Shown here one piece after another: positions 1 to 35,904 of a stretch of DNA of 35,904 bases. The notes beneath the pieces were generated by a model. The model worked only from the letters and a program-made list of their open reading frames with translations, made no database searches and was not told the DNA's origin. How positions within the stretch are numbered: position 1 is the stretch's first letter; each line of letters opens with the position of its first letter. Position numbers and translations under genes: made by a program. This DNA is from Clostridia bacterium (GTDB lineage: Bacteria > Bacillota > Clostridia > Christensenellales > Borkfalkiaceae): NCBI GenBank assembly GCA_017623605.1, contig JAGAOR010000036.1:1-35904 (forward strand), given 5' to 3'.

Positions 1-1029
1 AAGAAGTTTGCGCTTGCCTATAAGGATATGCCTACGCTCGGTTTTACGCATTTGCAACCTGCGCAGCTTACCACGGTAGGAAAGCGCGCTACGCTTTGGC
101 TTCAGGATTTAGAAATGGATTACCAAAATCTTATGCACGCGAAAGAAAATATCCGTCTTCGCGGCGTAAAGGGCACGACGGGTACGCAAGCCAGCTTTAT
201 GGAGCTTTTCGGTGGCGACGAGGCAAAGGTAAAAGAGCTTGAAAAGCGCGTCGTTTCGAAATTGGGCTATGAAAAAGTCTACGGGGTAACGGGACAAACG
301 TATCCGAGAAAACTCGATTATAACGTATTGTGCGTACTTTCGCAGATCGCGCAAAGCGCGTATAAATTCTCCAACGACATTCGCATCTTGCAGAATATGA
401 AAGAGATTGAAGAACCGTTTGAAAAAAATCAAATCGGCTCTTCGGCAATGGCGTATAAGCGTAATCCTATGCGTTCGGAACGTATCGGCTCGCTCGCGCG
501 TTACGTAATTTCCTTGCCTATGAACAGTGCGCTCACGGCTTCCACGCAATGGTTTGAACGTACGCTCGACGATTCGGCAAACCGTCGTATCGTCAACGCG
601 CAGGCATTCTTGTCTGTGGACGCAATTTTGAATATTTATATGAACGTAGCGGAAAATCTCGTCGTATACGATAAAGTAATCGCCAAGCACATTCGCGCAG
701 AATTGCCGTTTATGGCAACGGAAAATATTATGATGGGCTGCGTGAAAGCGGGTGGTAACCGTCAAGAATTGCACGAGCGAATTCGCGTGCTTTCTATGGA
801 AGCGGGGAGAAACGTTAAGGTCGAGGGCGGAGAAAATAACTTAATTGATCTCATCAAGCAGGACGAAACGTTTAAGCCTGTTTGGAATCAGCTCGACGAA
901 ATTTTAGACGCGAAGAAATTTATCGGTAGAGCACCCTCGCAAACGGTGGAATTTATCGAAAACGAGATTGATCCGATTTTGGAAAAGCACGCCGATTTGC
1001 TTGGAGAAAAGGGCGACGTGCGCGTTTAA
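1..1029 (+). CDS. purB: Adenylosuccinate lyase, 5' end outside the window
   Basis: The frame is open from base 1, so the gene starts upstream; 342 residues are visible. The enzyme removes fumarate from SAICAR and from adenylosuccinate in cytosolic purine synthesis. The fumarase/aspartase-superfamily signature is present as SSAMAYKRNPMRSER near base 440, preceded by a TQASF block (about base 184) and an upstream TLGFTHLQPAQ block, which supplies a conserved catalytic-region histidine. Family members are about 430-480 residues long, so roughly the first 100-140 residues are missing because of the window edge, not because of a mutation. The next gene starts 23 bases after the stop behind an AAGGGGG ribosome site, so the peptide cassette downstream may be read through from purB. 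I see no terminator between them. Confidence 0.93.
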   Translation, partial: KKFALAYKDMPTLGFTHLQPAQLTTVGKRATLWLQDLEMDYQNLMHAKENIRLRGVKGTTGTQASFMELFGGDEAKVKELEKRVVSKLGYEKVYGVTGQTYPRKLDYNVLCVLSQIAQSAYKFSNDIRILQNMKEIEEPFEKNQIGSSAMAYKRNPMRSERIGSLARYVISLPMNSALTASTQWFERTLDDSANRRIVNAQAFLSVDAILNIYMNVAENLVVYDKVIAKHIRAELPFMATENIMMGCVKAGGNRQELHERIRVLSMEAGRNVKVEGGENNLIDLIKQDETFKPVWNQLDEILDAKKFIGRAPSQTVEFIENEIDPILEKHADLLGEKGDVRV

Positions 1030-1052
1030 ACGAACGAATAAAAGGGGGCGTT

Positions 1053-1766
1053 ATGATTTACGAAATTGCGAATTTACGCATTTCAATCAAAAACAGATGT
1101 AAATATACGGAAATATTTTGCGAAAAATATCTTTCTAACGATCAAGCCGCGCCGTTTGATTTAGAGGTGTCGGTAACGGACGAGGAATTCTACGAGGAAA
1201 AGAAGATTTCTGAGGGATATTCCGACGGGTATATTGAAAACATCTGTTTGTACCGCGCGATTTGTCGGTGTTTGCCCAAGTTAAACCGTATGCTCCTTCA
1301 CGCGGCTGTCTTGGAATACGAGGGTAATGCCTATGCGTTTTTAGGGCGTAGCGGCACGGGAAAATCAACGCATACGGGGCTTTGGCTCAAACATTTGAAC
1401 GGCTCAAAAATCGTCAACGGCGATAAACCGATCTTGGAATATAAGGAGAGTGGCTTCGTCGCTTACGGAACGCCTTGGATGGGCAAAGAGGGTTTGGGCT
1501 ATAACGGCAGCGCGCCGTTAAAGGGATTGTGCTTTTTAGAGCAAGCGAAAGAAAATTCCGTGTTAAAATTAACGCCTGCACAAGCGGCTTCGAGGATATT
1601 CGTGCAGATTCTTATGCCCGAAGACGAAGCAAACGCCGCGCTTACGTTAGAGCTCACGGATAAATTGGTAACGGAAATTCCCTGCTATCTTCTTAAATGT
1701 AACGTTTCGGAAGAAGCCGTGCAAAAATCGTTTGAAGCACTTACGGGCAAAACGTATAAAAAATAA
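1053..1766 (+). CDS. HPr-kinase-like (PEPCK-fold) small-molecule or peptide kinase
   Basis: A 237-residue protein with a Walker A loop GRSGTGKST at residues 98-106, preceded by LLHAAVLEYEGNAYAFLG, and a VNGDKP motif at 121-126 whose Asp matches the metal-binding or catalytic position of HPr kinase-like proteins. The N-terminal ~80 residues have no clear motif. The full HPr kinase/phosphorylase is longer and carries an N-terminal HprK domain that is absent here, so this is not the carbon-catabolite regulator. Related short kinases occur in lasso-peptide and other RiPP loci, where some phosphorylate a serine of the precursor. It is followed after 30 bases by a PqqD-like gene, which supports a peptide-modifying role. 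Substrate is unknown. The start has an AAGGGGG site 6-10 bases upstream. Confidence 0.72.
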   Translation: MIYEIANLRISIKNRCKYTEIFCEKYLSNDQAAPFDLEVSVTDEEFYEEKKISEGYSDGYIENICLYRAICRCLPKLNRMLLHAAVLEYEGNAYAFLGRSGTGKSTHTGLWLKHLNGSKIVNGDKPILEYKESGFVAYGTPWMGKEGLGYNGSAPLKGLCFLEQAKENSVLKLTPAQAASRIFVQILMPEDEANAALTLELTDKLVTEIPCYLLKCNVSEEAVQKSFEALTGKTYKK

Positions 1767-1796
1767 AAATAAAAAACAAAAAAGGGGAGAGAAATT

Positions 1797-2060
1797 ATGA
1801 AAATCAAAAACGGATTCGTAGTGCGCGAGGTGGGCGGCGAAAGCGTCGTCGTGCCTGTGGGGGAAATGAGCAAAAATTTTCACGGTATGATCAATCTCAA
1901 TGAAACGGGTGCGTTTCTTTGGAGATTTTTCAGCGAGGATCACTCGATTGACGAGGGCGTTGCCGCGTTGCTCGAAGAATACGACGTGGACGAAGCGATT
2001 GCCCGCACAGACGTGGAGAAATTTGCAGAAACGATTGAGAAAAACGGATTTGCCGAATGA
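1797..2060 (+). CDS. PqqD-like peptide chaperone (RiPP recognition element)
   Basis: An 87-residue protein with the PqqD-family pattern: an N-terminal beta-rich part (KNGFVVREVGGESVVVPVG), the diagnostic NETGAFLWRF block at about residues 35-44, and a C-terminal helix-turn-helix-like part (YDVDEAIARTDVEKFAETIE). PqqD domains bind the leader of a precursor peptide and hand it to a modifying enzyme. A GGGGAGAG ribosome site lies just upstream. The stop codon overlaps the start of the peptidase gene by four bases (ATGA), so the two are translationally coupled. There is no radical-SAM or cyclase enzyme beside it; the only candidate modifying enzyme is the kinase upstream. Confidence 0.85.
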   Translation: MKIKNGFVVREVGGESVVVPVGEMSKNFHGMINLNETGAFLWRFFSEDHSIDEGVAALLEEYDVDEAIARTDVEKFAETIEKNGFAE

Positions 2061-2524
2061 TGAACGTTGATGCAGAAAAAAGAAAAATAGAGGACGTTCT
2101 CAAAGAAAAGGGCGTGTATATCGGACCTACGGTGGGTGTGAGTATGCTTCCTATGCTCAAAAACCGCAGAGATACGATCGTTGTTAAGCCCAAAACAGAG
2201 CGATTAAAGCGTTTGGACGTTGCGCTTTATAAACGCGGTGAATCCTATATATTGCACCGCGTTTTAGAAGCGGTAGACGGCGGTTATATCATTCGCGGTG
2301 ATAATTGTTATGTAGATGAGAACGTACCAGAAGAGGCGGTAATCGGCGTTTTAACCGAATTTTTTCGCAAGGATAAGCATATTCTTTGCACGGATAAGAA
2401 ATATATCCGATACGCGGAAAAACGGATAAAAACGTATAAATCCCGCCGTTTTTTCGTGCGAATGAAAAGAAACGTTCGCGCATTCGGCGGAAAAGTGTTG
2501 CGTAAGCTTCGATTGAGAAAATAA
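2057..2524 (+). CDS. S24/S26-family (signal-peptidase-like) serine peptidase
   Basis: A 155-residue protein with the signal-peptidase core: box B GVSMLPML with Ser29 as the likely nucleophile, a box with YILHRVLE in which His67 stands where bacterial signal peptidase I has its general-base lysine, and GDNCYVDE at 81-88. The Ser-His arrangement resembles the ER/archaeal/SipW type. No N-terminal transmembrane anchor is visible, unlike SipW and LepB; the last 40 residues are strongly basic (RFFVRMKRNVRAFGG and following) and could touch the membrane. In this cassette it probably removes a leader from a peptide substrate, but that is inference. An alternative start at the second ATG (2060) would shorten it by one residue. 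Confidence 0.75.
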   Translation: MMNVDAEKRKIEDVLKEKGVYIGPTVGVSMLPMLKNRRDTIVVKPKTERLKRLDVALYKRGESYILHRVLEAVDGGYIIRGDNCYVDENVPEEAVIGVLTEFFRKDKHILCTDKKYIRYAEKRIKTYKSRRFFVRMKRNVRAFGGKVLRKLRLRK

Positions 2525-2534
2525 AAGAGGGATT

Positions 2535-4208
2535 ATGGAAGACAAGATTAAGGCGGAAAACGGTAAAAAATGGTTAAAGAAAGAGATGCGCCCATATCGC
2601 GGGTTCATCTTTTTCCTCACGTGCTTAACCGTGTTGTCTACGGGTTTATCACTCGCCTTTGCGTATATGGTGCAATTCCTCGTCAACAGCGCATCCAGCA
2701 AAAACGTACAGCTTTTATGGATATTTGCGGCGGTGCTTTTGGGCGTTCTGTTCGTTCGTATCGCGTTGCAAACGCTATCGGGCTACGCCGCGGAGCATTT
2801 GCGCGCGAAAATCACGGCAGAACTTCGTACGCGTACGTTCGGAAAGATTTTGCGCTCGGATTATGCAAAGCTTCAAGGCTATCATAGCGGCGAGCTTCTC
2901 AACCGCTTAACGACGGATATTCACGAGGTGGCGGCAGACACGGTGGGGTTGTTGCCCGCGATTGTGGGTATGATCGTGCAATGTTTAGGCGCGATCGCTG
3001 CGCTCCTTACGATTGATCCGCTTTTTACGCTTGTCTACGTGATTTGCGGTTGCGCGTTCGGGGGGATTTCAGCATTTTTCAGAAAACAGATCAAAAAACG
3101 CCAAAAAGAAGTTTTAGAAATAGACGGCAAATCGCGTGCGTTTATGCAGGAGGGGGTTTCGTCGTTGATGACGATTAAAGCCTACGGCGCGGAAGTAAAA
3201 ACGGAGCAAAAGGCGCAAGGCATTTCCGAGCTTTATTACCAAAAGCGTATGCGTAGAATGCGTTTGCGCTCGCTTATGAACGCCGTATTTTCGTTGCTCG
3301 GCAATTTCGGATTGATTTTTGCTGTGATTTGGTGTAGCGTGAGCGTATTAAACGGTAATACGAATTACGGCTCGATTTTATCTGTGATTTTACTTTTAAT
3401 GCAACTGCAACACCCGTTTTCGGCATTTTCTTCCATTGTACCCGTGTATTACGCGCGGCTTACGAGTAGTGAACGTTTAAATGAAATTGAAGAGTTGCCT
3501 TGCGAAGCGATCGCAACGGGCGAAGTGGAAGCTACCGTTTACGAAGAATTAAAAGCAGTTTCCGTTGAAAACGTGGCGTTTACCTACGGTAGAGAAGACG
3601 TGCTTAAAAACGCCAACGCAACGATTGGAAAGGGCGAAATCGTATGTCTGACAGGGGCTTCGGGTTCGGGAAAGAGTACGCTTTTCAAATTACTTTTAAA
3701 CGTGTTTTTGGCGGCTGACGGTGGGCTTTGGCTTGACGATAAAAAAGGCAATAAAAAACCGCTCACGGCAAAAGAGAGAGGGCTGTTTGCTTACGTGCCG
3801 CAGGGTAAGTTTCTGTTTTCGGGCACGATTTATGAAAATTTGACGTTTTTCACCGACCTTTCGGGAGATATAGAAAAACGTATAAAAACTGCACTTCAAG
3901 TCGCTTGTGCGGAATTTGTTTGGGAATTGCCGCAAGGTCTGCAAACGCCGCTCACAGAAGGCGGTGGCGGACTTTCCGAAGGGCAAATGCAACGGCTCGC
4001 GGTTGCGCGTGCGATTTTGTCCGATCGACCGATCTTGCTTTTAGACGAAGCGACGAGCGCGCTCGATAGTCAAACGGAAATTAAGCTTTTAGAAAACGTG
4101 CGAAATCTTAAAGACAAAACGTGCCTAATCGTTACGCACCGTCCCGCAGCTTTGGCAATCGCCGATCGCATCTTATCTGTTGAGAACGGAAAAATCGTAG
4201 AAAAATAA
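2535..4208 (+). CDS. ABC exporter, fused permease and ATPase
   Basis: A 557-residue half-transporter. Residues 1-320 hold about six membrane helices (for example 27-50, 59-80, 138-185, 250-300). The ATPase half has Walker A GASGSGKST (374-382), a Q-loop region VPQGKFLFSGTIYENL, signature LSEGQ (480-484, Glu in place of the usual Gly) and Walker B ILLLDEATSALD with Asp504/Glu505, followed by the switch His in THRP. No C39 leader-peptidase domain precedes the membrane part, so leader removal would need a separate protease; the S26-like gene just upstream fits. The gene starts 10 bases after it behind AAAGAGGG. It is the last gene of the cassette and ends in a strong hairpin terminator. Confidence 0.9.
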   Translation: MEDKIKAENGKKWLKKEMRPYRGFIFFLTCLTVLSTGLSLAFAYMVQFLVNSASSKNVQLLWIFAAVLLGVLFVRIALQTLSGYAAEHLRAKITAELRTRTFGKILRSDYAKLQGYHSGELLNRLTTDIHEVAADTVGLLPAIVGMIVQCLGAIAALLTIDPLFTLVYVICGCAFGGISAFFRKQIKKRQKEVLEIDGKSRAFMQEGVSSLMTIKAYGAEVKTEQKAQGISELYYQKRMRRMRLRSLMNAVFSLLGNFGLIFAVIWCSVSVLNGNTNYGSILSVILLLMQLQHPFSAFSSIVPVYYARLTSSERLNEIEELPCEAIATGEVEATVYEELKAVSVENVAFTYGREDVLKNANATIGKGEIVCLTGASGSGKSTLFKLLLNVFLAADGGLWLDDKKGNKKPLTAKERGLFAYVPQGKFLFSGTIYENLTFFTDLSGDIEKRIKTALQVACAEFVWELPQGLQTPLTEGGGGLSEGQMQRLAVARAILSDRPILLLDEATSALDSQTEIKLLENVRNLKDKTCLIVTHRPAALAIADRILSVENGKIVEK

Positions 4209-4210
4209 AG

Positions 4211-4236
4211 AAAACACACCCGCAAGGGTGTGTTTT

Positions 4237-4237
<1 letters not shown>
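4211..4237. terminator. Bidirectional hairpin terminator
   Basis: An 11-bp perfect stem AAAACACACCC/GGGTGTGTTTT with a GCAA tetraloop, flanked by A-rich and T-rich sides. It can end both the ABC-exporter transcript on the plus strand and the tRNA-Val transcript on the minus strand, whose CCA end abuts it. Confidence 0.85.
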
Positions 4238-4313
<76 letters not shown>

Positions 4314-4328
4314 GAATATTACTTTGAT

Positions 4329-4357
4329 ATTATAGCAAATAAAAACGAAACAGTCAA
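4329..4357 (-). promoter_or_regulatory. Sigma-A promoter of tRNA-Val
   Basis: Read on the minus strand: TTGACT (4357-4352), 17-base spacer, TATAAT (4334-4329), 16 bases before the mature tRNA 5' end. Confidence 0.85.
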
Positions 4358-4391
4358 CCGTTTTTTATGTGTAATCCTTAAAAATAATGAA

Positions 4392-4420
4392 AACTCGCTC
4401 CCTGATTATGGGAGCGAGTT
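4392..4420 (-). terminator. Terminator of the PadR/coiled-coil gene
   Basis: An 11-bp stem AACTCGCTCCC/GGGAGCGAGTT with a 7-base loop. On the minus strand it is followed by a T-rich run (TTTTCATTATTTTT), placed 16 bases after the stop at 4436. Confidence 0.85.
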
Positions 4421-4435
4421 GAATATTACGTCAGT

Positions 4436-7084
4436 TCAATTCTTCGAAGCGCGAGTGGAAAAAAGATAATAGAACGCAACGAAGAAAAGAATATTCATTA
4501 GATAAATCACGGGAATGATTACGAACGAAAGAAGTTGCGCGGGATCAGACATTTGCGCTTTGAAATATACAGCCACCATAGTAACGATAATCACGGTGAT
4601 TACGAACACGACTGCCGCCGTTAGAATATAAGAGGGGTGCTTGCGCCGTCTTGCTCTGGGGCGGTAGCCGCAAGCGTAGAGAATGGAGCAAGCGATGAAC
4701 GTAATAAAGCCAAGCGCAAATCCGACGATGGGGTACGCGGCGTTTACACCGATATAATCCTTGATAAAGAATGCGATCAAGCTTTCAAATGCGATTATAC
4801 AAAATACGATAAACGCGGATTTAAAAAGAGTAAGCCCAACGTTATAACAACCAACGCTGTTGGCCGTTTTCCGTTCGATCGTGGTGTTGGTGGAAACGTT
4901 TGCTCTGCCCATATTGCCTGCGGTGTTGAGCTTGATCCCTTCCGATTGTGCGCGCTCTCGAAGATCGTTGAAATTTGCTTCCGGTTGATCGTTAGATTGC
5001 GTAGGGGTGGGCGCGTTATAATAACCGTAGCGTTCGGGTTGACGTTGCGCGTAGCCGTAGGAGTATTCGCTATTTGCCGAATACGCGGCGTACTGTTGAG
5101 AGCGGAATTCGCGAGCGGCGTTGTTCAGATCGGTTTCTCTGCGGGAAAGTTCTAATTCCCGTTCGCGTAAATCGTTGAGTTGCCGTTGATAGCTTGCCGT
5201 TTCGTCTGCGGCGCGCGCCTGCATATCCTTTTGTTGTTTTTCCGTTTCTTCCTTTTCTTGTTCGAATTTTGCTTTCTTGTCTTCAAGTTCCGATTTTTCA
5301 AGCTCCAAAATCCGCGCGCGTTCTTCGAGGTGCTGTTCTTCCAAGCGAAGTGCATTGCGCTCGTGTTCAAGCTTTTCAAGGTTTTCGTTAAAGAGTTTCA
5401 CTTGCGCATTGTAAGAGCTCAATTTATCCGCAAAATCGAATTGTTGCGCGGCGAGCGCGTTTTTACGCGCGATAAAATCAAGTTGTTGTTGATTGTAAAC
5501 GCTTTGTCGCGAGGAAAGCTCTTTTTGCTGTTGTTGCAGGATCGCCAAATCTTCTTGCAATTTATGATTGCTGCGAAGTAATTCCGTTTCCCGCGCTTGC
5601 AAATCGTCGCGAAGTCGTTCAATTTCTTCCGTGGAAGCGTTTGTTTGCGTTTCTTTATCGTCTACCGTGCGGCGTTCTTCTTGCAGGGCGTATTCGCGTT
5701 GTGTTACGTCGTAGGTTTTACGGTCGATTTCCGCGCGTTCTGCCTGCAACGCTTCCCGCATAACGTTTAATTCGTTGCGTTCCCGCAATAGTTGCGCTTT
5801 TTCCTCTTCCAACGCCTCGTTTTCGGTGCGAAGCGCGGAACGCTCAACCTCCAAGGTTTCCAGCTGATTTTTCAGCTCTTCACGGGTGGAAACAGCGGAT
5901 TCTTCCGTAAGCTTGACGTTTTCGACGTTTTCTCTCAAAGCGTTTTCCCGTTCGATAAGTTCCGCTTCCTTTTCATCAAGTGCGCGTTTATCGTTTTCCA
6001 ACCGCTCTTTTTGCGCATCTAATTGAGCTTGCTGCGAGCGAAGCTCCAAGCCGCGGTTGTAAAATTCCGTGGATTTGTTTTCGTAATCGCTTTTTAAAAG
6101 GGCAATCGTGTTCTCTTGCGTAGCGACGGCGGAATTGAGTGCGGCAATCACCGTTTTTTTATCTTCAAGCTCTGCTTGCGTAGCGGAAAGCTCGGCTTTT
6201 GCCGTTTCTAATTCTTCGCGGTTTGCCGCATTTGCACAATCTTGTTCAAGCTTGGCGTTTTCTTCACGAAGAAGCGCAATTTCGCGTTCCTTGTCCTCAA
6301 AAGCGGCTTGTTGCGATTCCAAACGCAGTTTTAATTCGTAAATTTCCGTGCTTTGGCGTTCAAGTTCTAATTTCGCATTGCCGATTTCCTGCTCTTTTTC
6401 CGCAAGGGCAATTTCTTTTGCTATGATTTCACCCTCTTTTTCTGCAAGGGCTTGGCGTTTTTCTTCCAATTCCCGCGTTTGCGCATCTACCTTTTCTTTC
6501 AATTCCTTGAAATCGTCCTTTTGCACGCTCAAAGAAGAACTTTGCGTGGAGAGGAGCGCGCGTTCGCGTTGCAATTCGTTTCGCAGACTCGTAAGCGCCG
6601 TTTTTTCGTCTTCAAGCGCTTGTTCTCGCGCTGCAAGCGCGCGTTTCAATTCCACGAGTTCTTTTTGCTTGTCCGTAATAAACGAAAAATCGTAGTGCGC
6701 GTTTCCGTCTGAAATCAGGCTGTCGATAATCGTTCTCGAATATTCCCATTCGGAAAGATTTTGCTCGGTGATCTGTTTGCCGTCGTCGGTGAGAGAAAAA
6801 TATTTTCTTCTGCCGCCGTTGGAATAATCGCCGTAATAAGAGGTAACGTATTTAAGCGATTCCAAACGCTTCAACGCACTATAAAGGGTGGGCTGTTTGA
6901 TCGTGTATAAACCGCCGCTTTTCTTTTCAATCTCGTCGATAATCTCGTAGCCGTATTTATCGCCGTCGTATAAACTTCTTAAAATGATAGTGTTGATGTG
7001 CCCGCGGATTAAATCGGAGCTGATGCCGAAATTTTGTTCCTCACCGCCCGTCAATCCTTGAACCTCGTCCATTCTCTCGTCCAT
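4436..7084 (-). CDS. PadR-family regulator with giant coiled coil and C-terminal membrane domain
   Basis: An 882-residue protein. The start at 7084 is chosen because AAGAGGAGA lies 7 bases upstream; a longer frame to 7150 has no ribosome site. Residues ~20-115 are a PadR winged helix (LIRGHINTIILRSLYDGDKYGYEI, then KQPTLYSALKRLESLKYV and GGRRKYFSLTDDGKQ). Residues ~130-665 are almost continuous heptad-rich, Glu/Lys/Gln/Arg-rich coiled coil. A Tyr/Gln-rich linker (YGYAQRQPERYGYYNAP) follows. Residues ~745-880 hold four membrane helices separated by a short basic loop (RPRARRRK). Ordinary PadR proteins are 100-200 residues, soluble, and end after one dimerisation helix. This architecture implies a membrane-tethered DNA-binding protein or a cytoskeleton-like anchor. 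It is monocistronic, with its own promoter, operator-like palindrome and terminator. Confidence 0.85.
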   Translation of the reverse strand: MDERMDEVQGLTGGEEQNFGISSDLIRGHINTIILRSLYDGDKYGYEIIDEIEKKSGGLYTIKQPTLYSALKRLESLKYVTSYYGDYSNGGRRKYFSLTDDGKQITEQNLSEWEYSRTIIDSLISDGNAHYDFSFITDKQKELVELKRALAAREQALEDEKTALTSLRNELQRERALLSTQSSSLSVQKDDFKELKEKVDAQTRELEEKRQALAEKEGEIIAKEIALAEKEQEIGNAKLELERQSTEIYELKLRLESQQAAFEDKEREIALLREENAKLEQDCANAANREELETAKAELSATQAELEDKKTVIAALNSAVATQENTIALLKSDYENKSTEFYNRGLELRSQQAQLDAQKERLENDKRALDEKEAELIERENALRENVENVKLTEESAVSTREELKNQLETLEVERSALRTENEALEEEKAQLLRERNELNVMREALQAERAEIDRKTYDVTQREYALQEERRTVDDKETQTNASTEEIERLRDDLQARETELLRSNHKLQEDLAILQQQQKELSSRQSVYNQQQLDFIARKNALAAQQFDFADKLSSYNAQVKLFNENLEKLEHERNALRLEEQHLEERARILELEKSELEDKKAKFEQEKEETEKQQKDMQARAADETASYQRQLNDLRERELELSRRETDLNNAAREFRSQQYAAYSANSEYSYGYAQRQPERYGYYNAPTPTQSNDQPEANFNDLRERAQSEGIKLNTAGNMGRANVSTNTTIERKTANSVGCYNVGLTLFKSAFIVFCIIAFESLIAFFIKDYIGVNAAYPIVGFALGFITFIACSILYACGYRPRARRRKHPSYILTAAVVFVITVIIVTMVAVYFKAQMSDPAQLLSFVIIPVIYLMNILFFVAFYYLFSTRASKN

Positions 7085-7106
7085 AAACCGTTCTCCTCTT
7101 GTGTTG

Positions 7107-7139
7107 TTTGTCTGATAGAGTAGTACTATGTCAGATGTA
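7107..7139 (-). promoter_or_regulatory. Degenerate copies of the TATGTCWGACATA palindrome in the padR-like leader
   Basis: TATGTCAGATGTA (7127-7139, first nine bases match) and TTTGTCTGATAGA (7107-7119, 10 of 13 match) lie 20 bases apart in the 5' leader of the PadR-type gene, between its promoter and its ribosome site. They resemble the exact arrays before ynbB and sigK. The match is imperfect, so the call is tentative. Confidence 0.35.
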
Positions 7140-7149
7140 AAATAGGGCA

Positions 7150-7171
7150 AAAAGATAATTTATTATCTTTT
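7150..7171 (-). promoter_or_regulatory. Operator-like palindrome over the padR-like start site
   Basis: A perfect inverted repeat with 9-bp arms, AAAAGATAA and TTATCTTTT, around TTTA. It begins 10 bases downstream of the -10 box and covers the expected transcription start of the minus-strand promoter, a usual place for an autorepressor site. Confidence 0.55.
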
Positions 7172-7180
7172 ACGTAAAGT

Positions 7181-7209
7181 ATTATATCACAAATAGAATA
7201 AAAAGTCAA
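7181..7209 (-). promoter_or_regulatory. Sigma-A promoter of the PadR/coiled-coil gene
   Basis: Minus strand: TTGACT (7209-7204), 17-base spacer, TATAAT (7186-7181). The expected start near 7174 gives a leader of about 90 bases. Confidence 0.85.
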
Positions 7210-7282
7210 TCATATATACGACAAAAAACGGCGAGAATGGAAATATTTCACCTAATTTTTTCCTGAAAGCCGTTTGTCGCCG

Positions 7283-7311
7283 TTGACATTTGTTGGTAAA
7301 AAGTGTATAAT
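7283..7311 (+). promoter_or_regulatory. Sigma-A promoter of the thioesterase gene
   Basis: TTGACA (7283-7288), 17-base spacer, TATAAT (7306-7311). The expected start point is about 7318-7319, only 3-4 bases before the ATG at 7322, so the mRNA would be essentially leaderless. Confidence 0.85.
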
Positions 7312-7321
7312 GAAAATCACT

Positions 7322-8077
7322 ATGAAACCTTACGAACACGTTAGAGCATTTCAAATTAAATATTGCGATGCGGATTTTAAAGACGAAATGAAAACGTCCG
7401 TCGCGCTTTCTTTTATGGAAGAAGCGGCTTGTTCGAGCGCGGACGAGCTGGGATTTGGGTATGCGTATTTAAAGCCGAAAGGATATGCGTTTATGGTAAC
7501 GAATACCTGTATAGAATTCAATCGACCGATTTTGCTTGGGGAGGGGATACTTCTTAAAACGTGGCCCACGCCTCCCTCGTACGTAGTGTTCGGCAGGGAA
7601 TATCAGATGCTTTCCAAAAACGGAGAATTACTCGCAAACGCCTCTTCTCGGTGGTGTTTGGTGGATATAAAAACGGGGAAATTGTTGCAATCTAAAAGAA
7701 TTGATAATCAAGATTATTCTACGTATAACACGTCGAAAGCGTTGGAAAACGTGCAATGGAAGCTTCCTGCTTTTCAGATAGAGGACGGCGAATTGAAGTT
7801 TACTCTCACGATCGCAAATTCCGAATACGATCACAATATGCACGTGAATAACACACGATATGCGGACTATTGTTTCAACTGTTTTTCGATCGAAGAGCTT
7901 AAAAATCGGAAATTGAAGAAATTTTCTATTTCTTACGTCAAGCAATGCCACGAGGGAGACGTTTTGAAGTTTTACCGAAAACGTGAAGCGGACGGAAGCT
8001 ATTTGGCGCACGGCTTTAACGGGGCGGGTGAGCTCGTCGTGCAATCGCGAATCGTATTTTCGGAGGACGAGGGGTAA
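7322..8077 (+). CDS. Acyl-ACP thioesterase (double hot-dog, FatA/FatB type)
   Basis: A 251-residue protein that should release fatty acids from acyl carrier protein. Two hot-dog halves are visible. The second contains the family motif as DHNMHVNNTRYADY, keeping the Asp, Asn and His of the plant FatB active site (D-x-N-x-H). The later motif reads YVKQCHEGD, with Gln where plant FatB and many bacterial members have Glu before the Cys position. A start at 7274 would lie upstream of the promoter and one at 7310 inside the -10 box, so 7322 is preferred; no ribosome site precedes it. argJ follows after three bases and is probably co-transcribed. Confidence 0.82.
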   Translation: MKPYEHVRAFQIKYCDADFKDEMKTSVALSFMEEAACSSADELGFGYAYLKPKGYAFMVTNTCIEFNRPILLGEGILLKTWPTPPSYVVFGREYQMLSKNGELLANASSRWCLVDIKTGKLLQSKRIDNQDYSTYNTSKALENVQWKLPAFQIEDGELKFTLTIANSEYDHNMHVNNTRYADYCFNCFSIEELKNRKLKKFSISYVKQCHEGDVLKFYRKREADGSYLAHGFNGAGELVVQSRIVFSEDEG

Positions 8078-8080
8078 ATA

Positions 8081-9259
8081 ATGCGGAAGAACGGCGTAAA
8101 TAGAGAGTTAGAGCCGATCGAGGGCGGTGTGTGCGCGCCTGCGGGTTTTACGGCAAACGGCGCGGGCGGACTTGCTTTGATCGCGGGAGAAAAGCGTTTT
8201 CCCGCGGCGGGCGTATTTTCGCAAAGCGCAGTGATCGGCGCGCCCGTTTCGGTGAGTAAGCGGCATATCAAATCGGGATATGCAAGAGCGGTATTTATCA
8301 ATAGTGGCGTAGCGAACGTATGTCAGGAAAACGGGGAAAGGGAGGCGAAAGAGATATGCGGCGCGCTTGCCAAGCGTTTGCATTGCGATACGGAGGAAAT
8401 CTTGATTGCTTCTACCGGCAAGATCGGACCGCGTTTCCAAGCGGAAGAAATCGTACGCGGGCTCGACTTTTTAACGCAGGGTTTGGGTGCGTCGCACGGG
8501 CATAGTATAGCGGCGGCGCGGGCGATTATGACGACGGATAAAGCCGTGAAGCAGCTTTCCTTTGCGTTTGATTTAGGGGATTTCCGTTGCAAGATCGGAG
8601 CGGTTTTTAAGGGCAACGCGCGCGTTTGCCCGAATATGGCGACGACGCTTTGCGTTTTAACCACGGACGTGAACATTACGCCGCAAATGCTACAAAAAGC
8701 GTTGAGTTTTGCGACGAATGAAACGCTGAATATGCTTAATTTCGACGGCTTGGCTTCGCCAAACGACACGACGTGCATTTTCTCTTCCCGTGCGGCGGGA
8801 AATTACGCGATCTCTTGCGCCGATTCCGAATATAAAAAATTCGTTTCCGCTTTGCAAAAAACGCTTTTCGAGGTTTGCCTGACGATGATCAAAGACGGCG
8901 ATTCGACGAATCAAACGCTCGTATGTCAAACGATCGGTGCGAAATCAAAGCGTGTTGCGCGTGCGGTGGCAAAATCGGTGATTTCCGCAAGGCTTTTTCA
9001 GGATAAAGCATTGCAAACGGAGGATTTATTATGCGCAATGCTTAGTGCGGGCGAGGCGTTGGATTTGCGCGGGGCAGAAATCACGCTTTCTGGTAAAAAT
9101 ACCGCAATTACTCTTATGATGGACGGAAAGGTGATCGCCTTTTCCGCTTCCACCGTTTCAGAAATTTTATCCTGCGAGGAAATTTTGCTTTGCATAAACT
9201 TAAACGACGGTAACTACGGTGCGACGGCGCTTGGTCGCATAGCGGGAAAAACTTTTTAA
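8081..9259 (+). CDS. argJ: Divergent ArgJ-family protein (glutamate N-acetyltransferase fold)
   Basis: A 392-residue protein with ArgJ layout: GGVCAPAGFTANG near the N-terminus, NSGVANV (family NSGNANA), ASTGKIG keeping the oxyanion Thr-Gly, MTTDKAVK, and the self-cleavage site PNMATTL with Thr188 as N-terminal nucleophile. Several conserved places are changed: KGSGMI reads KGNARVC, DGEGATK reads DGDSTNQ (272-278, Asp for the catalytic Glu), the NWGR block is not recognisable, and the C-terminus stops at LGRIAGKTF without the usual ending that carries the substrate-binding Asn. ArgJ normally transfers acetyl from acetylornithine to glutamate. No argB, argC or argD is adjacent, though carAB follow. 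Possibly still a transferase with altered substrate; the canonical activity is doubtful. Confidence 0.7.
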   Translation: MRKNGVNRELEPIEGGVCAPAGFTANGAGGLALIAGEKRFPAAGVFSQSAVIGAPVSVSKRHIKSGYARAVFINSGVANVCQENGEREAKEICGALAKRLHCDTEEILIASTGKIGPRFQAEEIVRGLDFLTQGLGASHGHSIAAARAIMTTDKAVKQLSFAFDLGDFRCKIGAVFKGNARVCPNMATTLCVLTTDVNITPQMLQKALSFATNETLNMLNFDGLASPNDTTCIFSSRAAGNYAISCADSEYKKFVSALQKTLFEVCLTMIKDGDSTNQTLVCQTIGAKSKRVARAVAKSVISARLFQDKALQTEDLLCAMLSAGEALDLRGAEITLSGKNTAITLMMDGKVIAFSASTVSEILSCEEILLCINLNDGNYGATALGRIAGKTF

Positions 9260-9288
9260 AATTCTTTTAAAGGAGCGGTGAGAAACCG

Positions 9289-9317
9289 TTGACAAACGCG
9301 TACGCGTGTGCTATAAT
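9289..9317 (+). promoter_or_regulatory. Sigma-A promoter with a palindrome in its spacer
   Basis: TTGACA (9289-9294), 17-base spacer, TATAAT (9312-9317). The spacer contains the perfect 12-bp palindrome ACGCGTACGCGT (9296-9307), which is also a tandem repeat of ACGCGT. A site between the -35 and -10 boxes is a typical operator position. It drives the small protein gene at 9343. Confidence 0.8.
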
Positions 9318-9342
9318 ATTAAAAATATTGTAGAGGACAAAA

Positions 9343-9471
9343 ATGTATTTCATAAAGCAGGTTGAAAAATTGAAAAGTGCAGAGGATCGTAACGAAGCGG
9401 CTAATATCGTTCTCGGCGGTGCTCGTTTTTCCGTTTTTCAAAAGGCGTTAGAATTTTCCAAGGAGGGCTGA
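9343..9471 (+). CDS. 42-residue small protein of unknown function
   Basis: The open frame starts MYFIKQVEKLKSAEDRNEAA and ends LEFSKEG. It is preceded by TAGAGGA about 8 bases upstream of the ATG, by a strong sigma-A promoter, and its stop lies inside a hairpin terminator, so it forms a complete single-gene transcription unit between argJ and carA. The predicted protein is soluble, helical and amphipathic (charged first half, then NIVLGGARFSVFQKAL), with no membrane segment or signal peptide. I do not recognise the family. A short regulatory partner protein or a small RNA with an embedded frame are both possible. Confidence 0.6.
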   Translation: MYFIKQVEKLKSAEDRNEAANIVLGGARFSVFQKALEFSKEG

Positions 9472-9496
9472 TTTTTCAAAATCAGTCTTATTTTTT
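9468..9496 (+). terminator. Terminator of the small protein gene
   Basis: Stem CTGATTT/AAATCAG with loop TTCA, followed by TCTTATTTTTT. The hairpin starts at the last codons of the 42-residue frame. It could also act as an attenuator for transcription continuing into carA. Confidence 0.75.
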
Positions 9497-9552
9497 GGAA
9501 AAAATTCTGTTTGCGGGTATAGAAAAATAAATTTTCCGATAGAGGAGTGCAT

Positions 9553-10632
9553 ATGAAAAAGAAGAAAGTGTATTTGACGTTAGAGAACGGCGACGTATTC
9601 CAAGGCTATCGTTTCGGCGCGGACGGCGAGGCTGTGGGCGAGCTCGTGTTTTCGACGGGTATGGTAGGCTACGTGGAAACGCTCACCGATCCGTCTAATC
9701 TCGGACAAATCGTGGTACAGACGTTCCCGCTCGTGGGAAACTACGGCGTGAACGAGAGCGATGCGGAAAGCGACAGGGCGTGGGTAACGGCGTACGTCGT
9801 GCGTGAATTTTGCGACGAGCCGTCCAATTTCCGTAGTGAAATTTCGCTTGACGCGTATTTGAAAAAGCAAGGCGTGATCGGTATTTACGGCGTAGATACC
9901 CGTCAGCTTACGAAAATCTTGCGCGAGGAAGGCGTGATGAACGCGCGTATTTCCGATAAGCCCGCTGTGGACGAATACGACGATACCGCAGAATTTTACG
10001 TAAAGGACGCGGTGAAAACGGTTGCGCCCAAGGAATATAAAACGTACGGCGAAGAGAACGCAAAATATACGGTTGCACTTTGGAATTTCGGCGCGAAGAA
10101 CAGTATGATCAATAGTTTGCTTTCGCAAGGTTGTCGCGTAATTTCCGTGCCCGCGTTTGCTACGGCGGAAGAAGTGCTGGGAACGAACGCCGACGGCGTA
10201 GTGCTTTCGGACGGACCGGGCGATCCTATGGAAAATCAATCAATCGTGGAAGAAGTGAAAAAGCTACTCGGCAAAAAGCCTGTGCTTGGCACGGGGCTTG
10301 GACATCAGCTCGTTGCGCTTGCGCTCGGCGCAGAAACGGCAAAATGTAAATATGGGCATAGAGGTAGCAATCAACCTGTGAAATGCTTGGATTGCGGTAA
10401 AGTATATATTTCCACGCAAAACCACGGCTATCAAGTGTTGGAAGAAAGCTTAAAGACGGGTAGAGTTCAGTTTGTGAACGTAAACGACGGGGCTTGCGAG
10501 GGAATTGCTTATGAAGATCTGAACGCGTTTACTACGCAGTTTGCGCCGGAAAGCTGTAATGATTTCCGCGGTGGAAAGCCCTTGTTTGAAAAATTCTTTA
10601 CGCTTATGAGAAAGGAGAAAGAAAATGCCTAA
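9553..10632 (+). CDS. carA: Carbamoyl-phosphate synthase small subunit with inactivated glutaminase site
   Basis: A 359-residue protein with an N-terminal CarA domain (GMVGYVETLTDPSN, PLVGNYG, GVDTRQLTKILR) and a class I glutamine amidotransferase domain (LSDGPGDP, KYGHRGSNQPVK, QNHGYQV). The nucleophile-elbow motif GxCLGHQ reads GTGLGHQ: residue 248 is Gly (codon GGG at 10294). The catalytic His of QFHPE is Ala331 (QFAPES, codon GCG at 10543); Glu333 is kept. With both Cys and His gone it should not hydrolyse glutamine, though the fold looks intact. The ATG at 9553 follows AGAGGAG by 5 bases; earlier in-frame starts have none. It overlaps carB by 8 bases, so the subunits are translationally coupled. 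It may serve as a structural subunit for an ammonia-dependent synthase. Confidence 0.92.
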   Translation: MKKKKVYLTLENGDVFQGYRFGADGEAVGELVFSTGMVGYVETLTDPSNLGQIVVQTFPLVGNYGVNESDAESDRAWVTAYVVREFCDEPSNFRSEISLDAYLKKQGVIGIYGVDTRQLTKILREEGVMNARISDKPAVDEYDDTAEFYVKDAVKTVAPKEYKTYGEENAKYTVALWNFGAKNSMINSLLSQGCRVISVPAFATAEEVLGTNADGVVLSDGPGDPMENQSIVEEVKKLLGKKPVLGTGLGHQLVALALGAETAKCKYGHRGSNQPVKCLDCGKVYISTQNHGYQVLEESLKTGRVQFVNVNDGACEGIAYEDLNAFTTQFAPESCNDFRGGKPLFEKFFTLMRKEKENA

Positions 10633-13600
10633 AAGAAGTTATATTAAAAAAGTGCTGGTAATCGGTTCAGGTCCTATCGTAATTGGACAAGCCGCAGAAT
10701 TCGACTATGCAGGCGCGCAAGCTTGTCGCGTTATGAAAAGCGAGGGCGTGAACGTCGTGCTTTGCAATTCCAACCCCGCTACGATTATGACGGACAAGGC
10801 TCTTGCCGACGAGATTTATCTCGAACCGCTTACGGAAGAAAGCTTAAAGAGAATTATCATTAAGGAAAAACCCGATAGTCTGCTTGCTTCGCTTGGCGGG
10901 CAAACGGGGCTTACTATGGGTTGTAAGCTTGCAAAATCGGGTTTCCTTGAAAAGCACGGTGTAAAACTCATCGGCACGAAGCTGGACGCAATCGACCGTT
11001 CGGAGGATCGCGAGCTGTTCAAGGAAACGATGGAAAAGATCAATCAGCCCTGCGTTCCTTCGGATATTGCCTATACGGTAGAGGAATGCGTTGCGATTGC
11101 CAATAAGCTTGGGTATCCCGTGATTATCCGTCCTGCGTACACCCTCGGCGGTGCGGGCGGTGGCGTTGCTTATAACGAAGAAGAATTGCGCCTAATCTCC
11201 CATAACGGCTTGATGCTTTCGCCGATTACGCAGGTTTTAATTGAAAAATACATCGCAGGTTGGAAAGAAATCGAATTTGAAGTGTTGCGCGATAGCAAGG
11301 GTAACGTGCTCACCGTTTGTTCTATGGAAAACGTCGATCCCGTTGGTATTCACACGGGCGATTCGATCGTTGTCGCGCCCGCGGTTACGCTTTCTACGAA
11401 AGAATACGATATGCTTCGCACGGCGGCGCTTTCGATCATTACAGAGCTGGGTATTGAGGGTGGTTGTAACGTGCAATTTGCGCTCAATCCCGATTCGTTT
11501 GAATATTCAGTAATCGAGGTGAATCCCCGCGTGAGTCGCTCGTCCGCGCTTGCTTCCAAGGCAACGGGATTCCCGATTGCCAAGGTTACGTCTAAAATCG
11601 CACTCGGCTACACGCTCGACGAGATTGTAAACGACGTAACGGGCAACACCTACGCGTGTTTCGAACCGACGATTGATTATTTGGTCGTTAAAATGCCGAA
11701 ATGGCCCTTTGATAAGTTCCTGTATGCAAAGCGCGAGCTGGGCACGAGAATGAAAGCGACGGGCGAGGTGATGGCGATCGGTACGTCCTTTGAAATGGCG
11801 ATTATGAAAGCGGTGCGTGGTGCGGAAATCTCCACGAGTACTATGAATTATAAAAAATTCGCCGATTATACGAAGGAAGAGCTTCTTGCAAAACTTCCCG
11901 AAATGACGGACGAACGCATTTTCGTCGTATACGCCGCGCTGAAAAAAGGCGTTACGCCAGACGAGGTGTTCGCGATCACCAAGATTGATCGGTGGTTCTT
12001 GAATAAGTTTAAAAACTTGATCGCGTACGAAGAGGCGCTCGCAACGCAAAAACTTACTCGCGAGCTCTACGAGGAGGGTAAACGCCTTGGGTATCTCGAT
12101 AAGGATATTGCCTTATTAAGCGGGCAAAAAGTGCCGTATCGTAAGAAAGCGGCGTATAAAATGGTGGATACTTGCGCGGCAGAATTCCCCGCAAAAACGC
12201 CCTATTTCTATTCGACGTTCGATCCCCACGAACACGACGAGGCGAAGCCGTTCCTTGGCAAGAGTGATAAAAAGCGTATCGTCGTTATCGGTTCAGGACC
12301 TATTCGTATCGGGCAGGGTATCGAATTCGACTATTCGTCCGTGCATTGCGTTTGGACGCTCAAAGAGCTCGGCTACGAGGTGGCGATTATCAATAACAAC
12401 CCCGAAACGGTTTCGACTGACTTCGATACGGCGGACAGATTGTATTTCGAGCCTTTAACGCCCGAGGACGTACAACACGTTTTAGACGTTGAAAAACCGT
12501 ACGGCGTTATTATCACGTTCGGCGGACAGACGGCGATTAAGCTTTGCGCGTATTTTGCTTCGCACGGGATTCGGATTTTGGGTACGTCAGCAGATAGCGT
12601 AGACGCGGCAGAGGATAGAGAACGTTTTGAAGCCTTGTTGGATAAATATTCCATTCCCCGTCCGAAAGCGCTTACGGTTATGACGAAAGAAGAAGCGCTC
12701 CAAGCGGCGGAAAAGCTGGAATATCCCGTTCTGCTTCGTCCGTCCTACGTAATCGGCGGGCAGAATATGACGATTGCGTTCACGCAAGAGGACGTATGTC
12801 GTTATATGGACGTCATTTTAGCACAGGGTATTGAAAATCCCGTGCTTTGCGATAAATACCTTATGGGTACGGAATTAGAAGTAGACGCGATCTCCGACGG
12901 AAAAGACGTGTTAATTCCGGGGATTATGCAACACATAGAACGTACGGGTATTCACTCGGGCGATTCGATTGCGGTGTACCCGCCGTATAATCTCGACGAT
13001 TCTATGCTTGAAAAGATCATTGAGGTATCCACGCAGCTTGCGTTAGAGCTCAAAACGAAAGGGCTCATTAACATACAGTATTTGATTTACCGCGGGCAGT
13101 TGTACGTAATCGAGGTGAATCCCAGAGCTTCTCGTACCGTGCCGTATATTTCCAAGGTAACGGGTGTGCCGATGGTGGAGCTTGCCACGAAGATTATCGT
13201 AGGGGCGAAGCTGAAAAAGCTCGGTTACGGAACGGGTTTATATCCCTCTTCGCCGTACGTGGCGGTGAAAGTACCCGTATTCAGTTTTGAAAAGCTCAAC
13301 GACGTAAATTCCCAGCTTGGTCCGCAAATGAAATCGACGGGCGAGGTTTTGGGTATCGGTAAAACGATTGAAGAGGCTATGTTCAAAGGGCTCGTTTCTG
13401 CGGGCTTTAAGATGTGTCATCCCTCCGAACGCCGTCCCGTGGGCGTGTATATGACGGTAAACGATCAAGATAAGCTCGACGTACTCACGATCGCGAAGAA
13501 ATTCGGCGATCTTGGTTGCACGATGTACGCAACGAAAGGTACGGCAAAGGTGATTAACGATCTCGGTTTCGATTGTACGGTCGTAGAGCGTTTGTCCGCA

Positions 13601-14680
13601 ACAGATACTGTCATTAAGATTATGGACGAGGGCAAGATTGATTATATCGTGTATACGGGTAAAACGGATATGGAATCCATCAACGACTTTATTCGTTTGC
13701 ATCACCACGCGATATTGCTTGGAATTACGGTGCTCACCGCGCTTGATACGGCAAACGCGCTTGCGGATATTATCGCGAGTCGCTTCACCGAGGATAACAC
13801 CGAGCTCGTAGACATCAACGCGCTTCGAGAGGAAAAGCTCAAACTTCGCTTCACGAAAATGCAATCGTGCGGAAACGATTATATCGTATTTGATAACCGC
13901 GACGGAAAGATTACTTGCCCGGAATCAATCGCAGTAAACTACGTGCTCCCGCATTACGGAATCGGTGGCGACGGCGTTGCACTTATTGAAAATTCAGAGA
14001 TTGCCGACGCAAAAATGCGCGTGTTCAATAGGGACGGTCGTGAAGCACCGCAGGGCGGTAACGCGATTCGCTGTATTGGTAAATACCTCTACGAAAAGGG
14101 TATCGTACGCAAAAACGAAATGAAGATCGAAACGGCGAAAGGCGTGAACGACGTGCGTGTGTATTCGTTTGGTGGCAAGGTAAATTCAGCAAGCGTGAAT
14201 TTGGGCAAGGTAGAACTTGCGGGCGAAAAAATTCCTTGCGTTTGGAAAGAGAAGGAAATCGTAGATAAGGAAATCACCGTCGGCGGCGTGGAATATAAAG
14301 CGACGCTCGTGAACGTGGGTAATCCTCATTGTGTGATTTTCTGTGATAAAGTGGACGCTATGGACGTGGAAACGATCGGTTCGGAGCTTGAAAATAGCGA
14401 ATATTTCCCCGAGGGAATCAACACGGAATTTATCCGTGTCGTGAACAAAGTAACGCTTAAAATGCGCGTTTGGGAACGCGGTAGTGGCGAAACGTGGGCT
14501 TGCGGCACGGGCGCGTGCGCGGCGGTCGTTGCGGCGGTGCTCAAAGGCTATTGTGAAAAGGATACCAACGTAACCGTGAAGCTTCGCGGCGGCGATTTAA
14601 CGGTGAATTACCACTCGAACGGAGAAGTGGAGCTTATGGGTAGCGTGAAAACCGTGTACGAGGGTACTCTCGAAATTTAA
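10625..14680 (+). CDS. carB: Carbamoyl-phosphate synthase large subunit fused to a DapF domain
   Basis: One uninterrupted 1351-residue frame. Residues 1-1070 are a complete CarB: two ATP-grasp synthetase halves (GSGPIVIGQAAEFDYAG; RPAYTLGGAGGG; EVNPRVSRSSALASKATG; then GSGPIRIGQGIEFDYSS; EVNPRASRTVPYISKVTG) and the C-terminal allosteric domain (YATKGTAKVINDLG). From residue ~1074 to the end is a whole diaminopimelate epimerase: FTKMQSCGNDYIVFD, GIGGDGVALI, FNRDGREAPQ, GNPHCVIF, INTEFIRVV, WERGSGETWACGTGA. The second catalytic Cys is kept (C1293), but the first, normally in EMCGNG, is Gly1144 in PQGGNA, and the ADGS motif reads RDGR. So synthase chemistry looks intact while two-base epimerisation should fail. 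The junction has only a few residues between domains. A ribosome site AAAGGAG lies inside carA. Confidence 0.93.
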   Translation: MPKRSYIKKVLVIGSGPIVIGQAAEFDYAGAQACRVMKSEGVNVVLCNSNPATIMTDKALADEIYLEPLTEESLKRIIIKEKPDSLLASLGGQTGLTMGCKLAKSGFLEKHGVKLIGTKLDAIDRSEDRELFKETMEKINQPCVPSDIAYTVEECVAIANKLGYPVIIRPAYTLGGAGGGVAYNEEELRLISHNGLMLSPITQVLIEKYIAGWKEIEFEVLRDSKGNVLTVCSMENVDPVGIHTGDSIVVAPAVTLSTKEYDMLRTAALSIITELGIEGGCNVQFALNPDSFEYSVIEVNPRVSRSSALASKATGFPIAKVTSKIALGYTLDEIVNDVTGNTYACFEPTIDYLVVKMPKWPFDKFLYAKRELGTRMKATGEVMAIGTSFEMAIMKAVRGAEISTSTMNYKKFADYTKEELLAKLPEMTDERIFVVYAALKKGVTPDEVFAITKIDRWFLNKFKNLIAYEEALATQKLTRELYEEGKRLGYLDKDIALLSGQKVPYRKKAAYKMVDTCAAEFPAKTPYFYSTFDPHEHDEAKPFLGKSDKKRIVVIGSGPIRIGQGIEFDYSSVHCVWTLKELGYEVAIINNNPETVSTDFDTADRLYFEPLTPEDVQHVLDVEKPYGVIITFGGQTAIKLCAYFASHGIRILGTSADSVDAAEDRERFEALLDKYSIPRPKALTVMTKEEALQAAEKLEYPVLLRPSYVIGGQNMTIAFTQEDVCRYMDVILAQGIENPVLCDKYLMGTELEVDAISDGKDVLIPGIMQHIERTGIHSGDSIAVYPPYNLDDSMLEKIIEVSTQLALELKTKGLINIQYLIYRGQLYVIEVNPRASRTVPYISKVTGVPMVELATKIIVGAKLKKLGYGTGLYPSSPYVAVKVPVFSFEKLNDVNSQLGPQMKSTGEVLGIGKTIEEAMFKGLVSAGFKMCHPSERRPVGVYMTVNDQDKLDVLTIAKKFGDLGCTMYATKGTAKVINDLGFDCTVVERLSATDTVIKIMDEGKIDYIVYTGKTDMESINDFIRLHHHAILLGITVLTALDTANALADIIASRFTEDNTELVDINALREEKLKLRFTKMQSCGNDYIVFDNRDGKITCPESIAVNYVLPHYGIGGDGVALIENSEIADAKMRVFNRDGREAPQGGNAIRCIGKYLYEKGIVRKNEMKIETAKGVNDVRVYSFGGKVNSASVNLGKVELAGEKIPCVWKEKEIVDKEITVGGVEYKATLVNVGNPHCVIFCDKVDAMDVETIGSELENSEYFPEGINTEFIRVVNKVTLKMRVWERGSGETWACGTGACAAVVAAVLKGYCEKDTNVTVKLRGGDLTVNYHSNGEVELMGSVKTVYEGTLEI

Positions 14681-14698
14681 GGATAGAGGAGGAAAAGG

Positions 14699-15316
14699 AT
14701 GGACGCTTTTTACGAAGAGAGTGCGACGGACAAAAACGAAACGCGCGGTAAACGAATGTATCGGATATTGCATATCGTTTCTATGGTCTTTTTTTGGATT
14801 GCAATTTTGTTTTTCGTTATATTTCTTTTGAATTTTCCTTGGTGGGGCGTAACGACGGACGAGGAACGGGCTTGGCAGTTTTTAATCGGCTTTATCGGTG
14901 TGTTAGGGGCGTCCTGCTTGCTTACTTGGTTTTTGTTTTCGAGGATAAAAATGCGCTTCAACGTGAGCTACGATTATTGCTTCGTTACGGGCGAATTGCG
15001 TATTTCGAAAGTGTATAACGTCAACCGCCGTAAAGTCGTTGCGCGTATTGATTGCGAGGATATGATACAAGTAGGCGATGCGGATAACTCTTCTTACGAG
15101 CGGTTTAAGGCAGATCCAACGATCAAAGAGGTGGTTTGCACGCCGAACGTAGAGCCCGCGGAGGGAAAATTCTTTATGTACGTGCTCGCAAACTATAACG
15201 GTAGAATGCTGTTCGTTTTGGAATGTCGCGAAAATCTCTTAATGAATATTATGAAATTTGCAAAGCGTAGCGTTTTGGAAAGTGATTACGTAATGCAGGA
15301 AAGAAAACAGAGATAA
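14699..15316 (+). CDS. Small two-helix membrane protein, unknown function
   Basis: A 205-residue protein starting behind AGAGGAGG. After a charged N-terminus it has two membrane helices (about 26-47, IVSMVFFWIAILFFVIFLL, and 62-81, LIGFIGVLGASCLLTWFLF). A soluble C-terminal domain of about 120 residues follows (FNVSYDYCFVTGELRISKVYN...), beta-rich, resembling membrane-anchored PH-like domains. No catalytic motif is visible. It sits between carB and the desulfurase gene, 18 bases after carB and one base before the next start, so it is in the same operon. Similar small proteins are common beside nifS-thiI in Clostridia, but I cannot name the family with certainty. Confidence 0.7.
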   Translation: MDAFYEESATDKNETRGKRMYRILHIVSMVFFWIAILFFVIFLLNFPWWGVTTDEERAWQFLIGFIGVLGASCLLTWFLFSRIKMRFNVSYDYCFVTGELRISKVYNVNRRKVVARIDCEDMIQVGDADNSSYERFKADPTIKEVVCTPNVEPAEGKFFMYVLANYNGRMLFVLECRENLLMNIMKFAKRSVLESDYVMQERKQR

Positions 15317-15317
15317 T

Positions 15318-16448
15318 ATGATCTATCTGGATAACGCCGCGACGACGAAGCCGCACGCAGAAGCGTTCGAGCGGGCGCGGGTATACGCGGAAGAAAAATT
15401 TTATAATCCCTCGGCGTTGTATAACGAGGGGTACGCATTGCAGGGCGAGCTGAAAACGGCACGCTCCGCTTTGCTTTCCAAGGTGGCGGACGAAAACACT
15501 TTTGAGCTCGTGTTTACGTCTTGTGGCACGGAGTCGGATAACCAAGCGATCTTTTCGTTTGCTCGGCGTGGCAACGCCGTAACGACGGCAGGCGAACATT
15601 CGGCAGTAGCGGCGGCGTTTGCAGAATTGAAAAATCGCGGCGTGGCAGAGCCGCGCTTTGCTCCCTTGCAAAAGGACGGGTGCGTGAACGTGGAAAAATT
15701 GCTCGCGCTCATAGACGAGAAAACGAGTTTCGTTTCCGTTATGCACGTAAATAACGAACTCGGTTCTATTAACGATATTAACGCCATAGCAAAGCTTGTC
15801 AAGCAAAAAAATCCGCGCGTGATTTTCCATAGCGACGGCGTACAGGCGTATGGAAAAATTCCGTTTCGCCTTGGTAAGGAAGTGGATTTATATTCGGTGA
15901 GTGCACACAAAATCGGCGGTTTAAAAGGCGTGGGCGCGCTTATCAAGCGAAAATCACTCACTCTTCCTCCGTATCTAATCGGTGGCGGACAGGAAAGCGG
16001 CAAAAGAAGCGGCACGGAAAATACGTTTGGAATCAAGCAATTCGAATACGCCGCGCAAGCGAAATTTGCCAGCTTGGAAGCGGATTTTAAGAGATTGACG
16101 GCTTATCGGGAAACATTATGGGAGGCACTCGATAAAAGTGTATATTCGCGGTTGTCGCCCCAAGACGGAACACCGTATATTTTAAGCGTTTCGGCGATCG
16201 GCTTACGTGGTGAAATTTTGTTGCATATGGCAAACGATAAAGGACTTATCGTCGGCACGGGCTCTGCGTGTTCGTCGAATGTGAAAACGCGTTACAGTAA
16301 AACGGTGCTCGCTTGCGGACACGACACGAAAACCGCAGACGGCGTACTTCGGTTAAGCTTTTCTGGCGAAACGACGGAAGCGGAAATCGAGCAGGCGGCG
16401 GCAATTTTGAATGAAATCGGGCGTGATCTGAAACGCCGTATGCAATGA
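15318..16448 (+). CDS. Cysteine desulfurase (NifS/IscS family)
   Basis: A 376-residue PLP enzyme that takes sulfur from cysteine and passes it on as a protein persulfide. It begins IYLDNAATTKPH, contains the PLP lysine at 198 (YSVSAHKIGGLKGVG), GGGQESGKRSGTEN at 223-235, and the persulfide Cys318 in GTGSACSSNVK. The next gene, 10 bases downstream, is thiI, so this is most likely the dedicated sulfur donor for tRNA 4-thiouridine and thiazole synthesis, as with the NifZ-ThiI pair of Bacillus. The start follows the previous stop by one base; a weak AGGAAAG site lies 15 bases upstream, so translation may depend on coupling. Confidence 0.93.
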   Translation: MIYLDNAATTKPHAEAFERARVYAEEKFYNPSALYNEGYALQGELKTARSALLSKVADENTFELVFTSCGTESDNQAIFSFARRGNAVTTAGEHSAVAAAFAELKNRGVAEPRFAPLQKDGCVNVEKLLALIDEKTSFVSVMHVNNELGSINDINAIAKLVKQKNPRVIFHSDGVQAYGKIPFRLGKEVDLYSVSAHKIGGLKGVGALIKRKSLTLPPYLIGGGQESGKRSGTENTFGIKQFEYAAQAKFASLEADFKRLTAYRETLWEALDKSVYSRLSPQDGTPYILSVSAIGLRGEILLHMANDKGLIVGTGSACSSNVKTRYSKTVLACGHDTKTADGVLRLSFSGETTEAEIEQAAAILNEIGRDLKRRMQ

Positions 16449-16458
16449 GGAAAAACGT

Positions 16459-17613
16459 ATGGAAAAGGTAATTATTATCCGATATTCGGAAATTTATTTA
16501 AAAGGTAAAAACAGGGGCTTTTTCGAGCGCGCGTTCGAGGATAATCTTCGCCGTGCGGTGGAAGAGATCGACTGCGTCGTCGATAAACATAGCGGACGGT
16601 ATTTCGTGCGCAAATTCTCGGAAGCGGATACGGAAACGTTGATCGGAAAGCTGAAAAAGGTGTTCGGCGCGCATACGATCAGTATTGCGTACGAAACGGC
16701 GACAGATATGGATTCTGTGTTCGAGGCAGCGAAATTACTTTCTAAATCAAGCGGTACGTTTAAAGTGGAATCGCACCGCGGCGATAAACAATATCCGCTC
16801 ACGTCGATTGAGATTAGTAAAGAGCTTGGCGGGCGGTTACTTGCGCATTTCAAAACGCTGAAAGTGGACGTACACGAGCCCGATTTCACCGTGCGCGTAG
16901 ATATTCGAGAAAACGGTGTTGCGCTCGTGTTTGCAGACTTTATCGAAGCGGCGGGCGGTATGCCCGTTGGTACGGCGGGGAAAGGTTTATTACTTCTTTC
17001 AGGCGGTATTGATAGCCCCGTGGCGGGACATATGATGGCAAAGCGCGGTATGAACGTTGATTGTTTGCATTTCCATAGCTATCCGTATACGAATTTGCAG
17101 GCTAAAGAAAAGGTGATTGATCTTGCAAAAATTTTGTCCGAATACACCTGCGGCACGAAACTTTATACGGTGAGTGTAACGCATATACAAGAAGCCATTC
17201 ACGAAAAATGCAAGCCGCAGCTGATGATTACGCTTTTGAGGCGGTTTATGTATCGGATAGCCGAGCGGCACGCGCTCAAAATCGGCGCGCAATGTATTAT
17301 CACGGGGGAAAGTCTTGGTCAGGTTGCCAGCCAAACGATTGAGGGTATGACTTCTTCCAATTCCGTCGTGGAAAGCTTGCCGGTGCTTCGCCCGCTCGTC
17401 GGCTTTGATAAAAATGAAATCATTGAACGCTCCGTGAAAATGGGTGCTTACGAAACGTCCATTTTGCCGTTTGAGGATTGTTGCACGGTGTTCTTGCCCG
17501 ATTATCCCGCCATTCGCCCGAAATTAGAGGAGATTTTGAAAGAAGAAAACAAGTTGGACGTAGAGGGTTTGATTGAAGAGGCGTTCCAAACGATTGAAAA
17601 AATAAAAATATAA
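16459..17613 (+). CDS. thiI: tRNA 4-thiouridine sulfurtransferase
   Basis: A 384-residue protein with an N-terminal ferredoxin-like/THUMP region (residues ~1-165, YSEIYLKGKNRGFFE at the start) and a PP-loop adenylation domain with LLLLSGGIDSPVAGH at about 176-190 and CIITGESLGQVASQTIEGM near 280-300. It activates U8 of tRNA with ATP and inserts sulfur received from the desulfurase encoded just upstream. The rhodanese domain of the E. coli enzyme is absent, as is usual in Firmicutes, which have a partner desulfurase instead. A GAGGAAAA site precedes the start. The gene ends in a strong bidirectional terminator. Confidence 0.95.
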   Translation: MEKVIIIRYSEIYLKGKNRGFFERAFEDNLRRAVEEIDCVVDKHSGRYFVRKFSEADTETLIGKLKKVFGAHTISIAYETATDMDSVFEAAKLLSKSSGTFKVESHRGDKQYPLTSIEISKELGGRLLAHFKTLKVDVHEPDFTVRVDIRENGVALVFADFIEAAGGMPVGTAGKGLLLLSGGIDSPVAGHMMAKRGMNVDCLHFHSYPYTNLQAKEKVIDLAKILSEYTCGTKLYTVSVTHIQEAIHEKCKPQLMITLLRRFMYRIAERHALKIGAQCIITGESLGQVASQTIEGMTSSNSVVESLPVLRPLVGFDKNEIIERSVKMGAYETSILPFEDCCTVFLPDYPAIRPKLEEILKEENKLDVEGLIEEAFQTIEKIKI

Positions 17614-17615
17614 TC

Positions 17616-17649
17616 AAAAATCGCCGCGTTAAAAAACGCGGCGATTTTT
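17616..17649. terminator. Bidirectional terminator between thiI and the PBP gene
   Basis: A perfect 15-bp stem AAAAATCGCCGCGTT/AACGCGGCGATTTTT with an AAAA loop, flanked by A and T runs, between two convergent genes. Confidence 0.92.
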
Positions 17650-17664
17650 TTACGTTTGATTATT

Positions 17665-19896
17665 TTAATAATCCCACCAATCCTTTTCTAAAATTTGCCT
17701 GTCGCTCGTAGACGGTTTTTCGCCTGCCTTGGTACTAACGGTGGGGAGGAGAATTGCTTTTCCTTGCTTGTCTTTATAAATAGGAATTACCGAATACACG
17801 TAATTTTTGTTCTCCGTAACGCTTTCGTCGGTAAATTCTTGCATATATTCTCCGACGTATAAAGTGCTATGCGTTGCATAATCGTAGCGTTCAATTTTAT
17901 AGCGATAAAGCTTTGATAAGCGATCGTCAAAGGTGATCACGACTTTCCCGTTTTCGTAGTGTAAAGAAGGAGGTAAGATCGTAGGATTACTGAATAAATC
18001 GCTTGTTTTTAAAGGGATTGCGCTTTTTTTGAAAAGCTCTTGGAACGTGTATTCTTCGGGTGCAAGCTCGTCTGCCAGCGATAAAGTATGCGTGTCATAA
18101 TAGCTGATCTTATCAAGGGATACACGGGTAACGTTTTTTGGGGTAGAGAAATTGTTGACGGGGATCGAGGACAGTTCGCTAATGCGCTTGTTGATTTCAA
18201 AAAGAAAATTACAAGGCAAGCCTCCGCCTGTGTGGTCGATAAATCCACCCGCGGCGTTACCAAGCCATACGCCGACGGTGTTGCGCGTCGTATACGATAC
18301 GGCGTAAGCGTCGGTGTTTCCGCTTGCCGTTCCCGCCGTGCCCGTTTTTGCGGCAATTTGAAAGGGTAGAGAGCGTAGCTTTTTCGCCGTACCCGTTTGG
18401 GCGGCAGAGCGTAGCATATCCGTCGTTAAAAAAGCGGTTTCGTCGGAAAAAACACGTTGTGGCTTAGGGCTATGGCGATAAACGGTGTTTCCGTCGATTC
18501 TGATTTCAGAGATGAACCGACATTCGGCAAAATTACCGCCGTTTGCAAGCGTGGCGTACGCCGCGATTAAATCGCGGAACGGATAGCCGTTTTTCATTCC
18601 GCCAAGCGCGAGGGCGAGAGAAAGGTCGTCCTTTTCTACGGGCAAATTTAGCTTTTCCAAATAGCTTGCGCCTTTTTCCGCGCCCAAACTATCCAAAAGC
18701 TTCACGGCGGGCACGTTCAGGCTTTGGGCAAGACATTCCCGCGCGCTGATATAGCCGTGGAATTTTCCGTCGAAGTTGTTGGGGGAATACCCGCCGTAAT
18801 TGATTTTTTCGTCCAAAAGGGGAGTGGCGGGGGAAATTAGATCTTCTTCCAAGGCAGGCGCAAACACAAGCAAGGGTTTTAATAAAGAGCCCGTCAAACG
18901 CTTGATTGCGCCAACGGAAGAAACGTAAGCCTTAAACCCGTGCGAGAAATTGTCGAGTACGGTTAAGGTTTTATCCGAATCGGCGTAACCTTGGGCAACC
19001 GTTTCCAATTCCGTTTGTATAGCCCGATCGAGATAGGTGTCGATTTCGACCTTTCCACCTATTGTAAAACCGTGCAATTCTGAAAGCGCGGAAAGCTCGT
19101 CGAATACGAAATGCAAATAACCGAAATCTCGCGCGCTTACGTTCGGGGAAACGGGTAAGGGCTTTTCTATCGCTTCGCGCATTTGTGTTTTTGTAATTAG
19201 ATTGTTTTTAAAAAGTAAATTCAGAACGCTTTCCTTGCGTTTTACGCATTTCTCCGCGTTTTTAAAAGGGGAATAATTGTTCGGGGATTTAACGAGCCCT
19301 GCTAAAATTGCCGAATCGGCAAGATCGAGCTCGCTCGGCTCTTTGTTAAAATAAAACCGCGCGGCGGCTCGTAAGCCGAAACAGTTATGCCCGAAATAAA
19401 TCACGTTTAAATATTTTTCCAAAATTTCGTCTTTGGTATACGTCTTTTCCAACGCCCGCGTGAGCTTCCATTCCCGAAGTTTGCGACAAAAGGTTTTTTC
19501 TTGACTCAAATGCGTGTTTTTTACAAGCTGTTGCGAAATGGTGGACGCGCCCTCCTTAAAGGAATGGGAGCGCAAATTATTGATCGCGGCTTTTGCGATA
19601 CGCTTCAAGTCAAACCCGCCGTGCGTATAAAACCGTTTGTCCTCCACGCCGATAAAAGCGAGTTGCGTTTCTTTGGGAACGTCGCAAAGGCGTACGCTTT
19701 GCCGAAAGGTAAGCGCGGCGTTTTCAATGCGGTCGCCGTTTCCGTCGTATAAAGTGAAGCTTTTATCGGAGAGCACGAGTTTTTCGGGATTTAAAAAGGC
19801 GTCTTTCGTTACGGCAAAATAATACCCGACGCCAATGAGCGCGAGGGCAAGCAATAATAAGAATGTCAACCAAAGTAATTTGCGGATAAGTTTCAT
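17665..19896 (-). CDS. Class A penicillin-binding protein (glycosyltransferase/transpeptidase)
   Basis: A 743-residue peptidoglycan synthase. The start at 19896 gives a short basic N-terminus (MKLIRK) and a membrane anchor at residues 7-28; longer frames run into the miaB promoter. The GT51 domain has GVEDKRFYTHGG with Glu85, GASTISQQLVKN (116-127) and RKLREWKLTRALE. The transpeptidase has SLLK (337-340), SLN (392-394) and KTGT (517-520). GT and TP sites look intact. The TP domain is short, and residues ~625-743 look like a fibronectin-III-like tail (VVITFDDRLSKLYRYKIERYD...) that may bind the wall. No clear ribosome site precedes the start. It is divergent from miaB. Confidence 0.92.
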   Translation of the reverse strand: MKLIRKLLWLTFLLLLALALIGVGYYFAVTKDAFLNPEKLVLSDKSFTLYDGNGDRIENAALTFRQSVRLCDVPKETQLAFIGVEDKRFYTHGGFDLKRIAKAAINNLRSHSFKEGASTISQQLVKNTHLSQEKTFCRKLREWKLTRALEKTYTKDEILEKYLNVIYFGHNCFGLRAAARFYFNKEPSELDLADSAILAGLVKSPNNYSPFKNAEKCVKRKESVLNLLFKNNLITKTQMREAIEKPLPVSPNVSARDFGYLHFVFDELSALSELHGFTIGGKVEIDTYLDRAIQTELETVAQGYADSDKTLTVLDNFSHGFKAYVSSVGAIKRLTGSLLKPLLVFAPALEEDLISPATPLLDEKINYGGYSPNNFDGKFHGYISARECLAQSLNVPAVKLLDSLGAEKGASYLEKLNLPVEKDDLSLALALGGMKNGYPFRDLIAAYATLANGGNFAECRFISEIRIDGNTVYRHSPKPQRVFSDETAFLTTDMLRSAAQTGTAKKLRSLPFQIAAKTGTAGTASGNTDAYAVSYTTRNTVGVWLGNAAGGFIDHTGGGLPCNFLFEINKRISELSSIPVNNFSTPKNVTRVSLDKISYYDTHTLSLADELAPEEYTFQELFKKSAIPLKTSDLFSNPTILPPSLHYENGKVVITFDDRLSKLYRYKIERYDYATHSTLYVGEYMQEFTDESVTENKNYVYSVIPIYKDKQGKAILLPTVSTKAGEKPSTSDRQILEKDWWDY

Positions 19897-19972
19897 CGTT
19901 ATCAGTATTCGCGCATTTTGCATTTTTATCACAAAACTTGCCTTGAAAAACGGCGTGAAAGCCCTCAAAGAC

Positions 19973-20001
19973 TTGATAAAAACGAAAAAAAAGAGTATAA
20001 T
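19973..20001 (+). promoter_or_regulatory. Sigma-A promoter of the miaB-mutS-mutL-miaA operon
   Basis: TTGATA (19973-19978), 17-base spacer rich in A, TATAAT (19996-20001). The expected start near 20008 excludes the upstream in-frame ATG of miaB and supports the ATG at 20032. Confidence 0.82.
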
Positions 20002-20031
20002 AGAGAAAATAAATATATCCAAGAGAAGCTT

Positions 20032-21351
20032 ATGCAAGAAAAATACCATATCGTTACCTACGGCTGTCAAATGAACGTGCACGAATCAGAGAAGATTGCG
20101 AGCATACTTCGGCGCGTGGGCTATGAGCAAGCGCCAACGATTGAAAATGCGGATATAATCGTATTTAATACGTGCTGTATCCGTGAAAATGCGGAAAACC
20201 ACGCGTTCGGAAATATCGGTGCGCTCAAAAAAATGAAAAAAAGAAATCCCCGCCTGATCATTGCAGTCGGCGGGTGTATGACGCAGGAAAAAGGGAAAAC
20301 GGAAATACTCAAAAAGAAGTTTCCGTTTATTGATATTATGTTCGGCGCGCTCAATTTCGAGGAGCTTGAAACGCTGATTGTGAGAAAGAAGCAGGAGAAA
20401 AAGCGTGTGATCGAAATTCGCGAGGCGGCGGGAGAGATCGTGGAAAGCGTCGAGCCGTACCGCACGAGCTATCCCAACGCTTGGGTGAATATTACCTACG
20501 GGTGCAACAATTTCTGTTCCTATTGTATCGTGCCGTACGTGCGCGGTAGGGAGCGTTCGAGAAAGCCCGAATATATCCTCGCCGAAGTGCGTTCGCTCGT
20601 GGAACAGGGATATAAGGAAATCACGTTACTTGGTCAAAACGTCAATTCCTACGGTGCAGACGGTAGCACGGGTATGTCGTTTGCCGAGCTTTTGGACGCG
20701 GTTGCTTCGATTGAGGGGAATTTTCGCGTTCGGTTTATGACGAGCCACCCCAAGGATTTCACCGAGGACGTCGTAAGGGTAATGGAAAAGCACCGCAAAA
20801 TATGCAGACTTGTACATTTGCCCGTACAATCGGGTTCGAATGAAATTTTGCGGGAAATGAACCGCCGCTATACGCGTGAAAAATATTTGGGCGAGATTGA
20901 AATGCTCCGCTCTCGCTTGCCTGAAGCGGAAGTAACGACGGATATTATCGTAGGCTTCCCTAGGGAAACGGAAGAGGATTATTTGCAAACGGAAGCACTT
21001 GTAAAGGAAGTCGATTTCGCTTCGGCGTTCACGTTTGTATATTCCCCCCGTCAAGGCACGAGGGCGGCGACGATGGAAAATCAAGTCCCCGAAGACGTGC
21101 AAAAAGATCGGATTATGCGGTTAGTTGCGCTCGTAAACGCGCTCACGCGCAAAAAGTCGGAAAAATATCTTGGCAAAACGGTGGAAATTCTTTGCGAGGA
21201 CTACGACGAGAAAAAAGGCTTGTATTTAGGGCGCGACGAGTTCGGGCGAATGGGATATTTTCAAAGTGAAACGGACAAAATCGGCGAATTCGTACGTTTA
21301 AAAATAACGAAAGCAAACGGCATTTCGCTTTACGGCGAGATCGTGGAATAA
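20032..21351 (+). CDS. miaB: tRNA-2-methylthio-N6-isopentenyladenosine synthase
   Basis: A 439-residue radical-SAM methylthiotransferase acting at A37 of tRNAs reading UNN codons. The N-terminal domain has the three cluster cysteines C12 (TYGCQMN), C48 (NTCCIRENA) and C82 (GGCMTQ). The radical-SAM cluster is C158-x3-C162-x2-C165 in YGCNNFCSYCIVPYVRGRERSR, and a C-terminal TRAM domain (about 375-439) ends the protein. Length is typical. The start at 20032 is chosen over a longer frame because the promoter lies between them; AAGAGAAG precedes it by about 4 bases. It leads the operon containing mutS, mutL and miaA; MiaA makes the substrate on which MiaB acts. Confidence 0.96.
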   Translation: MQEKYHIVTYGCQMNVHESEKIASILRRVGYEQAPTIENADIIVFNTCCIRENAENHAFGNIGALKKMKKRNPRLIIAVGGCMTQEKGKTEILKKKFPFIDIMFGALNFEELETLIVRKKQEKKRVIEIREAAGEIVESVEPYRTSYPNAWVNITYGCNNFCSYCIVPYVRGRERSRKPEYILAEVRSLVEQGYKEITLLGQNVNSYGADGSTGMSFAELLDAVASIEGNFRVRFMTSHPKDFTEDVVRVMEKHRKICRLVHLPVQSGSNEILREMNRRYTREKYLGEIEMLRSRLPEAEVTTDIIVGFPRETEEDYLQTEALVKEVDFASAFTFVYSPRQGTRAATMENQVPEDVQKDRIMRLVALVNALTRKKSEKYLGKTVEILCEDYDEKKGLYLGRDEFGRMGYFQSETDKIGEFVRLKITKANGISLYGEIVE

Positions 21352-21381
21352 AAAAAGACGAGGAAAGGAAGGTATCAGAAA

Positions 21382-23985
21382 ATGGCGCTTTCACAGATGA
21401 TGCAGCATTACGTGGAAATGAAAGAAAAATATAAGGATTGCGTACTTTTTTACCGTTTAGGGGATTTCTACGAAATGTTTTTCGAGGATGCGGTGGAGGT
21501 ATCGAAGCTTTTAGATCTCACGCTCACGGGGAAAGATTGCGGACTTAAAGAGCGCGCACCGATGTGTGGAATTCCTTTTCACGCGGCAGACGGCTACGTA
21601 GCCAAGCTCGTTGCGCTTGGCAAAAAGGTGGCAATTTGCGAGCAGGTGTCCGATCCCAAGCAAGCGGGGCGCGGGCTCGTGGAGCGCGACGTGGTGCGTA
21701 TCGTTTCAGCGGGAACAGTGATTGAAGAAGATTTTCTCGACGAAGAACGGAATAATTATATCGCTTGCGCGTTTAAAACGGACGAAACCGTTGCGCTTGC
21801 TTGGACGGATATTACGACGGGGGAATTTCTCGTTGAGGAATTTGTGGGCGCAAACGCCGTCGAGGAGGCGGTCGGAAAATTGCTCAATCTTTCCGTTGCG
21901 GAGATTATCTGTAACGAGGATATGCTTTTGGCGAGCAAATCAGTCAAAGAAGTGGCGCACCGTTTATTGCCGCCCTTTTCCTGCTATTTGCCGTGGGCGT
22001 TTAACGTAAAACACGCGGAGAAGAATTTGTTAGAACAATTCAACGCGCTTTCTTTGGCGGCGTACGGGATCGCGGCAAGAGAGAATATGATTGCGGCTTC
22101 GGGCGCGCTCGTTGAATATCTCCGCGAATCGCAAAAACACGCGCTTAAAAATATCAGTGGCGTCAAAGTGGTGCAACGGGATAAATATATGGAGCTGGAC
22201 AATATAGCCGTGCGCAATCTCGAACTTTTAAGAAATAACGCCGAAAATAAAAAATACGGCTCGCTTTTGTGGGTACTTGATAAAACGAAAACGGGTATGG
22301 GCGCGCGGCTATTAAACCGTATGGTTTTATCGCCGCTTAAAGATTTAGAAGAGATTGCGTACCGTCAAGACGGCGTGGAAGAGCTTGTAAACGCCGCAGT
22401 TGTGCGGGTGGGACTTTCGGAAACGTTGAAAACGATCGGGGATGTGGAACGGCTTACGGGTAAAATTTCCAACGGTAATTTCAATCCTCAAAATTGCCTT
22501 GCGCTTGCAAGGGCGTTAAATGCGTTGCCCTCCGTAAAATTCCAGTTAAGCGGTTTTTCTTCGTCGATTTTAAGAGATATAGACGAAAAGATTTTGGATA
22601 TGAAAGAACTTGCCGATCTTTTAACGGCGGCGATCGACGAGAAAGCGGGCGCGCTTATGAAGGACGGCGGATATATTCGCGTAGGTTTTCATCAAGAACT
22701 CGACGAGCTTCGTAATATCAAGGAAACGAACGAAAAAACAATCAAGGAAATTGAAATTAGAGAGCGGGAACGTACGGGTATTAAGACTTTAAAAACGGGT
22801 AGTAACCGCGTATTTGGCTATTATATCGAGGTGAGCAATTCCTTTAAAGATAAAGTCCCGCCTGAATATATACGAAAACAAACGTTAACGACGGGTGAGC
22901 GGTATATAACGGAAGAGCTTAAAATGCTTGAAGAACGGGTACTGACAAGCGGCGAACGCGCACTCTATATCGAGCAACAAATTTACGCGGAGCTTATGCA
23001 AATTTTGATAGGGAGGATCGACGAATTGCAAACGGTCGCTTCTGCGCTCGCTTTGCTGGATTGCTTGGTTTCGTTTGCAACGGTTGCCAAAGAACGGCGG
23101 TATGTTCGTCCGAAAGTAGTGGAAGGTGGCAATCCTCTCAAAATCACGGACGGTCGTCATCCCGTAGTGGAAGCGATCTCAAAAGAACGCTTCGTACCCA
23201 ACGACGCGCTTTTGGATAACGGCGAAAACCGTTGTGCGATTATCACGGGACCGAATATGGCGGGAAAAAGCACGTATATGCGGCAGATCGCCCTGATCGT
23301 GCTTATGGCGCATATTGGCTCGTTCGTGCCCGCCAAGGCGGCGGAGATCCCGCTTACCGATCGTATTTTTACGCGCGTCGGTGCGAGTGATAACCTTATC
23401 TTCGATCAAAGTACGTTTATGGTGGAAATGACGGAAGTGGCTTCCATTTTACTTCGTGCTACCAAGGATAGCCTGCTCGTTTTAGACGAGGTTGGCAGAG
23501 GTACGAGCACCTACGACGGGCTTTCAATCGCTTGGTCGGTGATCGAATTTTTGGCGGAAAAAATTCGCGCGAAAACGTTGTTTTCCACGCATTATCACGA
23601 GCTTACCGAGTTGGAAAACACGCTCGACGGCGTGAAAAATTATAAGATCACGGTCAAGGAATTGAATGGTGCAGTCGTGTTTTTGAGAAAAATTGCAAGA
23701 GGCGGCGCGAATAGAAGCTTCGGTATTGAAGTGGCGGCGCTTGCGGGTGTGCCAAAAGAGGTTACCGTTCGCGCGAAGAGTATTTTAAAAGCGTTGGAAA
23801 AGAACGATCTTCTGGGTGAAAAAAAGAAGATTACCGATATGGAAATTTCGATCGAGGAGGAAAAACGTCCGCTTTCCGAAGTGGAAAAAATACTCGCAGA
23901 AACAGACGTCAACACGCTTTCGCCCTTGCAAGCACTTATGCTGCTTGGCGATTTGAAAGATAAAATAGAAGCGGAGAATAACTGA
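21382..23985 (+). CDS. mutS: DNA mismatch repair protein MutS
   Basis: An 867-residue mismatch sensor. The mismatch-binding Phe-x-Glu is F29-Y30-E31 in LGDFYEMFFEDA. The connector, core and clamp regions follow, and the ATPase has Walker A GPNMAGKST at 623-631, then LVLDEVGRGTSTYDG and the STHYHELTELE block. The C-terminal tail (SPLQALMLLGDLKDKIE) resembles the dimerisation tail of MutS. Length is normal for MutS1. GAAAGGAAGG lies 10 bases upstream of the ATG. The stop is followed immediately by mutL (one base apart), so MutS and MutL are co-expressed. Confidence 0.97.
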   Translation: MALSQMMQHYVEMKEKYKDCVLFYRLGDFYEMFFEDAVEVSKLLDLTLTGKDCGLKERAPMCGIPFHAADGYVAKLVALGKKVAICEQVSDPKQAGRGLVERDVVRIVSAGTVIEEDFLDEERNNYIACAFKTDETVALAWTDITTGEFLVEEFVGANAVEEAVGKLLNLSVAEIICNEDMLLASKSVKEVAHRLLPPFSCYLPWAFNVKHAEKNLLEQFNALSLAAYGIAARENMIAASGALVEYLRESQKHALKNISGVKVVQRDKYMELDNIAVRNLELLRNNAENKKYGSLLWVLDKTKTGMGARLLNRMVLSPLKDLEEIAYRQDGVEELVNAAVVRVGLSETLKTIGDVERLTGKISNGNFNPQNCLALARALNALPSVKFQLSGFSSSILRDIDEKILDMKELADLLTAAIDEKAGALMKDGGYIRVGFHQELDELRNIKETNEKTIKEIEIRERERTGIKTLKTGSNRVFGYYIEVSNSFKDKVPPEYIRKQTLTTGERYITEELKMLEERVLTSGERALYIEQQIYAELMQILIGRIDELQTVASALALLDCLVSFATVAKERRYVRPKVVEGGNPLKITDGRHPVVEAISKERFVPNDALLDNGENRCAIITGPNMAGKSTYMRQIALIVLMAHIGSFVPAKAAEIPLTDRIFTRVGASDNLIFDQSTFMVEMTEVASILLRATKDSLLVLDEVGRGTSTYDGLSIAWSVIEFLAEKIRAKTLFSTHYHELTELENTLDGVKNYKITVKELNGAVVFLRKIARGGANRSFGIEVAALAGVPKEVTVRAKSILKALEKNDLLGEKKKITDMEISIEEEKRPLSEVEKILAETDVNTLSPLQALMLLGDLKDKIEAENN

Positions 23986-23986
23986 T

Positions 23987-26080
23987 ATGTCGAAAATCAA
24001 TATATTACCTGCCAAGGTTTATAACCGTATCGCGGCGGGCGAGGTGGTGGAAAGACCGTATTCCGTCGTCAAAGAGCTCGTAGAGAATGCGATCGACGCA
24101 GCCGCAACGGAAATTCAAATTTACGTGGAACAGGGCGGTAAACAGCTCGTCCGCGTGGTCGATAACGGATCGGGGATTGAACGGGACGATTTGCACGCGG
24201 CGTTTTTACCGCACGCTACGAGTAAGATTTCCAAGGCAGAGGATCTGAACGATATAACGACGCTTGGGTTTAGAGGCGAAGCGGTTGCTTCGATTGCTTC
24301 CGTGTCTAAAATGACGATCACCTCCAAAACGGAAAACGGAAAATGTTACCGTTTAAGCTCGGATGGCGGTGTTTTAGGGGAAATTACCGAAGCGGCGGGT
24401 GAAAAGGGCACGGAGGTGCGCGTGGAAATGCTGTTTTTCAACACGCCCGTTCGTCTTGGCTTTTTAAAATCGGATAAAGCGGAAGAAGCGGATATTACTA
24501 CGTTCGTTTCCCGTTTCATTTTGAGTCGTTCGGATATTGCGTTCACTTACTACGTAAACGATAAAAAGGTGTTGCAATCGTTCGGCGGCGGTGACGAAGA
24601 GGCGTTCGTTAGCGTATACGGCGCGGAAACGCTTTCCAAATGCTATAAAATAGACGCCGAAAGAAACGGTATGCGCGTGCGTGGTTATATCGGCAATCAA
24701 AATTTTTATAAGCCGAATAAAAGTTATCAAAGCGTATTTTTAAACGGCAGATATATTTCAAACAATACCATCTCTTCGGCAGTTTCAGGCGCGTATATGA
24801 ATTACTTAATGAAGCGGCAGTATCCTTTTTACGTACTCTATATCCGTCTTGCGCCGGGTACGGTGGACGTAAACGTACACCCGAATAAAAGTGACGTACG
24901 CTTTATTGATAATCGCTACGTATACGGAAATTTAATGAAAATTCTTTCTTCTGTGCTCGACGGCAACGCCGCCGCGCTTGAATACGTCGTGCAAGACGAA
25001 GCTTCAAACGAAGTTTCAAACGAAGTTTCGCAGGGAGTACCGAAACCGAAAACGCTTTCGGAGAGTATTTTGGGCGCGGGGAAAGCGCAACCTGAATTAG
25101 GATTTGAGATGATGACGTATGAACAGGCGCAAAAAGAAGTTTTGGAAAGTAAGCCTGAAATTCCGCCCAAGCAGAAAGAGGAAAAGGACTATTCCAAGAT
25201 GAAAGGTGTAACGCTCCGCGAAAATATCGGACCGTATACGGGCAAATTGCGTTACGTGCGCCCGTATATGGATAAGCAGATTCCCATTCCCAAAGTCAAA
25301 GATCCTGAAAGGCTGGCTAAAAAATTCCCCGGTCTGCATTTTGAACGATCGTATCTCGTGTTTGGTGATTCCCAAACGGATTCTGCGCCCGCGCTTGACG
25401 GCGCGCCGACGACGGAAACAGGTGCGAATACCGATTATTTTATGGAAAATAAACGGTATTTAGAGGAATTAGAGGAAAAATCAAAACAAAATAAAATTGA
25501 AATGATGAATTGCACGTACGCGGGAAAGTTATTTAACACCTATCTCGTTTACGAGCGCGCGGACGAGCTGTATATCATTGATCAACACGCGGCGCACGAA
25601 CGGCTGATTTTTAACCGATTGACCGAGCAAATGCGAAAGAAAGAAACGTTCGAGCAACAGACAATGCTCGTGCCCTACGAAATCAAGCTCAATGCTTTTG
25701 AAAGTGCGTTTTTGCGCGAGCGTATGGAAGATATTCGGCAAATGGGCTTCGATTTTATGGAATATAGCGAAAATCTTTTCAGAGTTTACGCCGTACCTTT
25801 GGAATTGCAAACGATTGATTTAGGGCGTTTCTTTAACGACATTCTTGCTGAAATTAACGGTTATCGTGCGATAAAAATGGAAGACATCTTAAAGGATAAG
25901 TTGGCTTCGGCGGCGTGTAAGGCGGCGGTAAAAGGCGGGATGGATTTAACGCGCGCCGAAATTGACGCGTTGTTCGCACTTATGGACGGTGATATGGGCT
26001 TAAAATGCCCGCACGGTAGACCTGTTGTCGTAAAAATGACGAAAAAGCAGCTTGAAAAGATGTTTAAGAGGATCGTTTAA
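23987..26080 (+). CDS. mutL: DNA mismatch repair protein MutL
   Basis: A 697-residue GHKL ATPase with ENAIDAAATEI, DNGSGIERDDL, TSKI and GFRGEAVASIASV in the N-terminal half, a low-complexity linker at about 335-490, and a C-terminal endonuclease/dimerisation domain. The nuclease motif DQHA-x2-E-x4-E reads DQHAAHERLIFN (532-543): the first Glu (538) is kept but the last is Asn543. The other metal-site motifs are present as ACKAAVKGG, CPHGRP and FKR. The organism probably lacks MutH, as Firmicutes do, so this would be the strand-nicking protein, unless the change lowers the activity. A short tandem repeat (EASNEVSNEVS) lies in the linker. The stop overlaps the miaA start by one base. Confidence 0.96.
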   Translation: MSKINILPAKVYNRIAAGEVVERPYSVVKELVENAIDAAATEIQIYVEQGGKQLVRVVDNGSGIERDDLHAAFLPHATSKISKAEDLNDITTLGFRGEAVASIASVSKMTITSKTENGKCYRLSSDGGVLGEITEAAGEKGTEVRVEMLFFNTPVRLGFLKSDKAEEADITTFVSRFILSRSDIAFTYYVNDKKVLQSFGGGDEEAFVSVYGAETLSKCYKIDAERNGMRVRGYIGNQNFYKPNKSYQSVFLNGRYISNNTISSAVSGAYMNYLMKRQYPFYVLYIRLAPGTVDVNVHPNKSDVRFIDNRYVYGNLMKILSSVLDGNAAALEYVVQDEASNEVSNEVSQGVPKPKTLSESILGAGKAQPELGFEMMTYEQAQKEVLESKPEIPPKQKEEKDYSKMKGVTLRENIGPYTGKLRYVRPYMDKQIPIPKVKDPERLAKKFPGLHFERSYLVFGDSQTDSAPALDGAPTTETGANTDYFMENKRYLEELEEKSKQNKIEMMNCTYAGKLFNTYLVYERADELYIIDQHAAHERLIFNRLTEQMRKKETFEQQTMLVPYEIKLNAFESAFLRERMEDIRQMGFDFMEYSENLFRVYAVPLELQTIDLGRFFNDILAEINGYRAIKMEDILKDKLASAACKAAVKGGMDLTRAEIDALFALMDGDMGLKCPHGRPVVVKMTKKQLEKMFKRIV

Positions 26081-26982
26081 TGCCGAAAGTTTTGGTGATT
26101 TGCGGCGCGACGGCTTCGGGAAAAACCGCTTTATCCGTCGCTTGCGCGAAAAAATTGAATACCGAGATCGTTTCCGCCGATTCTATGCTCGTCTATCGCG
26201 GCTTGGATATAGGCACGGCAAAGCCGACGGAAGAAGAACGCGGCGGCGTGAAGCATCATTTGATTGACGTCGTTTCGCCTTTTGAAAGCTTTTCCGTCAG
26301 TGATTACGAAAAAGCGGCTTTGCCGATCGTAGAAAGCCTGCTTGGGCAAGGTAAAACGCCGATTATTTGCGGCGGAACGGGTTTTTACGTAAACGCGCTT
26401 TTATATAAAAGTCAGTTTGGAAACACGGGCGCGAGTGAGGAATTGCGGCAAAAATACGAAACGTTATATCAAGAAAAAGGTAAGGCGTATCTTCACGACC
26501 TGCTTTTAGAAAGAGATCCCGAAAGTGCGGCAAAATTGCACGAAAACGACGTAAAACGCGTGATTCGCGCGTTGGAGATCTACGATTTAACGGGCAAACC
26601 AAAGTCTATGCAACGGGATCTGCCCGTGCCAAGGTTTGATTTTGTTGCCGTATCATTGGATTATCCGCGTGAACTTCTCTACGACCGAATCAATTTGCGT
26701 GTAGAGCAAATGTTTGAAAACGGCTTAATAGAAGAGGTGCAAGCCCTGCAAAATGGCGGCGTTTTAAGATCGGCACAATGTATGCAGGGAATCGGCTATA
26801 AAGAAGTGGCGGAGGGCTTGGAAACGGGGTTAAGCGTGGATGAAATAAAAGAGCTCGTTAAGAAAAACACGCGAAACTACGCAAAACGACAGATTACCTT
26901 TTTTAAGCGTATGCAAAACCACGTACGCTTATCCCCCGAAGAGGCAACAGCAGAAAAAATCGCAGAACTATGTCTAACATAA
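26080..26982 (+). CDS. miaA: tRNA dimethylallyltransferase
   Basis: A 300-residue enzyme that adds dimethylallyl to N6 of A37 in tRNAs, the substrate step for MiaB encoded at the head of the operon. The P-loop is GATASGKT (9-16), followed by SADSMLVYRGLDIGTAKPT, ICGGTGFYVNALL and the C-terminal RNYAKRQITFFKRM block. Length is normal. The last codons (CTA TGT CTA ACA TAA) lie within the first copy of a palindromic repeat, so the repeat supplies the C-terminal residues. In most Firmicutes hfq follows miaA; here it is absent and ynbB follows directly. Confidence 0.96.
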   Translation: MPKVLVICGATASGKTALSVACAKKLNTEIVSADSMLVYRGLDIGTAKPTEEERGGVKHHLIDVVSPFESFSVSDYEKAALPIVESLLGQGKTPIICGGTGFYVNALLYKSQFGNTGASEELRQKYETLYQEKGKAYLHDLLLERDPESAAKLHENDVKRVIRALEIYDLTGKPKSMQRDLPVPRFDFVAVSLDYPRELLYDRINLRVEQMFENGLIEEVQALQNGGVLRSAQCMQGIGYKEVAEGLETGLSVDEIKELVKKNTRNYAKRQITFFKRMQNHVRLSPEEATAEKIAELCLT

Positions 26983-26999
26983 TACCTATGTCTGACATA
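26969..26999. repeat. Two tandem copies of the TATGTCWGACATA palindrome
   Basis: TATGTCTAACATA (26969-26981) and TATGTCTGACATA (26987-26999), starting exactly 18 bases apart. The first copy contains the miaA stop codon; the second ends 19 bases before the ynbB start, next to its ribosome site. The same 18-base spacing recurs before sigK. They are probably operator sites for a dimeric repressor, or a dispersed repeat family. Confidence 0.75.
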
Positions 27000-27018
27000 A
27001 TAACAAACGGAGAATACT

Positions 27019-28245
27019 ATGACGATAGAAGAATTGATTAAAAAAAGCGAAGAAAAGCTGGTAAAAAGCTTTGAAAAAGCGGACGAAGTTAGCGAATACA
27101 ATCAAGAAAAGGTTTTGAAAGCGTTTCACAAGCGCGGAATTGCGTTGCGACATTTTAACGGAACGACGGGCTATGGCTACGGGGACGACGGGAGATTTAC
27201 GCTTGGCGAGGTGTATGCGGATTCGCTTGGCGCGGAGGCGGGGATCGTTTCGCCTGCGCTGCTTTCGGGTACGCACGCGTTGACGGTGGCTTTATTCGGG
27301 GTGCTTCGCACGGGAGATAGCGTACTTTGCGTGTCGGGTATGCCGTACGATACGCTTCGTGGGGTAATTTACGGCGAGGGGAACGGTTCGCTAAAAGATT
27401 TTGGAATTTCCTTTGAATGTGTGGATTTGGATGAAAGCGGGAAGTTTGATAAAGAAAGCATTAAAAGGGAGATCGAAAGAATTGGAAACTCCTTGAAAAT
27501 GATTTATATTCAGCGTTCGCGTGGCTACGAGCTTCGGGATGCGTTCACGGTTGCGGAAATTGGAGAAATTTGCGCGTTTGTACGTGAACGTGGCTTCAAA
27601 GGTTGTATTTTTGTGGATAATTGCTACGGCGAGTTTGTGGAAAAGCAAGAACCGTGCGAAGTTGGTGCGGACGTGGCGGTGGGCTCGCTTATTAAAAATC
27701 CCGGCGGTGGACTTGCACCGACGGGTGGATATATCGTTGGTAAGGCGGAATATATCGAAAATATCGGCAAACGGCTTACAGCTCCGTCGATCGGGAACGA
27801 GGTTGGCTCGTATGCGTATGGGTATCGACTTTTTTATCAAGGCTTGTTTCTCGCGCCGCACACGGTAAATCAAGCGATCAAGGGAAGTTTGCTTATCGGG
27901 CAATGTATGGATGAGCTCGGTTATGAAAATTTCTCCAAGCTGGATAAAACGCCTGCGGATATAACGCGCGCCATTCGGTTTGACACGGCAAAACAACTTT
28001 GCGATTTTATTCAATCAGTGCAGGAGGCTTCGCCGATCGACAGCTTCGTAACGTTAGAGCCGTGGGATATGCCAGGGTACGATAGTAAAGTGATTATGGC
28101 GGCAGGTTGTTTTGTGGAGGGTGCTTCGATCGAGCTTTCTGCAGACGCGCCGGTGAAACCGCCGTACACCGCGTATTTCCAAGGAGGCTTAACCTATGAG
28201 CATTGCAAATACGCCCTGAAAAAGATGCTCGCTAAATTATTGTAA
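27019..28245 (+). CDS. YnbB-type PLP protein (methionine gamma-lyase/aluminium-resistance family)
   Basis: A 408-residue fold-type I PLP protein. Visible blocks include YGYGDDGRFTLGEVYADSLGAEAG, SGTHALTVALFGVLRTGD (phosphate-binding region), IQRSRGYELR, VDNCYGEFVE and the likely PLP lysine K226 in GSLIKNPGGGLAPTGGYIVG. The family is annotated as methionine gamma-lyase-like or aluminium-resistance protein, but its true reaction is not settled. The position after miaA is the usual one in Firmicutes. Two palindromes sit between miaA and the ribosome site, and suggest separate control of this gene. It ends in a bidirectional terminator. Confidence 0.88.
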   Translation: MTIEELIKKSEEKLVKSFEKADEVSEYNQEKVLKAFHKRGIALRHFNGTTGYGYGDDGRFTLGEVYADSLGAEAGIVSPALLSGTHALTVALFGVLRTGDSVLCVSGMPYDTLRGVIYGEGNGSLKDFGISFECVDLDESGKFDKESIKREIERIGNSLKMIYIQRSRGYELRDAFTVAEIGEICAFVRERGFKGCIFVDNCYGEFVEKQEPCEVGADVAVGSLIKNPGGGLAPTGGYIVGKAEYIENIGKRLTAPSIGNEVGSYAYGYRLFYQGLFLAPHTVNQAIKGSLLIGQCMDELGYENFSKLDKTPADITRAIRFDTAKQLCDFIQSVQEASPIDSFVTLEPWDMPGYDSKVIMAAGCFVEGASIELSADAPVKPPYTAYFQGGLTYEHCKYALKKMLAKLL

Positions 28246-28286
28246 ACGACAAAGAGCTCGCTTATAAAAGCGGAGCTCTTTGTCGT
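28246..28286. terminator. Bidirectional terminator between ynbB and ung
   Basis: A stem ACGACAAAGAGCTC/GAGCTCTTTGTCGT of 14 bp, extended by GCTT/AAGC after a one-base bulge. The two genes converge on it. Confidence 0.88.
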
Positions 28287-28954
28287 TATTTCGTTAAATC
28301 CCAATCAATCGGCGGTATGCCGTGCGAAACTAAATATTCGTTCGTTTTAGAAAAATGCTTTGAACCGAAGAAGCCGTTGTACGCTGAAAGGGGTGAGGGG
28401 TGCGCGCATTCTAAAATTTTGTGTTTGTTTGTATCAATAAGCGTTTTTTTGCTTCGCGCGTTTCCGCCCCAGAGAATGAACACCACGTTTTCCTTTTGAT
28501 CGGAAATGAGTTTGATTACGCTATCGGTGAACCACGCCCAACCGCATTTGGAATGAGAATTTGCTTGATGTTCGCGCACGGTTAAAGAAGTGTTTAAAAG
28601 TAGCACGCCCTCGTTTGCCCATTTGGTAAGATTGCCGCTTTTAGGCTTTGCGTAACCAAGGTCAGCGTGCAGTTCTTTAAAAATATTTTCAAGCGACGGG
28701 GGATTGGGGACGCCCTCTTTCACGGAAAAACAAAGCCCGTGCGCTTGCCCCTCGTTATGATAGGGATCTTGCCCTAAAATCACGGCTTTGAGCTTTGAAA
28801 AGGGGGTGAAACGAAAGCAGTTGTATAAATCGTACATATCAGGATACACCACGTGATTGCGGTATTCCTCAATCAAAAATTGTCGAATTTTTTGATACCG
28901 CTCGTCCGCAAATAGCGGCGCAAGTCGTTCGTTCCAATCGCCTAAATTGATCAT
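28286..28954 (-). CDS. ung: Uracil-DNA glycosylase, family 1
   Basis: A 222-residue base-excision repair enzyme. The catalytic Asp63 is in GQDPYHNEGQAHGLCFS (61-77); the uracil-recognition Asn is in LLLNTSLTV (about 118-126); the catalytic His185 starts HPSPLSAYNGFFGS. Length and all family motifs are normal. AAAGGAGAAAA precedes the ATG. It is the last gene of a three-gene minus-strand operon with a nucleosidase and a phosphopantetheinyl transferase, 18 bases after the nucleosidase gene. Confidence 0.97.
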   Translation of the reverse strand: MINLGDWNERLAPLFADERYQKIRQFLIEEYRNHVVYPDMYDLYNCFRFTPFSKLKAVILGQDPYHNEGQAHGLCFSVKEGVPNPPSLENIFKELHADLGYAKPKSGNLTKWANEGVLLLNTSLTVREHQANSHSKCGWAWFTDSVIKLISDQKENVVFILWGGNARSKKTLIDTNKHKILECAHPSPLSAYNGFFGSKHFSKTNEYLVSHGIPPIDWDLTK

Positions 28955-28972
28955 AGTTTTCTCCTTTGCGGG

Positions 28973-29629
28973 TTATAATTCTTCGAAGATCAAAGGGAGC
29001 GCGGCTTTCAAATTCTGTAACGCCTTGTCTTTGTTGATTAAAAATTGTTCGGTTGTGCTACCGCTTCCCGCAACGTCGGAGATCGCTTTCACGGAATAAA
29101 CGGGAAGCTCTGCAGCGTATGCCGCTTGCACGATCGCTGCACCTTCCATATCGCGAATGTCTGCTTCAAGTTCTTTTGTCAACAGCTCAAAATCGGCGGG
29201 GGAATCGTTAAATCTATCGGACGTGCCCAGCTTTTTTACGGGTAAATCCGTTTTTAAAAGATTAAGAGATAAATAATTCTCTTGGTATTCGTCGAGCGTG
29301 CCAATTTTTGTGCCGTTGAGTTGCGTCAAATCAAAATCGAATTGTACTGCCGAGCCGATCTGATACACGCCACAAAGCGCGGTGTCGCGGTTGAGTCCGC
29401 CTGCTACGCCGAAATTGAGTAGCTTTTTCACGTCGAATTTACTCACGAGGAGCTGCGCGCCGAGTGCGGCATTCACCTTACCTACGCCGCATACGCATAC
29501 GGCGATTTCTTTTCCAAATGCCGTTCCTACGTGTATTTTTTTGCTGCTCACCGTTAGAGAGCGGTGAGTTCTCATTTCGTTTAATAAAATATCTGCTTCG
29601 CTTTGCATCGCGATAACCACACCAATCAT
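28973..29629 (-). CDS. 5'-methylthioadenosine/S-adenosylhomocysteine nucleosidase-like protein
   Basis: A 218-residue member of the purine-nucleoside phosphorylase fold. It keeps the features of MTA/SAH nucleosidase: IGVVIAMQSEAD with Glu11, the glycine-rich CVCGVGKVNAA and NFGVAGGLN, SDRFND, DMEGAAIVQ with Met161-Glu162, and the general-acid Asp185 in KAISDVAG. It would remove adenine from methylthioadenosine and S-adenosylhomocysteine and so clear by-products of SAM use. Related futalosine hydrolases look similar, so the substrate is likely but not proven. AAGGAG is 8 bases before the ATG. Confidence 0.85.
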   Translation of the reverse strand: MIGVVIAMQSEADILLNEMRTHRSLTVSSKKIHVGTAFGKEIAVCVCGVGKVNAALGAQLLVSKFDVKKLLNFGVAGGLNRDTALCGVYQIGSAVQFDFDLTQLNGTKIGTLDEYQENYLSLNLLKTDLPVKKLGTSDRFNDSPADFELLTKELEADIRDMEGAAIVQAAYAAELPVYSVKAISDVAGSGSTTEQFLINKDKALQNLKAALPLIFEEL

Positions 29630-29676
29630 TTTTATTTCTCCTTATGTAAATATCTTGTGTTTTTTATGGGAATATG

Positions 29677-30210
29677 CTATAATGAAAAAGGAATAAATTC
29701 CGCATTGTCGAAATCGCGTTCGCTGCATATCGCGAGTATGTATCCTTCAAATGAACGGAAAACGAGATGAGCGGGGATTTCGATTTCGCCGTAATAAAGC
29801 CGAGCGTCGCAGAAGCGTAGTTTATGTAAATCGTGGGCGAGTGAACCGCCGAGCCATTTGATTGCGCTTTCTTTTGCGATCCAATGCCGTAAAAAATCGG
29901 CGGAGGAAAGGATTTCTCGTCTTTCTTCGGGCGAAAAACGCTTGATAACAGGTAAATAATCGACTTGCCGAGCGGGGTTCTCCGCATCAATGCCTACGTT
30001 TTCGTCGGAAACGGCGATAAACAAACGGTTTTCCGTGTGCGAAACGGAGAAAAACAGCGGAATATCTCTTCCGTTTTCCAAATACGGCTTTCCGTGCTCG
30101 TTTTTTACTATTTTTACGGCTTTTAAATTGAAATATTCGGATAAAACGTGCTTAATTGCCGTCTGGCTGTCAGGATAAGCGGTTTTGTCCGTATAGAATA
30201 TTTTTTTCAT
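29677..30210 (-). CDS. 4'-phosphopantetheinyl transferase (Sfp/AcpT type)
   Basis: A 177-residue enzyme that loads phosphopantetheine onto carrier proteins. The magnesium-binding Asp75 and Glu77 are in VGIDAENPARQ, and the WxxKES motif is WIAKESAIKWLGG (Trp110, Lys113, Glu114). Upstream blocks GKPYL and FFSVSHTENRL are also typical. The start at 30210 is chosen because the promoter -10 box lies only 11 bases upstream; the longer frame would begin upstream of the promoter. There is no ribosome site, so the mRNA is expected to be leaderless. Whether the target is fatty-acid ACP or a secondary carrier cannot be told. It heads the sfp-nucleosidase-ung operon. Confidence 0.87.
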   Translation of the reverse strand: MKKIFYTDKTAYPDSQTAIKHVLSEYFNLKAVKIVKNEHGKPYLENGRDIPLFFSVSHTENRLFIAVSDENVGIDAENPARQVDYLPVIKRFSPEERREILSSADFLRHWIAKESAIKWLGGSLAHDLHKLRFCDARLYYGEIEIPAHLVFRSFEGYILAICSERDFDNAEFIPFSL

Positions 30211-30220
30211 ATACGAAATT

Positions 30221-30249
30221 ATTATAACAGGAGAAGAGAAAAATGTCAA
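30221..30249 (-). promoter_or_regulatory. Sigma-A promoter of the phosphopantetheinyl transferase operon
   Basis: Minus strand: TTGACA (30249-30244), 17-base spacer, TATAAT (30226-30221). The -35 box overlaps the start codon region of the plus-strand gene at 30243. The expected start point near 30212-30214 lies 2-4 bases from the ATG. Confidence 0.88.
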
Positions 30250-30701
30250 GAGCAGAAAGGGCAAAAGAATATTTTTTACAAGGTTACGCGTGTTCGCAGT
30301 CCGTCGCGCTTGCGTTTGCAGACGTTATGGGAATGGACGAGGGACTGATAGCCAAATTGACGTTACCGTTTGGCGGAGGTCTGGGACGGCTTCGATTGAC
30401 GTGTGGTGCGGTGAGTGGTATGGCGACTGTAATTGGCGCGGTGGAGGCAGAAAGTGAAAATACGCCCGAAAATAAAAAGCGGGTATATGCGATCGTGCAG
30501 GAGCTTTGTGAAAAATTCAAAGAAGAAAACGGAAGCCTGATATGCGGGGAATTGCTTGCGGGAATGAAATTACCGGTAGAAGTGGGTGGTGAAGCGGAGG
30601 TGAGAACGCAAGAGTATTATAAAAAACGCTCTTGCAGTGAGATCGTTCGATGTGCGGCGAAAATTTTGGAAGAATATTTAAAACAAAAAGGAATTATTTA
30701 A
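30243..30701 (+). CDS. C_GCAxxG_C_C family redox protein
   Basis: A 152-residue cysteine-rich protein with the family pattern: Cys17 in GYACSQSVALAF, FGGGLGRLRLTCGAVSGM with Cys54, Cys101 in SLICGELLAG, and Cys131 in RSCSEIVRCAA. GGAGAAGAG precedes the ATG. The family is common in anaerobes and is thought to be redox-active, perhaps binding a metal or iron-sulfur centre; no reaction is established. It is a single gene, divergent from the sfp operon and ending at a terminator shared with pyk. Confidence 0.88.
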   Translation: MSRAERAKEYFLQGYACSQSVALAFADVMGMDEGLIAKLTLPFGGGLGRLRLTCGAVSGMATVIGAVEAESENTPENKKRVYAIVQELCEKFKEENGSLICGELLAGMKLPVEVGGEAEVRTQEYYKKRSCSEIVRCAAKILEEYLKQKGII

Positions 30702-30705
30702 AAAA

Positions 30706-30734
30706 CGCGGGCGGCTTGATGAGAGCTGCCCGCG
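30706..30734. terminator. Bidirectional terminator between the redox-protein gene and pyk
   Basis: An 11-bp stem CGCGGGCGGCT/AGCTGCCCGCG with one G-U pair and a 7-base loop. On the minus strand it is followed by TTTTTT, so it mainly ends pyk. Confidence 0.85.
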
Positions 30735-30742
30735 ATAATATT

Positions 30743-32149
30743 TTAAAGAGTTTCCACGTTGATAAGATTTGAGTTTCCGCTTTTTCCGTTTGGCGTACCG
30801 CCTGTGATTACGATTACGTCGCCTTTGTTGGCAAGTCCGCTCGTTAATGCTTGCTGTTTGGCGAAATAGAAGAGTATGTCCACGGAGTTGTATTCGTCTG
30901 CCATGGCGGGTAAAACGCCCCAGCTTAACGCGAGTTGGCGGTAGGCGTGAATATCCGTCGTGATGCCGAGAATATTGATATTCGGACGGAAGCGAGAAAC
31001 CATACGCGCCGTTGCGCCTGTGCGCGTGCAAACGACGATTGCTTTTGCGTTTAAATCCTTGGCGAGCGTTGCTGCGGAATGGGAGAGTGCTTCGGCGGAA
31101 TTGCGTATGGAGAAATTATCAATCGCTTGAATATATTCTACGTGATTCTCTGCGCGTTCCACAATCCTTGCCATTGCGGAAACGGATTGTACGGGATATG
31201 TGCCCGCCGCCGTTTCACCTGAAAGCATCACAGCGGAAGTGCCGTCGTAAACGGCGTTTGCAACGTCGGAGATTTCCGCTCGCGTAGGACGGGGGTTATG
31301 AATCATAGATTCGAGCATTTCCGTTGCGGTGATTACGCGTTTACCGTGGATACGGCATTGATTGATGATATATTTTTGAATATCGGGTAATTCTTCGTAG
31401 GGGATTTCTACTCCGAGATCGCCGCGCGCGACCATAATGCCATCGGAAACTTCCATAATTTGGAGAAGATTGTTCACGCCTGCGCGGTTTTCGATTTTAG
31501 CGATTACGTCGATATGTTCGCCGCCGTGTTTTTTTAGAAAGTTTTTTGCGTCGAGCACGTCTTGCGCTTTGGAAACGAAGGAAAGGGCGACGAAATCTAC
31601 GTCCTGTTCAATGCCGAATAATAAATCGGCTTTGTCCTGCTCGGAAAGAAATTCCATATGCAATTCTTTGTCGGGAAAAAACATGGATTTGCGGTTGGAG
31701 AGCTCGCCGCCGATTTCAACTTCACACCGTACTTCGGGGGCTTCAACTTCCACAACGCGAAAAACCATCATTCCGTTGTTTAACAAAATCTTATCACCCT
31801 GCGTTAAATCTTTGCAAATGCCCTTATAAGAAACGCTAACGAGGCGTTGGTTGCCTTGTACGTCTTCCGTGGTGAACGTGAACGGATCGCCCGCGTTAAG
31901 GGTAATTTTTCCGCTTTCAAAGGTTTTTATCCGAAATTCAGGTCCTTTCGTGTCTAATAAAATGGGTAGAGGAACTCGTTTTTCGTTGCGAACTTGCTTG
32001 ATTAGCTTGATTTTTTCAGCGTAATCCTCGTGCGAACCGTGTGAAAAATTTAAGCGGATAACGTCGCAACCCGCTTCAGTGATCGCCGCAATTTTTTCTT
32101 TGGTGTTGCAGGCGGGGCCAATCGTGCAAATAATTTTCGTTTTCTTCAT
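30743..32149 (-). CDS. pyk: Pyruvate kinase
   Basis: A 468-residue glycolytic enzyme converting phosphoenolpyruvate and ADP to pyruvate and ATP. It starts MKKTKIICTIGPACNTKEK behind GGGAGGAGA; a 20-residue longer frame lacks a site. Conserved blocks are RLNFSHGSHEDY, ILLDTKGPEFRI, the catalytic-lysine region VIAKIENRAGVNN, MVARGDLGVEIP and ITATEMLESMIHNPRPTRAEISDVANAVYDG. It lacks the extra C-terminal PEP-utiliser-like domain that many Bacillus enzymes have. It is transcribed alone. Confidence 0.96.
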   Translation of the reverse strand: MKKTKIICTIGPACNTKEKIAAITEAGCDVIRLNFSHGSHEDYAEKIKLIKQVRNEKRVPLPILLDTKGPEFRIKTFESGKITLNAGDPFTFTTEDVQGNQRLVSVSYKGICKDLTQGDKILLNNGMMVFRVVEVEAPEVRCEVEIGGELSNRKSMFFPDKELHMEFLSEQDKADLLFGIEQDVDFVALSFVSKAQDVLDAKNFLKKHGGEHIDVIAKIENRAGVNNLLQIMEVSDGIMVARGDLGVEIPYEELPDIQKYIINQCRIHGKRVITATEMLESMIHNPRPTRAEISDVANAVYDGTSAVMLSGETAAGTYPVQSVSAMARIVERAENHVEYIQAIDNFSIRNSAEALSHSAATLAKDLNAKAIVVCTRTGATARMVSRFRPNINILGITTDIHAYRQLALSWGVLPAMADEYNSVDILFYFAKQQALTSGLANKGDVIVITGGTPNGKSGNSNLINVETL

Positions 32150-32212
32150 TAGATCTCCTCCCGAATGCCGACAAAAAATACTGAGAATCGGTTCCGGAAA
32201 ATTTTCCATAAC

Positions 32213-32241
32213 ATTTTACTACTTTTTTTATAAAAAGGCAA
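32213..32241 (-). promoter_or_regulatory. Probable sigma-A promoter of pyk
   Basis: Minus strand: TTGCCT (32241-32236), 17-base spacer, TAAAAT (32218-32213), about 60 bases before the pyk start codon. Each box is one or two bases from consensus. Confidence 0.6.
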
Positions 32242-32251
32242 GGAAAAATAG

Positions 32252-32280
32252 GTGATTTTTTTGTGAAAAAGTGGTATAAT
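32252..32280 (+). promoter_or_regulatory. Probable promoter of the RNase P RNA
   Basis: A perfect TATAAT (32275-32280) with a weak -35 GTGATT (32252-32257) at 17 bases. The expected start is about 32287, just before helix P1. Confidence 0.65.
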
Positions 32281-32286
32281 ATAAAA

Positions 32287-32640
32287 AGATTTGAGTTTGT
32301 TATACGGTCGCGGTGCCTTTAAGGCAATGAGGAAAGTCCGAGCAGCATAGGACAGGGTGCCTGATAACGTCAGGTGAAGGCGACTTCAAGGAAAGTGCAA
32401 CAGAAATAAACCGCAGGGGTTTTCCCTGTAAGGATGGAAAGGCGAGGTAAGAGCTCACCGATACCACGGTAACGCGGTATGCCATGTAAACCCCACCCGC
32501 TGCAAGATTGGGTATCCGCCATATAGGGCTGTCCGTTCGGCGGAATACCGTGAATATCGCTTGAACTTGTCGGCGACGGCAAGTCTAGATAAATGACCGT
32601 ACACGACAGAACTCGGCTTACAGACAAACTCAAATTCTTT
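32287..32640 (+). ncRNA. rnpB: RNase P RNA, bacterial
   Basis: The catalytic RNA that trims the 5' leader of tRNA precursors. The conserved core is clear: GAGGAAAGTCCG near 32330, CAGAAATAAACCGC near 32400, AAGAGCTCACCG near 32450, and GACAGAACTCGGCTTACAG near 32605. Helix P1 closes the molecule: TTTGAGTTTGT (32290-32300) pairs with ACAAACTCAAA (32624-32634). It looks like the common ancestral (A) type, but the subtype was not worked out. The exact ends are estimated from the promoter and P1. Confidence 0.95.
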
Positions 32641-32644
32641 TATT

Positions 32645-32684
32645 AAACAGGGAAATCGGGGCTTTTGCCCCGATTTCCCTGTTT
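32645..32684 (+). terminator. Hairpin terminator after rnpB
   Basis: A perfect 18-bp stem AAACAGGGAAATCGGGGC (32645-32662) with its complement (32667-32684) and a TTTT loop. The T run after the stem is short, and the first sigK-side palindrome begins inside the last bases. Confidence 0.85.
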
Positions 32685-32733
32685 TATGTCAGACATAGGT
32701 GTTATGCCTGACATAATTATATCGTCAGACATA
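32685..32733. repeat. Three tandem copies of the TATGTCWGACATA palindrome
   Basis: TATGTCAGACATA (32685-32697), TATGCCTGACATA (32703-32715) and ATCGTCAGACATA (32721-32733), each starting 18 bases after the last. They lie between the rnpB terminator and the putative sigK promoter, 25 bases upstream of its -35 region. The same motif with the same period occurs before ynbB. Confidence 0.78.
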
Positions 32734-32758
32734 GTAATAAATTTAAAAAAAGTTCTGC

Positions 32759-32787
32759 ATAGTACAAACCGTATAAAACATACGATA
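32759..32787 (+). promoter_or_regulatory. Candidate sigma-E-type (mother-cell) promoter of sigK
   Basis: CATACGATA at 32779-32787 resembles the -10 element used by mother-cell sigma factors (sigma-E CATACANT, sigma-K CATAnnnTA). An ATA at 32759-32761 lies 17 bases upstream. No good sigma-A promoter is visible here, and the start codon is about 45 bases downstream. Confidence 0.4.
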
Positions 32788-32832
32788 GAGAGAAATTCCG
32801 AAACAAATACGCGGAAGGGAGGGCAAAAAAAT

Positions 32833-33534
32833 ATGCTTTTGGATTTTCTCTGGTTGATTTTAGGTAAGATTGTATTTTTTACGGGTGCGATCGGGAATAA
32901 AAATTCCTTTCCAAAGCCCTTGTCGAAAGAAGAGGAGGAAAGATATTTAGCGCTTGCGGCCGGGGGCGATAAATCGGCGAGGGATACGCTCGTGAAGCAT
33001 AATATGCGGCTCGTAGCGCATATTGCGAAAAAATATGCAGGCGCGGCGGAAACGGACGATCTTCTTTCTGTGGGGAGTATTGGGCTTATCAAAGCGATCG
33101 GGACGTATCACGCGGGGCGCGGCACGACGCTTGCCACGTACACCGCACGCTGCATTGAAAACGAGATACTTATGCTAATTCGCGCAAATAAGAAGCATAA
33201 AAACAATCTTTCTTTATCCGATCCCGTAGGCACGGATAAGGACGAGAACGAGCTAACGCTTATGGATTTGCTTTTTGAAAAGGAGGATTGCGTTTTTGAG
33301 CAGGTTGAGAGATCGGTGCAAAGAGAAAAATTGCTCGAACAGATTAAAAGGGTATTAACGGATAGAGAATTTACCATTCTTTGTTTGCGTTACGCGTTAA
33401 AAGGCGGTATACCGCTTCCGCAACGGGAAGTGGCGAACGTATTGAAAATTTCCCGTTCGTACATATCCCGCATTGAAAAACACGCGATAGAGAAGCTGCG
33501 GGCAAAGCTTCGCGCGGAAGATTTTATGGAATAA
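32833..33534 (+). CDS. sigK: RNA polymerase sporulation sigma factor, pro-sigma-K
   Basis: A 233-residue sigma-70-family protein. The N-terminus MLLDFLWLILGKIVFFTGAI is a hydrophobic pro-sequence like that cleaved from pro-sigma-K by SpoIVFB. It is followed by SFPKPLSKEEEERYLALAAGGD, region 2 (NMRLVAHIAKKY, DLLSVGSIGLIKAI, ATYTARCIENEILMLIR) and region 4 (LPQREVANVLKISRSYISRIEKHAIEKL). AGGGAGG precedes the ATG at 32833; a longer frame starts inside the rnpB terminator and is rejected. The gene is whole, with no skin-type insertion. It drives late mother-cell genes for coat and cortex, so the organism, or its recent ancestor, forms spores. Confidence 0.92.
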   Translation: MLLDFLWLILGKIVFFTGAIGNKNSFPKPLSKEEEERYLALAAGGDKSARDTLVKHNMRLVAHIAKKYAGAAETDDLLSVGSIGLIKAIGTYHAGRGTTLATYTARCIENEILMLIRANKKHKNNLSLSDPVGTDKDENELTLMDLLFEKEDCVFEQVERSVQREKLLEQIKRVLTDREFTILCLRYALKGGIPLPQREVANVLKISRSYISRIEKHAIEKLRAKLRAEDFME

Positions 33535-33540
33535 ACGGTT

Positions 33541-33573
33541 GCGCCGCTTTAAACAGCGGCGCGTCTTTTTTTT
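33541..33573 (+). terminator. Terminator of sigK
   Basis: Stem GCGCCGCT/AGCGGCGC with loop TTAAAC, followed by GTC and a run of T. Confidence 0.9.
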
Positions 33574-33635
33574 GCAAAGGAAATAAAAAAAATTTCAAAA
33601 ATTTCCAAAAAGCGAAAAAATGTGCCGTCGCACAG

Positions 33636-33664
33636 TTGAAATTTTTAAAAAAATATGTTATACT
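33636..33664 (+). promoter_or_regulatory. Sigma-A promoter of the NifU-like/GGGtGRT operon
   Basis: TTGAAA (33636-33641), 17-base spacer, TATACT (33659-33664). A small inverted repeat TGTGC/GCACA (33621-33634) ends next to the -35 box. The leader is about 78 bases and contains a nine-codon frame (33689-33718, MKNGFPHTK) behind CGGGAGA; its meaning is unclear. Confidence 0.75.
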
Positions 33665-33748
33665 GTAAATTGTCGGGAGAAAAAGCTTATGAAAAACGGC
33701 TTTCCGCATACGAAATGAAGAAAAAAATATTTTGGAGGAATTTCATTT

Positions 33749-34459
33749 ATGACAATATCACAAGATGTTGCTCAAATGTTCTGCGTTGCAAAAGGCGCAG
33801 GCGTTGCTCGTCATGAAAACGCTGCTATTCCCGAAGAAGGCAAGTGGGTTCACGCGAAAGAAATCAAAGATATTAGCGGTTTTACGCACGGTATCGGTTG
33901 GTGCGCACCTCAACAGGGCGCTTGTAAGTTAAGCTTGAATATCAAGCAAGGTATCATTCAAGAAGCGCTCGTAGAAACGATCGGTTGTTCGGGTATGACG
34001 CATTCGGCGGCTATGGCTGCGGAAATTTTGCCCGGGAAAACGCCGCTCGAAGCGTTGAATACCGACCTTGTTTGCGACGCGATCAATACGGCGATGAGAG
34101 AGCTTTTCTTGCAAATCGTTTACGGCAGATCGCAGTCTGCGTTCTCCGACGACGGTCTTTCGATCGGCGCGGGACTTGAAGATCTTGGCAAAGGACACCG
34201 TTCGCAGGTGGGTACGATGTATTCCACTCTTCAAAAGGGCGTTAGATACTTGGAAATGGCGGAGGGCTACGTTACCCGTCTTGCGCTTGACGCAAACAAC
34301 GAGGTAATCGGTTACGAATTCGTTTCGCTCGGTAAAATGACCGACTTTATTAAAAAGGGTATGGAGCCCAACGAAGCGTATCAAAAAGCGATGGGGCACT
34401 ACGGCAGATTTAGTGAAGAACAGGGCGCGGTTAAGTTTATCGACCCTCGTAAGGAATAA
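33749..34459 (+). CDS. NifU/IscU-like iron-sulfur scaffold protein
   Basis: A 236-residue protein with an IscU-like core: GACKLSLNIKQGIIQEALVETIGCSGMTHSAAMAAEILPGKTPLEAL, then LVCDAI. Cys58, Cys79 and Cys110 fall at the spacing of the three cluster-ligand cysteines of IscU/NifU, and Cys51 is an extra one. An N-terminal ~45 residues and a C-terminal ~90 residues (SQVGTMYSTLQKGVRYLEMAEGYVTRLALD and on) are not part of IscU. The family is always found with GGGtGRT proteins and its client is unknown. TGGAGG lies 10 bases before the ATG. It is co-transcribed with the next gene, 18 bases downstream. Confidence 0.82.
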   Translation: MTISQDVAQMFCVAKGAGVARHENAAIPEEGKWVHAKEIKDISGFTHGIGWCAPQQGACKLSLNIKQGIIQEALVETIGCSGMTHSAAMAAEILPGKTPLEALNTDLVCDAINTAMRELFLQIVYGRSQSAFSDDGLSIGAGLEDLGKGHRSQVGTMYSTLQKGVRYLEMAEGYVTRLALDANNEVIGYEFVSLGKMTDFIKKGMEPNEAYQKAMGHYGRFSEEQGAVKFIDPRKE

Positions 34460-34477
34460 TAGAGGAGGAAAAAGCAA

Positions 34478-35476
34478 ATGTCATTATTTGAAGGTTATGA
34501 AAGAAGAATCGATAAAATCAACGGCGTCTTGAAAGAATACGGCATTTCTTCGGTGGAAGAATGTAAAGACATCTGCCTTGCCAAAGGCGTAGATTGCGAT
34601 AAGATCGTTCGCGCGGGACAACCTATCTGCTTTGAAAACGCAGTTTGGGCGTACACGGTAGGTTCGGCGATCGCCATTAAGAAAGGTTGCACGAAAGCTT
34701 CGGACGCAGCAGCGGCGATCGGTATCGGCTTGCAAGCGTTCTGTATCCCCGGCTCGGTTGCGCAAAACAGACAAGTAGGTCTTGGACACGGTAACCTTGG
34801 CGCAATGCTTCTCTCCGACGAAACGGAATGCTTCTGCTTCCTTGCAGGACACGAATCGTTTGCGGCGGCAGAGGGTGCAATTTCGATCGCTCTCAATGCA
34901 AATAAAGTAAGAAAGAACCCTCTTCGCGTGGTTTTGAACGGTTTGGGTAAGGACGCGGCGTATATCATTTCGAGAATTAACGGCTTCACGTTCGTTGAAA
35001 CGGAATTTGATCCCGCTTCCGAAACGGTGAAAGTTGTTTACGAAAAAGCGTTCTCCGAGGGCGATAGAGCGAAAGTAAAATGCTACGGCGCAGATTCCGT
35101 ACCCGAAGGCGTTGCGATTATGAAACTTGAAAACGTAGGCGTTTCGATCACGGGTAACTCCACGAACCCCACGCGTTTCCAACACCCCGTCGCAGGCACG
35201 TATAAAAAATGGTGCAACGAAAACGGCGTGAAATATTTCTCCGTTGCAAGTGGCGGCGGTACGGGTAGAACGCTCCACCCCGACAATATGGCGGCAGGTC
35301 CTGCTTCCTACGGTATGACGGATACGATGGGTAGAATGCATAGCGACGCGCAGTTCGCAGGTTCTTCCTCCGTTCCCGCGCACGTAGAAATGATGGGCTT
35401 GATCGGTGCTGGTAACAACCCCATGGTTGGTATGACGGTTGCTTGCGCAGTTGCTATCGAAGAAGCAATGAAATAA
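34478..35476 (+). CDS. GGGtGRT family protein
   Basis: A 332-residue protein carrying the eponymous motif: SVASGGGTGRTLHPDNMAAGPASYG at about 253-277, followed by MHSDAQFAGSSSVPAHVEMMGLIGAGNNPMVGMTVACAVAIEEAM. The protein is strongly conserved in style, alanine and glycine rich, with many cysteines (for example ECKDICLAKGVDC, GQPICFENAVW). It has no signal peptide or obvious membrane helix. The family occurs in anaerobic bacteria and some archaea next to the NifU-like scaffold, and its biochemical function is not established. AGAGGAGG precedes the ATG. The stop overlaps the terminator hairpin. Confidence 0.9.
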   Translation: MSLFEGYERRIDKINGVLKEYGISSVEECKDICLAKGVDCDKIVRAGQPICFENAVWAYTVGSAIAIKKGCTKASDAAAAIGIGLQAFCIPGSVAQNRQVGLGHGNLGAMLLSDETECFCFLAGHESFAAAEGAISIALNANKVRKNPLRVVLNGLGKDAAYIISRINGFTFVETEFDPASETVKVVYEKAFSEGDRAKVKCYGADSVPEGVAIMKLENVGVSITGNSTNPTRFQHPVAGTYKKWCNENGVKYFSVASGGGTGRTLHPDNMAAGPASYGMTDTMGRMHSDAQFAGSSSVPAHVEMMGLIGAGNNPMVGMTVACAVAIEEAMK

Positions 35477-35499
35477 GCCTTTATTTATAAGGCTTTTAG
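35475..35499 (+). terminator. Terminator of the GGGtGRT operon
   Basis: Stem AAGCCTT/AAGGCTT with a 7-base AT loop, beginning at the stop codon and followed by TT and, after AGCGTG, a T run. Confidence 0.7.
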
Positions 35500-35564
35500 C
35501 GTGTTTTTTGGCTTTTATAAGACATTGTAAAAATCAAATCGCGAAAAATTAATAACAAAAAAGT

Positions 35565-35604
35565 GGAACACATCATTTTAGAGAAATCTATTGTGATGTG
35601 TTCC
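35565..35604. repeat. Nested palindrome before the integrase gene
   Basis: Outer arms GGAACACATCA (35565-35575) and TGATGTGTTCC (35594-35604); between them an inner hairpin TAGA-GAAA-TCTA (35579-35590). It is followed by TATTTTTATAT, so it may act as a terminator or attenuator for the recombinase, or mark the end of a mobile element. Confidence 0.65.
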
Positions 35605-35637
35605 TATTTTTATATACAAATTCAGGAGATTTTTACA

Positions 35638-35904
35638 ATGAAAAAATTAAAAATGACGGCTACGAAAGGACTGACTTTTGAAGAAGGTTGCAACAAGTAT
35701 TTGGAATATTGTCGGCAAAGAAATTTACGTGAAGGGACGATAAAGCATTATTGTCAAAGCTATGGATATTTCTATAAATATTTTGATAGGAATATGCCTG
35801 TAAGTGATATTGATTCTAATACCTATAAAGATTACGTTTTGTATTTGAAATCGAGTTTGCATAACGACGTCAGCATAAATTCGTATTTACGTGATTTGAT
35901 TACG
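35638..35904 (+). CDS. Tyrosine recombinase/integrase, 3' end outside the window
   Basis: The first 89 residues of a site-specific recombinase, starting behind CAGGAGA (9 bases upstream of the ATG). The visible part is the SAM-like core-binding domain: LTFEEGCNKYLEYCRQRNLREGTIKHY, then YFYKYFDRNMPVSDIDSNTYKDYVLYLK. The catalytic domain (Arg-His-Arg-Tyr) would lie beyond the window, so activity cannot be judged. Base composition from about 35500 is clearly richer in A and T than the genes before it, and codon use shifts (AAA, TAT, GAT, TTG preferred). It probably belongs to an integrative or transposon-like element whose left edge lies between 35500 and 35638. Confidence 0.82.
   Translation, partial: MKKLKMTATKGLTFEEGCNKYLEYCRQRNLREGTIKHYCQSYGYFYKYFDRNMPVSDIDSNTYKDYVLYLKSSLHNDVSINSYLRDLIT

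What the first reader, a model, noticed from the sequence alone, without database searches (positions are those of the whole stretch)
13844..14680. In-frame CarB-DapF fusion whose epimerase domain lacks its first catalytic cysteine
Seen directly: a single frame of 1351 residues runs from a complete CarB into a complete DapF-like domain with almost no linker. The domain keeps the GND, GNPHC, ERGSGET and ACGTGA motifs, but EMCGNG is replaced by PQGGNA (Gly1144) and ADGS by RDGR. Established: DapF is a two-base epimerase using a Cys pair. Inference: the domain binds DAP, lysine or another amino acid without racemising it and may feed lysine/cell-wall status to carbamoyl phosphate synthesis, or it has a new reaction.
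Basis: partly seen in the sequence, partly recalled or inferred. Interest (0 to 1): 0.8.

Follow-up and report, generated by a model that had tools for sequence, protein, structure and literature searches.

The report
Carbamoyl-phosphate synthase with dead epimerase domain
In this gut bacterium and many relatives, the enzyme that makes carbamoyl phosphate carries at its end a cell-wall amino-acid enzyme (DapF) that seems to have lost its activity but kept its binding pocket, so it may now sense an amino acid and regulate its partner.

Summary
One 1351-residue frame (10625-14680) is a full CarB fused without linker to a full DapF domain; the first catalytic Cys is Gly1144, the second (Cys1293) is kept. 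It is no artefact: the fusion was read in 32 of 37 same-genus genomes, at least 86 of 297 order genomes, and elsewhere in the class. Fused copies with both Cys are nearly always the only DapF. Of 48 order genomes whose fused copy lost the first Cys, 46 have another DapF match or meso-DAP dehydrogenase. In the window's genus stand-alone DapF and dehydrogenase replace each other in 36 of 37 genomes; the window's genome has the dehydrogenase. So the fused domain is very probably no longer the DAP epimerase. Yet it is under purifying selection, the lost Cys is replaced only by Ala, Gly or Ser, and pocket residues are kept better than other conserved sites. Best explanation: a ligand-binding pseudoenzyme domain, probably DAP-binding, that tunes carbamoyl-phosphate synthesis; ligand and effect are inferred.

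The parts
10625..13843 (+). CarB part (residues 1-1073) of the fused protein: both ATP-grasp halves and the MGS-like allosteric domain
   Evidence: NCBIfam/Pfam; ATP-grasp motifs conserved in nearly all of the 37 rows compared, apart from frames cut short
13844..14680 (+). DapF-like domain (residues 1074-1351, then stop)
   Evidence: TIGR00652 253.3 bits; AlphaFold2 mean pLDDT 95.2, pTM 0.92
14054..14056 (+). Codon GGC, Gly1144, where active DapF has its first catalytic Cys (H. influenzae Cys73)
   Evidence: alignments
14501..14503 (+). Codon TGC, Cys1293, the retained second catalytic Cys (H. influenzae Cys217)
9547..10632 (+). carA, small subunit of carbamoyl-phosphate synthase; overlaps the start of carB
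   Evidence: TIGR01368 381.9 bits
10294..10296 (+). CarA Gly250 in place of the glutaminase nucleophile (E. coli Cys269; number recalled)
10543..10545 (+). CarA Ala333 in place of the triad His (E. coli His353; number recalled)
8081..9259 (+). ArgJ-like gene upstream (below NCBIfam's cut-offs), conserved neighbour; keeps the PNMAT stretch that I recall as the self-cleavage site
14699..15316 (+). 205-aa protein without a family match directly downstream, conserved neighbour

Best explanation
A CarB-DapF fusion that occurs across Clostridia was at first a working DAP epimerase tied to carbamoyl-phosphate synthase. In the ancestors of the window's family, and independently at least a few more times, meso-DAP became available by another route (a stand-alone DapF or meso-DAP dehydrogenase) and the fused domain lost its first catalytic Cys. 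It did not simply decay. Its closing two-lobed pocket still binds an amino acid, most likely meso-DAP or a close analogue, and through contact with the adjoining C-terminal allosteric domain of CarB it tunes carbamoyl-phosphate output (arginine, pyrimidines, hence UDP-sugars for the same cell wall). Shown here: fusion, Cys loss, other meso-DAP sources, purifying selection, pocket retention. Inferred: ancestral activity, ligand, binding, effect on CPS. Confidence: about 0.9 that the domain is not an active DAP epimerase; about 0.5 for the ligand-binding regulatory role.
For: Fusion read in 32 of 37 genus genomes. Order set of 87 fused frames: first Cys intact in 39, with an extra DapF match in only 1 of them; first Cys lost in 48, with an extra DapF match in 44, dehydrogenase only in 2, neither in 2. 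Genus: 26 of 26 genomes without stand-alone DapF have the dehydrogenase; 10 of 11 with one lack it. Stand-alone copies read have both Cys: 11 of 11 in the genus and 18 of 18 elsewhere in the order (17 of these lie beside a Cys-less fusion, one, L393, beside a Cys-intact one). DAP is made: DapB in 37 of 40 genomes, MurE with the DAP-type DNPR motif in 30 of 30 MurE loci. Selection: median dN/dS DapF part / CarB, Cys-less: window genus 0.083/0.040, rest of f1 0.177/0.076, f6-Ser 0.031/0.023, f24 0.141/0.072; Cys-intact: f6 0.12/0.052, f31 0.192/0.112. Nine of 11 listed pocket sites were conserved enough to test: retained at 0.977 against 0.896 for 50 other conserved sites in 88 Cys-less f1 sequences (0.961 against 0.897 in all 130); second Cys 88 of 88 in f1. 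First-Cys position is Ala 66, Gly 46, Ser 18 of 130. Literature: either Cys to Ser leaves under 0.1% activity in a DapF-like racemase (PMC8225329, passages); E. coli DapF with both Cys changed to Ala still binds and activates RppH (PMC4227774, passages).
Against: No binding or kinetic data. The DapF part diverges faster relative to CarB in three Cys-less groups (ratios 3.0, 2.85, 2.68; a fourth, f24, 1.64) than in Cys-intact ones (2.27, 1.67, 1.63): some relaxation. Five f24 sequences also lost the second Cys and read SGT where others have a GN motif, so the pocket is not kept in every lineage. G279 and G201 have neither backup, and in G177 and G042 the 'extra DapF' is only fragments. Ten fusions with both Cys coexist with the dehydrogenase, so a backup does not force the loss. 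The Cys-backup link rests on few independent events: at least 4 changes, 3 independent pairs, sign test not significant. The domain interface was not modelled. G001 and G002, placed in the genus, have an unfused, distant CarB.
Confidence: 0.5

Rival explanations
1. Structural passenger: the Cys-less domain is kept only because CarB folding, stability or oligomerisation has come to depend on it; ligand binding is irrelevant.
For: No linker between the domains; faster divergence of the DapF part in three of four Cys-less groups; five f24 genomes lost both Cys and a pocket motif but kept the domain.
Against: Pocket residues are kept better than other conserved residues in the window's family (0.977 against 0.896) and the second Cys in 88 of 88; the first Cys is replaced only by small residues.
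Confidence: 0.28
2. One-base chemistry: with one Cys left, the domain catalyses a different reaction, as trans-3-hydroxyproline dehydratase does in the proline-racemase family (recalled, not from a call).
For: Second Cys kept in 124 of 130 Cys-less fused sequences and 88 of 88 in f1, more than binding alone seems to need. Family-specific changes fixed in f1, for example at domain residues 8, 25, 127, 155, 157.
Against: No neighbouring gene suggests a substrate; the ancestor was very probably a plain DapF (inference); the second Cys is lost in five f24 genomes and in G042.
Confidence: 0.12
3. Still a DAP epimerase: another group (for example the Cys of the SCGND loop) replaces the first Cys.
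For: It is the only DapF found in the window's genome; Cys in that loop in 86 of 88 f1 sequences.
Against: That Cys also occurs in 24 of 68 DapF sequences that keep the first catalytic Cys, so it is not a replacement; every genus genome without a stand-alone DapF has the dehydrogenase; single Cys mutants of such enzymes are nearly dead (PMC8225329, passages).
Confidence: 0.07
4. Neutral remnant or assembly/frameshift artefact.
For: Window genome is an 81%-complete draft; most relatives read are drafts too.
Against: Same fusion in dozens of separate assemblies; dN/dS about 0.08 in the genus.
Confidence: 0.03

Closest known systems
Diaminopimelate epimerase DapF (TIGR00652, PF01678; solved 2OTN, 1BWZ, 9MRO)
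   Same: Full-length match; confident predicted fold; the listed pocket residues except the first Cys
   Different: First catalytic Cys is Gly; fused to CarB; another meso-DAP source in the genome
Carbamoyl-phosphate synthase CarAB (TIGR01368, TIGR01369)
   Same: Both subunits, ATP-grasp motifs conserved
   Different: Extra C-terminal DapF domain; glutaminase Cys and His absent in CarA
Human CPS1, ammonia-dependent synthetase (PMC4655335, abstract and passages)
   Same: Inactive glutaminase domain through loss of the Cys; effector control at the C-terminal domain
   Different: Bacterial two-subunit enzyme; His lost as well; extra DapF domain; NAG dependence untested
E. coli DapF as non-catalytic activator of RppH (PMC4227774, passages)
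   Same: DapF fold regulating another enzyme without needing its catalytic Cys
   Different: Separate proteins and a different partner; there the wild type is also a working epimerase

Membership tests
DapF (diaminopimelate epimerase) | Full-length match above the curated cut-off | tested here: met
   TIGR00652 253.3 bits, cut-off 114.65
DapF (diaminopimelate epimerase) | Two catalytic cysteines | tested here: not met
   Gly1144 / Cys1293; none of 32 genus fusions has the first Cys
DapF (diaminopimelate epimerase) | DAP-binding residues | tested here: met
   N11, N64, G74, N75, N157, N190, E208, R209, G218, T219 equivalents present in the window (site list partly recalled, partly in PMC12039745 and PMC8225329 passages)
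DapF (diaminopimelate epimerase) | Needed to supply meso-DAP | tested here: inconclusive
   Only DapF found, but meso-DAP dehydrogenase present
DapF (diaminopimelate epimerase) | Epimerises LL-DAP in vitro | not testable with these tools
   No assay
CarB large subunit | Two ATP-grasp halves with catalytic motifs | tested here: met
Glutamine-dependent CarA | Cys-His-Glu triad | tested here: not met
   Cys to Gly250, His to Ala333, Glu kept; 24 of 27 genus CarA lack Cys and His
Ammonia-dependent CPS (CPS I-like) | Inactive glutaminase with intact synthetase sites | tested here: met
   By residues only
Ammonia-dependent CPS (CPS I-like) | Activation by N-acetylglutamate | not testable with these tools
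   No assay; an ArgJ-like gene lies upstream

The most novel reading that the evidence does not exclude
A family-wide bacterial carbamoyl-phosphate synthase whose C-terminal DapF-derived pseudoenzyme domain senses meso-DAP and sets carbamoyl-phosphate, hence pyrimidine and UDP-sugar, supply to cell-wall precursor supply, in the window's genus working on free ammonia because its glutaminase subunit is dead too.
Probability: 0.3. Interest if true: 0.8.

Novelty: new variant of a known kind. Interest (0 to 1): 0.6.

Why it matters
It is a natural series: fused domain with both Cys, with one Cys lost, with both lost, the loss going along with a second source of meso-DAP. That lets one ask how an enzyme domain turns into a possible regulatory domain, and it suggests an untested link between cell-wall amino-acid supply and carbamoyl-phosphate synthesis. 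Annotation by model score calls this domain DAP epimerase, which would mislead metabolic models of these gut bacteria. No paper describing a CarB-DapF fusion showed up in the listings of six literature searches (one search listed 15 of 169 papers); public domain databases may already list the architecture.

Tried and rejected
Rejected: (1) artefact or frameshift, because dozens of separate assemblies share the fusion. (2) 'Cys loss is a property of the fusion': the 39 order fusions with the first Cys lie in f31 (17), f6 (14), f14 (4), f28 (2), f13 (1) and f26 (1), and 19 of 20 new class-level fusions read keep both Cys (of 22 class fusions read, L342 and L363 repeat order genomes; the 30 loci read are the best matches of a longer list, not a random draw). 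(3) The SCGND Cys as replacement nucleophile: also present in 24 of 68 sequences that keep the first Cys. (4) RDGR as meaningful: not shared by most relatives. (5) The stand-alone copies as duplicates of the fused gene: in a quick tree the f1 stand-alone copies mostly form a separate group outside the fused clade (many forks unsupported). (6) A degenerate ArgJ upstream: it scores below NCBIfam's cut-offs but keeps the PNMAT stretch.

Led nowhere: model A1 (CarB half plus DapF, for the domain interface) could not be queued; the Foldseek search could not be run; no model coordinates were available, so distances around Gly1144 were not measured. A literature search for bacterial CarA without Cys held no paper; one search listed 8, of which I saw passages of one.

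Rows dropped: G055 left out of the table; DapF hits spanning 200 or fewer residues left out; identical rows counted once; the dehydrogenase was not tested in G042, G118, G131, G314, G322 (marked unknown). 'Extra DapF' means more than one match (for G042). One search (45 genomes) showed a fused and a stand-alone frame in those with two or more matches, except that G177's second match is a 68-aa piece at a contig end; G042's further matches are pieces, one with a stop inside. A first MurE motif count on one strand (16 of 30) was redone on both strands (30 of 30).

Full report
Observation. The frame 10625-14680 codes for 1351 residues. The best CarB model matches residues 1-1053 and the DapF model 1075-1349, both well above their cut-offs. 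The first catalytic Cys position is Gly1144 (GGC) and the second is Cys1293. The closest solved relatives by sequence are DapF enzymes (2OTN, 1.5e-59). AlphaFold2 gives a confident model of the domain (mean pLDDT 95.2, pTM 0.92); no structural search could be run on it.

Distribution. Of 61 genomes, 54 have a DapF match; the fusion was read in 32 of the 37 genus members, the window's included (some frames are cut at contig ends). None of the 32 has the first Cys: 31 Gly, 1 Ser. The exceptions G001, G002 and G032 have only stand-alone DapF, and G005 and G023 have no DapF match. CarB of G001 and G002 is distant and unfused, with an intact CarA. Across the order, 221 of 297 genomes have a match, and fused frames were read in at least 86 of the 297. 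In a class sample 271 of 393 have a match. Of the 30 best loci read there, 22 are fused, 20 of them new, and 19 of those keep both Cys; 17 of these 19 genomes have a single DapF match. The one with Ser, G492, has three matches. Named relatives include Candidatus Scatosoma, Gallimonas and Borkfalkia, draft genomes of gut Clostridia. In locus L059 (G011, a contig of another type) carA, carB and dapF are separate; carB ends in TGA and the dapF ATG follows six bases later in the same frame, which shows the kind of operon from which such a fusion can arise by losing one stop codon.

Is it still the DAP epimerase? In the genus I compared stand-alone DapF with meso-DAP dehydrogenase Ddh. All 26 genomes without a stand-alone DapF have Ddh, including the window's; 10 of the 11 with one lack it; G011 has both. 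The 11 stand-alone copies have both Cys. The DAP route is in use: among 40 genomes searched (37 of the genus, 3 of the family) DapB is found in 37, LysA in 22, 19 of them over the cut-off (many are incomplete drafts), and MurE-like matches in all 40, 34 over the cut-off, with the DAP-type DNPR motif in 30 of 30 MurE loci (motif meaning recalled). So meso-DAP can be made without the fused domain.

The same pattern holds across the order (87 fused frames). With the first Cys (39, one of which lacks the second), only one genome has an extra DapF match; of the 37 genomes with both Cys that were tested for Ddh, 26 have neither an extra DapF nor Ddh, so there the fused domain is probably the working epimerase (DapB and LysA were not searched in those genomes). 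Without the first Cys (48), 44 have an extra DapF match, 2 have Ddh only (G236, G331) and 2 have neither (G279, G201); in G177 and G042 the extra matches are fragments. Of the stand-alone companions I read 18, all with both Cys; 17 lie beside a Cys-less fusion and one (L393, G087) beside a Cys-intact one. Relatedness limits this: on a CarB tree of 97 rows the Cys state needs at least 4 changes, and only 3 independent pairs exist on supported branches, mostly consistent in direction but not significant. Ten fusions with both Cys coexist with Ddh, so a backup permits but does not force the loss. A quick DapF tree puts 27 Cys-less fused rows in one supported clade; it places f11 there, whereas the CarB tree puts f11 beside f6, so the number of losses is uncertain.

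Is the Cys-less domain decaying? Median dN/dS, DapF part / CarB (dS is mostly above 1, so values are rough): Cys-less window genus 0.083/0.040, rest of f1 0.177/0.076, f6-Ser 0.031/0.023, f24 0.141/0.072; Cys-intact f6 0.12/0.052, f31 0.192/0.112. All are far below 1. Against my reading, the DapF part diverges faster relative to CarB in the Cys-less groups f1g1, f1 and f6-Ser (2.7-3.0) than in Cys-intact groups (1.6-2.3), though not in f24 (1.64). Of 11 pocket positions, nine are conserved enough in Cys-intact DapF to test; they are retained at 0.977 in 88 Cys-less f1 sequences, against 0.896 for 50 other conserved positions, and at 0.961 against 0.897 in all 130; the second Cys is kept in 88 of 88 f1 sequences. 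Over the 130 distinct Cys-less fused sequences, the first-Cys position is Ala 66, Gly 46 or Ser 18. Five f24 genomes are different: both Cys are Ser and a pocket motif has changed.

Mechanism. Substitution of either Cys leaves under 0.1% activity in the DapF-like racemase PddB (PMC8225329, passages). In Anabaena DapF the LL inhibitor bonds to the first Cys and the D,L inhibitor to the second (PMC12039745, abstract and passages), so the Cys kept here is the one that bonds the meso-type inhibitor; that meso-DAP is the ligand is my inference. E. coli DapF with both Cys replaced still binds and activates RppH (PMC4227774, passages), a precedent for a regulatory DapF. In human CPS1 the effector binds at the C-terminal domain and acts over a long range (PMC4655335, abstract and passages); the DapF domain sits directly after the corresponding domain of CarB. 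I therefore favour a ligand-binding pseudoenzyme that tunes CPS; a structural passenger is the main rival.

The neighbour CarA. Aligned with E. coli CarA (1T36), the catalytic Cys is Gly250 and the triad His is Ala333. Of 27 genus CarA genes next to the fusion, 24 lack both and 3 (G007, G010, G029) keep both; three more read (G003, G013, G023) also lack them; the CarA of G032 could not be read clearly there. CarA is found in 35 of 37 genus genomes, one copy in 33 and two in G011 and G013; the second copy in each of these two looks intact. CarB's ATP-grasp motifs are conserved. This CPS should therefore work with free ammonia; that is an inference from residues, not an assay. In the order set the CarA Cys is absent in 12 of 45 genomes with a Cys-less fused DapF and in 2 of 35 with an intact one; the two losses may be linked, though six of the 12 are close relatives in f6 with Ser at both sites.

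Context. The order thioesterase - ArgJ - CarA - CarB-DapF - 205-aa protein - NifS - ThiI recurs: of 28 genus loci, ArgJ precedes CarA in 21 and ThiI follows in 23, several of the rest ending at a contig edge. This points to a standing gene cluster on the arginine side.

Literature. The listings of six searches for CarB with DapF gave no description of the fusion (one search listed 15 of 169). The library holds open-licence papers only, and the architecture may be listed in domain databases, so novelty is claimed for the biological pattern, not for the existence of the architecture.

Noticed in passing
window 9547-10632 (CarA), codons 10294-10296 and 10543-10545: CarA has lost both the catalytic Cys and His; the same in 24 of 27 genus CarA genes, suggesting a bacterial ammonia-dependent carbamoyl-phosphate synthase.
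   Followed up: partly
L260, L274, L275, L282, L287, L292 (family f6): In these genomes the catalytic Cys of CarA and the first Cys of the fused DapF are both Ser (MLAVSLGHQ, MSGNGIR): a second lineage with paired losses.
   Followed up: partly
L059, carB and dapF (minus strand, 4964-9094): Unfused carA-carB-dapF operon in which carB and dapF are in the same frame, separated by one stop codon and six bases.
   Followed up: yes
L068 (G037) and L087 (G056): Stand-alone DapF-model proteins with Ser at both catalytic Cys positions (EKSGNG, LASGSSS); in G037 it is the only DapF match.
   Followed up: partly
window 4436-7150, minus strand: 904-residue frame with an N-terminal PadR-type regulator domain (best stretch residues 56-127) followed by a long stretch with SMC-like matches; unusual for a PadR regulator.
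   Followed up: no
L276, L277, L285, L291, L296 (family f24): Fused DapF domains with both Cys replaced by Ser and the GN pocket motif changed to GT: a further decayed or altered form.
   Followed up: partly
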